Assembly (NCBI GenBank): GCA_902812465.1
Contig: CADDZE010000029.1
Span: 1 to 48,505, forward strand
Direction of reading: 5' to 3'
From: Acidobacteriota bacterium
GTDB taxonomy: Bacteria > Acidobacteriota > Terriglobia > UBA7540
DNA length: 48,505 nt
Below the pieces are notes generated by a model, which did no database searches, was not told the origin of the DNA, and was given only the letters and a program-made list of their open reading frames with translations. Made by a program: the position numbers and the translations under genes. Shown in pieces: positions 1 through 48,505 of the stretch (position 1 is its first letter; the number at the start of each line of letters is the position of its first letter).

Positions 1-700
1 GGCGCTCGGCGAGCGCCTCCAGCTGCCGGCCAATTTCGTGCTCTTCGCGAAAGCTGACGATCAGTTCCAGGTCCGCGGGATCGAGGCGCTTGATTCCTGG
101 CCGTGCCGCCAGCACCTTCTCCATCTCGGTGCGCAACCAGAGGAGGTTGACGCCCGCCTGCCGGGCGCCACGCTCGGCGGGCTGCTCGAAGCGGGCGGCC
201 ACGGTTTCAGCCAGCCGGTCGTCGATCTCCACCTGCGAGCGGCGCAGGTAGTGCTTCAGCCAGCCGGCCGCCTGGTGACGGTCGAGCGGCGTCATCTCCA
301 CGACTTCCGCTCTCCTTTCGAGGAGCTGGATGAATCGCCGGCGCCGGTCCGGTTCGATGGCGGTAAAGACGACGATAGCCGAGGGCGCCGGCCTTCGAAG
401 ATAAGCTTCCAGGGCGTCGTAGTCGGCCTCGCCGGCGTGCTCAAAGTCCTCGAGGTCGTAGAAAAGTAGGCAGGTGCGCGGGCCCAGCATGGGCATCTGG
501 TAAGCGCCCTCCAGGTCGTGAGCCAGGCGTCCGGGCTTGAATTCGATTTCGGTTACACACCAGGCCCGCGCCTCCTCGGGCAGCGTGGCGAGCAAGGCAG
601 CGCGGCACTCGCTTTGCAGAAAGCGGTCCGATCCCCGAAGAAAGTAGACGGGCGACCACTTGCCCTGGCTGAGTGCCGCCATGAACTGCGTTGGGGTCAT
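1..700 (-). CDS. holA: DNA polymerase III subunit delta, 5' part (cut by window edge)
   Basis: Clamp-loader delta subunit, which opens the beta sliding clamp during replication. I translated the minus strand from the ATG at 700-698 and the frame stays open to base 1, giving about 233 N-terminal residues. The start MTPTQFMAALSQGKWSPVYF is followed by LRGSDRFL, the usual HolA opening where the AAA+-like fold begins. TAIEPDRRRRF and MTPLDRHQAAGWLKHYL follow, as expected in domains I and II. The C-terminal third lies outside the window. No strong Shine-Dalgarno sequence precedes the ATG. The gene follows the dehydrogenase small subunit on the same strand by 69 bp and could be read from it. Family identity is from motif recognition only. 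Confidence 0.85.
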   Translation of the reverse strand, partial: MTPTQFMAALSQGKWSPVYFLRGSDRFLQSECRAALLATLPEEARAWCVTEIEFKPGRLAHDLEGAYQMPMLGPRTCLLFYDLEDFEHAGEADYDALEAYLRRPAPSAIVVFTAIEPDRRRRFIQLLERRAEVVEMTPLDRHQAAGWLKHYLRRSQVEIDDRLAETVAARFEQPAERGARQAGVNLLWLRTEMEKVLAARPGIKRLDPADLELIVSFREEHEIGRQLEALAER

Positions 701-769
701 GGGAGAAGAGTGGCGAAGACCGCCTTTGGATTTCACCTAGACAACGCGCCGCCGACCTTGGGCCAACCG

Positions 770-1459
770 TTAGCGGTGCCCGTCCGGGTGGTCGCAGCCG
801 GGAAAGCTTTCGAAGAAGTAGTTGCCCGTCCAGCCGAGCTCGCGCATGCCCACTTCGGAAGAATAGTAAGCGCCACTGATCCAGCCTTTCAGGTGGTCAA
901 AATGGTCGCGCAGGGTGAGCCGGGGCGGGGCGGCCGTCTCTTGGGAAGGAATCGCAAACCAGTAAGAATTGCTGCTGGCGGACTGGCCGGGCTCGGCCGT
1001 GGACGCCGCGTCCAGGATGCTGGTTTGCTCCTCCGCGGTGAGCTCCTTGAATGGCTTTTGGAACCGGCTAAGCGCTTCCGCGTCAAAGGCGGACAGGGCA
1101 GCGAAGAATCGCTTCTGGTTTTCAGGGGTGTCGACGCTCAGCAGGAGATCAATGAAGCGGTTCACCTGCGCCTCGGTGGAACGCGGTACAAGGCGTTCGG
1201 CGAGCACCGTCAGGGTGGCGTCCTGATGGCGGTCAAGCACCTGCGGCGTCCAGTCGGCGGCCGCGGTCTGAGCCTCGGCCTGATCCAGCAAGGGCGCGTC
1301 GGCGAGGTGTTTGTGCACCGGATGCGAGGGAGCGAGTTCAGGAAAAGCGCAGCCGGCGGCAGCTGCACCCAGAATCCTTTGTGCCATTTCGCGCCTCGTC
1401 AGCCGGGCCTTGGGGGGGCGCGGGTTGTTCAGGATTTGCAAACGGGAATCCGTCTCCAT
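770..1459 (-). CDS. Gluconate 2-dehydrogenase subunit 3-like protein, Tat-exported
   Basis: Small subunit of a periplasmic flavoprotein dehydrogenase, 229 aa. In this family the subunit carries the Tat signal, helps export the cofactor-loaded GMC catalytic subunit and stays bound to it. The ATG at 1459 is chosen because GGGAGAA lies just upstream; a longer reading frame to 1549 lacks such a site. A twin-arginine motif (LTRREMAQRILG) precedes a small hydrophobic stretch, AAAAG. The body has the helical pattern of the family (VLAERLVPRS, FIDLLLSVDTPENQKRF, F..LTAEEQ) and ends in the typical GWISGAYYSSEVGMRELGW and PGCDHP. It is divergent from the GMC gene at 1606, with 146 bp between them. No cytochrome c subunit gene is next to it. 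Confidence 0.8.
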   Translation of the reverse strand: METDSRLQILNNPRPPKARLTRREMAQRILGAAAAGCAFPELAPSHPVHKHLADAPLLDQAEAQTAAADWTPQVLDRHQDATLTVLAERLVPRSTEAQVNRFIDLLLSVDTPENQKRFFAALSAFDAEALSRFQKPFKELTAEEQTSILDAASTAEPGQSASSNSYWFAIPSQETAAPPRLTLRDHFDHLKGWISGAYYSSEVGMRELGWTGNYFFESFPGCDHPDGHR

Positions 1460-1605
1460 AAGTTCTCCCAGGCGTCGCCGTGATGGTATCATTCGTCCTC
1501 TCCCCGGTTCAAGGCACGCGCCTGGCGTTACCGCACGCGCGGCTGACATGTTCTGACCCAGGGTGAGCCAGCCGGTAGGTGCAAGGGGGGAATCCGGAGG
1601 TATCG

Positions 1606-3291
1606 ATGCCAGATGTCACTAGCCAGCAATTTGACGTCATCGTGGTGGGCTCGGGGGCTTCGGGCGGCTGGGCGTGCAAGCGGCTAACGGAAGCCGGGCT
1701 CAAGGTGGCCCTGGTGGACGCGGGACGCCCTCTCCCCGAAAAAGAGTTTTGCGAGCACAAACCTCCCTTTGCCCTCCCCTACCGCGACCGCGCACCCGAG
1801 GTGATCAAGAAGACGCGGCCCATTCAGAAGCTCTTCTGCAACGAGTACAACTACCAGTGGTTCGCCAACGACCTGGAAGAGCCGTACACCACGCCCGAAA
1901 ACATGCCGTTCACCTGGGTGGGACGCCTGCGCGTGACCGGCGGGCGCACCGTCGTCTGGGGGCGGCAGAGTTACCGGTTCAGCGACCTCGATTTTAAGGC
2001 GGCATCGTTTGATGGCTACGGCGAGGACTGGCCGCTGAGTTACCGGGACCTGGCGCCGTATTACGACTTGGTGGAGGAGTACGTCGGCGTGACAGGCATG
2101 AGCGAGGGCGTCTACGAGCTGCCGGACGGCAAGTTTCAGCCTCCCATGGGGCTGACCTGCGCCGAGACGCTGTTTCGCAACCGGGTGAAGGACAAGCTGG
2201 GGTGGACGGTGACGCTCGGCCGCTCCGCCAACCTCACGCGCCCCCTGAACGGGCGCGCGCCGTGTCATTACTGCGGGCCGTGTGACCGCGGCTGCGTGAC
2301 CCACTCCTATTTCAACTCCGCCTTCACCACCGTGGCGGACGCGCTCAAGACCGGCCGCTGCACCCACATCCCCAACGCCATGGTCTACCAGGTGCTGATG
2401 GACACGGACCGCAACCGCGCCACGGGCGTCCTCTACATTGACCGCATCACCCGCCAGCCGCGCGAGGTAAAGGGGCGCGTGGTGGCCCTGTGCGCCCAAG
2501 CGCTCGAGTCCGTGCGGATTCTTTTCAACTCTGCCAATCGCCAGTATCCCAACGGGCTCGCCAACTCGAGCGGCGTCCTCGGGCACTACCTGATGGATCA
2601 CATCTGGGTGGGCGGCGGCGCCAGCGGTGAGTTCCCGCAGATTCCCGCCAGACCGAACGCCAATGGACCGAACCGCCCGGACGGCATCTACGTCATCCGT
2701 TTCCGCAACACCCAGCAAGGGCCGCGCTGGAAGGACTTTCTGCGTGGCTACGGCTTTCAGGGCGGCAACGCCATCAACTTCAACTTCACCGCGGCCGGCT
2801 ACGGCGAGGCGTATAAGAAGGCGGTGCTGGAAGGCGTAAACGTGATTCACCTCGGCGGCTTCGGCGAGTGCCTGGCGCGCTGGGACAACTATGTCGAGCT
2901 CGACCCCAGTCTGGTGGACGTTTATGGCATTCCCGTGCTGCGCATCCACATGACGTTCGGCGAAAACGAACACGCGATGATCGAAGATATGGCGGTGTCG
3001 GCAGCCCAGATGCTAGAGGCCGCGGGCGCCAAGAACATCCGGCCCTTTAAGGTGCATAGCCGCGAGCCCGGTCGCGGCATTCACGAAGTGGGCATCGCCC
3101 GCATGGGCACCGATCCGAAGAAGTCCGTGCTCAACGCCTTCCAGCAGACCCACGATATCAAGAACCTCTTCGTCCTCGACGGCTCGGGCTTTCCCTCGAG
3201 CGCCTGCCAGAACCCGACGCTCACCATCATGGCCTTGTGTGTGCGCTCGTGCGATTACCTGCTGCAGGAGATGAGGCGCGGCAACCTGTAG
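1606..3291 (+). CDS. GMC-family FAD dehydrogenase with CX5CX3C cluster motif
   Basis: Predicted FAD-dependent sugar, sugar-acid or alcohol dehydrogenase, 561 aa. The ATG at 1606 follows GGAGG (1596-1600) with a 5-base spacer; an upstream in-frame start at 1579 is less likely. The N-terminus has the dinucleotide fold VVGSGASGGW...VALVDAG. The C-terminus has HEVGIARMGTDP and LDGSGFPSSACQNPTLTIMA, the GMC active-site and FAD-closing region. Residues about 220-230 read CHYCGPCDRGC, which contains CX5CX3C, the spacing of the [3Fe-4S] ligands in bacterial FAD-glucose dehydrogenase catalytic subunits. It lacks its own signal peptide, which fits export with the divergent Tat subunit. The substrate cannot be told from sequence. 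Confidence 0.87.
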   Translation: MPDVTSQQFDVIVVGSGASGGWACKRLTEAGLKVALVDAGRPLPEKEFCEHKPPFALPYRDRAPEVIKKTRPIQKLFCNEYNYQWFANDLEEPYTTPENMPFTWVGRLRVTGGRTVVWGRQSYRFSDLDFKAASFDGYGEDWPLSYRDLAPYYDLVEEYVGVTGMSEGVYELPDGKFQPPMGLTCAETLFRNRVKDKLGWTVTLGRSANLTRPLNGRAPCHYCGPCDRGCVTHSYFNSAFTTVADALKTGRCTHIPNAMVYQVLMDTDRNRATGVLYIDRITRQPREVKGRVVALCAQALESVRILFNSANRQYPNGLANSSGVLGHYLMDHIWVGGGASGEFPQIPARPNANGPNRPDGIYVIRFRNTQQGPRWKDFLRGYGFQGGNAINFNFTAAGYGEAYKKAVLEGVNVIHLGGFGECLARWDNYVELDPSLVDVYGIPVLRIHMTFGENEHAMIEDMAVSAAQMLEAAGAKNIRPFKVHSREPGRGIHEVGIARMGTDPKKSVLNAFQQTHDIKNLFVLDGSGFPSSACQNPTLTIMALCVRSCDYLLQEMRRGNL

Positions 3292-4028
3292 GCTGCCAGG
3301 GTTCTGCCCCATCCACCTAGACCGGAGGCAGGAGTCGCCGAGAGAGGTTCGCTAAAGCAAGCGGCGGGCCCACGGAGCAGGGTGAGGCGTCCGGCATATG
3401 CCAAATTCTTGCGCCACACTATCGTCAACGTCGGTTACCGTTCGACAAACCACTGGGTGGTCAGTGCCGGACGGTCACGGCTGCGCAGCGGGAGCGCGCG
3501 GCTTGCCTTAGTCTTTTAGGCGCAGACTACGCTCGCACGTCCTCCAAGCCGCGCGCCGGACGGAGCCATAGCTAAAGCGCCATCGTCAGCCCAGAGTTGG
3601 GGGCAACTCCAGCAGCGCTTCCTTCCGGTCGGAATGGCCAGTCTACCGGGTTGAGTGGATGCCGCTGGCTGCTGAAGGCGGGAAGCGGCATGCCATCGCA
3701 CGCTCTAGAGCCGGCTTGAGTCTGGGTTGTTGCTCACCATCGTTGCTGAAAACCGCCTCGTTCCGGTAAAATTTGGCGTTTTTAGGGCCGCGGCTTGATG
3801 CTGTACCTTTGTTTCGCTTGCTCCGCTTTTGGATGACTGTGGTGAGCGGAGTACCACCTGGCGGTGAGAAGCTGGAACGCGGAGTTTCGGCGTCGCCAGA
3901 CCGGAGATTGCGCCAGACGGTTGTGTCCTGCGCGCCCAACCTCGTTCAACACGGACTTTTCCGCGTGGCTACGGATTTCCCGGCGAGTCAGCGGATGCCA
4001 CCCTTGACGGTTCTCGGAGGGAACCCTT
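3292..4028. other. Long non-coding stretch upstream of the TonB receptor
   Basis: No convincing gene. Short overlapping ORFs here lack ribosome sites and recognisable residues. The stretch holds a candidate promoter (3743-3772), a weak AGTCT/AGACT inverted repeat near 3510-3530, and a GGAGGG ribosome site just before the receptor ATG. If the promoter is right, the receptor mRNA has a leader of about 250 bases. Confidence 0.6.
3743..3772 (+). promoter_or_regulatory. Candidate sigma70 promoter for the TonB receptor
   Basis: TTGCTG (3743-3748), an 18-base spacer and TAAAAT (3767-3772). The -10 matches five of six consensus bases; the -35 matches only TTG. Position, about 250 bases before the ATG, is plausible but unproven. 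Confidence 0.35.
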
Positions 4029-7001
4029 ATGTTCGCGCCACCCACCCGCAGGCTGGCGATTGCGTGCCGCTTTCTGTGCCTCGTCCTGATCGGACTCCAA
4101 GTCCCGGCACCGGCTCAAAGTCCCGAAGCCACGCTGGTTGGAACCGTGCAAGATCGGACCGGTGGCCGCCTCCCGGAAGTCAAGATCTCGGCTCAGGCAC
4201 TGCATTCCAGCTTTCACAAGGAAACGAGGACGAACGCGCAAGGCGAGTTCACCCTGTCACCGCTAGTGCTTGACTCGTACCGACTTACCTTCCAGAAGAG
4301 CGGCTGGGTGGACTTGGTGTACACGAATGTAGACGTTACCGTGGGGGGAACGCCGAGCTTGTCAGCCGTCCTGCAGGTGGCTGGCGGACGGCAGACGGTG
4401 ACCGTCCGTGATATCCATCAGCTTCCGCCGCTCGAAACCACCAGCAGCGTTCAGAAGACCGTGGTGACCAGCCAGGAGATTACCGATCTCCCCTTAGCGC
4501 ACCGCAGCTTCGCCAATATCGCCTACTTCGCGCCCATGACCGAGCCGGTCGAGCCTTCGGATCCTACCAAGGCACGCATCACGGCAGTCTCCTTTCAGGG
4601 TAGCTCCGGGTTGAACGTCGACCTCTCGGTGGACGGTGGCGACAACAACGACGATTACATCGGCGGCTTCTTACAGAATTATTCCCCTGAGGCGATACAG
4701 GAGTTTGTGGTGCGGACTAGTCAGTTCGATGCGGACACGTCACGCACGAACGGCGGCTCCGTCATCATTGTCACTCGCCGTGGCACCGACCAGTGGCACG
4801 GCGGCGGAGCCTTCTACGAACGTGCCGCCAGCATGAACGCCCGCAATCCCCTCGATAATCCGCCGCCCATTCCCAAGGCCCCCTTCTCGCGCCAGAACGG
4901 CGCGATGGAACTCGGCGGACCGATTCAGCCGGGCAAACTCTGGTTCTTTACCTCCCTCGAGCTGGTGCGCGAAAACGCCAGCGTGGCCTACAGCGCCAAC
5001 AGCCTGGCCGAGTTCAACGCTCTGGCACAACTGGCGGCACGCGGGGAGATTCCCGGCGTCTCATCCATTGCTGTGCCCACCTCCACCCCGGTACCTTTCC
5101 GCGATCAGCTCTTTGACGCCCGACTCGACTGGAATCAGTCTCCACGCTCGCAGTGGTTCTTTCGCGGCGCCTTTGACTTGAACAAGACTAAAAACAACCT
5201 GGTTCAGCAAGGTACTTTGCCTTCCACAGGTGTGACCACCCGCGCACACTATTACAGTTTCTTAAGCAATCAGCAGTTCAATTTCAACCCGCGCTGGCTG
5301 GGATCATTCACTTTTCAAGCGAGCACCTTCACCAACCACCAGATTCGCAATTCCAATCTGGGTTTTGCCCTCGCCTTCCCGTTCAGCGCCACCTACATCA
5401 CGACGTCCGGCTTCGAGACATTCGGAGACAACCAGTTTGCCACCCCTATCACGGCCTTCCCCGTGGACCGCGAACAGGAGAAATACCAGTTCCGTTACGA
5501 TGTGACCCGCCTGGATCCCGACAACGTGGTGAAGTTCGGGGTAAACTTTATCCATGAACCGGTGCTGAGTGGACGTTTGGCCGATACCGCGGAGCGGCTG
5601 GTCGTTTTCGATCAAGATCCCAGCTTCTATCTGGCAAATAACCAAAGCATCTTGCCGATCATTGAGGGAACCCCGGTCAAGCCCGCTTTCAACGGCGGAT
5701 TCTCGCAGAATGTTCAGCGGCTCGGCACCTACATGCAGGATTCGTGGCGCGTGCGCTCCAACTTCACCCTCAATTGGGGCCTGCGCTACGACACGACGTT
5801 TGGCCTCTTCATTGCCGAGGGCCGCGATCAGAACCAGAACCCAGCGGTCCAGACGCTGCGTAATCTGGGCGTCCCGCTTTCACCGGGCATTCCTCACGAC
5901 TATCGGAAGGCTTTAGCGCCGCGCCTCGGCATTGCCTACGCGCCCGGCGATTCCGGTAAGACGGTTTTGCGCGCAGGGGTAGGCCTGTACTTTAACGACT
6001 TGGCGCAGAATGGCTGGGTGCCCGCCTTCCAGGCCGTGAACACTCCTTTTGACGGGCGCTTGCTGGGACCTGCGGACTCCGGTGCGGTAATCTCACCTGA
6101 TTACCACTCCCCCTATGACTTTCAGGCCAGCGCCGGTTTCGAGCACGAGTTCAATGAAGCCTGGCAATTGACGTTGCAGTTCCAGCATCACAAGGGAAAC
6201 CACCAGTACCGCGCCTATCCCTACGTTTCTGGCGTCAGCCTGCCGGCTGACTCGCCCTCCATCACCCTGTATCGCACGGATAACCGCTCGCGCTACGACG
6301 GCTTTTCCGTCGCCCTGCGACACCACAGCCGGCGGCTTGATTTGATGGCGCACTACACGCTGGCGAGTGCCGCCACCTGGGGTTCCGTGGTCGGCGAGCT
6401 GTTTGACTACGTGAACGGCGTTTCGAATCCCCTCCACGCCTTCGGGCCGGGGGACTACGGGCCTTCGGGCGAGGACGCTCGCCATCGCTTCGTCCTGGCC
6501 GGCGCCTGGAACCTGCCGAAGGGATTCCAAGTTTCGATGCTCTCCCAGGCCGAAAGCGCCCGTCCTTTCACCATGTCGACGCCAGTCGACGTCAACGGGG
6601 ATGGCAACGACTTCAACGACCGTGCGGTGGTCAACGGTGTTCAGACGACCCTCGACGAGTTCCGCGGCACACCCCTCTTTCAGGTGGACATGCGCGTGAG
6701 CCGCGATTTCAATTTCTCGGAAAAGGTTTCCGTACGCCCCTTCATCGAGTTCTTCAACCTATTCAACCGAGTCAATCCCGGGAACAACTTCGTGCCGGAC
6801 ATTTCCGCCCTGCCCGTGCCCGTCAACAACCTGTATAACGCCACCGCCTTCTGTTTGAAGGCGGACTGCACCCAGACGGCGCCCATCCGCAGCCGGCTTG
6901 ATCTGCGCGTGCCGGCAGGCGCGTTGGGAGACTTCTTCGGTCCGGGCACCACGGTGGGTATTCCCTTCGCGGCGCAGGTTGGGGTGCGGGTGAGCTTCTA
7001 G
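4029..7001 (+). CDS. TonB-dependent receptor-like outer-membrane protein with carboxypeptidase regulatory domain
   Basis: Outer-membrane transporter of the Oar-like type common in Acidobacteriota, 990 aa. The ATG follows GGAGGG. Residues 1-30 form a signal peptide ending near VPAPAQ. Residues about 33-115 are a carboxypeptidase-regulatory-like beta-sandwich (GTVQDRTGGRLPEVKI, TNAQGEFTLSPL). A plug-like region follows (VTSQEITDLPLAHRSFANIA, VDGGDNNDDYIGG). The rest has alternating beta-strand character and ends in an aromatic residue (VGVRVSF), typical of barrel insertion. It stands alone between long intergenic regions. The ligand is unknown; neighbouring sugar genes suggest an oligosaccharide, as inference only. 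Confidence 0.88.
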   Translation: MFAPPTRRLAIACRFLCLVLIGLQVPAPAQSPEATLVGTVQDRTGGRLPEVKISAQALHSSFHKETRTNAQGEFTLSPLVLDSYRLTFQKSGWVDLVYTNVDVTVGGTPSLSAVLQVAGGRQTVTVRDIHQLPPLETTSSVQKTVVTSQEITDLPLAHRSFANIAYFAPMTEPVEPSDPTKARITAVSFQGSSGLNVDLSVDGGDNNDDYIGGFLQNYSPEAIQEFVVRTSQFDADTSRTNGGSVIIVTRRGTDQWHGGGAFYERAASMNARNPLDNPPPIPKAPFSRQNGAMELGGPIQPGKLWFFTSLELVRENASVAYSANSLAEFNALAQLAARGEIPGVSSIAVPTSTPVPFRDQLFDARLDWNQSPRSQWFFRGAFDLNKTKNNLVQQGTLPSTGVTTRAHYYSFLSNQQFNFNPRWLGSFTFQASTFTNHQIRNSNLGFALAFPFSATYITTSGFETFGDNQFATPITAFPVDREQEKYQFRYDVTRLDPDNVVKFGVNFIHEPVLSGRLADTAERLVVFDQDPSFYLANNQSILPIIEGTPVKPAFNGGFSQNVQRLGTYMQDSWRVRSNFTLNWGLRYDTTFGLFIAEGRDQNQNPAVQTLRNLGVPLSPGIPHDYRKALAPRLGIAYAPGDSGKTVLRAGVGLYFNDLAQNGWVPAFQAVNTPFDGRLLGPADSGAVISPDYHSPYDFQASAGFEHEFNEAWQLTLQFQHHKGNHQYRAYPYVSGVSLPADSPSITLYRTDNRSRYDGFSVALRHHSRRLDLMAHYTLASAATWGSVVGELFDYVNGVSNPLHAFGPGDYGPSGEDARHRFVLAGAWNLPKGFQVSMLSQAESARPFTMSTPVDVNGDGNDFNDRAVVNGVQTTLDEFRGTPLFQVDMRVSRDFNFSEKVSVRPFIEFFNLFNRVNPGNNFVPDISALPVPVNNLYNATAFCLKADCTQTAPIRSRLDLRVPAGALGDFFGPGTTVGIPFAAQVGVRVSF

Positions 7002-7112
7002 CGTACCGGCACCACGGGTGTGGTCCGCGACGCGAGCCCGGCAGTGGGTGGCCGACAGTTTGAAGATGGGGCGTATCTCCAACCGTGCCAGCACCCGAGG
7101 GGGAATTAGCTC

Positions 7113-7141
7113 TTGACAGGGGCAGGGAAGTGGGCGAGAAT
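7113..7141 (+). promoter_or_regulatory. Sigma70-type promoter of the ilv operon
   Basis: A perfect TTGACA at 7113-7118, a 17-base spacer and GAGAAT at 7136-7141 (four of six -10 bases). The predicted transcript starts near 7148, inside the palindrome at 7146-7161, leaving a leader of about 38 bases before the ilvB ATG at 7186. There is no room for a classical leader-peptide attenuator. Confidence 0.6.
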
Positions 7142-7145
7142 GACC

Positions 7146-7169
7146 TACCGACTGGTCGGTACTGACCAG
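7146..7169 (+). promoter_or_regulatory. Palindromic operator overlapping the ilv transcription start
   Basis: TACCGACTGGTCGGTA (7146-7161) is a near-perfect 16-bp palindrome: 7-bp arms, 2-bp centre. An interlocking repeat, CTGGTC (7152-7157) and GACCAG (7164-7169), extends it. Overlapping GGTC/GACC arms of this size are typical of TetR-family operators. It sits just after the -10, where a bound protein would block transcription. No TetR gene is in the window, so the regulator is unknown. Confidence 0.5.
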
Positions 7170-7185
7170 CGGCACGGTGCATTCT

Positions 7186-8973
7186 ATGCCTAAACCCCTC
7201 TCCGGTTCGGAATTACTGCTGCGGAGCCTCGTCGAACAGCGCGTCGACGTGGTCTTCGGCCTTCCGGGCGGCGCTGTCCTGCCGCTCTATGATGCTTTAT
7301 ACAGTGCGGGCATCCGCCACCTCTTGGTGCGTCACGAGCAAGCTGCAGCCTTTGCCGCCGATGGCTACGCTCGCGCCTCCGGCAAGCCCGGTGTCTGTCT
7401 GGCTACCTCGGGGCCGGGAGCCACCAACCTGCTCACTGGTCTCACGTCGGCGCTGATGGACTCCATTCCCGTCGTCGCGCTTACCGGCCAGGTCCCGGCA
7501 TCCTTGATCGGCAAGGATGCCTTTCAGGAAGCGGACACGGTTGGTTTAAGCTTGCCCGCCACCAAGCACTGTTTCGCGGTCCGCACGGCCGCGGAGATTC
7601 CTAGCATCATCCGCCGTGCCTTTCATACCGCGGTCTCTGGCCGGCCGGGGCCGGTGCTGGTAGATCTTCCTAAAAGTGTCTTGGTGGAGAAGGTGGAAGA
7701 GGACATCGCCCAGGCTGCGTCACCGGGCAGCAACGATGGGCAACTCACCCGAAGGCGTTCACGAGAATGGCTGCCGGCGGATATTGAGCGCGCGGCCGCC
7801 ATGCTGCTGGAAAGCCGGCGCGCCGTGCTCTACGCGGGCGGAGGCGTCGTACACGCCGAAGCTTGGAAAGAGCTGCGTGAACTTGCCGAGCTTCTCCAGA
7901 TTCCGGTCACCACGACGCTCATGGGCATGAGCGCTTTCCCGTCGCGGCATCCGCTCTCGCTGGGCATGCTGGGCATGCATGGTTCCTATGCCACCAACAT
8001 GGCGATCTGCGAGTGTGACCTGCTGGTGGCCATCGGGGCGCGCTTTGACGATCGAGTGACAGGCCGCGTGGATGCGTTCGCCGTCAACGCCCGCAAGATT
8101 CAAATTGATGTTGATCCCTCGGAGGTCAACAAGAACGTGCGGGTCGATTTGGCTCTGGTGGGCGATGCACGGGAGGCGCTGGCGGCGATTGTGGATTGCC
8201 TGAAGCATCGCGCGCGGTGCGCCGATTCGGGTTCCGACCGTACCGCCTCCCTCGAAGACCGGCGGCGCTGGCTTGAGCAGATCGATCGTTGGCGCGCCGA
8301 GCACCCACTGACCTACGACAAGTACGCGCACAACCTCAAGCCGCAGCACGTCATCGAGACCCTGTCGCGCTATGCCGAAGAGGATGCCATCGTGGCAGTC
8401 GATGTGGGGCAGCACCAGATGTGGGCGGCTCAGTTCTACGACTTCTACCACCCGCGCACCTGGCTTTCTTCCAGCGGCCTGGGGGCCATGGGCTACGGCT
8501 TTCCCGCCGCCATGGGCGCTCAGGTGGCATTCCCCGACCGCCAGGTCATCGCCATCGTCGGCGACGGCGGTTTCCAGATGACCCTCAATGATTTGGCCAC
8601 CGTCGCTCAGTACCGCATCCCGGTGAAGATTGCCATCATTAATAACCGCGCCCTGGGCATGGTCCGGCAGTGGCAGGAGATCTTCTTTGAAAAGCGCTAC
8701 TGCGATATCGACCTCAATTTTGCCCCCGACTTCGCCAAGCTGGCGGAGTCTTACGGCATTCGCGGGATGCGGGTTGAGCATCGTACAGAGCTGCGCGACG
8801 CCATCCGCGAGCTGCTCAGCGACCGCGAGCCACGCCTGGCCGACTTCTGGGTGGATCCCGCCGAAAACGTCTATCCCATCGTGCCGCCCGGCGGGGCGCT
8901 GGCGGACATGGTGGTGGAGCCGCCGCGCGTCCTGGTGGAGGAAGAGGCACTGGACGATCTCTGGGCCGTGTGA
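7186..8973 (+). CDS. ilvB: Acetolactate synthase, large catalytic subunit
   Basis: ThDP-dependent condensation of pyruvate to 2-acetolactate, or with 2-oxobutyrate to 2-aceto-2-hydroxybutyrate: the first common step of valine, leucine and isoleucine synthesis. The protein is 595 aa, a normal length. FGLPGG and VRHEQAA near residues 25-55 include the catalytic glutamate. The middle domain has GGGVVHAEAW, and the ThDP-Mg motif GDGGFQMTLNDLATV...NN lies at about 458-487. The ATG at 7186 is preferred; a GTG at 7177 is in frame. No strong ribosome site is visible. First gene of ilvB - ACT subunit - ilvC - proC. Confidence 0.95.
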   Translation: MPKPLSGSELLLRSLVEQRVDVVFGLPGGAVLPLYDALYSAGIRHLLVRHEQAAAFAADGYARASGKPGVCLATSGPGATNLLTGLTSALMDSIPVVALTGQVPASLIGKDAFQEADTVGLSLPATKHCFAVRTAAEIPSIIRRAFHTAVSGRPGPVLVDLPKSVLVEKVEEDIAQAASPGSNDGQLTRRRSREWLPADIERAAAMLLESRRAVLYAGGGVVHAEAWKELRELAELLQIPVTTTLMGMSAFPSRHPLSLGMLGMHGSYATNMAICECDLLVAIGARFDDRVTGRVDAFAVNARKIQIDVDPSEVNKNVRVDLALVGDAREALAAIVDCLKHRARCADSGSDRTASLEDRRRWLEQIDRWRAEHPLTYDKYAHNLKPQHVIETLSRYAEEDAIVAVDVGQHQMWAAQFYDFYHPRTWLSSSGLGAMGYGFPAAMGAQVAFPDRQVIAIVGDGGFQMTLNDLATVAQYRIPVKIAIINNRALGMVRQWQEIFFEKRYCDIDLNFAPDFAKLAESYGIRGMRVEHRTELRDAIRELLSDREPRLADFWVDPAENVYPIVPPGGALADMVVEPPRVLVEEEALDDLWAV

Positions 8974-9060
8974 AACTCGGGCCTCCGGCGCGAAAGGCCG
9001 GCATGGGAGGCCCAGCGCCCAGCGGTTTAAAATCGCACCTGATTGAATAAAGAGCGACGT

Positions 9061-9528
9061 ATGAAGTGGCTGGTTCGGCTAGAAATCGACGACGACCCGA
9101 TTGTTCCTTGCCGGTTGATGAACGTCTTCCGCCGCAAAGGGCTGAAGATCGTCACCTTGACGATGTCCGCTGGACCACCGTTCACCGTGCTGGCTCTGGT
9201 CGACACACCGGAAAGTGATATCGATCACCTCTTTCACATTCTGCGGCAGACGGGAGGCGTCCGGCACGTCACTTACTACCTGCCGCAGGCCGGGGCGCAG
9301 GCTCCGCTCATGTTTCTCGACAGCGAGACGGACGGCTCCGGCGTCGCCCGCTTGCTGCAAGCCTTTCCCGAGGCCAGGGTAATTTGCGGAAGTAGCGGGA
9401 AGTACGTGCTCGAGCTTCCTCGTGCCGCCTCCGGTTCACTATCCGATGGAGTGGGAGCAGCCCTCCTCCCGCTCGCTCGCGTCCGAAGCACACGCGCCGA
9501 CGCCGAGGTGGCGTGCGGGCCCGCGTGA
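9061..9528 (+). CDS. Acetolactate synthase small-subunit-like ACT protein
   Basis: Likely regulatory subunit of acetolactate synthase, 155 aa. Residues 1-75 form an ACT domain (VRLEIDDDPIVPCRLMNVF, RKGLKIVTLTM, FTVLALVD, GGVRHVTYYLP), the fold that binds valine in IlvH/IlvN. The second half (LMFLDSETDGSGVARLL..FPEARVICG) is not recognisable as the usual small-subunit C-terminal domain, and the common ESGAL ligand-loop motif is absent. The ATG at 9061 is chosen over an in-frame TTG at 9043. It lies 87 bp after ilvB and 64 bp before ilvC, which supports the assignment more than sequence alone. Feedback control may be weak or respond to another ligand. Confidence 0.7.
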   Translation: MKWLVRLEIDDDPIVPCRLMNVFRRKGLKIVTLTMSAGPPFTVLALVDTPESDIDHLFHILRQTGGVRHVTYYLPQAGAQAPLMFLDSETDGSGVARLLQAFPEARVICGSSGKYVLELPRAASGSLSDGVGAALLPLARVRSTRADAEVACGPA

Positions 9529-9592
9529 TCAACTGCCAGCACCTCAGTCATGACAAGAGTGAAGCGAACCCAACCTTTGGAGGACGAGACGC

Positions 9593-10624
9593 ATGGCGCA
9601 CGTCTATTACGAAAAGGACGCTAATCCGAAACAGCTCGCGGGCAAGACCATCGCGATTATCGGCTATGGCAGCCAGGGCCACGCTCACGCGCTCAATCTG
9701 CGCGACAGCGGGCATCAGGTCATCATCGGGCTTCCGCCGGCCAGCGCTTCGCGCGCCAAGGCGTCAGCCCAAAAACTTGAGGTCGTTGAGCCTGGGGAGG
9801 CCGCGCGGCGCGGCGATATCATCGCCGTGCTCATTCCCGATCCGGTGCAACCCAGGGTCTACGCCGAGGCCATTGCACCCCATCTGGGCCCTGGAAAGAC
9901 TCTGCTCTTTGCGCATGGGTTCAACATCCATTTCAAGTTTATCAGTCCGCCTCCCGAGGTCGATGTCATCATGGTGGCGCCCAAATCACCGGGACATCGC
10001 ATGCGCGAGCTGTTCACCGAAGGCATCGGCGTGCCGGCGCTGCTGGCCGTCGAGCGTGACGCGTCCGGGCAGGCGGAGCCCAACGCGCTGGCCTATGCGC
10101 AGGGCATCGGCTGCCTGAAGGCGGGCGTTATCCGCACGACCTTCAAGGAAGAAACCGAGACCGACCTCTTCGGCGAGCAGGCCGTGCTCTGTGGCGGCGT
10201 CTCGGCGCTCATCACCGCGGCGTTTGAAACGCTGGTAGACGCCGGTTACCAGCCGGAAATCGCCTACTTCGAGTGCTTGCACGAGCTGAAACTGATCGTC
10301 GACCTCATCTACCAGGGCGGCATCAAGTACATGCGCTATTCGGTCAGCGACACCGCCGAATACGGCGACTATACGCGCGGTCCCGTAGTGATCGATGCGC
10401 ACGTGCGGGAAACCATGAAGCGCATCCTGGCCGACGTTCAGAGCGGCAAGTTTGCCCAGGAGTGGATGGAAGAGAATGCTCAAGGACGGAAAAATTTCTT
10501 GGCCTTGCGCGCCCGGGCGGCCGATCACCTCATCGAGCAGGTGGGCGTTGAGCTGCGCAAAATGATGGCGTGGAACCGGCCGGCCGAAGAACTCACCGCC
10601 GCACAGGCCAGCGCGCGCCGCTGA
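9593..10624 (+). CDS. ilvC: Ketol-acid reductoisomerase, class I
   Basis: Mg-dependent alkyl migration and NADPH reduction of acetohydroxy acids to dihydroxy acids, the second common step of branched-chain synthesis. The protein is 343 aa, the class I length. The ATG follows GGAGG. The Rossmann motif [11 protein letters not shown] is at about residues 24-34. The cofactor loop region, [13 protein letters not shown], has LPPASAS where many relatives have LRPGSAS. The knotted C-terminal domain includes [20 protein letters not shown] with the metal ligands. Third gene of the ilv operon; proC follows after 70 bp. Confidence 0.95.
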
Positions 10625-10694
10625 GAAAGCGCCGGCCTCAGCGGGCGGCCGTTGGTCATTTCCCGTCGCTTGTGGCGGATTCAGTCTATACCCG

Positions 10695-11570
10695 ATGAGC
10701 TCTCATGCGTTGGTTTCGGCGAAAGGCCGGCACAGCCAGGAAGCAGCCGGCTCGGTGAGGAAGCTGGCCCTGCTTGGTGCCGGCAAGCTGGGCGAAGGAT
10801 TGCTGGCCGGCATGCTGAGTTCGCAGTTCATTTCCGCCTCCCGCGTTGCTGCCACCGTGGCCCATCAGCCGCGCGCGGACGAACTGCGACATAAGTACGG
10901 CATCAGCGCCTCGACCAACAATCGCGAGGCCGTGGCCGGGGCCGACCTGGTGCTGATCTGCCTTAAGCCGCAGCAGGTACGAAGCGTGCTGGCGGAGGTG
11001 AAGCGCGACTTGCGCAAGGACGCGCTGGTAATCTCGGCGGCGGCCAGCGTCACCATCGCCATGATCGAGAGCGCCATTGGCCACCCGGTGAGAGTGGTGC
11101 GGGCCATGCCCAATACGCCGTGCCTGATTCGCCAAGGCATGACCGCGCTGGCCCCCGGCCAGCACGCAACCGAACAGGACGTGCGGCTGGCGCGGGTCAT
11201 CTTTGACTCGATGGGCCGTACGGTGGTGGCCGACGAAAAACATATGGATGCCATTACCGGCCTCTCCGCTTCCGGTCCGGCGTATGTTTACCTGATCATC
11301 GAATCGCTGGCTGAGGCGGGGGTAAAACTGGGATTGCCGCGCGACCTCTCGACCGAGCTTTCGGCGCAGACCTTGCTGGGCGCATCAGCCTTGGTGCTCC
11401 ACACGGGCGAGCATCCCGCCAAACTCAAGGATGTGGTCACCACGCCGGCGGGATGCACCATCGACGGATTGCTGGAACTAGAGGAAGGGGGGCTGCGCGT
11501 GACGCTGATCAAGGCCGTGGTTCGCGCCGCGCAGCGCGCGCGCCAACTGGTGGAAGGGCAGAATAGCTGA
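10695..11570 (+). CDS. proC: Pyrroline-5-carboxylate reductase
   Basis: NAD(P)H-dependent reduction of 1-pyrroline-5-carboxylate to proline, the last step of proline synthesis. 291 aa from the ATG at 10695. Motifs: LALLGAGKLGEGLLAG (dinucleotide fold), LICLKPQQV, VRAMPNTPCLI and GLSASGPAYVYL, then DVVTTPAGCTIDGL near the C-terminus. Family members usually begin almost at the first beta strand, so the GTG at 10755 (VRKLALLG) is a real alternative start, about 20 residues shorter. It follows ilvC by 70 bp and is probably the last gene of the operon. It converges on the DUF4097 gene 30 bp away. Confidence 0.93.
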   Translation: MSSHALVSAKGRHSQEAAGSVRKLALLGAGKLGEGLLAGMLSSQFISASRVAATVAHQPRADELRHKYGISASTNNREAVAGADLVLICLKPQQVRSVLAEVKRDLRKDALVISAAASVTIAMIESAIGHPVRVVRAMPNTPCLIRQGMTALAPGQHATEQDVRLARVIFDSMGRTVVADEKHMDAITGLSASGPAYVYLIIESLAEAGVKLGLPRDLSTELSAQTLLGASALVLHTGEHPAKLKDVVTTPAGCTIDGLLELEEGGLRVTLIKAVVRAAQRARQLVEGQNS

Positions 11571-11600
11571 ATCGGCTCTTTTCGCCCCGGCCCGTACGCG

Positions 11601-12314
11601 TCAGGGCTCGTCGCCGTAGATCCAAATCCCGCCCATCCGCACCCGCACCCGGATCTCCTGATCTCCGCGCTCGTTGTAAAAGGAAACTCGCTGCCGGAAT
11701 CCGGCGCCGTCCTGGTCCAGGCCGCTCAGGTCGCTTTCCACGTAGCCCATCCAGGTGTGGGCATCGAGCAGACGCAGGCGCCAGGCGTCCGGAACGTTGA
11801 TCTCAACATCGCCGTAATTCACCCGGAGCTGCTCCTGTCCGGTAACGCCCCAGATGCGAACATCGCCATCCACACATTTGAGAACCAGGTTGGCGTCATA
11901 AGGCATGCGAATGTGGAAGTTGACGGAGAGCCTGGATTCGCCGTGGAACGGATTCCACAGGCTCCGCCCGGGATAGACCGTGGTCAGGCGCACCTCTTTA
12001 TCCCGGCCTTCCAGTTTGATGGCTATTCGATCGTACCAGGGAGCTGCCTTGGCTTCGGACTTCGCGCGGACCACTTTCTCTGCCTCAACGGATACGCTCG
12101 GTTCGTCCCATGCCTCGATCCAGATGTCCCCCACCCGGGTATCAATCACCAAAGTGCCGCCCGAAAATAAGCGGGCGGAGTAGTGGTAGGTTCGGCTGAA
12201 CTCGTCCGCCGCGGCTGGGACCGCACAGGCCAGCGCGAACAGTGCCAGCCGAGGGACCGCGAGCCAGCCCCGCCGGGCACCCTGCCGAGCGATGCCGCGC
12301 CTGGGCCGCCACAT
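11601..12314 (-). CDS. Secreted DUF4097-like beta-strand protein
   Basis: Function unknown, 237 aa. An N-terminal signal peptide (RRGWLAVPRLALFALACAVPAAA) indicates export. The rest is short beta strands with repeating turns (SGGTLVIDTRVGDIWIEAW, LKCVDGDVRIWGV, LRVNYGDVEINV, VRVRMGGIWIYGD), the pattern of the DUF4097 / adhesin-like beta-helix family. No enzyme residues are evident. A decayed relative lies 66 bp upstream on the same strand, so this looks like the surviving member of a tandem pair. Confidence 0.6.
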   Translation of the reverse strand: MWRPRRGIARQGARRGWLAVPRLALFALACAVPAAADEFSRTYHYSARLFSGGTLVIDTRVGDIWIEAWDEPSVSVEAEKVVRAKSEAKAAPWYDRIAIKLEGRDKEVRLTTVYPGRSLWNPFHGESRLSVNFHIRMPYDANLVLKCVDGDVRIWGVTGQEQLRVNYGDVEINVPDAWRLRLLDAHTWMGYVESDLSGLDQDGAGFRQRVSFYNERGDQEIRVRVRMGGIWIYGDEP

Positions 12315-12380
12315 GGGGTGATCTTACGTAGCCGGCAGGTCCGAGTCAAACGGCGAGTGACGGGGCGGACAGAAGCTATG

Positions 12381-12850
12381 CTAGTCGACGCGAATGTTGC
12401 CCGAGCCCGTGCGAAGCTCCAGCCTTGCGCCGCCCGCCCACACGGCCGCGCAGCTCCCCGCGGCTGATTGTACCCTGCAACGTCACAACCCGCGCCGTCT
12501 CGACGTGGCCGCAACTGGTATGCGCATCGAGATCGAAGCTGGCCTGACTGGGCAGGCGAACAGTAATACTGACGCAGCCGGTGTGCACGCTCCAGTCGCC
12601 GATGGGCTAGCCTTCCACGCGGATGCGGCCGCTGCCGGTGTGCGCTCGTAACGCTCCGCGGACGTCGCGAAGATCGAGGCTGCGGAACCAGTCTCCGCCC
12701 GGTCGTCTCTGCGGCCATTCGGCTCCAGTTGGATGTCGCCGCTGCCGGTCGAGCCATCGAAGACCCCGGCAGCACCCACGGCGTGAACCGAAACAACTCC
12801 TCCGATCAAGCGCCGCCCGCCTGGTGAGTGGCGAGCCTCCACAATCCCAC
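12381..12850 (-). pseudogene. Decayed DUF4097 family gene
   Basis: Reading the minus strand in three frames gives consecutive DUF4097-type repeats: VSVHAVGAAGVFDGSTGSGD, then (other frame) DWFRSLDLRDVRGALRAHTG and GRIRVEG followed by a stop, then WSVHTGCVSITVRLPSQASF and GTISRGELRGRV, then after another frame change ARLELRTGSGNIRVD and a stop at 12381-12383. At least two frameshifts and one internal stop are needed to join them. The residue pattern survives, so decay is recent or, less likely, the assembly is poor here. The 5' boundary is approximate; I see no signal peptide or start. Confidence 0.72.
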
Positions 12851-12956
12851 AGGGTCTGCCGTGGCGTCAAGCTTGCACCACCTGTCGTGCCCGCTCGGGG
12901 TACTATGAGTACAACCGCCCGGCCAGGCGATGAATCGAAGAAAACGGGTAGTTTGG

Positions 12957-12985
12957 TTGCTACCCGGCCCCGGACGTTGTAGATT
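12957..12985 (+). promoter_or_regulatory. Candidate promoter for the first glycine-zipper protein
   Basis: TTGCTA (12957-12962), a 17-base spacer and TAGATT (12980-12985), each four of six to consensus. The predicted start leaves a leader of about 30 bases before the ATG at 13023, which has a GAGGGAAGA ribosome site. Confidence 0.45.
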
Positions 12986-13022
12986 AGCTTCCAGCATCGG
13001 CGCACAGAGTGAGGGAAGATAC

Positions 13023-13805
13023 ATGAAATTCAGCGGAATTCGCAATTTAGGACAAAGCGTAATGGCAGGGTGGCTGGCGGTGCTCTTCGTCGCCTTGCCC
13101 GGGTTGGCATCCGAGACAATCCACGTTATTCCCGCCGGGAGCACTTTGCACGTCTCGCTGATGACCACTCTGACCGATAAAACCAACAAGACCGGTGACC
13201 GCTTCATCGGCCAGCTGACTCAACCCGTCATCGCCAATGGCAAGGAGATCGTGCCTCAAGGCAGTACGGTGGAAGGCCACATTGCCTTCCTAAAGCCTTC
13301 AGGCCGGATCAAGGGTGTGGCGCAGATGCGTCTGATCATCGATGACGTCGTAACACCGGACAACGTGCGCTACACGCTGGCGGCTTCGCTCGAGGACGCC
13401 AGGGGAGGACCGTGCGCCAACTCGCCCCGTGACGAAGAAGGCACGATCAAGGGTTGTGGGAAGAGCAAAGGGGAATATGGCAAAAACGCCGCCATAGCCG
13501 GTGCCGTGGGTGCGGGCGCAGGTGCGAGCGTGGGTCTCGGCCATGAGATCGATTGCGAATACTTCGGCAACTGCGGTGGTCCCGGCTTTGGGACAGACGT
13601 CATGTACGGTGCCGCAGCGGGCGGAGCCACAGCCTTGCTCTACACTCTGTTGAAACACGAAAAGCACATCGTCTTGGTGCAGGGCACGCAATTGACCTTC
13701 GTGGTCAACCGTACCGCCACGGCCACGGCTGAGGGAGCCGGAGCGGCAGCCCCGAACGATTCTCCGCCCCGTCCGCTAGCGGGTTCCAAGGATAAGCAAC
13801 GCTAG
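13023..13805 (+). CDS. Secreted TrbI/VirB10-like glycine-zipper protein (copy 1)
   Basis: Function unknown, 260 aa. The ATG at 13023 is chosen for its ribosome site and because a signal peptide follows (VMAGWLAVLFVALPGLAS). A beta-rich domain comes next: IPAGSTLHVSLMTTLTDKTN, TGDRFIGQLTQPV, GKEIVPQGSTVEGHI and QMRLIIDDVVTPDN, resembling the C-terminal domain of VirB10/TrbI. A glycine zipper (AAIAGAVGAGAGASVGLG) suggests membrane or outer-membrane insertion, and GTQLTFVVNRT closes the domain. No other conjugation genes are present, so a secretion role should not be assumed. Copy 2 starts 32 bp downstream; the two probably share a transcript. Confidence 0.65.
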   Translation: MKFSGIRNLGQSVMAGWLAVLFVALPGLASETIHVIPAGSTLHVSLMTTLTDKTNKTGDRFIGQLTQPVIANGKEIVPQGSTVEGHIAFLKPSGRIKGVAQMRLIIDDVVTPDNVRYTLAASLEDARGGPCANSPRDEEGTIKGCGKSKGEYGKNAAIAGAVGAGAGASVGLGHEIDCEYFGNCGGPGFGTDVMYGAAAGGATALLYTLLKHEKHIVLVQGTQLTFVVNRTATATAEGAGAAAPNDSPPRPLAGSKDKQR

Positions 13806-13837
13806 GGATTGGTGGCAGGTTCAACTCAGGGGGGCGC

Positions 13838-14524
13838 TTGAAGATTGCGTCGCGTGGTGCCCAAATGGCGTTGCTGGTGCTAGGGGCGCTTGCCGCCGCC
13901 TGCTTGCTTGCAGCTGCTCCTTCGGATTCCTTCACCATACCCGCAGGCACGACCCTCCACACCCGCTTGACCGCGGCCCTCAGCACGAAGGCCAATGATA
14001 CGGGGGACCCGTTTACCGTCGAGGTCACGGACCCGGTTTTTTCGGGTGGCGAAGAAGTCATCCCCGCCGGAAGCACAGTTCAGGGCAAAATTACCTTTCT
14101 AAAGAGAGAGGGGGCTAAGGGTAAAGGTGAGATGCGCCTGGTGGCGGAAACCATCATCACGCCCGATGGCACCAAGTACGACATCACCGCCGGCCTGCAG
14201 GAAGCGCAAGGACCATCGGGCACCAAGGTGAAGGACAGCGAGGGCACGGTGGAAGGGCCGGGCAAAAGCAAGAAAACAACAGCCATTGAGTCGGGCGTCG
14301 GAGCGGGCGTGGGAGCAGGGGCGGGTGCTATCGCGGCAGGAGGCTCGGGCGCCCTCTACGGGCTCGCCATCGGTGCGATCGCCGGCGCCGTTCACAGTTT
14401 GGCCAAGAAACATGCCCCAGCCGTCCTTCCCATGGGCACGGAGATGACTTTCACCATCTCTCGTGCCATCGTGGCAAAGAAGATTGCACAGCCGCCGGAT
14501 CCCGCCCCCAAGAATCATCCCTAA
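13838..14524 (+). CDS. Secreted TrbI/VirB10-like glycine-zipper protein (copy 2)
   Basis: Paralogue of the preceding gene, 228 aa, function unknown. The start is a TTG preceded by AGGGGGG. The signal peptide (MALLVLGALAAACLLAAAP) is followed by the same domain order: IPAGTTLHTRLTAALSTKAN, TGDPFTVEVTDPV, GEEVIPAGSTVQGKI and MRLVAETIITPDG. A long glycine zipper (GVGAGVGAGAGAIAAGG) and GTEMTFTISRA complete it. It lacks the Cys-containing insert of copy 1 (GCGKSKGE, DCEYFGNCGG). The tandem arrangement points to local duplication followed by divergence. Confidence 0.63.
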   Translation: MKIASRGAQMALLVLGALAAACLLAAAPSDSFTIPAGTTLHTRLTAALSTKANDTGDPFTVEVTDPVFSGGEEVIPAGSTVQGKITFLKREGAKGKGEMRLVAETIITPDGTKYDITAGLQEAQGPSGTKVKDSEGTVEGPGKSKKTTAIESGVGAGVGAGAGAIAAGGSGALYGLAIGAIAGAVHSLAKKHAPAVLPMGTEMTFTISRAIVAKKIAQPPDPAPKNHP

Positions 14525-14954
14525 CCATCCGTTTCCCGGCCCCCCGCACAGCAGCACGCCGCGTTGTTACACTCGGAGAAGTAAGTGGCCAAAGTCGCCA
14601 TCTACCTGGGCCGTCCAAGGTGGCCGGCTGGCCAAAAGCGCAGAACCCCCTGGTTATCCAGTGCCACCCCAACAGAAATCCAAGCCTTCATACTCCCAAG
14701 CCGGCCCCCTTTGCCTTTCACCATTCAAAGTTTTCAGCCGTGCCGGCGAGACCGCCGGAGAAAGGGTGTCACCCCTCAGAGCCAAAGAAGCGAACCCTTG
14801 CCGGAGGCACTGCAACGGCACGGCTGAAGGTCGAAGGAGAAGCGGATGCCAAAATACGGCCTTACGGTACCTATGGCCCCCTGGCCTTGAGTGTTGAGGC
14901 GCTTGCCGACTCGGCCTATCAGCCCGGCATGCCGCAGCCGGGCCGGATATCGGC
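14525..14954. other. Intergenic region between convergent transcripts
   Basis: Overlapping short ORFs here look random: rich in Pro, Arg and Ser, without ribosome sites. The one clear structure is the inverted-repeat element at 14733-14828. I see no U-tract terminator for either flanking gene. Confidence 0.6.
14733..14828. repeat. 96-bp element bounded by a perfect 13-bp inverted repeat
   Basis: TTCAGCCGTGCCG at 14733-14745 is exactly complementary to CGGCACGGCTGAA at 14816-14828. The 70-base interior has smaller stems (CCGGCGAGACCGCCGG, and GGGTGTCACCC near 14764-14774). It could be a structured RNA, or a small palindromic intergenic repeat of a type scattered in bacterial chromosomes. I found no second copy in this window. 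Confidence 0.5.
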
Positions 14955-16772
14955 TTAATACAAGGTTCCAGCCGGACGGCGTCCCGTAGGCCTCTCGAGC
15001 CAGATCTCCACCCGTGATCCCTGCCCGGGAGCGGACGCGATGGCTACCTGGGCGCCAATGGCTTGAGCCCTTTCCTGTAACACCACCGGTCCCATGGCGC
15101 GTTCAACCCCTGCTAGGGAGCGCCTTCCGCTAAATGGGAATCCCTGCCCGTCGTCGGCGATCACCAGCTCGAAGCCGCCCCCGCGGGAGGCAAACCGTAC
15201 CTGAACGCTGCGGGCACCGCTGTGTTTTCGCACATTGGCCAGCGCCTCTTGCAGGATGCGGACCACTTCGTGGCAGACGCGGGGAGGCATTTCAACCTCT
15301 TGCGACTCGTAGACGAAGCTGGCGGAAACACCGCTCTCGCGGCTAAACCGTGTCACGATTTCGGACATCGCGTTGAGCATCTCTTGGGGAGTGAGCTCCG
15401 TTGCCTTGAGCCGGTTCATGAAGTTGCGCAGTCCGCCAATCTCATCCTGCAACTGCCGCCGAATGTCTCCCAGCGCTTCCACCATGGCCGGCGATGCCTC
15501 CGCGCGCCGCTGCAGGAGCGCCGTCTCCACTTCCAGGGCGATCAGTGACTGCACCAACCCGTCGTGCAGCTCATGCGCCACACCCATCCGCTCCTGTGCC
15601 CGGGCACGGTCCTGGAGCTTCTTCAGATGATAAACGGCGTGAAGGGAGGCAGCCATTTCCTGAGCCAACGACTCCAAGAACCTCAGTTCGGAGACCCGCT
15701 GCAGCACAGGCCGCGGGTCCAAGAAGAAGAGCCGTCCCGTCCACTCCTGATCGATGTGAAGGCTTACCGTATAGAGCTCTTGAAAAGGCTCGCCGGCGAA
15801 GAAGGCCGTTGAGGTGTCGCAGAGGCAATCCGGTAACCGTTTGCCCGTCGCGTCGATGACCAGGCAGCTGGAACGGCCAGTTCGTTCCAAACCGTGGGAG
15901 CCCTTCTTCGTGCACCAGCTGGACTCCGGGGCCTGAAAGAAATAGGCGTCCTGTTGCTCCTTTGCTAGTTCTGAAAAGCGGGCCTGGCGCCCACCCGGGG
16001 CCGCTTGATCCGTGATATCCCAGCAGAGCACCCGGCCGCTGGCCCCTTCCCGCAGCGCCAATACGGTTCTTTTGGCTCCCGCCAGTTCGGCAAGCCCTTC
16101 TACCGCGCCCGCAATCGTTTCCTGGACGCTGGCGTCGGGGTCCACCATGCGGGCAACCCGCTCGAGTGCCAACTGCCGTCCGCGAATCGCCTTCGCTCTC
16201 TTCGACAATGAACTCAGCAGACCGGCGACGCCCAGAAGGCTGATTGCCATCCCGGCCAAGCTGGCCATCGACAGAGGCCGCGAAGCCAGATCCTCAGGTA
16301 CTCCGAGGATGCGGCCCCCCAGCACCTGCAGCGAGCAAACTGAAACCACACTGGCCGATGCGGCGGCGGTCCCCGCCACCAAACCCCAGCGATGAGCGGC
16401 CGCAGCGACGCTGAAAACCAGTAAGAGAAAGAGCGGACCGTTCGGGTCACCGCCAAGCCAGTAAGCCAGAGCAGCGCAGGTAGTGTCGACAAGCTGGACG
16501 CCAGCGTTGAGCAGCGGGCGTGCCTCGTTGCGGGTGCACGCCAGCCCTAGCATCGCCGCGCTCACCGGCAGGTAGCATAGCAGCACGGACCGCAACGCCC
16601 CGAAGTGCAGCGACGCCAGGCTCGTCGAAGCATAAGCAAACGCCAAACTGCCTGCTACCAGAACCAACCGGAAAGCTGCCAGGATGCATTCTCCCTGGCG
16701 GCTCTCCCCAGGGGCCCAGAACTCCCCTGCACTCCTGCCGGCTCCAGCCGGGTCCCATCCGATACGGTCCAA
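14955..16772 (-). CDS. NarX/LiaS-type sensor histidine kinase with membrane and GAF-like domains
   Basis: Membrane sensor kinase of the HisKA_3 class, about 605 aa. I favour the TTG at 16772 because GGGGGAGGGGG lies 5 bases upstream; an ATG at 16805 and a TTG at 16844 are in frame. Several hydrophobic segments (about residues 30-190, e.g. FRLVLVAGSLAFAYAS, SLAGMAISLLGVAGLL) precede a GAF-like region and a coiled coil. The phosphorylation motif HELHDGLVQSL has its acceptor His at about residue 403. The ATPase has LQEALANVRKHSGA and DDGQGFPF. Relatives normally pair with a NarL/LuxR-type regulator, but none is nearby. The signal is unknown; three Cys in the sensor half (SSWCTKKG, LPDCLCD) could matter. 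Confidence 0.85.
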   Translation of the reverse strand: MDRIGWDPAGAGRSAGEFWAPGESRQGECILAAFRLVLVAGSLAFAYASTSLASLHFGALRSVLLCYLPVSAAMLGLACTRNEARPLLNAGVQLVDTTCAALAYWLGGDPNGPLFLLLVFSVAAAAHRWGLVAGTAAASASVVSVCSLQVLGGRILGVPEDLASRPLSMASLAGMAISLLGVAGLLSSLSKRAKAIRGRQLALERVARMVDPDASVQETIAGAVEGLAELAGAKRTVLALREGASGRVLCWDITDQAAPGGRQARFSELAKEQQDAYFFQAPESSWCTKKGSHGLERTGRSSCLVIDATGKRLPDCLCDTSTAFFAGEPFQELYTVSLHIDQEWTGRLFFLDPRPVLQRVSELRFLESLAQEMAASLHAVYHLKKLQDRARAQERMGVAHELHDGLVQSLIALEVETALLQRRAEASPAMVEALGDIRRQLQDEIGGLRNFMNRLKATELTPQEMLNAMSEIVTRFSRESGVSASFVYESQEVEMPPRVCHEVVRILQEALANVRKHSGARSVQVRFASRGGGFELVIADDGQGFPFSGRRSLAGVERAMGPVVLQERAQAIGAQVAIASAPGQGSRVEIWLERPTGRRPAGTLY

Positions 16773-17520
16773 CTTAACCCCCTCCCCCAATGCCGGGCAA
16801 AGCATGACAGCTCGCCGTTGAATCAACGAAGGCCCTCCACGCAAGCTCAGTCACTCGCGTGCCGTTAAGCCCTCAACCGCCTAAGTAAGACTCTTCGGCA
16901 ATACCGTCAGGAATCTTGTGTGGCGAGTGGTCCATCTGCCGGGCCCCCTCCCTTACATCACATCGTGTAGCTGCTTTTATGACAGGGTGGAGCGCCGAAG
17001 TCAAGTCCGTAACCAGATAGTGTAATAACTAGATGTAGATATCTTCGGCGAGTGGCATTGACTGCTCGAGGCCGCTGCGCCCTCTTTAGCCCAAACCATC
17101 CGCACATTCGCAACACGTCTGCAAAGTGTCTGCGTTGTCTACAAGGCACACATTTTTAGCGGCGCGCGCGGCGGCAGTGCCTTGGAGGAGTTAATTTGAC
17201 GAAACGAACCGGATCTGTGATTGAAAAGAAAAGGCGCTCTTGCGGACCTGCCAATCGGCGCAGATTGCACCCTTGGGCGCGGTCCGATCCCGCAACGACC
17301 GGCCAGGCGATCGGCGAATCCGCGTCTCCGGCCCGGCAGGGCAAGCGCCTTCTACCCGGGCTCGGCCAGCCACTGAACGGCCGGATGGGTCGCTTGCCGG
17401 GTGGGGCCTGCCGCTGCCAGCACGCGGCACGTATAATGGTCCGTCGGCGGCCGCGCCGTCCGGGCACAAGATGAGGATGCGCGGGTTGAGTTGCGCTCCA
17501 TCGGTCCGGACGCTAGCCTG
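16773..17520. other. Intergenic region upstream of the sensor kinase
   Basis: Mostly without recognisable genes. It includes a locally AT-rich patch near 17015-17045 and an Arg-rich reading frame from 17196 with a good GGAGGAG site but no protein-like composition. A TATAAT at 17432-17437 precedes a coding-like stretch ending at 17664. I could not identify a promoter for the kinase with confidence. Confidence 0.5.
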
Positions 17521-17664
17521 ATGGTCTATTACCCAGAGGCCAACAAGGTCTACGTCTATCCCAATCCCTTGTTAGGCGGACCTGTAAGCGGCTGTGCCTA
17601 CGTTTTGACGGTCAACGGTCGCGGCGGCACGGTGACGCGCGAGCAGTGCAAGCCGGCCCGCTAG
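17521..17664 (+). CDS. Small hypothetical protein or C-terminal remnant
   Basis: A 47-aa frame from ATG 17521 reads MVYYPEANKVYVYPNPLLGG and VSGCAYVLTV, ending REQCKPAR. The composition is protein-like, with two Cys that could pair. The same frame is open upstream to about 17435 (ARVELRSIGPDASL), with an in-frame TTG at 17491, but no ribosome site precedes either start. A TATAAT lies at 17432. This may be a short secreted-protein remnant that has lost its N-terminus. I do not recognise the family. Confidence 0.35.
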   Translation: MVYYPEANKVYVYPNPLLGGPVSGCAYVLTVNGRGGTVTREQCKPAR

Positions 17665-17779
17665 ATGGCAATGGCGATGGCTAGGGCTATTGGCCCGCCG
17701 CCCCCGGACACCCGGGAGGGCGCGCACCGCCAGATCGTGGCCGGCGATTCATCCTAGGACCGGGGGTAAACTGAGTGAT

Positions 17780-19300
17780 ATGGCCAAGAAGATCGCATTG
17801 TTCTGGCCGGGCGATGGACGCACGCTGCCCAATGAGCTAGCCCTGCCGGCGGTTCGCCAGGCCACCGCGCAGCTCGAGCGCGCCTTACGCAAGCTAGGCC
17901 GCGAGCCGTGGCTCATCGAGGGTTTTATTGCGAAGCCGCACGAGTCGATTGAACGGCTCAGCCGGATCGAAGACCCGCTGATCGCCGTCTGCGTGCATTG
18001 GTTTTACGCGCCGCACACCACGGACGGTGTCTGCGGCAACGACAATCCGTTACTTCTGGCCAGCAATTTCTCCGGCCAATGGCCTGGTTTGGTGGGTCTG
18101 CTGAACACCGGCGCCTGCCTGGAAAGCCTAGGGCGCCGGTTCTCGCGCATCTGGACGGAGGCGCAGGATTGGACCGCTGATCCGGTCTTCATGGAACGCC
18201 TGGAGGAGTGGTGCGAGACGGGAAGAATCCGATACCCGGAGGAAGAAGTCAGCTATCAGGCGCCCGTTTCGCTGGAGGCTGTTCGTACCGCTCGAGCGGT
18301 GGCGGACGAGGTGCGGAAGCGCCGAATCCTCATCCTGATGCTGGGCGATACGTCGATGGGGATGATCAACGGCTATTTTGGCCCGCGCCTTCTGAACCGC
18401 CATGGTTTCACCGAGCATAAGGTGGACCAGGCATGGATCATCGATCGCGGCCGCCAGATCGCCCGTGCACGTATTGAGGACGCGCTGCGATTCGTCCAAG
18501 ACCGCGGGGTCATTTTCCACTGGGGCGAAAACGGTGCCAGCGATTTTACCGAGGACGCCACGCGCGAGCAACTGCGCGATTATCTGGCCGTTCTCGACCT
18601 GGCGCGCGAGTATCACGCGGACTGCATCGGTTGGCAGTACCAGCTCGGGCTGATTCCGCTCCGCCCCCCTTCGGATTTCGCCGAAGGCCTGTTCAATTCC
18701 GTATGCCGCCCCGAATCGGATGGGGGAACGATTGTGTGCGCGACGGAGGCGGACCAGGGCAATGTCATTCCCATGGAGTTGATGAAGAGGCTGCTCAAAG
18801 CCAAGGGACTCCACGAAGGCGTTTTCTTTCACGACGTGCGATGGGGAGCGGAATGGGACGGGCGATTCGTCTGGGTACTGCTGAATTCGGGATCCACCGG
18901 CGCTTACGCTTTCAACCACGATGCGAACACTCTTCACGGGGTTCACTCTTGGCGGCAGCCGGCTCTTTACTTCCCAACGCCCGGTGGAACCTTCGCCGGC
19001 GAAAGTTTGCCCGGCAGCATCACCTGGGCGCGAAGCTATATCCGCGACGGCGCGCTGTGGATGGACGTGGGGCAGGGAGAAGTGATCAAGCTTCCTGAAG
19101 CGACGCGCGATCAGTGGTGGCATGGAACCACACGGGAATGGCCCTTCATGGCTGCCGATCTGGGCATACGCCGCGACACACTGATGGCGCATTATCTCTC
19201 GAACCACATTGCGGTGGCTTACGGCGATATCTTTGGCGAAATGGTCGCCTTGTCGCAGGAACTAGGATTTCGGGTTCGAATCCTCTCCCGCCATCCGTAA
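17780..19300 (+). CDS. L-fucose isomerase-like protein
   Basis: Predicted metal-dependent aldose-ketose isomerase of the FucI/AraA fold, 506 aa; substrate unknown. The ATG at 17780 (MAKKIALFWPGDG) is chosen because the 30 residues upstream look non-coding. N-terminal Rossmann-like segments (LIAVCVHWFY, ILILMLGDTSMG) precede the catalytic C-terminal region. CATEADQGNVIPMEL supplies a Glu and FFHDVRWG an Asp, matching FucI's metal-binding Glu and Asp. SNHIAVAYGDIFGEMVAL near residue 476 matches the FucI His motif (NHG..YGHIGADL). It is shorter than E. coli FucI (about 590 aa). The Tat-exported TIM-barrel gene follows after 77 bp and may be co-transcribed. Confidence 0.72.
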   Translation: MAKKIALFWPGDGRTLPNELALPAVRQATAQLERALRKLGREPWLIEGFIAKPHESIERLSRIEDPLIAVCVHWFYAPHTTDGVCGNDNPLLLASNFSGQWPGLVGLLNTGACLESLGRRFSRIWTEAQDWTADPVFMERLEEWCETGRIRYPEEEVSYQAPVSLEAVRTARAVADEVRKRRILILMLGDTSMGMINGYFGPRLLNRHGFTEHKVDQAWIIDRGRQIARARIEDALRFVQDRGVIFHWGENGASDFTEDATREQLRDYLAVLDLAREYHADCIGWQYQLGLIPLRPPSDFAEGLFNSVCRPESDGGTIVCATEADQGNVIPMELMKRLLKAKGLHEGVFFHDVRWGAEWDGRFVWVLLNSGSTGAYAFNHDANTLHGVHSWRQPALYFPTPGGTFAGESLPGSITWARSYIRDGALWMDVGQGEVIKLPEATRDQWWHGTTREWPFMAADLGIRRDTLMAHYLSNHIAVAYGDIFGEMVALSQELGFRVRILSRHP

Positions 19301-19377
19301 GCGGCGTTTCGATCGCCGCCTTCAGTGGCAGATAGACGGCCAATTCAGGCCCTGAACAGCAAGATGGGAGGTGCTCC

Positions 19378-20457
19378 ATGCCGCAAGACGACCGGTCCCG
19401 GCGCGCGCTATCTTCGGCAACCGTGGCGCGTCGCGAATTCCTGAAGATCGGAAGCGCATCGGCTGCGGCGGTGGGAGCGGCGGGCGGACTTGCCAGTGAA
19501 GCCACGCCCGCATCCGAACGAACCGCCTCTCCGGCCGCCCCGCAGGGCTTCGCCGAGGACACGAAGTTTCCGAAGCTGGGGATGATCACCCCTTACTCGC
19601 CGCAGAAGCTCGCGTTTGCCACAGCCGCTGGATACGAGGGCGTGGTGGTTCCTCTGGACGAGCACTTTGATCCCGACAAGCTTAGCGACGCGCAGATCGA
19701 CCAGGTGCTGGCGACCTCGCGCCAGACCGGGGCGCGAATTATCAGCATCGAGTGTATGTGGGGCGTCAATCATATCCACCCCAACCCGGCCCAGCGTGAT
19801 CAGGCGAACGCGCGGTTTATTCGTTACCTGGAGTTCGCGCATCGCCTGGGGTGCAAGTTTGTCGGCACGTTCAGCGGCGGCATTCCCGGCGCCGATCTCG
19901 ACCGCCAGGCAAAGGAATTTGCCCGAGTGGTTAACGAAAAATACTTGCCCGTGCTCGAAAGACTCGATTTGACCATGGGCTGGGAGAACTATCCCACGGA
20001 TGTGAATTTCGCCACCGTTCCCGCCGCCTACGAGAAGATCTTCGCCTTGGTGCCGAGCCCGCGCCTCGGACTGGAGTTCGATCCCTCCCATTTCATTCGC
20101 CAGTACATCGATCCGGTCCAGACCGCCTGGGACTTTCGCGACCGCATCCGCGCCGGCCACGCCAAGGACACCGAGATCATTCAGCCGGTGCTCGCCAAGG
20201 TGGGAATCCATGGCAACGGCTGGTGGCGCTACCGCATCCCGGGACAGGGCTTGCTCGACTGGCCCGCCTTCATCACCGTACTATTGCAGGCAGGATTTCG
20301 CGGCTGCCTGGCGGTCGAGCACGAAGACGACTTTTGGGACGAACCTCACCACGAAGCGGACCCGGACTTTCCTCAGGCGCGCAAAGACGGCTTCATCCTG
20401 GCCGCCCGGTTTCTGCGCCAGTACCTTCCCGGGCGATTGGCGGCGCAAGCGTCTTAA
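19378..20457 (+). CDS. Tat-exported TIM-barrel sugar isomerase/epimerase
   Basis: Xylose-isomerase-like TIM-barrel protein, 359 aa. The ATG follows GGGAGG. A Tat signal (VARREFLKIGSASAAAVGAA) directs it to the periplasm. Barrel motifs include ISIECMWGVNHIHPNP, GWENYP, LEFDPSHF, GHAKDTEI and LAVEHEDDFWD, which together give the Glu/Asp/His/Glu metal site of this superfamily. Many such exported proteins in Acidobacteriota and Planctomycetota act on unknown sugars, so the reaction cannot be named. It follows the fucose-isomerase-like gene by 77 bp, which suggests a shared substrate. Confidence 0.8.
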   Translation: MPQDDRSRRALSSATVARREFLKIGSASAAAVGAAGGLASEATPASERTASPAAPQGFAEDTKFPKLGMITPYSPQKLAFATAAGYEGVVVPLDEHFDPDKLSDAQIDQVLATSRQTGARIISIECMWGVNHIHPNPAQRDQANARFIRYLEFAHRLGCKFVGTFSGGIPGADLDRQAKEFARVVNEKYLPVLERLDLTMGWENYPTDVNFATVPAAYEKIFALVPSPRLGLEFDPSHFIRQYIDPVQTAWDFRDRIRAGHAKDTEIIQPVLAKVGIHGNGWWRYRIPGQGLLDWPAFITVLLQAGFRGCLAVEHEDDFWDEPHHEADPDFPQARKDGFILAARFLRQYLPGRLAAQAS

Positions 20458-20574
20458 GCGCGGGGTCTCGGTGGGTCAGACGAGTGGGTAGAAAACGGTG
20501 CGGGAATTGCGCTCAAGCGCTCTGCCCGGCGAGCCCGGCGAGGCCATCAACCGATGCGTCGCGATCTGCGGGGT

Positions 20575-21594
20575 TCAGGCTCGGTAGACGCGAGGAGCAT
20601 ACCTGATTTCTTGTAGCTTTTGGTCCTGGCTCGCTCGCACGAACAGAAAGCTGTTGGGGGTGTTGGCGCAGGCGGCGAACGCGTAATCGCTTTGGCCACG
20701 GACCAGCCGATATGCGGCCGCTACCTGCCCGTCCTCCAGACTTAACACTTTGATCTGGCCTGGGCCGTGCCCCTCGCTCCCTGCTCCGGTAGGGAAGCTC
20801 GCATATTGCACGAAGAGGTGGTCCGTTCCCCCTATCGCCAGTTGAATCGGTTTCGCGTGCCAGGGAGAACTGGGAAGATCGAAGTGGCGGATGACGTCTC
20901 CCATTGGTGAGACCACATACAGGAGCGGCGGATTGGTGCCCCACATCAGATAGATGTTGCCGTGGGGCGCGCTGACCATCCGCGCTCCGCTGACCGCCAC
21001 TCCTGGATGGGCCGGGGCAAGGGCTTGGTCATGATCCCGGGTTTGTGAGCCCTGCTGGCTCTTGAACTTCGCGCGCGGTGCTGCCGGCGCCGCCGGTTCA
21101 GCAGAAGCTGTCCCGATGTCGGAGGGTACCTGAACGTCAGAGACGAATGCTCCGCTACGGTCGAATATGGAAGCCAAAGTCCGGGCCTGCCCGTTCTCAA
21201 ACGCACTGCTCACCAACAATAGGCGCCCATCCGCGAACACCCCTAATCGTACCGGCACGAGGTGCTTCCCGGGCGTTTGGGCGAGCTTCACATAGGGATC
21301 CAGTGTCCCGTCATCGCGGTACCGCACGACGAGGTAGTCGACGCGCGGTGGGCTGCCCTCGTCCGGCACCGTGGATGCCGCCACGAGTGCGTAGACGCGG
21401 CCATGCGCGTCCCCGTCGAAGTCGAAGCGTGTCGCGTCTTGATAGCCTTGAATCACAGGAGTCGGGAACGACACGGCGTTCTTGTGCTCCAATGAGAGCT
21501 TTTGGATAGGGAGTTTGGGAATTCCATTGCGCTGGCTCAGCACGGCCTGCGGCGTGTCGCTATACACCGGTAAATGTTTCCGGTCCCGTCGCAC
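20575..21594 (-). CDS. Hypothetical beta-propeller-like protein, probably frameshifted at its 5' end
   Basis: Function unknown. The open frame starts at a GTG (21594) with no ribosome site and encodes 339 aa of beta-rich repeats (RFDFDGDAHGRVYALVAAS, LGVFADGRLLLVSS, SAPHGNIYLMWG, DHLFVQYASF), like NHL or SMP-type propellers. Upstream on the same strand a different frame carries protein-like sequence (AEVPETELYPVENIDFAAPP) that stops at about 21598. Joining the two needs one frameshift near 21600. No signal peptide was found in any upstream frame. The gene may be a recent pseudogene, or there may be a base error. Confidence 0.5.
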   Translation of the reverse strand: MRRDRKHLPVYSDTPQAVLSQRNGIPKLPIQKLSLEHKNAVSFPTPVIQGYQDATRFDFDGDAHGRVYALVAASTVPDEGSPPRVDYLVVRYRDDGTLDPYVKLAQTPGKHLVPVRLGVFADGRLLLVSSAFENGQARTLASIFDRSGAFVSDVQVPSDIGTASAEPAAPAAPRAKFKSQQGSQTRDHDQALAPAHPGVAVSGARMVSAPHGNIYLMWGTNPPLLYVVSPMGDVIRHFDLPSSPWHAKPIQLAIGGTDHLFVQYASFPTGAGSEGHGPGQIKVLSLEDGQVAAAYRLVRGQSDYAFAACANTPNSFLFVRASQDQKLQEIRYAPRVYRA

Positions 21595-21799
21595 CTTATG
21601 CCCGTATCCACGAGCAAGGGGGCGGCGCGGCGAAGTCGATGTTCTCCACCGGATAGAGTTCTGTTTCAGGAACCTCGGCCGCTCGTGGCGGTGCCGGCGC
21701 TTTCACTTGCTCTGGGCAGACGCCAAGCGGCGTGTTGCCTTCCCTTCAAATCGCAGAGTTAAGGCGCTCCCTGCATGGGCTTGCCCTCACGGCACCCGC

Positions 21800-22924
21800 T
21801 CATGTGGCTGTGGAGAGCCTGTAGACCGTGATCTGGTGGTAGGTCTGGCCGGGTTTCAACTCCGTGGAGGGAAACTGAGGCTTGTTGGGCGAATCCGGGA
21901 AGTGCTGCGTCTCGAGGCAAAAGGCGGAGCGATAGCCGTAAGCCTTCCCAGCCTTGCCATGGATGGTGCCGTCCAGGAAGTTGCCGCTGTAGAACTGCAG
22001 TCCGGGCTGGGTGGTGAGCACTTCCAGTACCCGGCCGGAGTTGGGCTCGGTGACGCGCGCGGCCAGCGTCAGCCTGTGTCCACGGCGGTTCAGGACGAAA
22101 TTGTGGTCGTAGCCCTTGCCGAATTTTAGCTGCTCGTTGTTGTCATTGATGCGGGCGCCGATGGCGACCGGCTTGCGGAAGTCGAACGGGGTTCCATCCA
22201 CCTTACGGAGCTCGCCGGTGGGGATCAGGGTGTCGTCGATGGGTGTAAAACGGTCGGCGTTGATCATCATCAGATGTTTCAAGATGTCGCCGTTTCCTTG
22301 GCCGGCCAGGTTGAAATAGGAGTGGTTGGTGAGGTTGAGTACGGTGTCCCTATCGGTGGTTGCCGTGTAGTCAATGCGCAGCTCGTTGTTTTCGGTCAGA
22401 GAGTACACAACCTTCACCGAGAGGTTGCCAGGATAACCTTCTTCGCCGTCGGGGCTCAGGTAACTGAGCTCGATGGAAGGTTCCTTGGTGGAGAGCGGGC
22501 GCGCCTTCCACAGAACCTTGTCAAAACCCTTCCGGCCCCCATGCAGGCTGTTGGGACCGTCGTTCTGGGCAAGCCTGAACTCCATCCCGTCCAGCATGAA
22601 GCGGGCCTTGCCGATGCGGTTGGCATAACGGCCGACGATGGCGCCGAAGTAAGGATTATCGTGCAAATAGCCATCAAGGCTGTCGAACCCGAGCACCACA
22701 TCAGCCATCTCGCCGTGTCGGTCCGGGGCCAGCCAAGACACAACGCGGCCACCGTAGTTGGTGATGGCCACTTGCATGCCGTGGCGATTGGTCAGCGTGT
22801 ACAGATCCACTCCTTGTCCATCGGGCATTTTCCCGAATTCGCTCCTCTTGACGCCGGGTGTCTGCCCACCCGCAGCCGTTGCCAGCAGGATGGAAAAGAG
22901 CAAGCCGCCCAGGCGGGCGGGCAC
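21800..22924 (-). CDS. galM: Aldose 1-epimerase (mutarotase), exported
   Basis: Interconverts alpha and beta anomers of aldoses such as galactose or glucose. About 374 aa from the GTG at 22924, which begins a signal peptide (VPARLGGLLFSILLATAAGG). The frame stays open to 23137, but that extension overlaps the end of the upstream isomerase gene and looks non-coding. Motifs: VAITNYGGRVVSWLAPDR, DVVLGFDSLDGYL, PYFGAIVGRYANRIG, GPNSLHGGRKGFDK (first catalytic His), LTNHSYFNLAG (second His region) and FCLETQHFPDSPN (catalytic Glu). It follows the sugar-isomerase-fold gene on the same strand. Start position is the main uncertainty. Confidence 0.87.
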   Translation of the reverse strand: MPARLGGLLFSILLATAAGGQTPGVKRSEFGKMPDGQGVDLYTLTNRHGMQVAITNYGGRVVSWLAPDRHGEMADVVLGFDSLDGYLHDNPYFGAIVGRYANRIGKARFMLDGMEFRLAQNDGPNSLHGGRKGFDKVLWKARPLSTKEPSIELSYLSPDGEEGYPGNLSVKVVYSLTENNELRIDYTATTDRDTVLNLTNHSYFNLAGQGNGDILKHLMMINADRFTPIDDTLIPTGELRKVDGTPFDFRKPVAIGARINDNNEQLKFGKGYDHNFVLNRRGHRLTLAARVTEPNSGRVLEVLTTQPGLQFYSGNFLDGTIHGKAGKAYGYRSAFCLETQHFPDSPNKPQFPSTELKPGQTYHQITVYRLSTAT

Positions 22925-23100
22925 TGATCGGTCGGGTGTGCCCTTGCGAGCGACCGGCGCTGACCCAGAAGCCCGGAGGTTGGCTGCCCGGGGCGTGTAG
23001 TCCGCGGCTTCCTTCGAATTACCGAATTTGCAAACACCTTGGGCGCTAGATGCCAGCCTCCTGCGCATATCAGACCGCATTGCCGGTCGCTTCATGGCTC

Positions 23101-24519
23101 TCAGCATGTCGAAGGGCGATGGTAATAGACTTCCCACCCCTTGTAGTTACCCAGCGCCTCGGCCACGGACGTAGCCGTGTGGCTGCGGTTCACGGCCACG
23201 TGATGTTCGTAGCCGTTCTTGCAGATGTACTGCAGGAGGGATTGCAGGCCCGGCACCCTCATCACGCCGTAGCCGCCGAAGCTCTGTGGGCGGTCAGTAG
23301 TAGTCTCGCCCTCGCCAACATAGGCGCGCATCGTCCCCTTGAGATCATCAGTCGAAACGCGGCAGAAGGTGATGGGACCGGGCTTGAGCGTTCCTACGAT
23401 GGTGCCGAACGTATTTTCCTTGCCCACGGAGCCGGCAATGATCTCCTGGAAATCCATGCGCGGCGCCTCAAAGAAGTGCTTGGGCAGGTTCGAACAATGG
23501 AAGATGACGCACTTATCGGGATCATCGCCGTAGTTGTTGTTCCAGTCGACTATGGCCGACGGGGTGCCCGATGCCAGCACCAGGACGTACATGGCGATCA
23601 TCCCCACCATGTCCGTTTCGCAGGCACTGGGCATCAGATTGTTTGACATCATGCTCATCAGGGTACAGGGCACGACGCCGAAGAACTCCTCCATGGCCGT
23701 CCAGCACTGAATCGAGGTGCCGGCTAGATCGTTGGCATGCATCCAGTCGTCCACCACCACACCGAACTTCGCCATCTTGGCCAGTGACTCCGCTGGAATA
23801 CCCTGGGTGGGGACGTAGGCGTGGATGGCGTCCAGCTTGGCTTTCACCTTGGCATCGGAATCCGCCAGCCGGCTGATGCGGCCAAAAACTTCGGAAAGGT
23901 CTAGGGTTTCTACGCTGATGCCGGAGGCCTCGAGCAGCTTCTCGCTGAAGCGGACGGTGTTAAATGCTGCCGGGCGAGCCCCGATGACGCCCACGCGGAG
24001 GTGGCGCAGTCCTTTCACGATCCGGCAGGTGGCCGCGAAGGCATCGAGGTCAGCCTGGAAGGCAGGCGAGGCGGGCGCCACCGTATGCTGCGCGGTCAGG
24101 GTGAAGCGGATGCCGTACTGATGCAGGTTGTTGCAGACTGAAATCTTCCCGCAAAAGCTGTCGCGTCTCGCCCCCATGAGCATCTGATGAGGCTCGTCCG
24201 GAAAGGCGTGGATCAGCACGGGCACGTTGAGATCCGCCAAGCGAAGGCTGTTCGCCACACCGCGCTCGTCACCGAAGTTGGGCAGCGTCACGAGAACGCC
24301 ATCGATTTCATCGCGGTGCTGTCGAAAAAGGTCGGCGCACTTTCTTGCGTCTTGCAGGGTTTCCACGGATCCGAACTTGGTATCCTGCGGCGTCAAGCAG
24401 ACGGTTCCGTATCCAGCTTTCTCAAGCACGCGAAGAACCTCCTCGCGTCCGTCGCGGGCCAGAACGTCGGGAAAGAAGCCTCGATTGCCGACGATCAAGC
24501 CGAAGGTCGTCTTGTGCAT
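23101..24519 (-). CDS. L-fucose/L-arabinose isomerase family protein
   Basis: Predicted cytoplasmic sugar isomerase, 472 aa; substrate unknown. The ATG at 24519 follows AGGGAGA. The N-terminal half has alternating Rossmann-like segments (IDGVLVTLPNFGDERG, VPVLIHAFPDEPH, LRVGVIGARPAAFN). SACETDMVGMIAMYVLVLAS and AIVDWNNNY supply the Glu and Asp of the family metal site. NRSHTATSVAEALGNYKGW supplies the His. It is a distant relative of the gene at 17780, and the exported mutarotase follows it on the same strand. Co-occurrence with lactonase and dehydratase genes suggests a deoxy sugar or pentose, by inference. Confidence 0.75.
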   Translation of the reverse strand: MHKTTFGLIVGNRGFFPDVLARDGREEVLRVLEKAGYGTVCLTPQDTKFGSVETLQDARKCADLFRQHRDEIDGVLVTLPNFGDERGVANSLRLADLNVPVLIHAFPDEPHQMLMGARRDSFCGKISVCNNLHQYGIRFTLTAQHTVAPASPAFQADLDAFAATCRIVKGLRHLRVGVIGARPAAFNTVRFSEKLLEASGISVETLDLSEVFGRISRLADSDAKVKAKLDAIHAYVPTQGIPAESLAKMAKFGVVVDDWMHANDLAGTSIQCWTAMEEFFGVVPCTLMSMMSNNLMPSACETDMVGMIAMYVLVLASGTPSAIVDWNNNYGDDPDKCVIFHCSNLPKHFFEAPRMDFQEIIAGSVGKENTFGTIVGTLKPGPITFCRVSTDDLKGTMRAYVGEGETTTDRPQSFGGYGVMRVPGLQSLLQYICKNGYEHHVAVNRSHTATSVAEALGNYKGWEVYYHRPSTC

Positions 24520-24737
24520 GGGCTAGAGTCTCCCTGAGTGCAGTCGTGCTCGGAGGGGCGAAAGTCGCCTCAATGGCAAGGCACTCGTGATCGTATACAT
24601 TTTTCGCGCTTCCGTCCACCCACTGCCCAACCGCCTGAAACAACATAGCCTAGACCACTTCTCTGACCAACGTCCAGAGGATTGTGGAAGTACGAACGCA
24701 GCGACATGATGGCGCTCGCAGGCAGCTTGAGTCATGG

Positions 24738-25943
24738 CTACTCGCTTGCCGGCGGCGTGGCAGTCTTTCGCTGGGGATTAAAGAAGGGCAGTGGAACCAC
24801 ACGAGCCGAAACGCAGTGGCGCACGGCCTCAACCGTCGTTTCTATTTGCAATCGCATGCCCACCCCGGCGTGCTCGCTGGAGACGCTGGCCAGGGCGATC
24901 ATCTTCTTGAGGGTTGGCGACCAGGTGATCGACGTCGCTTTGCCTACTTGGTTTCCGCGCGCGTAGACGGGCACCGCGATGCGCGACGCCGTGCTGGGGA
25001 CCTGCGGGGCCAGGCCCACGGCGTCATAGAGTCGCTCGACCTCGTTCCAGTCGATCTCGAGGCCCACCAGTCGGCGTCCACCGCCGCGGCGCTGCTCCTT
25101 CCGCAAAGCAGCGCGGCCGACAAAGGCTGGCTTCTCTAGTTGCACTAGCCTTCCCAAGCCGAGCTCGAAGGGCAAGTATTTCTGCGCCGGAATCAAGGCC
25201 TTTCTGCTGCTGATGTAATCGACATCGGTCAGCAATAGGCCCGCCTCGATGCGGGCCACGTCGAGCGCCAGCATGCCCGCCGGGTGCAGGTCGAAGGCGC
25301 GACCAGCATCGAAGAGGGCATCCCACACCGTAATCGCCTCATCCCAGGGAATCCAGATTTCGTAGCCTAGGTCCCCCGTGTAGCCAGTGCGGGAGATATC
25401 GACGTGGACGCCGGCGATCCTTCCCCTGGTCACGCGATAGTACCGGAGGTTGCGGATGTCCGCGTCCGCCACGCGCTCGAGCAACTGCGCCGACATGGGA
25501 CCTTGCAAAGCGAGGGCGGCGAGCTGGTCCGAAACGTCCTCGATCGAGACGTCGAGGCCGGCCGCGTTCTGGGTGAACCAGCGGAGGTTGGGATCGGCCG
25601 CCGTCCAACGGTAGACGTTTTCTTCCAGGCGGGAGACGGTGCCGTCATCGATCACCTTTCCCTCTTCATCGCACCACGGCGTATAGATCACCTGCCCCAC
25701 CGCCACCTTACTCATATCGCGAGTCACCACGCGGTCCACCAGCCGGGTGGCGTCACGACCGCTTACCCGGTACTTGAAAAGCGGCGTCACATCAATCAGC
25801 GCCACCGCGTTGCGGATGGCGTTGTACTCGTGCTCGTGGTGCGTCTCGTAAGAACTGGCCGCGTAATAGCCCGCCCAATCCCGGTAATTCAGGCTTTCAC
25901 ACAGGCGGAAGGTGCGCTCGTGCACGGCTGTGCCAATGGGCAA
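24738..25943 (-). CDS. GcvT-family aminomethyltransferase-like protein
   Basis: Folate-dependent aminomethyl- or methyl-transferase of the GcvT superfamily, 401 aa. It starts at a TTG (25943) with GGGGAGG 7 bases upstream; no ATG fits. Motifs: RNAVALIDVTPLFKYRVSG, LVDRVVTRDM, TAADPNLRWF, ALQGPMSAQLLERV, TGYTGDLGYEIWI and LDVARIEAGLLL, ending in the GcvT C-terminal barrel (IAVPVYARGNQVGKATSITW). No gcvH or gcvP is present, so it may be a stand-alone demethylase related to dimethylglycine or sarcosine enzymes rather than true GcvT. It is divergent from the CRTAC1 gene. Confidence 0.8.
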   Translation of the reverse strand: MPIGTAVHERTFRLCESLNYRDWAGYYAASSYETHHEHEYNAIRNAVALIDVTPLFKYRVSGRDATRLVDRVVTRDMSKVAVGQVIYTPWCDEEGKVIDDGTVSRLEENVYRWTAADPNLRWFTQNAAGLDVSIEDVSDQLAALALQGPMSAQLLERVADADIRNLRYYRVTRGRIAGVHVDISRTGYTGDLGYEIWIPWDEAITVWDALFDAGRAFDLHPAGMLALDVARIEAGLLLTDVDYISSRKALIPAQKYLPFELGLGRLVQLEKPAFVGRAALRKEQRRGGGRRLVGLEIDWNEVERLYDAVGLAPQVPSTASRIAVPVYARGNQVGKATSITWSPTLKKMIALASVSSEHAGVGMRLQIETTVEAVRHCVSARVVPLPFFNPQRKTATPPASE

Positions 25944-26205
25944 GGGATCCTCCCCTTCTGACGTTTTCCTTCTGATTTTCGCCTATCGCGTTCCTTGCAT
26001 CCCCTTGCAGCAGTTGCTCCTCGTTCCTTTTCACTCCGCTGCAGAATAAGGCGTGATAGTTTATGAGAGTAGCTCATGAAAGGAGATCATCTTAAGCCTT
26101 CCCATGGAAGATGGGAAACTGGTGGCAAAGGACCAGAGCGCGGGGACCGAGCGGACAGCGGATTAGCGCTTCCGGCCAGACGTCCACCGTGTCGAGCACT
26201 TTCCG

Positions 26206-27954
26206 ATGAAGCTTATGGAAACGCTTCCCTTCGTTCATTCCCGTTGTCGAGGGAACCGAGGGCTCACCCGCCGGTCCGCCCTGCACCGGCTGTTCGCCGC
26301 CCTTCCGCTGGCCGGACTCCAGCCGGTTCTCCAGTTCCAGAAGCCCTTGGTAGTCGCTGGCTCACGAAAGGCAGCCGGATTGAGTCCGATTCGCTTTCGC
26401 AACGTCGCCCAGACTGCGGGTCTGAACTTTGTTGTGGAGAATAGCCCGACTCCCGAAAAGCACTTGATCGAGACGATGACGGGCGGCGTGGCCGCCTTTG
26501 ACTATAACGGCGACGGCTGGACCGACATCTTCTTCGCCAACGGCGCTGCTTTACCCTCTCTTCGCAAAGAATCGCCCAAGTATTGGAATCGCCTCTTCCG
26601 CAACGAAGGTGGGATGCGCTTCACGGATGTAACCGAGGAAGCCGGCGTGGCGGGCGAGGGGTACTCGATGGGGGCAGCGGCGGGGGACTACGACAACGAT
26701 GGCCACGTCGACCTGTTTGTGGCTGGCGTCAACCGTAACATCCTCTACCACAACTTGGGCAACGGGCGCTTCGAAGACGTAACTGAGAAGGCCGGAATCA
26801 AGAGTGGCCGGTGGGCTGTGGCTGCCGGCTGGTTCGACTACAACAACGATGGCCTGCTCGATCTGTTTGTGGTGAATTATGCCCAGTGGTCCATCGAGAG
26901 CAACCGCTTCTGCGGTGATGCCTCACGCCACCTTCGCGTCTATTGCCACCCGATGTACTTCGAGGGGCTTACCAACACGCTCTATCGCAACCGCGGCGAT
27001 GGCACGTTCGAAGATGTTTCCGCGAAAGCGGGAATCGCCAAGTTCCAGGGACGCGGGATGAGCGTTGCCTTTGCCGATTACGACGCCGACGGATTCATGG
27101 ACGTGTTCGTAACCAATGACAACCAGCCTAACTTTCTCTTCCACAACCGCGGTGATGGAACCTTCGAAGAGGTGGCACTCGCTGCCGGAGTGGCGCTGCT
27201 CAACGCTGGACGCCCGGTCTCCAGTATGGGCGTTGACTTCCGCGATTACGACAACGACGGACGGCCGGACATCTTTGTCACGGACCTAAACAACGAGACC
27301 TTTCCCCTCTTCCACAACCTGGGTGGCGGCATGTTTGAGGACGCAACCTTTCCCAGCCGGCTCGCCGTCCTTTCCGCGCCGCGCGCCGGTTGGGGTAACG
27401 GCATCGTGGACCTCAACAACGACGGCTGGAAGGATCTCTTCAGCGCCAACTCGCACGCCGATGACAACGTGGAGCAACTGGCCGCCGCCCACTACCGCCA
27501 GCCCAACAGCATTTTTGCCAATTTAGGAGACCGCACGTTCTGGGATGTGTCGAGTGACGCGGGAGAAGAGTTTCAACTCCCACGAGCCCATCGAGGCTGC
27601 GCCTTTGCCGACTTCAATAACGACGGGAAGATGGACATCGTCGTCTCCTCTTTGGGGGACAAAGCCGAACTCTGGGAAAACGTCAGTCCCGGCGAGAACA
27701 ACTGGATTATCCTCAAGCTGGTCGGAACCAAGAGCAATCGTGACGGAATCGGGGCGCAGGTGCGCATCGGCAAGCAGTGGAATCACATGACCACCGCTGT
27801 CGGCTACGCCTCTTCCAGCCACTTTGGCGTTCACTTCGGGCTGGGGAGAATGGCGAAGATTGACGAGATTGAGATTCGTTGGCCCAGCGGAATCGTGCAG
27901 AGGCTCCGCAACGTGGTTCCCAACCAGCGTCTGGGAGTTCGCGAACCGCGATAG
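26206..27954 (+). CDS. CRTAC1 family protein with FG-GAP repeats and ASPIC/UnbV domain (copy 1)
   Basis: Exported calcium-binding beta-propeller protein, 582 aa, function unknown. A Tat-like signal (LTRRSALHRLFAALPLAG) is near the N-terminus. At least seven Ca-binding blades follow: DYNGDGWTDIFF, DYDNDGHVDLFV, DYNNDGLLDLFV, DYDADGFMDVFV, DYDNDGRPDIFV, DLNNDGWKDLFS and DFNNDGKMDIVV. The C-terminal ASPIC/UnbV domain is clear (LVGTKSNRDGIGAQVRIG, HFGLG, IEIRWPSG). The ribosome site is weak; ATGs at 26206 and 26215 are both possible. It converges on the TPR gene across 92 bp. Relatives are abundant in Acidobacteriota, often next to TPR proteins. Confidence 0.85.
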   Translation: MKLMETLPFVHSRCRGNRGLTRRSALHRLFAALPLAGLQPVLQFQKPLVVAGSRKAAGLSPIRFRNVAQTAGLNFVVENSPTPEKHLIETMTGGVAAFDYNGDGWTDIFFANGAALPSLRKESPKYWNRLFRNEGGMRFTDVTEEAGVAGEGYSMGAAAGDYDNDGHVDLFVAGVNRNILYHNLGNGRFEDVTEKAGIKSGRWAVAAGWFDYNNDGLLDLFVVNYAQWSIESNRFCGDASRHLRVYCHPMYFEGLTNTLYRNRGDGTFEDVSAKAGIAKFQGRGMSVAFADYDADGFMDVFVTNDNQPNFLFHNRGDGTFEEVALAAGVALLNAGRPVSSMGVDFRDYDNDGRPDIFVTDLNNETFPLFHNLGGGMFEDATFPSRLAVLSAPRAGWGNGIVDLNNDGWKDLFSANSHADDNVEQLAAAHYRQPNSIFANLGDRTFWDVSSDAGEEFQLPRAHRGCAFADFNNDGKMDIVVSSLGDKAELWENVSPGENNWIILKLVGTKSNRDGIGAQVRIGKQWNHMTTAVGYASSSHFGVHFGLGRMAKIDEIEIRWPSGIVQRLRNVVPNQRLGVREPR

Positions 27955-28046
27955 GCAACGATCAACGGCGAGGGATAAAAAGCCGACAGCGGCACCGCCG
28001 GCGCTGAGTTGCCCCTCGGTCTTTTGCTTGCTCGGCGGACGGACGC

Positions 28047-29543
28047 CTACTCGGGAGGAGTTAACGCCGCTTCCTTTTCCACCGCGCGGTTTTCTGCCTG
28101 CTGCTCGCTCTGCAGCGCTGCATATCGCGCAAACATGACCCGAGCCAGTTCTTGTTGGCCTTGCAGCTGATAGGCCCGTCCCAGCTGATAATGCACGCTT
28201 CCATCCTCGTCGATGGGGAGGGCCTGCTTGAGGTGAGAAACGGCCTTTGCGGCTTGCCCCGTTTGCATGTAGGCAAGGCCCAAGGACTTTTGGGCTCCCA
28301 GAAGCTGAGGGTTGCGACGGATGGCCTTCTCGAGATACGGGATGGCCTGTTGAGGGTTCTGCGAGTTCAGCAGTGTGTCGCCCAGGAAATAATTCAAGTC
28401 AGGATCATCAGGCTCAAGTTGGAGAAGCCCATCGAAGAGCGCCCGTGCTTCCTCGAGATCCCCCATATGGAACAGGGCGATGGCCAGTTCTTTCCGGATG
28501 TGAGCGTTGCCGGGAGAGAGTTTGAGGGCCTCGCGCCACTGCTTGGCGGCCTCGGCGTATTGCCTTCGCTTGGATTCGATCCGGGCGCGCAGCTCATGCG
28601 TCTCGACCGATGGTGGCAGTTCATTCAGCCGCGTATATGCCTCGAGCGCCAGCCGGTTGGCAGCACGCGTGCGCCAGTAATACTCCTCGGCCGAATGGGC
28701 GCTCTCAGTGGCGGAGATGATGTCCGAGTACTCTCCAGCGCGGAACCTGCACTCCAGCGGATGCGCAGCGCAGTCCGGGGCAGGCAGTCGCCGCTCTTTG
28801 GCCTCTTCGATGGCCGCCCAGTCGGCATGGCCGTTGTTGCGGTAGATTTCGGCAATCGCGGCATGCGCACCGCGCAGCTCAGGCCACTTGGCCAGAGCCT
28901 GCCGGTAGAAGAAAAAGGCGCTGTAGTCTTGCTTGGTTTCCAGCCGAGACTCGGCTACCAAGTCGAGCCAATAGGGCGATCCAGGTGCAACCTCGGCCAG
29001 AGCGTCGAAGCTGGCTTGGGCGAGGGCATCGTAGCTGAGCCCCAGGCCGAACCAAGCCTTCGGATTAGCGGGATCGCGATGCGCGAGCTGCTCGAAAGCC
29101 CGCACCGCCTCCCCAGCGCGTCCGACGCCCAGCAGCGCTTCCGCACGCGCCTCCTGCGCTTCGAAGCTTTCTGGATCAAGCTTCAGTGCTGCCTCGATCG
29201 GCCTGAGAGCCGTGGCCGGTTCACCCAGGTCGAGGTGAGCGATGCCCAACAGCAGCAAGGCGGGATACGCCTGAGGGTCGAGCCTCAGCACCGCTTCGTA
29301 TTGCCGGATCGCTTCGCGCTTACGTCCCGACAGGTCGAGCGCCAGACCCAGGTCTGTCATTAGGCCTGGGTTGTTGGGCAAAGCTCGTACTAGTTGGCGG
29401 TAAAGCTGAAGGGCCTGGTCGTACCTTCCCTCCGCCATCAGTTGCTTGGCTCGGTGCGACTTCGCCGCCAGTTCGCCGTCCTGCGCGCACACCACCCCGG
29501 CCAGCATGAGAAGTACCGCCGTTGCTGCCAATGCCCTGGGCAT
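28047..29543 (-). CDS. Secreted tetratricopeptide-repeat protein
   Basis: Protein-interaction scaffold, about 498 aa, partner unknown. ATG at 29543, with a GTG directly before it. The signal peptide is ALAATAVLLMLAGVVCAQ. Two TPR blocks follow: the first at about residues 30-190 (AEGRYDQALQLYRQLVRALP, LRLDPQAYPALLLLGIAHLD, LKLDPESFEAQEARAEALLG), the second at about 320-480 (QWREALKLSPGNAHIRKELA, LQLEPDDPDLNYFLGDTLL, IRRNPQLLGAQKSLGLAYM). A linker between them carries Cys residues (APDCAAHPLECRFRAGEY). It converges on the CRTAC1 gene, an association also seen at 39.5-44.3 kb. Confidence 0.87.
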   Translation of the reverse strand: MPRALAATAVLLMLAGVVCAQDGELAAKSHRAKQLMAEGRYDQALQLYRQLVRALPNNPGLMTDLGLALDLSGRKREAIRQYEAVLRLDPQAYPALLLLGIAHLDLGEPATALRPIEAALKLDPESFEAQEARAEALLGVGRAGEAVRAFEQLAHRDPANPKAWFGLGLSYDALAQASFDALAEVAPGSPYWLDLVAESRLETKQDYSAFFFYRQALAKWPELRGAHAAIAEIYRNNGHADWAAIEEAKERRLPAPDCAAHPLECRFRAGEYSDIISATESAHSAEEYYWRTRAANRLALEAYTRLNELPPSVETHELRARIESKRRQYAEAAKQWREALKLSPGNAHIRKELAIALFHMGDLEEARALFDGLLQLEPDDPDLNYFLGDTLLNSQNPQQAIPYLEKAIRRNPQLLGAQKSLGLAYMQTGQAAKAVSHLKQALPIDEDGSVHYQLGRAYQLQGQQELARVMFARYAALQSEQQAENRAVEKEAALTPPE

Positions 29544-29625
29544 CACATGCGTGCTTCCGTTGCGCTTGGCCTAGCCTCCCAACCTGCAGGCGGCCTAGCG
29601 CCGCCTCTGGCCCCGAGACCGTGTA

Positions 29626-30489
29626 CTAACTCGTGGCATGTGAAGTCGCGGCTTCGGTGGCTCTGAGGCCGTAAAAGCGCTGGGCGGTCCCACTCCAGAC
29701 TTCCGCCCGTTCGGCTGCGGAAAGCTTTTCAACGTACTCGGCGACCACGCCGAGGACACCAGCATAGGAGCCAGCCAGCGTGCACACAGGCCAGTCGGAC
29801 CCTACCATGATCCGGCTGGCACCGAAGGCTTCGAACACGATGTCGAGGTAAGGCCAGAAGCTTCGGGGCTTCCAATGCTGCCAGTCCGCCTCCGTCACCA
29901 AGCCGGAGACTTTGCAGAACACGTTCTCGAACCGGGCCAGGCGCCGGATGTTACCACTCCACGGTTCGATCCGGGCGTCACGAATGCCCGGCTTCGCTAA
30001 ATGGTCAACCACGAAGCGCTGGCGGGGAAACCGGCCGACCAGCTGGCAAGCTGCCTCAAGATGGCGAGGATAGATCAGCAAATCATACGTCAGGCCGTAG
30101 GCCGCTAGGCGGCTGATGCCGCGCAGAAAGTCTTCGCGGAGCATGAATCGATCGTCCGGTTCATCTTGCAAGTGATGGCGCACACCGCGGAACTTTGGAT
30201 CCGCCGAGAGCCGTTCCAGTGGCCGGTCGACACCGGAACTGGTAAGGTCGACCCAGCCCACTACACCAAGAATGAACGAATGAGTGTTGGCTAGCTCGAG
30301 CAGCCAGCGGCTTTCGTCGAGAGAGTGGCGCGCCTCGACCGCAATGCTGCCGGCCACGCTGTTCGAAACAAGCAGAGGGGCCAAGTCTTCCGGCAGATAA
30401 TCGCGTTGCAGCACGCCCATGCCGGTTCCGATCCAAGGGTAGTCAGCCGGCTGATAGCGCCAGAAATGCTGGTGGGCGTCGATGCGCAT
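29626..30489 (-). CDS. Amidohydrolase-family lactonase, L-fuconolactonase-like
   Basis: Predicted hydrolase of sugar lactones (fucono-, rhamnono- or related), 287 aa. The ATG at 30489 (MRIDAHQHFWRYQ) is chosen because family members start with this metal motif; the frame runs upstream to 30537. Further motifs: YLPEDLAPLL, GVVGWVDL, FRGVRHHLQDEPD, RFVVDHLAKPGIRD, NVFCKVSGLVTEADW and IMVGSDWPVCTLAGSY (Asp near the C-terminus). This is the amidohydrolase-2 subgroup that includes L-fuconolactone hydrolase. It is the only clear lactonase in the window and links the isomerase and dehydratase genes into a possible oxidative sugar route. Confidence 0.8.
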   Translation of the reverse strand: MRIDAHQHFWRYQPADYPWIGTGMGVLQRDYLPEDLAPLLVSNSVAGSIAVEARHSLDESRWLLELANTHSFILGVVGWVDLTSSGVDRPLERLSADPKFRGVRHHLQDEPDDRFMLREDFLRGISRLAAYGLTYDLLIYPRHLEAACQLVGRFPRQRFVVDHLAKPGIRDARIEPWSGNIRRLARFENVFCKVSGLVTEADWQHWKPRSFWPYLDIVFEAFGASRIMVGSDWPVCTLAGSYAGVLGVVAEYVEKLSAAERAEVWSGTAQRFYGLRATEAATSHATS

Positions 30490-30571
30490 AGCCTCATCAT
30501 AGGGCGAGTAGGCTGTGTTTGGCCAACCGTGCTTCAACTCCTGCGGCAGGTAAAAGATGGTGGCGGGAAGG

Positions 30572-31450
30572 TTAGCGGTTTGGCTGCCGGATGGAGACCA
30601 GCTTACTTGCTGCGGTGCGAACGGTCTCCGCCACGTTCTTGTTCTTGGCTAACCATTTCAGGTCGCGTTCCTGCAGACGCTTGATCAGATTAAGCCCGAC
30701 ATCGATGGGGCAGCGCGGGTTGAAGGCTAGTGCTCGCACCACGGAGTAATTCTTCATAAACTTGCGGTTCAGCGCAATCAGCCGCAGCACCTCCTCCGTC
30801 ACGTTTTTCATCGAGGCGAACGCTTCCACTTCCAGATCGGAGAGCTTCGGTGACTGTAGTACAGCGCGGGCCACGGACTTGTTCGAGTCGCGGATCAGGA
30901 TGAGGCGCTCTTCCTGGTTGCCGAGCAGCGCCGTGCGAATCTTCTCCGCTGGTGTCATGCCCTGAATCCGCTGCAGGAGAGTCTGCCGCTCTGGCTCCGC
31001 GGAGGAAGGCTCTGCGAGGGCAGCGGCTTCTGGCCCCGCGCGGGCCACCCCCGGCTCGGCGTCGTCCACCGGCCGAGTTGGTCCGGGCTCACCCATCTTG
31101 GCCGAGGCGTCTGGTGGTGGCGTTGCTGCATCAGAGCGGGGCGGCCGGAGGCGCTGCGAATCGGATAGGAGGTATTCCGTCAGGAAGTCGGAGGCTTCGT
31201 CGGGAATTTGTGGATCGGCAAGGGCCGCGAGCAGCGCATGCTCGTCGCAGGCCGCCAGTGTCTGGAGGGCCATCGCGCGCAGGACATCATCCTGGCCGCG
31301 TGCCAGCAGCGCGAGAATCTGAATTCGTTCCTGGCTGGAGACCGGCAGCTCACCCCTCGCCCCCTGCTGGCGGACAGGCAGCGGCACCTTGCCAGCGTGG
31401 AAGGCATCCACCAGGCGCGGGCGGGGCGCAGGCGGGTCAGGGTCCGGCAT
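30572..31450 (-). CDS. Uncharacterised protein overlapping rodZ
   Basis: Function unknown, 292 aa, no signal peptide. It has a helical N-terminal part (SSQERIQILALLARGQDDVL), a Pro/Ala-rich linker (about residues 105-155) and a well-formed helical C-terminal domain (MTPAEKIRTALLGNQEERLI, NKSVARAVLQSPKLSDLEVE, NVTEEVLRLIALNRKFMKNY, RCPIDVGLNLIKRLQERDLK). The repeating helix pairs suggest a HEAT-like scaffold. The ATG lies inside the end of rodZ (14-base overlap), so the two are almost certainly translated together, which hints at a role in envelope or cell-shape control. That role is inference. Confidence 0.65.
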   Translation of the reverse strand: MPDPDPPAPRPRLVDAFHAGKVPLPVRQQGARGELPVSSQERIQILALLARGQDDVLRAMALQTLAACDEHALLAALADPQIPDEASDFLTEYLLSDSQRLRPPRSDAATPPPDASAKMGEPGPTRPVDDAEPGVARAGPEAAALAEPSSAEPERQTLLQRIQGMTPAEKIRTALLGNQEERLILIRDSNKSVARAVLQSPKLSDLEVEAFASMKNVTEEVLRLIALNRKFMKNYSVVRALAFNPRCPIDVGLNLIKRLQERDLKWLAKNKNVAETVRTAASKLVSIRQPNR

Positions 31451-32336
31451 TCTTCAAATCGTCGCGCGTGAGATGCACTTTCTTGACTTCGCCACGGCGC
31501 CCCAACGGCTTGAGCGTCTCGCCATTGAGGGTAAGGATGATGCCCTGGGCGTTGCCAGTCGTGACGTCAAAGGAGTTCCTGGCCCGTAGCGTCCGCACAT
31601 CGCTTGGGTCGAGGATGCGTTGCAGCACCGTTTTACCGTCCGCTTCCACGGCCACCCATGAGCGCTCGGTGGCGGCGAGCTGCAGCGTCAGGTCGTCGCT
31701 GGCCATGGCCACGCTTGCGGGGCTCTGCGCCGCGTCCGCGTTGGCTCGTCCCGTTGCCGGCACAGCAGCGGAACCTGGCTCCGTCCCGGGGGCGGCCTGG
31801 GTTTGCGACTGCAGGAGTGCAGGCTCCTCAGCCTGTTGTCCCTGCGCCGCTGGCTGACCGGTCCGGACAGCCGTGTTAGTGATGGGACCTGCCGGACTTC
31901 CCGTGGAGCCACCCGGTGGCGACGCTGGCGGTGTCTGCGCCGGAGTCAGCTGAACCTCCGGAGTGCGGTGGGCATAGCGGAACAAGGCGTAGCCGCCTGC
32001 CAGCAGCACAGCAGCAATTGCTAGCGGAGCCATCCACTGCCTGGAACTCGCTTGCGGCGGAGTGCTCCGGTTAGTGCCAATGCGGGAAAGGTCCAGATCA
32101 CTCTGCGGCGCCACCAACCGGAACTCCGCCATGACTCGCTCCTCGTCCAGTCCCAAATAGTTGGCGTAGGCACGGATAAAGCTGCGGGTGAAGATGCCTC
32201 CCGGGAGTTTGGCGAAATCTTCCCGCTCGATGGCTTCGAGCAGGCGCACGCTGATCTTGGTGGCGGCGGAAATTTCCTCGAGGGTCACGCCACGCATCTC
32301 GCGCTCGCGTCGAAGGCTGTCGCCAAAGGAGGCCAT
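31437..32336 (-). CDS. rodZ: RodZ-like helix-turn-helix membrane protein
   Basis: Bitopic cell-shape protein that links MreB to the wall-synthesis machinery, 299 aa. The ATG at 32336 follows GAGAGG. Residues 1-80 form the HTH_25 domain (FGDSLRREREMRGVTLEEIS, ISVRLLEAIEREDFAKLPGG, FIRAYANYLGLD). A single membrane helix (MAPLAIAAVLLAGGYALFRY) is at about 102-121, then a Pro/Ala/Thr-rich periplasmic linker, then a DUF4115-like beta domain (LQLAATERSWVAVEADGKTV, SFDVTTGNAQGIILTLNG). MreB is not in this window. A good promoter lies 40-70 bases upstream. Confidence 0.85.
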   Translation of the reverse strand: MASFGDSLRREREMRGVTLEEISAATKISVRLLEAIEREDFAKLPGGIFTRSFIRAYANYLGLDEERVMAEFRLVAPQSDLDLSRIGTNRSTPPQASSRQWMAPLAIAAVLLAGGYALFRYAHRTPEVQLTPAQTPPASPPGGSTGSPAGPITNTAVRTGQPAAQGQQAEEPALLQSQTQAAPGTEPGSAAVPATGRANADAAQSPASVAMASDDLTLQLAATERSWVAVEADGKTVLQRILDPSDVRTLRARNSFDVTTGNAQGIILTLNGETLKPLGRRGEVKKVHLTRDDLKNAGP

Positions 32337-32376
32337 GGACCTCTCGATTCGTCTCGCCGGAAACGAGGGTATTGTA

Positions 32377-32406
32377 ATGATATTTCTCGCGCCCCAAACA
32401 AGTCAA
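32377..32406 (-). promoter_or_regulatory. Sigma70-type promoter of rodZ
   Basis: On the minus strand, TTGACT (32406-32401), an 18-base spacer and TATCAT (32382-32377); each box matches five of six consensus bases. Transcription would start near 32370, about 35 bases before the rodZ ATG. Confidence 0.6.
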
Positions 32407-32532
32407 ATCCCTCCGCCTGGCCGCGCCCACCGGCCGGCGGCGCGGCCGGGTTCGGGAATGATATAGTGGACAGCTCAGCTCCCTGCGAGCACACGCCATG
32501 TAGCCACGAGCCAACTTTCAAGGAGGACAAGA

Positions 32533-34287
32533 ATGAATGACGCCAAGCACAATGGGCATGCCAACCTGCGGAGCCGCGCCTGGTTCGCTCCCAGCGACAT
32601 CAACGGATCATCCCACCGCACCTACCTGCGGGCCGAGGGATTCAGCAGCCGGGTGTTTGATGGACGACCGGTGATTGGCATTTGCAACTCCTGGAGCGAA
32701 CTGACTGCTTGCAACGCCCACCTGCGCCAGGTGGCGGAGGCGGTGAAACGCGGCGTGTGGGCTGCCGGCGGCTTCCCGCTTGAGTTTCCCACCATCTCGC
32801 TGGGCGAAGTGCTAATGAAGCCTAGCACCATGCTCTACCGCAACCTGATGGCGATGGACGTGGAGGAGTGCATCCGCGCTTATCCCCTCGATGCCGTGGT
32901 GCTCCTTTGCGGCTGCGACAAGACAACGCCCGCCCAGCTTATGGGGGCGGCCAGCGCGGATGTGCCCGCCATTATGGTGACGGGAGGGCCTATGCTGCGC
33001 GGCATGTGGCGCAACCAGGAGCTAGGCTCGGGGACCGATACGCGCCGCCTTTGGGCGGAGAAGCGCGCCGGACGGCTCAGTGATGAGGAGTGGTGTGAAA
33101 TTGAAGGCTGCATCTCGCGCAGCGCCGGCCACTGCATGGTAATGGGCACAGCGTCGACCATGACCAGCATCGCCGAGGCACTGGGCATGACGCTGCCCGG
33201 CTGTGCCCATATCCCCGCTGCGGACTCCCGCCGCCTGGCCATTGCCGAAGAGAGCGGCCGTCGCGCCGTCGAGCTGGCGCTCGAAGACCTGCGCCCCTCC
33301 AAAATCCTCACCCCCGCCGCGTTCGAGAACGCGATTCGTGTCGATATGGCCATCGGCGGCTCCACCAACGCCATCATCCATCTCATCGCGATCGCCGGGC
33401 GGCTGGGCATTGACCTGCCGCTCGAGAAGTTCGATGAACTCTCGCGCTCCACCCCCTTCATCGTCAACATCCGTCCCTCCGGCAAGTATCTGATGGAAGA
33501 TCTCTACTATGCTGGCGGCTTGCCCGCAGTTATGAAGGAGATCGCGCCGCTGCTACACCTAGACGCCCTGACGGTTACGGGTAAGAGCATAGGCGAGAAC
33601 ATCGCCGGCGCCGCCTGCTACAACCGTGCCATCATCCGGCCGCTGGCTGAGCCGCTGCAGCCAGAAGGCGGTACCGTCGTCCTCAAGGGCAACCTGGCAC
33701 CACACGGGGCGGTGATCAAGCAATCGGCGGCCTCGCCCCTCTTGATGAAGCATCGCGGGCCGGCTGTCGTCTTCGAGGACTATGCTGACCTGATGGCGCG
33801 CATCGACGATCCCGCGCTCGAAGTCACCGAGGACTCCGTGCTGGTGCTCAAAAACGCCGGACCCAAAGGGGCTCCGGGGATGCCCGAATGGGGGGACATG
33901 CCGTTGCCAGCCCGGCTGCTGAAGGCGGGCGTGACCGACATGGTCCGCATCAGCGACGCGCGGATGAGCGGCACTGCGTATGGAACCGTGGTGCTGCACG
34001 TCTCGCCCGAGTCTGCGGTCGGCGGACCCTTGGCGGTCGTAAAGACCGGCGACCTCATCGAGCTGGACGTTCACGCGCGCAAGCTCGAACTCCGCATTCC
34101 GGAGGCTGAATTGAAGCAACGCCTGGCTGCCTGGCGGCCGCCCGCCCCCCACTATGAGCGCGGCTATGGCCGCATGTTCCTGGATCACATCCTGCAGGCA
34201 CACGAAGGCTGCGATTTCGACTACCTGCGCGCCGTGCGGGGAGCGCGTCCGGTGACAGCCGCGCCCACGGTGGCGGCTCTTCCATGA
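32533..34287 (+). CDS. IlvD/Edd-family dehydratase, sugar-acid (L-arabinonate) type
   Basis: Fe-S dehydratase forming 2-keto-3-deoxy acids from aldonic acids, 584 aa. The ATG follows AAGGAGG. NLRSRAWFAPSDINGSSHR, RPVIGICNSWSELTACNAHL and KPSTMLYRNLMAMDVEE resemble arabinonate/xylonate dehydratases, not BCAA-type IlvD. Cys60, Cys128 (CGCDKTTP), Lys130 and Cys201 (GHCMVMGTASTM) sit one residue beyond the [2Fe-2S] Cys and carbamylated Lys positions I recall for Rhizobium L-arabinonate dehydratase (59, 127, 200; Lys129). The C-terminus HEGCDFDYLRA is also typical. An automated ilvD label would be understandable but probably wrong. Its stop overlaps the arsenate reductase start. Confidence 0.83.
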   Translation: MNDAKHNGHANLRSRAWFAPSDINGSSHRTYLRAEGFSSRVFDGRPVIGICNSWSELTACNAHLRQVAEAVKRGVWAAGGFPLEFPTISLGEVLMKPSTMLYRNLMAMDVEECIRAYPLDAVVLLCGCDKTTPAQLMGAASADVPAIMVTGGPMLRGMWRNQELGSGTDTRRLWAEKRAGRLSDEEWCEIEGCISRSAGHCMVMGTASTMTSIAEALGMTLPGCAHIPAADSRRLAIAEESGRRAVELALEDLRPSKILTPAAFENAIRVDMAIGGSTNAIIHLIAIAGRLGIDLPLEKFDELSRSTPFIVNIRPSGKYLMEDLYYAGGLPAVMKEIAPLLHLDALTVTGKSIGENIAGAACYNRAIIRPLAEPLQPEGGTVVLKGNLAPHGAVIKQSAASPLLMKHRGPAVVFEDYADLMARIDDPALEVTEDSVLVLKNAGPKGAPGMPEWGDMPLPARLLKAGVTDMVRISDARMSGTAYGTVVLHVSPESAVGGPLAVVKTGDLIELDVHARKLELRIPEAELKQRLAAWRPPAPHYERGYGRMFLDHILQAHEGCDFDYLRAVRGARPVTAAPTVAALP

Positions 34288-34727
34288 ACTCATCACCGGA
34301 TTCTGCCGCCACTCGAATCCTCTTTGTCTGCGTGGGCAATGCGTGCCGCAGCCAGATGGCCGAAGCGTTCGCCCGCCACCTGGGCGGAGAGCACGTGCGC
34401 GCCTACAGTGCGGGATCGCATCCCCTGGGCCGCATCATCCCGGAAACGCACCAGGCTATGCAGGAGAAAGGCATTTCGCTGGAGGGGCAGTGGTCCAAGG
34501 GACTGGACGAAGTGCCGGTTGGCGAAATGGACGTGGTGGTGACCATGGGCTGCGAAGTGGCCTGTCCCGTCCCGGCAGGCTTTCAAGGACAAGTTATCGA
34601 ATGGAGTATTCCTGATCCCTTCCTGCAGGGCGCTGACGGTTTTGTTGCCGTCCGCGACCTGATCGAGAAACATGTGCGGCAGTTGCTGACGGAGATTACC
34701 GGGCAGGCGGCCGGCTCAGGGGGCTAG
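34284..34727 (+). CDS. arsC: Arsenate reductase, low-molecular-weight phosphatase type
   Basis: Reduces arsenate to arsenite with electrons from thioredoxin, or acts as a small protein phosphatase; 147 aa. The P-loop CVGNACRSQMAEA (Cys16, Arg22) is the CX5R catalytic motif. VVTMGCEVACP gives Cys90 and Cys94, suited to the relay disulfide of thioredoxin-type ArsC; in S. aureus ArsC these are further apart. IPDPFLQG contains the general acid Asp111. The ATG overlaps the dehydratase stop by 4 bases, so translation is coupled. There is no arsR, arsB or acr3 nearby, making the detoxification role less certain. Confidence 0.82.
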   Translation: MNSSPDSAATRILFVCVGNACRSQMAEAFARHLGGEHVRAYSAGSHPLGRIIPETHQAMQEKGISLEGQWSKGLDEVPVGEMDVVVTMGCEVACPVPAGFQGQVIEWSIPDPFLQGADGFVAVRDLIEKHVRQLLTEITGQAAGSGG

Positions 34728-34767
34728 GGCCGAGCAGGACGCTAGGTACCGGTTTCGCCGAGCAGGT

Positions 34768-36345
34768 CTACCGGTCCTTCAAAATTTCTCGCGCCGCGTT
34801 ACGGCCGGAGAGGCCGGTGAGTCCGTTGCCGGGATGCGTTCCTGACCCGCAGAGATAGAGACCGGCAATTGGGGTACGGTAGCGGGCCCAGCCGAGCAGG
34901 GGCCGCATCGTCAACACCTGATCCAGGCTCAGCTCGCCATGAAAGATATGTCCGCCGGTCAGGCCGTAAGTCTCTTCCATGTCGAGCGGCGTAATGAGCT
35001 GCATCTCCAGCACGAGGTCGCGGATGTTGGGCGCGTAGCAGGCCAGCGTGTCGAGCACGGTGCGCCCCAGGGCATCGCGCTGCTGCTGCCAGTTGCCCCC
35101 CCGGAGTTGATAGGGCGCGAACTGCACGCAGACGGACATCACGTGGCGGCCCGGCGGGGCCAGGGAGGGATCCAGCAGAGAGGGAATGAGCACGTCGAGG
35201 TAGGGCTCACGGGAAAACCGGCCGTACTTGGCGTCGTCCAAAGCCCGCTCCAGATAATTAATGTCTGGCCCAATGTGGAGGCGAGGCGACAGGGTGCTGC
35301 CATTCTGGATCGCGCGGAAGGAGGGCAGCCCGGCCAGGGCCAGGTTCAACTTGGCCATCACGCCGCGGCACCGGTAGTGCTGCAGCCTGGATATGAATTG
35401 CGGTTGCAGTTCAGCCGGACCAACAAGGCCCAGCAAGGTGCGCTGCGGGTCGGCACTGGATACGATACGTCGTGCGGCGATCTCCTCGCCCCCCGCCAGC
35501 ACCACCCCCCGCGCCCGGCCGTCCTGGACAACGATGTGCCGGACTTCGGCGCCAGTGCGGATTTCCGCCCCGGCCTCCTGCGCAGCGCGAGCCATAGCCT
35601 GCGTCAGCGATCCCATTCCTCCCTCAGGAATCCACAGCGAGCCGGCGGGACGAGGATCGGCGGCAGCACGAAGCAGCAGGAGGGCAGCCGACCCGGCCGA
35701 CCGCGGACCCAGAAAGGCGCCGAAGATGCCGCGCGCCGCCACCAACGCGCGCAAGGGTTCGCTTTCAAACCACTCACTCGCCAGATCGGCGACGGCCATC
35801 GGCGTCCAGCGCAGCAACCGGTACAAGTCTCGCTTGCCCAGGTGCCGCACCTCCCGGCCTAAGCCCAGCAGCGCCCACCCGTCGCGGAATGCATGCCAAG
35901 ACGACCCATCCAGGGAGGGAGGCGCTTGGGCGGCCACGCGCGCGATGACGGCCGCCAGCCGGCTCAGCGTGCGCTCGAACTCGGGGTAACGCTCGGCGTC
36001 CTTTTTCGAAAAGGCAGCGATTTCGCGCGCCGACCGCTCGGTGTCGGCAAATAAGCGCAACGCCCGGCCGTCCGCAAGAGGAGCCATCAGTGCGCCGTCA
36101 TGGCTGATGACCTTCAGCCCGTGGCGCTCGAGTTGCATGTCACCCAAGATGCCCGCTGCCACCGGGCCGGCGTTGTGCGCCAGCGTCGAGCACTTGAACC
36201 CCGGGTGGAACTCATCGGTGATGGCCGCGCCGCCCACCACGTGACGGCGCTCCAGCACCAGAGGCCGTAGCCCCGCCTTGGCCAAGTAAAAGGCAGTGAC
36301 GAGGCCGTTGTGGCCGGCACCGATGATGATCAGGTCGTGAGCCAT
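34768..36345 (-). CDS. PYROXD2/CrtI-like FAD oxidoreductase (copy 1)
   Basis: FAD-dependent oxidoreductase of the phytoene-desaturase-like superfamily, 525 aa; substrate unknown. The ATG at 36345 (MAHDLIIIGAGHNGLV) is chosen because the 89 residues upstream in frame look non-coding. The FAD fold is followed by LERRHVVGGAAITDEFHPGF, the GGMGSLTQAMARAAQEAGAE loop and GVVLAGGEEIAARRIVSSAD. The C-terminus has GLYLCGSGTHPGNGLTGLSG. It shares order and many blocks with the upstream gene (e.g. DPSLAPPGRHVMS versus DPSLAPPGKHVMS), so the two are tandem duplicates. No carotenoid genes are nearby, arguing against a pigment role. Confidence 0.83.
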   Translation of the reverse strand: MAHDLIIIGAGHNGLVTAFYLAKAGLRPLVLERRHVVGGAAITDEFHPGFKCSTLAHNAGPVAAGILGDMQLERHGLKVISHDGALMAPLADGRALRLFADTERSAREIAAFSKKDAERYPEFERTLSRLAAVIARVAAQAPPSLDGSSWHAFRDGWALLGLGREVRHLGKRDLYRLLRWTPMAVADLASEWFESEPLRALVAARGIFGAFLGPRSAGSAALLLLRAAADPRPAGSLWIPEGGMGSLTQAMARAAQEAGAEIRTGAEVRHIVVQDGRARGVVLAGGEEIAARRIVSSADPQRTLLGLVGPAELQPQFISRLQHYRCRGVMAKLNLALAGLPSFRAIQNGSTLSPRLHIGPDINYLERALDDAKYGRFSREPYLDVLIPSLLDPSLAPPGRHVMSVCVQFAPYQLRGGNWQQQRDALGRTVLDTLACYAPNIRDLVLEMQLITPLDMEETYGLTGGHIFHGELSLDQVLTMRPLLGWARYRTPIAGLYLCGSGTHPGNGLTGLSGRNAAREILKDR

Positions 36346-36404
36346 TCCAGTGCAGGCACCAAACGTCGAAGTGCAGGGGGGATTCGCAGGCCCACCCTCA
36401 TCCT

Positions 36405-37988
36405 CTATCGTTTGAAATCCTTCAGAATCTCCATCGCTGCCAGCCTTCCCGGAGCGCCCATGATCCCGCCGCCGGGGTGGGTGGCCGAGCCGCACAGGTA
36501 GAGATTTTTGATCGGAGTGCGATACTGCGCCCAACCCGGCACTGGTCGCAGAAAGAATAACTGCTCGAGGGAAAGTTCGCCCTGAAAGATATTGCCCTCG
36601 GTCAGCCCCCACTCGCGCTCGAGGTCCAGCGGGGTGATGACCTGGCGGCCGAGGATGATGTCTTTCAAATTGGGAGCGTACTCGGCCAACGTCTCGATGA
36701 CCGTATCCCCGAAGGCCTCCCGCTCTTCATCCCAGGTCGTTGACTTCAGGTGGTAAGGAGCGTATTGGACGAAGCAGGACATCACGTGCTTGCCCGGCGG
36801 CGCCAGCGAAGGATCGGTCAGCGTTGGGATGACGATATCGAGGTAGGGGCGGTGGGAATAATGGCCATACTTGGCCTCGTCGTAGGCACGCTCCACATAC
36901 TCCACGCTGGGGGAAATGGAGATGGCGCCCCGCAGGTGGAGTCCCGGCCCCGGCAGGCATTGGAAGTCGGGCAGCACATCAAGCGCCAGGTTCACCTTGC
37001 CGGAGGAGCCGCGGAACTTGTAGCGCCGCACCTCCTCCAGGAAGTCGTCCGGCAAGTTTCCCGGTTCGATCATTTTTAGGAAAGTGCGGTGGGGGTCGGC
37101 GTTGGAAACAACCACCTCGGCTTCAAACTCGTCTCCGTTTTCCAGCACCACACCGCAGGCGCGGCCACCCTTGACCACGATCCGAGCCACCGGCGACTGG
37201 GTGCGGATCTCCGCTCCCGCCTCGCGCGCCGCGGCGGCGATGGCATTGGAAATGGCACCCGTTCCTCCGCGCGCGAATCCCCAGGAGCGGAAAGCGCCGT
37301 CGATTTCTCCCATGTAATGGTGGAGGAGCACGTAGGCGGTGCCAGGCGAGCGCACGCCTAGGAACGTACCGATGATTCCGGAAGCGGCCATAGTGGCCTT
37401 CAGCACGTCCGTCTCAAACCATTGGTCGAGAAAGTCGACCGCGCTCATGGTCATCAACTGCACTTGGTTGTATTGGTCGGCGCGGGGCAGCGAGCGAAAC
37501 CGGCGCCCGAGAAAGATGAATTTTTGAATCTCCCGCCAGGACAGGCGCGCCGGATCGGGCGGGATCATGCTGAGGATCGGCTTGACGAACTTGGCCATTT
37601 GCGCCATGGCCTTGCCGTATTCTTCATAAGCCTCGGCATCCAGCCGGGAATGGCGTGCGATCTCGCGGCGCGTCTTGGCGTGATCGTTGACCCGCCAGAG
37701 GTAATTGCCATCCGGCATGGGGGTGAACGTACCATCGAGCGGGAGGATTTCCAGGCCGTGACGTGGCAGATCGAGTTCACGAATGATTTCGGGCCGCAAC
37801 AGTGAGACGACGTAGGAGCAAACGGAAAACTTAAAGCCGGGAAACACTTCTTCCGTCACCGCCGCGCCCCCGACCACGTGACGGCGCTCCAGCACCAGCA
37901 CTCTCTTGCCAGCCTTCGCCAGGTAAGCGGCGTTCACCAAGCCGTTGTGGCCGCCTCCGATAACAATGGCGTCGTAGCGCACGCTCAT
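36405..37988 (-). CDS. PYROXD2/CrtI-like FAD oxidoreductase (copy 2)
   Basis: Paralogue of the downstream gene, 527 aa, 59 bp before it on the same strand. YDAIVIGGGHNGLVNAAYLA is the FAD fold; LERRHVVGGAAVTEEVFPGF, GGTGAISNAIAAAAREAGAE and VVSNADPHRTFLKM follow, and LYLCGSATHPGGGIMGAPGR closes the FAD site. The family resembles human PYROXD2 and bacterial CrtI-like proteins of unknown substrate. The start ATG at 37988 is preceded by GGAG in a loose ribosome-site position. Keeping both copies suggests two distinct substrates or a heteromer. Confidence 0.85.
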   Translation of the reverse strand: MSVRYDAIVIGGGHNGLVNAAYLAKAGKRVLVLERRHVVGGAAVTEEVFPGFKFSVCSYVVSLLRPEIIRELDLPRHGLEILPLDGTFTPMPDGNYLWRVNDHAKTRREIARHSRLDAEAYEEYGKAMAQMAKFVKPILSMIPPDPARLSWREIQKFIFLGRRFRSLPRADQYNQVQLMTMSAVDFLDQWFETDVLKATMAASGIIGTFLGVRSPGTAYVLLHHYMGEIDGAFRSWGFARGGTGAISNAIAAAAREAGAEIRTQSPVARIVVKGGRACGVVLENGDEFEAEVVVSNADPHRTFLKMIEPGNLPDDFLEEVRRYKFRGSSGKVNLALDVLPDFQCLPGPGLHLRGAISISPSVEYVERAYDEAKYGHYSHRPYLDIVIPTLTDPSLAPPGKHVMSCFVQYAPYHLKSTTWDEEREAFGDTVIETLAEYAPNLKDIILGRQVITPLDLEREWGLTEGNIFQGELSLEQLFFLRPVPGWAQYRTPIKNLYLCGSATHPGGGIMGAPGRLAAMEILKDFKR

Positions 37989-38446
37989 GGTCGACTCCGC
38001 TGGCCGGGGAGCGGAGGAGTCATTCTACCGGAGATAGCCGAAGCTGTCAGCGTCGGGTCCTGCTGGAGCGGCGTTTCTGGCCGTCGGCCTTCGGCGTCGC
38101 AGCTGTCTCCGTCGTAAGCAACCGTGACGTCGTATTCTTTGTAAGGGCGGTACGCGGTGTAGGCATCGTGTGCAGTGTCATCGCGTTGCTCTCACACCGT
38201 ACGGTACAGATGGAATTCTGACCAAACCAACCGGATATGTTGTTGAAAAATCGAGGTCGGCTTCCGCGTACACGCAGCCACGTGCGCGCGCTGCCCCTCG
38301 GGCTCGTCCCCCAGTGTGCGCGTTGTTCGCCGGTTGACGCCGCCGCGGCGGAGGGGATCGGTTTTCGCCCAGCGGGCGGAGGGCTTGACCTGCCCGCCTC
38401 CGCTGCTTAGTTTGAGATAAGGGATTCAGAAACCCTGGAACAACGG
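37989..38446. other. Divergent intergenic region between FAD oxidoreductase and ROK kinase
   Basis: No gene seen. It holds a perfect 10-bp palindrome ACCGTACGGT at 38196-38205, a GC-rich palindromic run near 38340-38353 and a candidate promoter at 38386-38414. Both flanking genes are transcribed outwards, so their control elements should lie here. Confidence 0.6.
38386..38414 (+). promoter_or_regulatory. Candidate promoter for the ROK kinase
   Basis: TTGACC (38386-38391, five of six), a 17-base spacer and a poor -10, TAGTTT (38409-38414, three of six). About 30 bases of leader precede the ATG at 38447. Confidence 0.35.
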
Positions 38447-39442
38447 ATGGCCAATCGTTATCCTGAGCGTAGCAGCCTTGCCGCCACCAAGCCCGGCGAC
38501 TCGACGGAGGGCTGCGTCATCGGCATTGACATGGGTGCCAGCTCCCTGCGCTTCGCCCTGGCTGACTTGCAGGGACACATCCTGGACGAGGCCAGCGAAC
38601 CCGTCCGCCCGGAGGACGGTCCCGCCAAGACCGTCGGGCAGATCAAGAAGGGAATTGAACGCCTGCTCCGCGCGACTCACGGACGGCGGACGCTTCGGTC
38701 CCTCGCCATCGGCGTTCCCGGACCCGTAGATCCGCAGGGTGGCACGGTGGCCTTTGCCAACAACCTGCCGGGCTGGCGCAAGGTCCGCCTGGGGCGCGAG
38801 CTGAAGGACGCATTCGGCGTACCCGTCTTTCTGGAGAACGACGCCAACATGGCCGCGATCGGTGAGCACTGGTGCGGCGTGGCGCGAGGCGTTGATAACT
38901 TCGTCTTTATCGCCCTGGGCACCGGCATCGGCTCCGGCATCTTTGTGGATGGCAAGTTGCATCGCGGGCGAACTGGCTCAGCCGGCGAGCTTTACTTGCT
39001 GAACCTCGAATGGCCGCGCTGGAACGAAGACTTCGGCGACACGGGGTACTTCGAAAAGTATGTCTCGGGAATGGGCATTGCCGCCCAGGGCCGCGAGGTG
39101 CTCCCCAACCACCGCCAGACCCCGGCCGGCCTCCGGGAAGACCGCGACGCCCGGTTCGTTTTCGAGGCGCTCGAACGCGGCAACGCAGCGGCGCGCGCCG
39201 TGCTGGAGAAGACCTTCACCATGCTGGGAGTGGGCGTCGCTAACATCGTCGCCATCCTCGACCCTGACCTGGTGGTGTTCGGCGGCGGAATCAGCCGTGG
39301 GGCGCCGGACCTGCTGCTTTCTACGGTGAAAAGGGTGGTCGGGCGGATCCAGCCGAATCCTCCGCACCTCCTGCTCAGTTCGCTTCAGGACAAGGCTCAG
39401 ATCTATGGCGCCATCTGCTCGGCCCTCTCGTTGTGCCACTAA
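38447..39442 (+). CDS. ROK-family sugar kinase lacking the zinc motif
   Basis: Predicted ATP-dependent sugar kinase (glucokinase-like), 331 aa. GIDMGASSLRFALAD is the ATP-phosphate loop, AIGVPGPVDPQGGTVAFANN the sugar-side loop, and VFLENDANMAAIGEHW holds the catalytic Asp. FIALGTGIGSGIFVDGKLHR and GSAGELYLL follow. Typical ROK proteins then have a His and CXCGXXGC zinc site; here this region reads NLEWPRWNEDFGDTGYFEKY, with no Cys. DPDLVVFGGGIS is the C-terminal adenosine motif. It has no HTH domain, so it is a kinase rather than a repressor. Loss of the zinc site is known in some ROK members, and substrate choice is open. Confidence 0.83.
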   Translation: MANRYPERSSLAATKPGDSTEGCVIGIDMGASSLRFALADLQGHILDEASEPVRPEDGPAKTVGQIKKGIERLLRATHGRRTLRSLAIGVPGPVDPQGGTVAFANNLPGWRKVRLGRELKDAFGVPVFLENDANMAAIGEHWCGVARGVDNFVFIALGTGIGSGIFVDGKLHRGRTGSAGELYLLNLEWPRWNEDFGDTGYFEKYVSGMGIAAQGREVLPNHRQTPAGLREDRDARFVFEALERGNAAARAVLEKTFTMLGVGVANIVAILDPDLVVFGGGISRGAPDLLLSTVKRVVGRIQPNPPHLLLSSLQDKAQIYGAICSALSLCH

Positions 39443-39561
39443 TGTCTTCATATTATTGACAGCCGTGCGGGATAGGGTCAGGCTGAATCTCATCCGGAAA
39501 GGCTCGAGGCCTGCGCTCCGCCCCAGGTTGGACGGAGCCGTCAGACCTGCGCGAAGCAACC

Positions 39562-42474
39562 ATGGCTAGAGTTTCCCTTGCACGCCGGATTCGTTCAGGC
39601 GCGATCGCCTTGGTGCTCGTGCTGCTGCTGGCGGTGAACAGCGCTTACCTGGCGGCGTTCGGCGCTCCCAGCCTCTTCTACGTCCTAAATAGCTTCCTCC
39701 ACCCGCTATTGGGTCTGGCGGCGCTGGGATGGGGTGCTGCCTATGCTACGCGGAATCGCCATATCTTTAGCCAGTGGGCCGTTCGCGCGGGAACGCTCTT
39801 TGCGCTGCCGGCGGCGGCTTTTGGGCTGTACCTGGCGATCGTTGGCATGACGCGGCCGCACAGCCTGGCCCTTTACCTCCACGTAGGGACCGCGGTCATC
39901 ACTCTGGCCTTTCTGCTGGCCTATCTGCGCTTAGCTCGGACGCCTCCGGCGGAGGCGGATGCCCGGCTTCCCACCGAAGAGTCCGCCCTCCAGCCGGCGC
40001 CCTCCCCAGTCAGCCGGCGCGCCGGGCGGTGGAGCGCGGCCGTCCTGTTTGGCTCGCTGGGTTTCTACCTCGTGGCCACGCTTTATCAGTACCTTTTCCC
40101 CAACCCGCAGTACATCATTCGCAATCCCGCCTCGCCACCCCTCAGCATGGAGCAAGAGGGCGGGGGAGCCGCAAGCTTCATGTTTCCCAGCTCGGCGCAG
40201 ACCGCCGATGGCAAGCCGATCCATCCCGAATTCTTCATGAACTCGGAGTCCTGCCGGCGCTGCCACGCGGACATCTACCGCCAGTGGCAGAGTTCGATGC
40301 ACCACTTTGCGTCCTTCAACAACCAGTGGTACCGCAAGTCGATCGAGTACATGCAGGACACGATTGGCATCAAGCCCTCCCTCTGGTGCGGCGGCTGCCA
40401 CGATCACGCGCTGGTGCTGGCCGGCACCATGCAGAAGTATCCCATCCGCCAGATTGAGAATACGCCGGCGGGGCAGAATGGATTGGGCTGCATGTCGTGC
40501 CACGCGATCGTTCACGTCGATAGCACGATGGGGCAGGGAGGCTTTACCATTCAATATCCGGCGCTGGCGGAGCTGGCCGAGAGCCGCAACCGGCTGCTGC
40601 GCTGGCTGCACGACTACCAGGTGCGGCTCGATCCCAAGCCGCATCGCCACGCCTTCCTCAAGCCCTTCCACCGTTCGCCGCAGCAGGTAGCTGGCTTCTG
40701 CTCGGCCTGCCATAAGGTCCACCTCGACGTGCCGGTCAACCACTACCGCTGGGTGCGCGGCTTTGACGATTACGACAACTGGCAGGCCAGCGGCGTCTCC
40801 GGGCAAGGCGCGCGTTCCTTTTACTATCCTCCGAAGCCGTCCAATTGCGTCGACTGCCACATGCCGCTGGTGCGCTCCCAAGACCTGGGGAACATCAACG
40901 GCTTTGTTCACTCGCACCGCTTCGCGGCCGCCAACACCGCGGTGCCCACTTCGTACGGCGACACCGAACAGGTCGGCGAGGTCGAGAAATTTCTCCGGGG
41001 GGCGCTGAGCGTGGATCTCTTCGCCGTGGCCGAAGAACCCGCGTCGGCCTCCGAGGGGCGCAGCGCTCCGAGGGGGCAGGAGGGGCCGCAGCTGGCCAGC
41101 ACCTTTGCAGTGGGCGAAGAATCCTCGGCCGGCTTGACGGCTTCGCTCACCAGCAATCTTCCTCCGGCCAGGCTGATGGCGCCTATCGGTCGCGCGCCCG
41201 TGCACCTCACGCGCGGCCAGACGGTTCGCGTCGAGGTGGTGGTGCGCACCCGCAAGCTGGGCCACTTCTTCCCGGGCGGCACGGTGGACGCCTTCGATTG
41301 CTGGGTCGAGCTCCAGGCTCGCGACAACCGGGGCCGCATCCTCTTCTGGAGCGGTGCCGCCGCAAATGGCGGCCAGGGCCCGGTCGATCCCAGCGCCCAC
41401 TTCTATCGCTCGCTGCAGCTGGATGCCCACGGCAACGTGATCAACAAGCGGAACGCCTGGTCCACGCGCGCCGTCGTCTACGCACACCTGATTCCCCCCG
41501 GCGCCGCGGACACGGTTCATTACCGCCTCCAGGTCCCGCCCGATTGCGGCGACACCATTACCCTGACCGCCCGCCTCAATTACCGCAAGTTCAGTTGGTG
41601 GAACACTCAATGGGCTTTTGCCGGCGTGCGCGACCCCGCCCAGCCCAACCCGGCGGTGACCGAGAGCTACGACGACGGCCGCTGGCTCTTCACCGGCGAC
41701 CTCTCCCAGGTTTCGGCACGCTTCAAGCGGATCCCCGACGTCCCCACCGTGGTGATCGCCAGCCAGACGGTGACCCTGCCGGTGGTCAACGGCGACCCGA
41801 GGGATTTCACCCAGGCCGTGCAGCTCGACCCGCGCGACCGCGAGCGCTGGAACGATTACGGCATCGGGCTGCTCCTGCAGGGCGACCTGAAGGGCGCGGA
41901 ACGCGCGTTTCAAGTAGTGACACAGCTCGACCCGAAATACGCCGACGGCTGGGTGAACGTGGCGCGGGCACGCATCCAGGAGGGCAACACCGACGCCGCC
42001 AAGGAACCGCTCCTTCGCGCCTTGGCACTCGATCCGCGGCTCGGCAGCGCCCACTACTTCTACGGGCTGGCGCTCAAGGCGGATGGCAATTACACTGAAG
42101 CTTACCAGCAATTCGCGCTGGCCGCCCAGCGCTATCCCAATGACCGGGTCAACCGCAACCAAATGGGCCGCATGCTCTTTCTGCAGCGGAGGTATTCTGA
42201 GGCCGTGGCCGAGTACCGGCGCACGCTGGCGGTGGATCCGGAGGACCTGGAAGCTCACTACAACCTGATGCTTTGCTATCGCGGCCTGCAGGATGACGCC
42301 CAGGCGGCGCGCGAGGAAAAGCTCTATCTGCGCTTCAAAGCCGATGAGGCATCCCGCGCCATCACCGGGCCATACAAGCTAGCCCACCCGGAGGATAACA
42401 ACGAGGCGCAGCCCATCCACGAGCACGCCTCCGCCCCGCTGGGTGGCTCGGGCTACAGGGCGAGCGGCCGGTAG
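39562..42474 (+). CDS. Membrane-anchored five-heme cytochrome c with TPR tail
   Basis: Predicted electron-transfer protein, 970 aa. About five hydrophobic segments (residues about 11-35, 40-62, 75-95, 104-123, 156-178) anchor it. Five c-type heme sites follow: CRRCH (231-235), CGGCH (276-280), CMSCH (310-314), CSACH (380-384) and CVDCH (429-433). ESCRRCHADIYRQWQSSMHH resembles cytochrome c554-type proteins. A beta-rich region (VRVEVVVRTRKLGHFFPGGT) comes next, then three to four TPRs from about residue 750 (LDPRDRERWNDYGIGLLLQG, LDPKYADGWVNVARARI, LAVDPEDLEAHYNLMLCYRG). The hemes should lie outside the cytoplasmic membrane. It precedes the second CRTAC1 gene by 118 bp. Redox partner unknown. 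Confidence 0.83.
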   Translation: MARVSLARRIRSGAIALVLVLLLAVNSAYLAAFGAPSLFYVLNSFLHPLLGLAALGWGAAYATRNRHIFSQWAVRAGTLFALPAAAFGLYLAIVGMTRPHSLALYLHVGTAVITLAFLLAYLRLARTPPAEADARLPTEESALQPAPSPVSRRAGRWSAAVLFGSLGFYLVATLYQYLFPNPQYIIRNPASPPLSMEQEGGGAASFMFPSSAQTADGKPIHPEFFMNSESCRRCHADIYRQWQSSMHHFASFNNQWYRKSIEYMQDTIGIKPSLWCGGCHDHALVLAGTMQKYPIRQIENTPAGQNGLGCMSCHAIVHVDSTMGQGGFTIQYPALAELAESRNRLLRWLHDYQVRLDPKPHRHAFLKPFHRSPQQVAGFCSACHKVHLDVPVNHYRWVRGFDDYDNWQASGVSGQGARSFYYPPKPSNCVDCHMPLVRSQDLGNINGFVHSHRFAAANTAVPTSYGDTEQVGEVEKFLRGALSVDLFAVAEEPASASEGRSAPRGQEGPQLASTFAVGEESSAGLTASLTSNLPPARLMAPIGRAPVHLTRGQTVRVEVVVRTRKLGHFFPGGTVDAFDCWVELQARDNRGRILFWSGAAANGGQGPVDPSAHFYRSLQLDAHGNVINKRNAWSTRAVVYAHLIPPGAADTVHYRLQVPPDCGDTITLTARLNYRKFSWWNTQWAFAGVRDPAQPNPAVTESYDDGRWLFTGDLSQVSARFKRIPDVPTVVIASQTVTLPVVNGDPRDFTQAVQLDPRDRERWNDYGIGLLLQGDLKGAERAFQVVTQLDPKYADGWVNVARARIQEGNTDAAKEPLLRALALDPRLGSAHYFYGLALKADGNYTEAYQQFALAAQRYPNDRVNRNQMGRMLFLQRRYSEAVAEYRRTLAVDPEDLEAHYNLMLCYRGLQDDAQAAREEKLYLRFKADEASRAITGPYKLAHPEDNNEAQPIHEHASAPLGGSGYRASGR

Positions 42475-42592
42475 CCGGGTTGCTCCAGAATGGGTGGAGC
42501 GGCGGCAGGAACGGCACTGCCGCCTCGCCCAACAACCCCAAGCGGCTTGCGACCCAGAGCATTCCTGGCGGCGCAACGTCATAACGGTCTGA

Positions 42593-44296
42593 ATGATCCT
42601 CCGAACCCTGCTCACCCTGTCAGCCCTCGCCGCCGGCACCGTCGCCTTCCTCGGGCACGCGCCGCTGGTAAACCCCTCCGTCTTCCCCGTTCACTTTGTG
42701 GATATCACCGCCAAATCGGGCATTCACTTTATTCATAATACTGGCGCGTTTGGCCGCAAGTATCTGCCGGAGACCATGGGCGCCGGCTGCGCCTTCCTCG
42801 ACTACGACAACGACGGCCGCCCGGACATTCTCTTGATCAATGGCAAGGACTTTCCCGGCCACGTCCGCAAGCACACGACGCTGAAGCTCTACCACAACCA
42901 CGGGAACGGAACGTTTACCGACGTCACCGCCCGGTCCGGCCTGGGAATTGAAATGTATGGCATGGGCGTGGCCGTCGGTGACTATGACAACGACGGCTGG
43001 GATGATGTCTATGTAACCGGCCTGGGCGAGGCGCATCTCTTTCACAATGAGCACAACGGCACCTTTCGCGACGTCACAACGGCGGCCGGCGTGAATAACA
43101 CCGGCTTTGGCGCCAGCGCCGCCTGGTTCGACTATGACAAGGATGGCAAGCTGGACCTGTTCGTCACCAACTATGCTCGTTGGTCCGAGAAGACCGACGT
43201 GCGCTGCTCCCTCGACGGCCATTCCAAGTCTTACTGCACGCCCGAGGTCTATCCCGGGGACACCTGCCGGCTCTTTCACAACCTCGGCAACGGCCGCTTC
43301 GAAGATGTCACCCGCCGCGCGGGCCTCTACGACACCACCAGCAAGTCCCTGGGTGTGGCGATCCTCGACTATGACCAGGACGGCTGGCCGGACATCGCCG
43401 TCGCCAATGACACCCAGCCCAACAAGCTCTATCACAACAACCACAATGGCACGTTTACCGAGCAGGGCGTGCAGGCGGGCATCGCCTTTAGCGAGGACGG
43501 CGTGGCTCGCGGCGCCATGGGCATCGATGCCCGTGACTTTGACCGCTCCGGTTTCCCCAGCCTCGCCATCGGCAACTTCTCCAACCAGATGCTGGGGCTT
43601 TACCACAACGAGCGAAACCGGTTCTTCATCGATATTGCTCCCTCTTCCACCGTAGGGCGCGCCAGCCTGCTCTCCCTCTCTTTCGGATTGTTCTTTTTCG
43701 ATTGCGACCTCGATGGCCTCCCCGACCTCTTTGTCGCCAACGGCCACATTGAGCCGGACATCGGCCGCATCCAACCCCAGGTGCGTTACGCCGAAACGCC
43801 CCTGTTATTCCACAACCAGGGGCAGGGCAAGTTTGAGGACGTCAGCCGTGCCGCCGGCTTCACCCAGCCGCTGGTGGCGCGCGGCGCCGCCTACGCCGAC
43901 TTCGACAATGACGGCGCCCCCGACATCCTGCTGACCACCAATGGCGGTCCCGCCTACCTCTTCCGCAACCTTGGCGGAGCGGCCCACAACGCTATCCGCA
44001 TCCGCACCGTGGGCACGCGGTCGAATCGCGATGGCCTCGGCGCCGTGGTGCGCGTCCGCGCCGAGGGAGCACCCGAGGGTCCGCTCGATGTGCAGACCGT
44101 GCACTCCGGCTCGAGCTATTGCTCGGAAAGCGAGCACACGCTGACCTTCGGCCTCGGTCAGGCCCAGCGCACCGCCCGCGTGGAAATTGACTGGCCCAGC
44201 GGCCAGCACGACACACTGCGGGATCTGAAGGCCAACGCTACATACACCATCCAGGAAGGTGGTAAGATTCTGGCTTCGCGACCCTTCCGGCGCTAG
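42593..44296 (+). CDS. CRTAC1 family protein with FG-GAP repeats and ASPIC/UnbV domain (copy 2)
   Basis: Exported Ca-binding propeller protein, 567 aa, function unknown. A short hydrophobic N-terminus (ILRTLLTLSALAAGTVAFLG) serves as signal or anchor. Blades: DYDNDGRPDILL, DYDNDGWDDVYV, DYDKDGKLDLFV, DYDQDGWPDIAV, DFDRSGFPSLAI (Ca ligands partly lost), DCDLDGLPDLFV and DFDNDGAPDILL. The ASPIC/UnbV end has IRTVGTRSNRDGLGAVVRV, HTLTFGLGQAQR and VEIDWPSGQ. No ribosome site is obvious. It shares fold and domain order with the protein at 26206 but uses a different export signal. It lies between the five-heme cytochrome and the Tat TIM barrel, all on one strand. Confidence 0.85.
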   Translation: MILRTLLTLSALAAGTVAFLGHAPLVNPSVFPVHFVDITAKSGIHFIHNTGAFGRKYLPETMGAGCAFLDYDNDGRPDILLINGKDFPGHVRKHTTLKLYHNHGNGTFTDVTARSGLGIEMYGMGVAVGDYDNDGWDDVYVTGLGEAHLFHNEHNGTFRDVTTAAGVNNTGFGASAAWFDYDKDGKLDLFVTNYARWSEKTDVRCSLDGHSKSYCTPEVYPGDTCRLFHNLGNGRFEDVTRRAGLYDTTSKSLGVAILDYDQDGWPDIAVANDTQPNKLYHNNHNGTFTEQGVQAGIAFSEDGVARGAMGIDARDFDRSGFPSLAIGNFSNQMLGLYHNERNRFFIDIAPSSTVGRASLLSLSFGLFFFDCDLDGLPDLFVANGHIEPDIGRIQPQVRYAETPLLFHNQGQGKFEDVSRAAGFTQPLVARGAAYADFDNDGAPDILLTTNGGPAYLFRNLGGAAHNAIRIRTVGTRSNRDGLGAVVRVRAEGAPEGPLDVQTVHSGSSYCSESEHTLTFGLGQAQRTARVEIDWPSGQHDTLRDLKANATYTIQEGGKILASRPFRR

Positions 44297-44339
44297 CACA
44301 GCGCGCGGAAACCGCGACACTTCATCCTGAGGCCCGCTT

Positions 44340-45230
44340 ATGCCTGATCCGGTTTCCCGCCGCGGCTTTCTGCGATCGGCCGCCGCCATGACGCTCGGCA
44401 CCGTTGTGCCCGCCACCGCGCCAGCCCAGGAGGCGGGCGCCGTCCTCCCCATCCGCAAGGGCGTTCTTCTCGACATGCTGCCCCAGAACCTCACCTACCG
44501 GGAGCGCTTCAAGCTGGCGCGCGACGTAGGGTTTGAAGCCATTCAAGCTCCAACCACCCCCGATCCGCACCAAGCGGAAGCCATCCAGCGGGCGGCCAGC
44601 GAGGCCGGCATCACCATCGACTCGGTGATGAACATGGCGCACTGGGAGTATCCCCTTTCCAGTCCCGACCCCGCCGTGGTGGAGAAGAGCATCGAAGGCA
44701 TGAAGACCTCCCTTCACAATGCGAAGCTCTGGGGGGCGAAGGCGGTGCTGCTAGTGCCGGCCGTCGTCAATGAGCAGACCGGCTATCGCGCGGCCTGGAC
44801 TCGCTCCCAGCAGCAGATTCGCCGCCTTCTCCCTCTGGCCGAGGAACTGCAAGTGATCATCGCCATCGAGGAAGTGTGGAACAAGTTCCTGCTGAGCCCG
44901 CTCGAATTCGCCACCTATGTGGATGAATTTAACAGTCCATGGCTGAAAGCCTGGTTCGACATCGGCAACGTGGTTCTCTACGGTTATCCCCAGGACTGGA
45001 TTCGCACCCTCGGCCAGCGCATCGTGGAGCTGCACGTGAAGGATTTCCGGCGCCAGGGCTACGCCTGGGTGAACCTGGGTGAAGGTGACGTGAACTGGCC
45101 GGAAGTGCGCCGGGCGCTGCGCGAGATTGGCTATCAGGGCACCGCCACCGTCGAACTGGAAGGGGGCGGTGAGGCGTACCTGCGCGACGTCAGCCGCCGC
45201 GTGGACCGGCTGCTGCTGGGCAAGGCGTAG
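44340..45230 (+). CDS. Tat-exported hydroxypyruvate-isomerase-like TIM barrel
   Basis: Sugar isomerase/epimerase superfamily, 296 aa; closest in appearance to hydroxypyruvate isomerases, but the reaction is unproven. A strong Tat signal (SRRGFLRSAAAMTLGTVVPA) is followed by NLTYRERFKLARDVGFEAIQ, VMNMAHWEYPLSSPD, IIAIEEVWNKFLLSP, AWFDIGNVV, IVELHVKDFR and GTATVELEGGGEAYL. The Glu, Asp, His and Glu of the metal site are all present. It lies 43 bp after the CRTAC1 gene and ends 5 bp from the convergent kinase. Periplasmic location puts it with the cytochrome and CRTAC1 proteins. Confidence 0.8.
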   Translation: MPDPVSRRGFLRSAAAMTLGTVVPATAPAQEAGAVLPIRKGVLLDMLPQNLTYRERFKLARDVGFEAIQAPTTPDPHQAEAIQRAASEAGITIDSVMNMAHWEYPLSSPDPAVVEKSIEGMKTSLHNAKLWGAKAVLLVPAVVNEQTGYRAAWTRSQQQIRRLLPLAEELQVIIAIEEVWNKFLLSPLEFATYVDEFNSPWLKAWFDIGNVVLYGYPQDWIRTLGQRIVELHVKDFRRQGYAWVNLGEGDVNWPEVRRALREIGYQGTATVELEGGGEAYLRDVSRRVDRLLLGKA

Positions 45231-45235
45231 CCCCT

Positions 45236-47128
45236 CTAGTTGTGGGGAGGAAGGGTCGGTTGGTTGGCGGTCATCGTCACCGCAGCGTCTGGCCGCACTT
45301 CGAAGGTTCTGGTCATCTTGCCCCAGCCTTGCCAGTTCACCGAGTAGGTGTGCTTGCCGACGGATAGCTGGATATCGCGAAGCGGGCTCTTGCCGCGCGG
45401 CTGGTCGTCAATCATCACCTCGACCCCCGGCGGATTGGTCTCAATGGTCACATAACCGAAGGGCGCTTTCAGCGACGCGGCCAGTGACGCCTTCTGGTCG
45501 CTGCCAATCGTCGCCCGCGACACCCAATCCTGATAGCCCGGCTTGGAAACCGTCACTACGTATTCGCCGGGCGGCAGGGCGGGGAAGGTGTGCGGGGCTG
45601 TCCAGCCTGGCTCGGTGCGCCCGTTCAGGAAGACCTGAGCGCCCCGGACGTTGGCGCTGACTTCCAGCGTGCCCGGGGTGGCGTCGGCCGGCGGACTGGC
45701 CACCGGTGGCTTCACGCTACGCGTAGCCTCCCCCTGGGGATTCACCCAGCGCGCTCCCGCCTTGCGGCCGCCGCTCGCGCTCGGGGTTGACAACGACGCT
45801 GGCTCGGCCCGAGGCTTCGCGCCACGGTTACTCCCCTCCGCTCCCGCCGACGGCTGCGTGACGGACTGTGAGCCAGAAGCCGGCGCCGGCGGCAGGGAAG
45901 CCGCTATCCCTCCACTCGAGGGCGGCGCGGCAGCGGGACGGGCGGCCGGCGGCGAGGGAGGACGATGCCAGTAGTAATAGGCGCCGCCTCCGCCAGCTAC
46001 GCCCACCCCGAGCAGCGCCAGCAGACCCACCAACCAGGCTGGCCGTCGCGCCTCCGGCGCCGCCGGCAGCACGCGGACAACCTCCTCGCCTTGCTGGGGT
46101 GGCGGCAGGAGGACGCCCGTCGTCCCAGCGCCTGGCTCGGGCGCCAGCGACAGAATGCGGGTCGCATCGTCCGGTTGCAGGGGTGCGGATTGAACCGCCG
46201 TCTCCAGCGGCACGCGCTCGAGGTCGATGGCCTGGGTGGGTAGATCCCCCAGCTCGGGCTCTGCCTTAAGCTGGCTCGGTACGCGCATCGCCGACGCCGC
46301 TTCCCCGAGGTTCTGGTAATTGCGAAGGTCGGCGGCCAGCTCGCGGCAGGTCTGGTAACGCTGATTGCGGTCCTTGGCCAGCGCCTTGCCCGTCACGTAG
46401 CAGAGACCAGGATGGATGGCAGGATTAATCTCCCGCGGCGAAACCGGGTCCTCACTGATGATCTTGTAAATGACGGTGGTGATGTTCTTCCCATCGAACG
46501 GGCGCTGCCCGGTCAGCACTTCGTAGAGGATCACACCCAGCGAGAAGATATCGGAACGGCCGTCCAGCTCTTCGCCCTTCACCTGCTCGGGCGACATGTA
46601 GCTGGGTGAGCCCAGCGCATGGCCGCTCTGCGTCATCCCGGCGGTCAGAATCTTGGCCACTCCGAAGTCCGTCACCTTGGCCACGCCATTGGCCAGCACC
46701 ATGATGTTGGCCGGCTTGACGTCGCGGTGGACGATGCCGTGGGAGTGCGCATGATCGAGCGCGCTGCACACCTGCTCGAAGAGAGCGATGATGCGGTCGG
46801 CGCTCGGCATCCGCTGCTGCTGCAACAGCTGCTGCAAGGAAACGCCTTCCAGGTACTCCATGGTGAGGTAAAGCACGCCCTGATCATCACCGAAATCGTA
46901 AACAGTCACGATGTTGGGGTGTGCCAGGATTCCCGCGGCCTGCGCCTCACGCTGGAAGCGCTGCCGATACTCCGTGTAATCCTCCGGCGAGAGACCTTCG
47001 GGCAGCATCGTCTTCACCGCCACCGTCCGCCCGATCACGGGGTCAAAGGCTTTGTAGACTACCCCCATGTTGCCTCGTCCCAGCTCGGCAACGATCTGGT
47101 AGCGTCCGGCCTTCACTAGTGACGGCAT
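45236..47128 (-). CDS. PknB-type Ser/Thr protein kinase with PEGA repeats
   Basis: Membrane-spanning eukaryotic-like kinase, 630 aa. The ATG follows GGGGAGA. The kinase domain (about 10-270) has GRGNMG (P-loop), Lys39 (VAVK), HRDVKPANIM (Asp136), DFGVAK (154-159) and SPSYMSPEQ, so it should be active. A Pro-rich juxtamembrane stretch precedes one membrane helix (WLVGLLALLGVGVAGGGGAY, about 365-384). A low-complexity linker follows, then two PEGA repeats (VFLNGRTEPGWTAPHTF..PPGEYVVTVSKPGYQDW and VEVMIDDQPRGKSPL..VGKHTYSVNWQGW). PEGA domains usually bind surface structures. The divergent gene 290 bp away also ends in a PEGA domain. Confidence 0.9.
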   Translation of the reverse strand: MPSLVKAGRYQIVAELGRGNMGVVYKAFDPVIGRTVAVKTMLPEGLSPEDYTEYRQRFQREAQAAGILAHPNIVTVYDFGDDQGVLYLTMEYLEGVSLQQLLQQQRMPSADRIIALFEQVCSALDHAHSHGIVHRDVKPANIMVLANGVAKVTDFGVAKILTAGMTQSGHALGSPSYMSPEQVKGEELDGRSDIFSLGVILYEVLTGQRPFDGKNITTVIYKIISEDPVSPREINPAIHPGLCYVTGKALAKDRNQRYQTCRELAADLRNYQNLGEAASAMRVPSQLKAEPELGDLPTQAIDLERVPLETAVQSAPLQPDDATRILSLAPEPGAGTTGVLLPPPQQGEEVVRVLPAAPEARRPAWLVGLLALLGVGVAGGGGAYYYWHRPPSPPAARPAAAPPSSGGIAASLPPAPASGSQSVTQPSAGAEGSNRGAKPRAEPASLSTPSASGGRKAGARWVNPQGEATRSVKPPVASPPADATPGTLEVSANVRGAQVFLNGRTEPGWTAPHTFPALPPGEYVVTVSKPGYQDWVSRATIGSDQKASLAASLKAPFGYVTIETNPPGVEVMIDDQPRGKSPLRDIQLSVGKHTYSVNWQGWGKMTRTFEVRPDAAVTMTANQPTLPPHN

Positions 47129-47152
47129 GCGTCTCCCCGGCAGGTACGTCCC

Positions 47153-47158
47153 ATTATA
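47153..47158 (-). promoter_or_regulatory. -10 box upstream of the Ser/Thr kinase
   Basis: A perfect TATAAT on the minus strand at 47158-47153, with no good -35 at the usual distance. Transcription would start about 18-20 bases before the kinase ATG, leaving just enough leader for its GGGGAG ribosome site. Confidence 0.45.
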
Positions 47159-47350
47159 ACTCTGGAAAAGGTTTATCCTGACGCGCTAACAGGCACGGCC
47201 AGGCTTTGGCCCGTTCCGGCTCTCAGCGAACCGGTGCGGATTCGCCTAGTCCGGCCGCCGCGAGCTTCGATTTCTCACACCAGGCCACCGCTCAAGCGCG
47301 GGAACTTGCCCCATCCCCGCTGGTCACCGGTTATTCCTACAAGCTCCAAC

Positions 47351-47380
47351 TTGATCTGGCGAGCCGGACGCCTGTAGACT
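47351..47380 (+). promoter_or_regulatory. Candidate promoter of the secreted PEGA protein
   Basis: TTGATC (47351-47356), an 18-base spacer and TAGACT (47375-47380), each four of six. The predicted start is about 30 bases before the signal-peptide ATG at 47419, which has AGGGGG upstream. This supports translation starting in the signal-peptide frame. Confidence 0.4.
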
Positions 47381-47418
47381 AGGGCTCAATGTCGCGCAAT
47401 GGCAGGGGGATTCAAGCC

Positions 47419-48275
47419 ATGAAGAGATTCGCTACAACGTTGGCCGCCGCCCTCTTAACTCTATCTCAGTTGGCCAGCGGATCTTGCCTCTGGGCAAACC
47501 CATGGCAGCCGCAAGCTTCCGCTTCCCACGCTTTGTACTCGAAGATGGTACACCCGTGAAGTTACGCATCGCGCAAACGGTGTCATCCGACAGCGCGCAC
47601 GTGGGCGATCGTGTCGAGTTTGAAGTGCTCGAGGAGGTTCGGGTTGGCAATCTGGTGGTGATTCCCAAGGGTGGAATCGCCTGGGGCACAGTGACGGAAG
47701 CCCAGCCCAAACGCCGTATGGGAAGAGCAGGAAAGCTCGAGATCGTTATGGACTCCGTTCGGCTGGCCGACGGCGAAAAGGCCGCTCTGCGCGCCACAAA
47801 ACAAGCCCAGGGGAGGAGCCACACCGCGGCCATGACCGCGGGCATCGTGGCCACTGGCTTGATCGTATGGCCGGCGGCTCCCTTCTTTCTGTTCATGCAC
47901 GGCAAAGACGTCACCATCCCCAAGGGCACGGAAGTGCCCACCTTTGTCAACGGCGATTTCCCCATTGATCCGGCCAAGTTTCAGCAAGCGGCCGCCCCTG
48001 AACCACCGGCACCCGCATCCGCCGCAACTCCAGCACCGCCCGCCCCAGGCCAAAGCGCCCAGGTGGGGGTCACTTCGATTCCCAGCGGGGCCGATATTCT
48101 GGTTGATGGCAACTTCGTGAGTAACACTCCTTCCACAATCGAGCTCTCGGCGGGCGAGCATACCGTCATCATCCGCAAGGAAGGCTACCGGGATTGGTCG
48201 AGAAAGATCACGGTGAGCGGCGGAGACTTGAATTTGACGGCTGAATTGAAGCCCGCCGCCAAACCGCAAAATTGA
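47419..48275 (+). CDS. Secreted PEGA-domain protein with an apparent frameshift after the signal peptide
   Basis: Envelope protein of unknown function. ATG 47419 opens a clear signal peptide (MKRFATTLAAALLTLSQLAS), but that frame ends at a TGA near 47558. The body is in a different frame, open from upstream to 48275, with only a TTG at 47484 as possible start: FVLEDGTPVKLRIAQTVSSD, HVGDRVEFEVLEEV, LVVIPKGGIAWGTVTEAQPK, a hydrophobic hairpin (MTAGIVATGLIVWPAAPFFL), GKDVTIPKGTEVPTFVNGD, a Pro/Ala linker and a C-terminal PEGA repeat (VTSIPSGADILVDGNFVSNT..HTVIIRKEGYRDWSRKI). Joining them needs one frameshift between about 47445 and 47530: a base error, recent mutation or programmed shift. Confidence 0.65.
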
Positions 48276-48289
48276 CCCCAACCCCTGAC

Positions 48290-48324
48290 AGCGGGCGGAG
48301 CTCCGCGGACTCTCTCCGCTCGCT
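48290..48324 (+). terminator. Strong hairpin after the PEGA gene, possible terminator
   Basis: AGCGGGCGGAG (48290-48300) pairs with CTCCGCTCGCT (48314-48324) with one G-U pair and a 13-base loop, 15 bases after the stop codon. No U-run follows, so it is at best a non-canonical terminator or an mRNA 3'-end stabiliser. The rest of the window to 48505 shows no gene I trust. Confidence 0.35.
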
Positions 48325-48505
48325 GCGCCCAAACTGCCGCCGGCCACCTGGTTCGTTTTCTCCGCACCTTGGAAGCCTGCGGAGCACAAGAGGCGCCAGA
48401 AGAAGCGCCGAGTGGTGGGGAGGCGCGCCGCCTGGCGTGGGCTGCGGAACAGCCGGCAGAGGCGCGCGGTGGGGAGGCGGGTTGGGAAACGGCGGGCACT
48501 TGTCA

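Follow-up and report, generated by a model that had tools for sequence, protein, structure and literature searches.

The regulation of branched-chain amino acid synthesis in Acidobacteriota is the question raised by an ilv locus on a stretch of 48,505 nucleotides (Terriglobia, UBA7540; GenBank assembly GCA_902812465.1, contig CADDZE010000029.1), which is called the window in the following. Acidobacteriota occur in soils at high abundance and are difficult to cultivate, and to our knowledge little is known about how their amino acid synthesis is regulated. The known systems controlling ilv and leu genes comprise attenuation, Lrp, CodY, T-boxes, IlvY and LeuO, and we know of none among them that represents a TetR repressor of the acyl-CoA type. 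The initial annotation had placed a TetR-like operator on the transcription start of the ilv operon and saw no regulator gene nearby, which holds for the window, while in relatives a TetR gene adjoins leuA or ilvCB. Our analysis makes it quite likely that the conserved box at this promoter serves as operator for an AibR-like TetR protein, which is encoded elsewhere in the genome and would feed back on ilv expression.

Table 1. Features of the ilv locus in the window and the candidate regulator gene (feature, position, strand, basis or remark); positions refer to the window unless a contig is named.
-35 hexamer TTGACA	7113..7118	+	read from sequence; TTGAC kept in relatives
-10 hexamer GAGAAT	7136..7141	+	17-nt spacer after -35
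conserved AibR-type box ACCTACCGACTGGTCGGTA	7143..7161	+	conservation across ilvB loci and pattern search in the window
interlocking CTGGTC/GACCAG repeat	7152..7169 (arms 7152-7157/7164-7169)	+	right arm unconserved
ilvB, acetolactate synthase large subunit, putatively box-controlled	7186..8973	+	TIGR00118, 773 bits vs cut-off 538
small ORF in ilvN/ilvM position, presumed regulatory subunit	9043..9528	+	position only
ilvC, ketol-acid reductoisomerase	9593..10624	+	TIGR00465
proC, pyrroline-5-carboxylate reductase, next same-strand gene (position only)	10695..11570	+	TIGR00112
candidate AibR-like TetR (group A)	own genome (G000), contig C6:5870-6499	-	TetR_N and TetR_C_24

The promoter with the directly following palindrome is present at 7113-7161 as initially described (Table 1), whereby the -10 of most relatives reads TANNNT and is situated one bp closer to the box than GAGAAT in the window. 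The annotated 16-bp palindrome does exist as an inverted repeat with the symmetric core TACCGACTGGTCGGTA at 7146-7161, but it is imperfect, since two 7-bp arms flank a 2-nt TG spacer; the core is preceded by ACC at 7143-7145. The end of the box is separated by 24 nt from the ATG of ilvB at 7186, which was chosen as start from the alignment to relatives, with GTG 7177 being another possible start. If the transcription start is placed from the -10 hexamer, it would be overlapped by the symmetric core. When at most 2 mismatches were allowed, the pattern TACCGACNNGTCGGTA had a single and exact match in the window at an expectation of 0.08 from shuffled sequences (8 of 100 window shuffles contained such a match). 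The proposed genome-wide scan for the palindrome revealed the exact 16-mer as a single copy in the entire own genome, all other matches showing 3 mismatches, and the total of 26 matches was smaller than the 43 obtained with the control. The interlocking CTGGTC/GACCAG repeat is likewise found in the window, but it is not conserved among relatives: GACCAG occurs within 16 nt past the box at only 1 of 26 loci, which is the window's own, hence this repeat is probably incidental.

The comparison of ilvB upstream regions among relatives had been named as a check, a lack of conservation of the palindrome being regarded as refutation. Orthologs of ilvB with 71-100% identity were collected from 29 loci of the window's family, including its own. 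The conservation count covered the 27 loci with readable upstream DNA, and did not include two loci starting inside ilvB (L045, L047) or a class outgroup (L048). The box is kept within 1 mismatch at 26 of these 27 family loci. The exception is genome G015, in which the region upstream of ilvB retains only the TACCTACC half and which also contains only a fragment of the regulator. The conserved box extends to ACC (24-26 of 26 loci for each position), and TTGAC is found 32-36 bp upstream of it at all 26 loci, whereas the distance between the box and the aligned ilvB start varies from 22 to 162 nt. Correspondingly, the column information is near-maximal across ACC-TACCGACYRGTCGGTA and near zero for most of the spacer and leader. 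The fixed position relative to the promoter in combination with the variable leader therefore points to an operator on the transcription start rather than to an RNA element in the leader. Sites within 1 mismatch exist in 33 of the 39 family genomes and in all 18 high-quality ones. On the level of sequence comparison, the palindrome at the ilv promoter is confirmed as a real and strongly conserved site.

The box is also associated with further genes of branched-chain amino acid synthesis. From 20 fetched regions around family sites, eight have such genes directly downstream. Among the targets are leuC in genus g10 (all three genomes, with a TTGAC spacing of 33 bp in each case), ilvC in G010, leuA in G031, a divergent ilvB (about 48% identity) in G010 and G024, and one further ilvB in G061; gene identities were checked with NCBIfam models for the ilvC and for one gene each of leuC, leuA and divergent ilvB. 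The genomes G010, G024 and G031 were found to harbor only the divergent type of ilvB (E below 1e-150), and a function of the box can be argued because they keep it at ilv or leu genes despite this divergence. No branched-chain gene was present downstream in the other 12 regions (L081-L090, L092, L097). In this group, thrC in G022 (L084) was rejected as target, since the promoter-like site faces off the contig end and this thrC gave no match to the DNA preceding ilvB in G005. Also gltX in G016 (L082) was dismissed, where a site is situated upstream of the gene and the usual promoter spacing is absent. Additional family sites with 1 mismatch were recorded in G002 (several), G019 (one) and G024 (one).

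Regarding the regulator, the five family genomes inspected each encode 3-7 proteins with a TetR_N domain, and two ortholog groups are common to all five. One of them, group A, occurs in 34 of the 39 genomes of the family, while the five genomes lacking it are 57-88% complete. The closest solved structures by sequence are 5k7f, 5k7h and 5k7z, which the fold search identified as AibR in its apo form, with isovaleryl-CoA, and with isovaleryl-CoA plus operator DNA, respectively. Group A proteins share 41-43% identity with AibR from Myxococcus xanthus and have unchanged recognition residues (TKAGLYHH). The identity amounts to 51% in the DNA-binding part and 36% in the ligand part, the latter compared with 23-26% towards outgroup TetRs. 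The modelled ortholog from G005 has its best fold match with 5k7z (TM 0.92 normalized to target length, Z 23.5; next protein 19.6). In the phylogenetic tree, group A forms its own clade (100/99) outside of the clade comprising myxobacterial AibR and relatives from Thermoanaerobaculia (98/94), with weak support for the branching order of the clades; because of this placement the regulator is termed AibR-like and not AibR. At 19 of 28 family loci the group A gene is followed in line by a pheA-like motif, according to a motif match in which one of the nine negatives offered 87 bp only for inspection. In G005, this following gene was recognized as prephenate dehydratase by Pfam (PF00800), and the motif also follows the group A gene in the window's own genome. 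For the window's family, a control of the TetR gene by its own product was considered and rejected, since no box within 1 mismatch occurs upstream of it at 30 loci (0/30; G007 has one at 2 mismatches). Hence, the link between box and regulator within this family is drawn from homology.

Relatives carry the same box at the promoter of the TetR gene itself, which supports the earlier assignment to the TetR family and specifies it to an AibR-like candidate. In the myxobacterial set of 31 loci (L182-L211, L223), whose box letters were read from genome DNA, aibR is preceded by the box at 30 loci, with the box start lying 37-90 bp upstream. In M. xanthus, TTGAC...ACCTACCGGTCGGTAGG precedes aibR, and mvaS is located further along the operon. 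One member of this set (L185) comes from a contig titled Comamonas sp. KCTC 72670, which is probably mislabelled, as the AibR on it is 97% identical and accompanied by the box of the myxobacteria. Within the class of the window, 61 genomes outside its family and order were examined for both TetR and box. The box was found in 12 of 13 genomes with a strong group A relative (E below 1e-45, a threshold picked after viewing the list) versus 6 of 48 genomes without (Fisher p 1e-7), and in 12 of 12 class genomes, belonging to two other families, it immediately precedes the related TetR gene itself.

The gene neighborhoods in these relatives connect box, regulator and target more directly. In family f9, the box and the TetR gene are followed by leuA (L270-L272), and in G063 the TetR gene is followed by leuA and leuB. 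Family f4 has a second box between the ilv operon (ilvNCB) and fabI, the fabI side being recognized in five of six regions (L262-L266 from G087, G081, G069, G054 and G092) and FabI being checked with NCBIfam in one region; this arrangement suggests that the synthesis of amino acids and that of fatty acids are controlled together. On an Acidobacteria contig (L229), ilvC-ilvB and the TetR gene diverge around TACCGACCGGTCGGTA. The TetR gene is also divergent from ilvCB in G086, yet there no site within 1 mismatch was detected; unlike L229 and G086, L226 and L245 have no ilv genes beside the TetR gene. Searching phylum-wide for a 22-bp version of the box gave hits in 17 of 297 genomes and none in controls; an AibR-like TetR is encoded beside the box at 8 of the 17 loci, the other 9, all from one family, being without. 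Collectively, the comparison shows a site that, judged from its sequence context, behaves as a real operator, is locked to the promoter and tied to ilv and leu genes, and has counterparts at the own promoters of related regulators.

Some variants were observed apart from these cases. A variant box, ACCTACCGTCCGGTCGGTCGGT, is present in 8 genomes of family f57 (L291-L298), next to a thiolase-like gene where ORFs were readable; the 3-kb loci contain no AibR-like TetR. In Chloroflexi, the TetR gene of more distant AibR relatives (L253, L254, L258, L259) is preceded by another palindrome, AACCGAACGTTCGTTT or CACCGAACGTTCGTTT, and a different helix, MHRGSLYHY, was seen in two of the four.

The system resembles AibR of M. 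xanthus in the box, which there reads TACCTACCGGTCGGTA with the same layout after TTGAC, in addition to the recognition residues and fold mentioned above. According to two reports, AibR is the repressor of the aib operon in its isovaleryl-CoA-bound form (PMC6018408, PMC9131029). In contrast to AibR, which controls this alternative isovaleryl-CoA operon and shuts the pathway off at ample supply of its product isovaleryl-CoA, the targets in the window's family are ilv and leu genes, and the group A gene is unlinked to its presumed target. HMG-CoA synthase (PF08540) was found in 0 of 39 family genomes, hence the known AibR target is absent from the family, and group A is not part of an aib operon with mvaS. 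A second system with a similar inverted repeat, as compared by the repeat letters, is the TetR protein PaaR of Burkholderia cenocepacia, for which it is reported that ACCGACCGGTCGGT is required for repression of phenylacetate catabolism (PMC2770484). The PaaR repeat differs in serving catabolic genes and in being situated between -35 and -10. Near-identical 16-mers were also seen at or near TetR genes with other helices, namely VTKGSFFHHF in G038 (L278:3727-4356) and ATKGALFHYF in G108 (L276). Since PaaR and these TetRs have similar 16-mers, the box motif alone is not specific for AibR.

In the favored model, dimers of the TetR encoded on contig C6 would bind ACCTACCGACYRGTCGGTA directly past the -10 hexamer and thereby block RNA polymerase at the ilvB start. 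Repression is suggested by the position of the box, while the naming of this protein as the one binding the box in the window follows from the sequence relationships and should be read as a prediction. In analogy to AibR, isovaleryl-CoA or a related branched acyl-CoA derived from leucine could load the repressor and thereby promote DNA binding. Such a corepressor would be in line with homology and the logic of the targets, and the assumption of a branched-chain acyl-CoA fits because AibR binds isovaleryl-CoA. A leucine-derived acyl-CoA would then feed back on ilv transcription and in relatives also on leu genes and fabI. The simplest reading is an end-product feedback through isovaleryl-CoA, which originates from leucine and also primes iso-fatty acids. 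With regard to a possible branched-chain keto acid dehydrogenase, a PF00676 search of the own genome yielded four E1-type dehydrogenase genes, and the two examined match models of pyruvate dehydrogenase E1 alpha below cut-off.

A rival reading concerns the signal. The same AibR-like regulator and operator might respond to another ligand, such as isobutyryl-CoA, 2-methylbutyryl-CoA, an aromatic acyl-CoA or a keto acid, or might work with opposite polarity, the ligand acting as inducer; we regard this as a serious competitor with somewhat less than an even chance. The ligand domain is just 36% identical to that of AibR, PaaR with its similar box controls phenylacetate genes, and the pheA gene in line with the TetR gene hints at a broader signal from amino acids. 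However, the identity of this domain to outgroup TetRs is lower still, the target genes are ilv, leu and fabI, and AibR is reported to repress in the isovaleryl-CoA-bound form. It is improbable that a different TetR binds the box, i.e. the BetI-like group B or an unrelated one. Group B is present in all five genomes tested and unrelated TetRs use similar 16-mers, but inspection of five upstream regions of group B by eye revealed no box-like palindrome, and the consistent occurrence of the box at group A relatives in the class and at aibR in myxobacteria favors the AibR-like protein.

An action of the inverted repeats as RNA, either as a hairpin in the 5' leader or as attenuator, is very improbable. 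The leader predicted for the window folds at -17.3 kcal/mol (z -1.9), but the right arm of the hairpin is unconserved, the box keeps a fixed position relative to the -10 and begins upstream of the presumed transcription start, and the same box serves unrelated operons. Moreover, no terminator was found, and no Rfam leader family came near its cut-off at the window site (best 16.5 bits versus 63.6 needed). The locus thus differs from T-box and other RNA-leader control, while sharing with the known ilv/leu systems the proposed feedback on branched-chain amino acid synthesis. A chance palindrome, finally, has a negligible probability: the window taken alone gives a modest expectation only, as seen from the shuffles mentioned above, but this reading is already refuted by the retention of the box at nearly all orthologous loci.

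AibR, its fold and its ligand are already known, while the genome comparisons appear to reveal something new, namely that in part of the phylum the AibR box and a regulator resembling AibR are associated with ilv, leu and fabI. Among the matches listed in a search covering a small part of the literature, there was no report on AibR or another TetR acting on ilv or leu in Acidobacteriota. A specific candidate regulator, its predicted operator and a target set are now open to in vitro work. The data suggest that an acyl-CoA signal related to membrane-lipid primers takes the place of the amino-acid signals used by model bacteria. Going beyond the individual locus, we tentatively propose, as an idea that may well turn out wrong, that an AibR-type acyl-CoA sensor is a main regulator of branched-chain amino acid synthesis in Acidobacteriota. 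Through a single box and a single TetR, the genes ilvBNC, leuA, leuCD and, in one family, also fabI would respond to the level of leucine-derived isovaleryl-CoA. Synthesis would thereby be tuned to the supply of iso-fatty-acid primers for iso-C15 membranes, and myxobacterial AibR would represent the same circuit moved to the alternative isovaleryl-CoA pathway. According to one report, the acidobacterium Solibacter usitatus is rich in iso-C15 lipids, and the brGDGT paleoclimate lipids are proposed to derive from iso-C15 fatty acids (PMC10087280), hence the control of their primer supply could be of wider interest.

Two minor observations concern the surroundings of the ilv promoter. The small ORF between ilvB and ilvC, searched as 9064-9525, gave no family match, neither in NCBIfam (E 1e-20) nor in Pfam (E 1e-6). 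Upstream of the promoter, an ORF of 990 aa (window 4029-7001) resembles by eye the TonB-dependent, carboxypeptidase-regulatory-like proteins of the Acidobacteria type.
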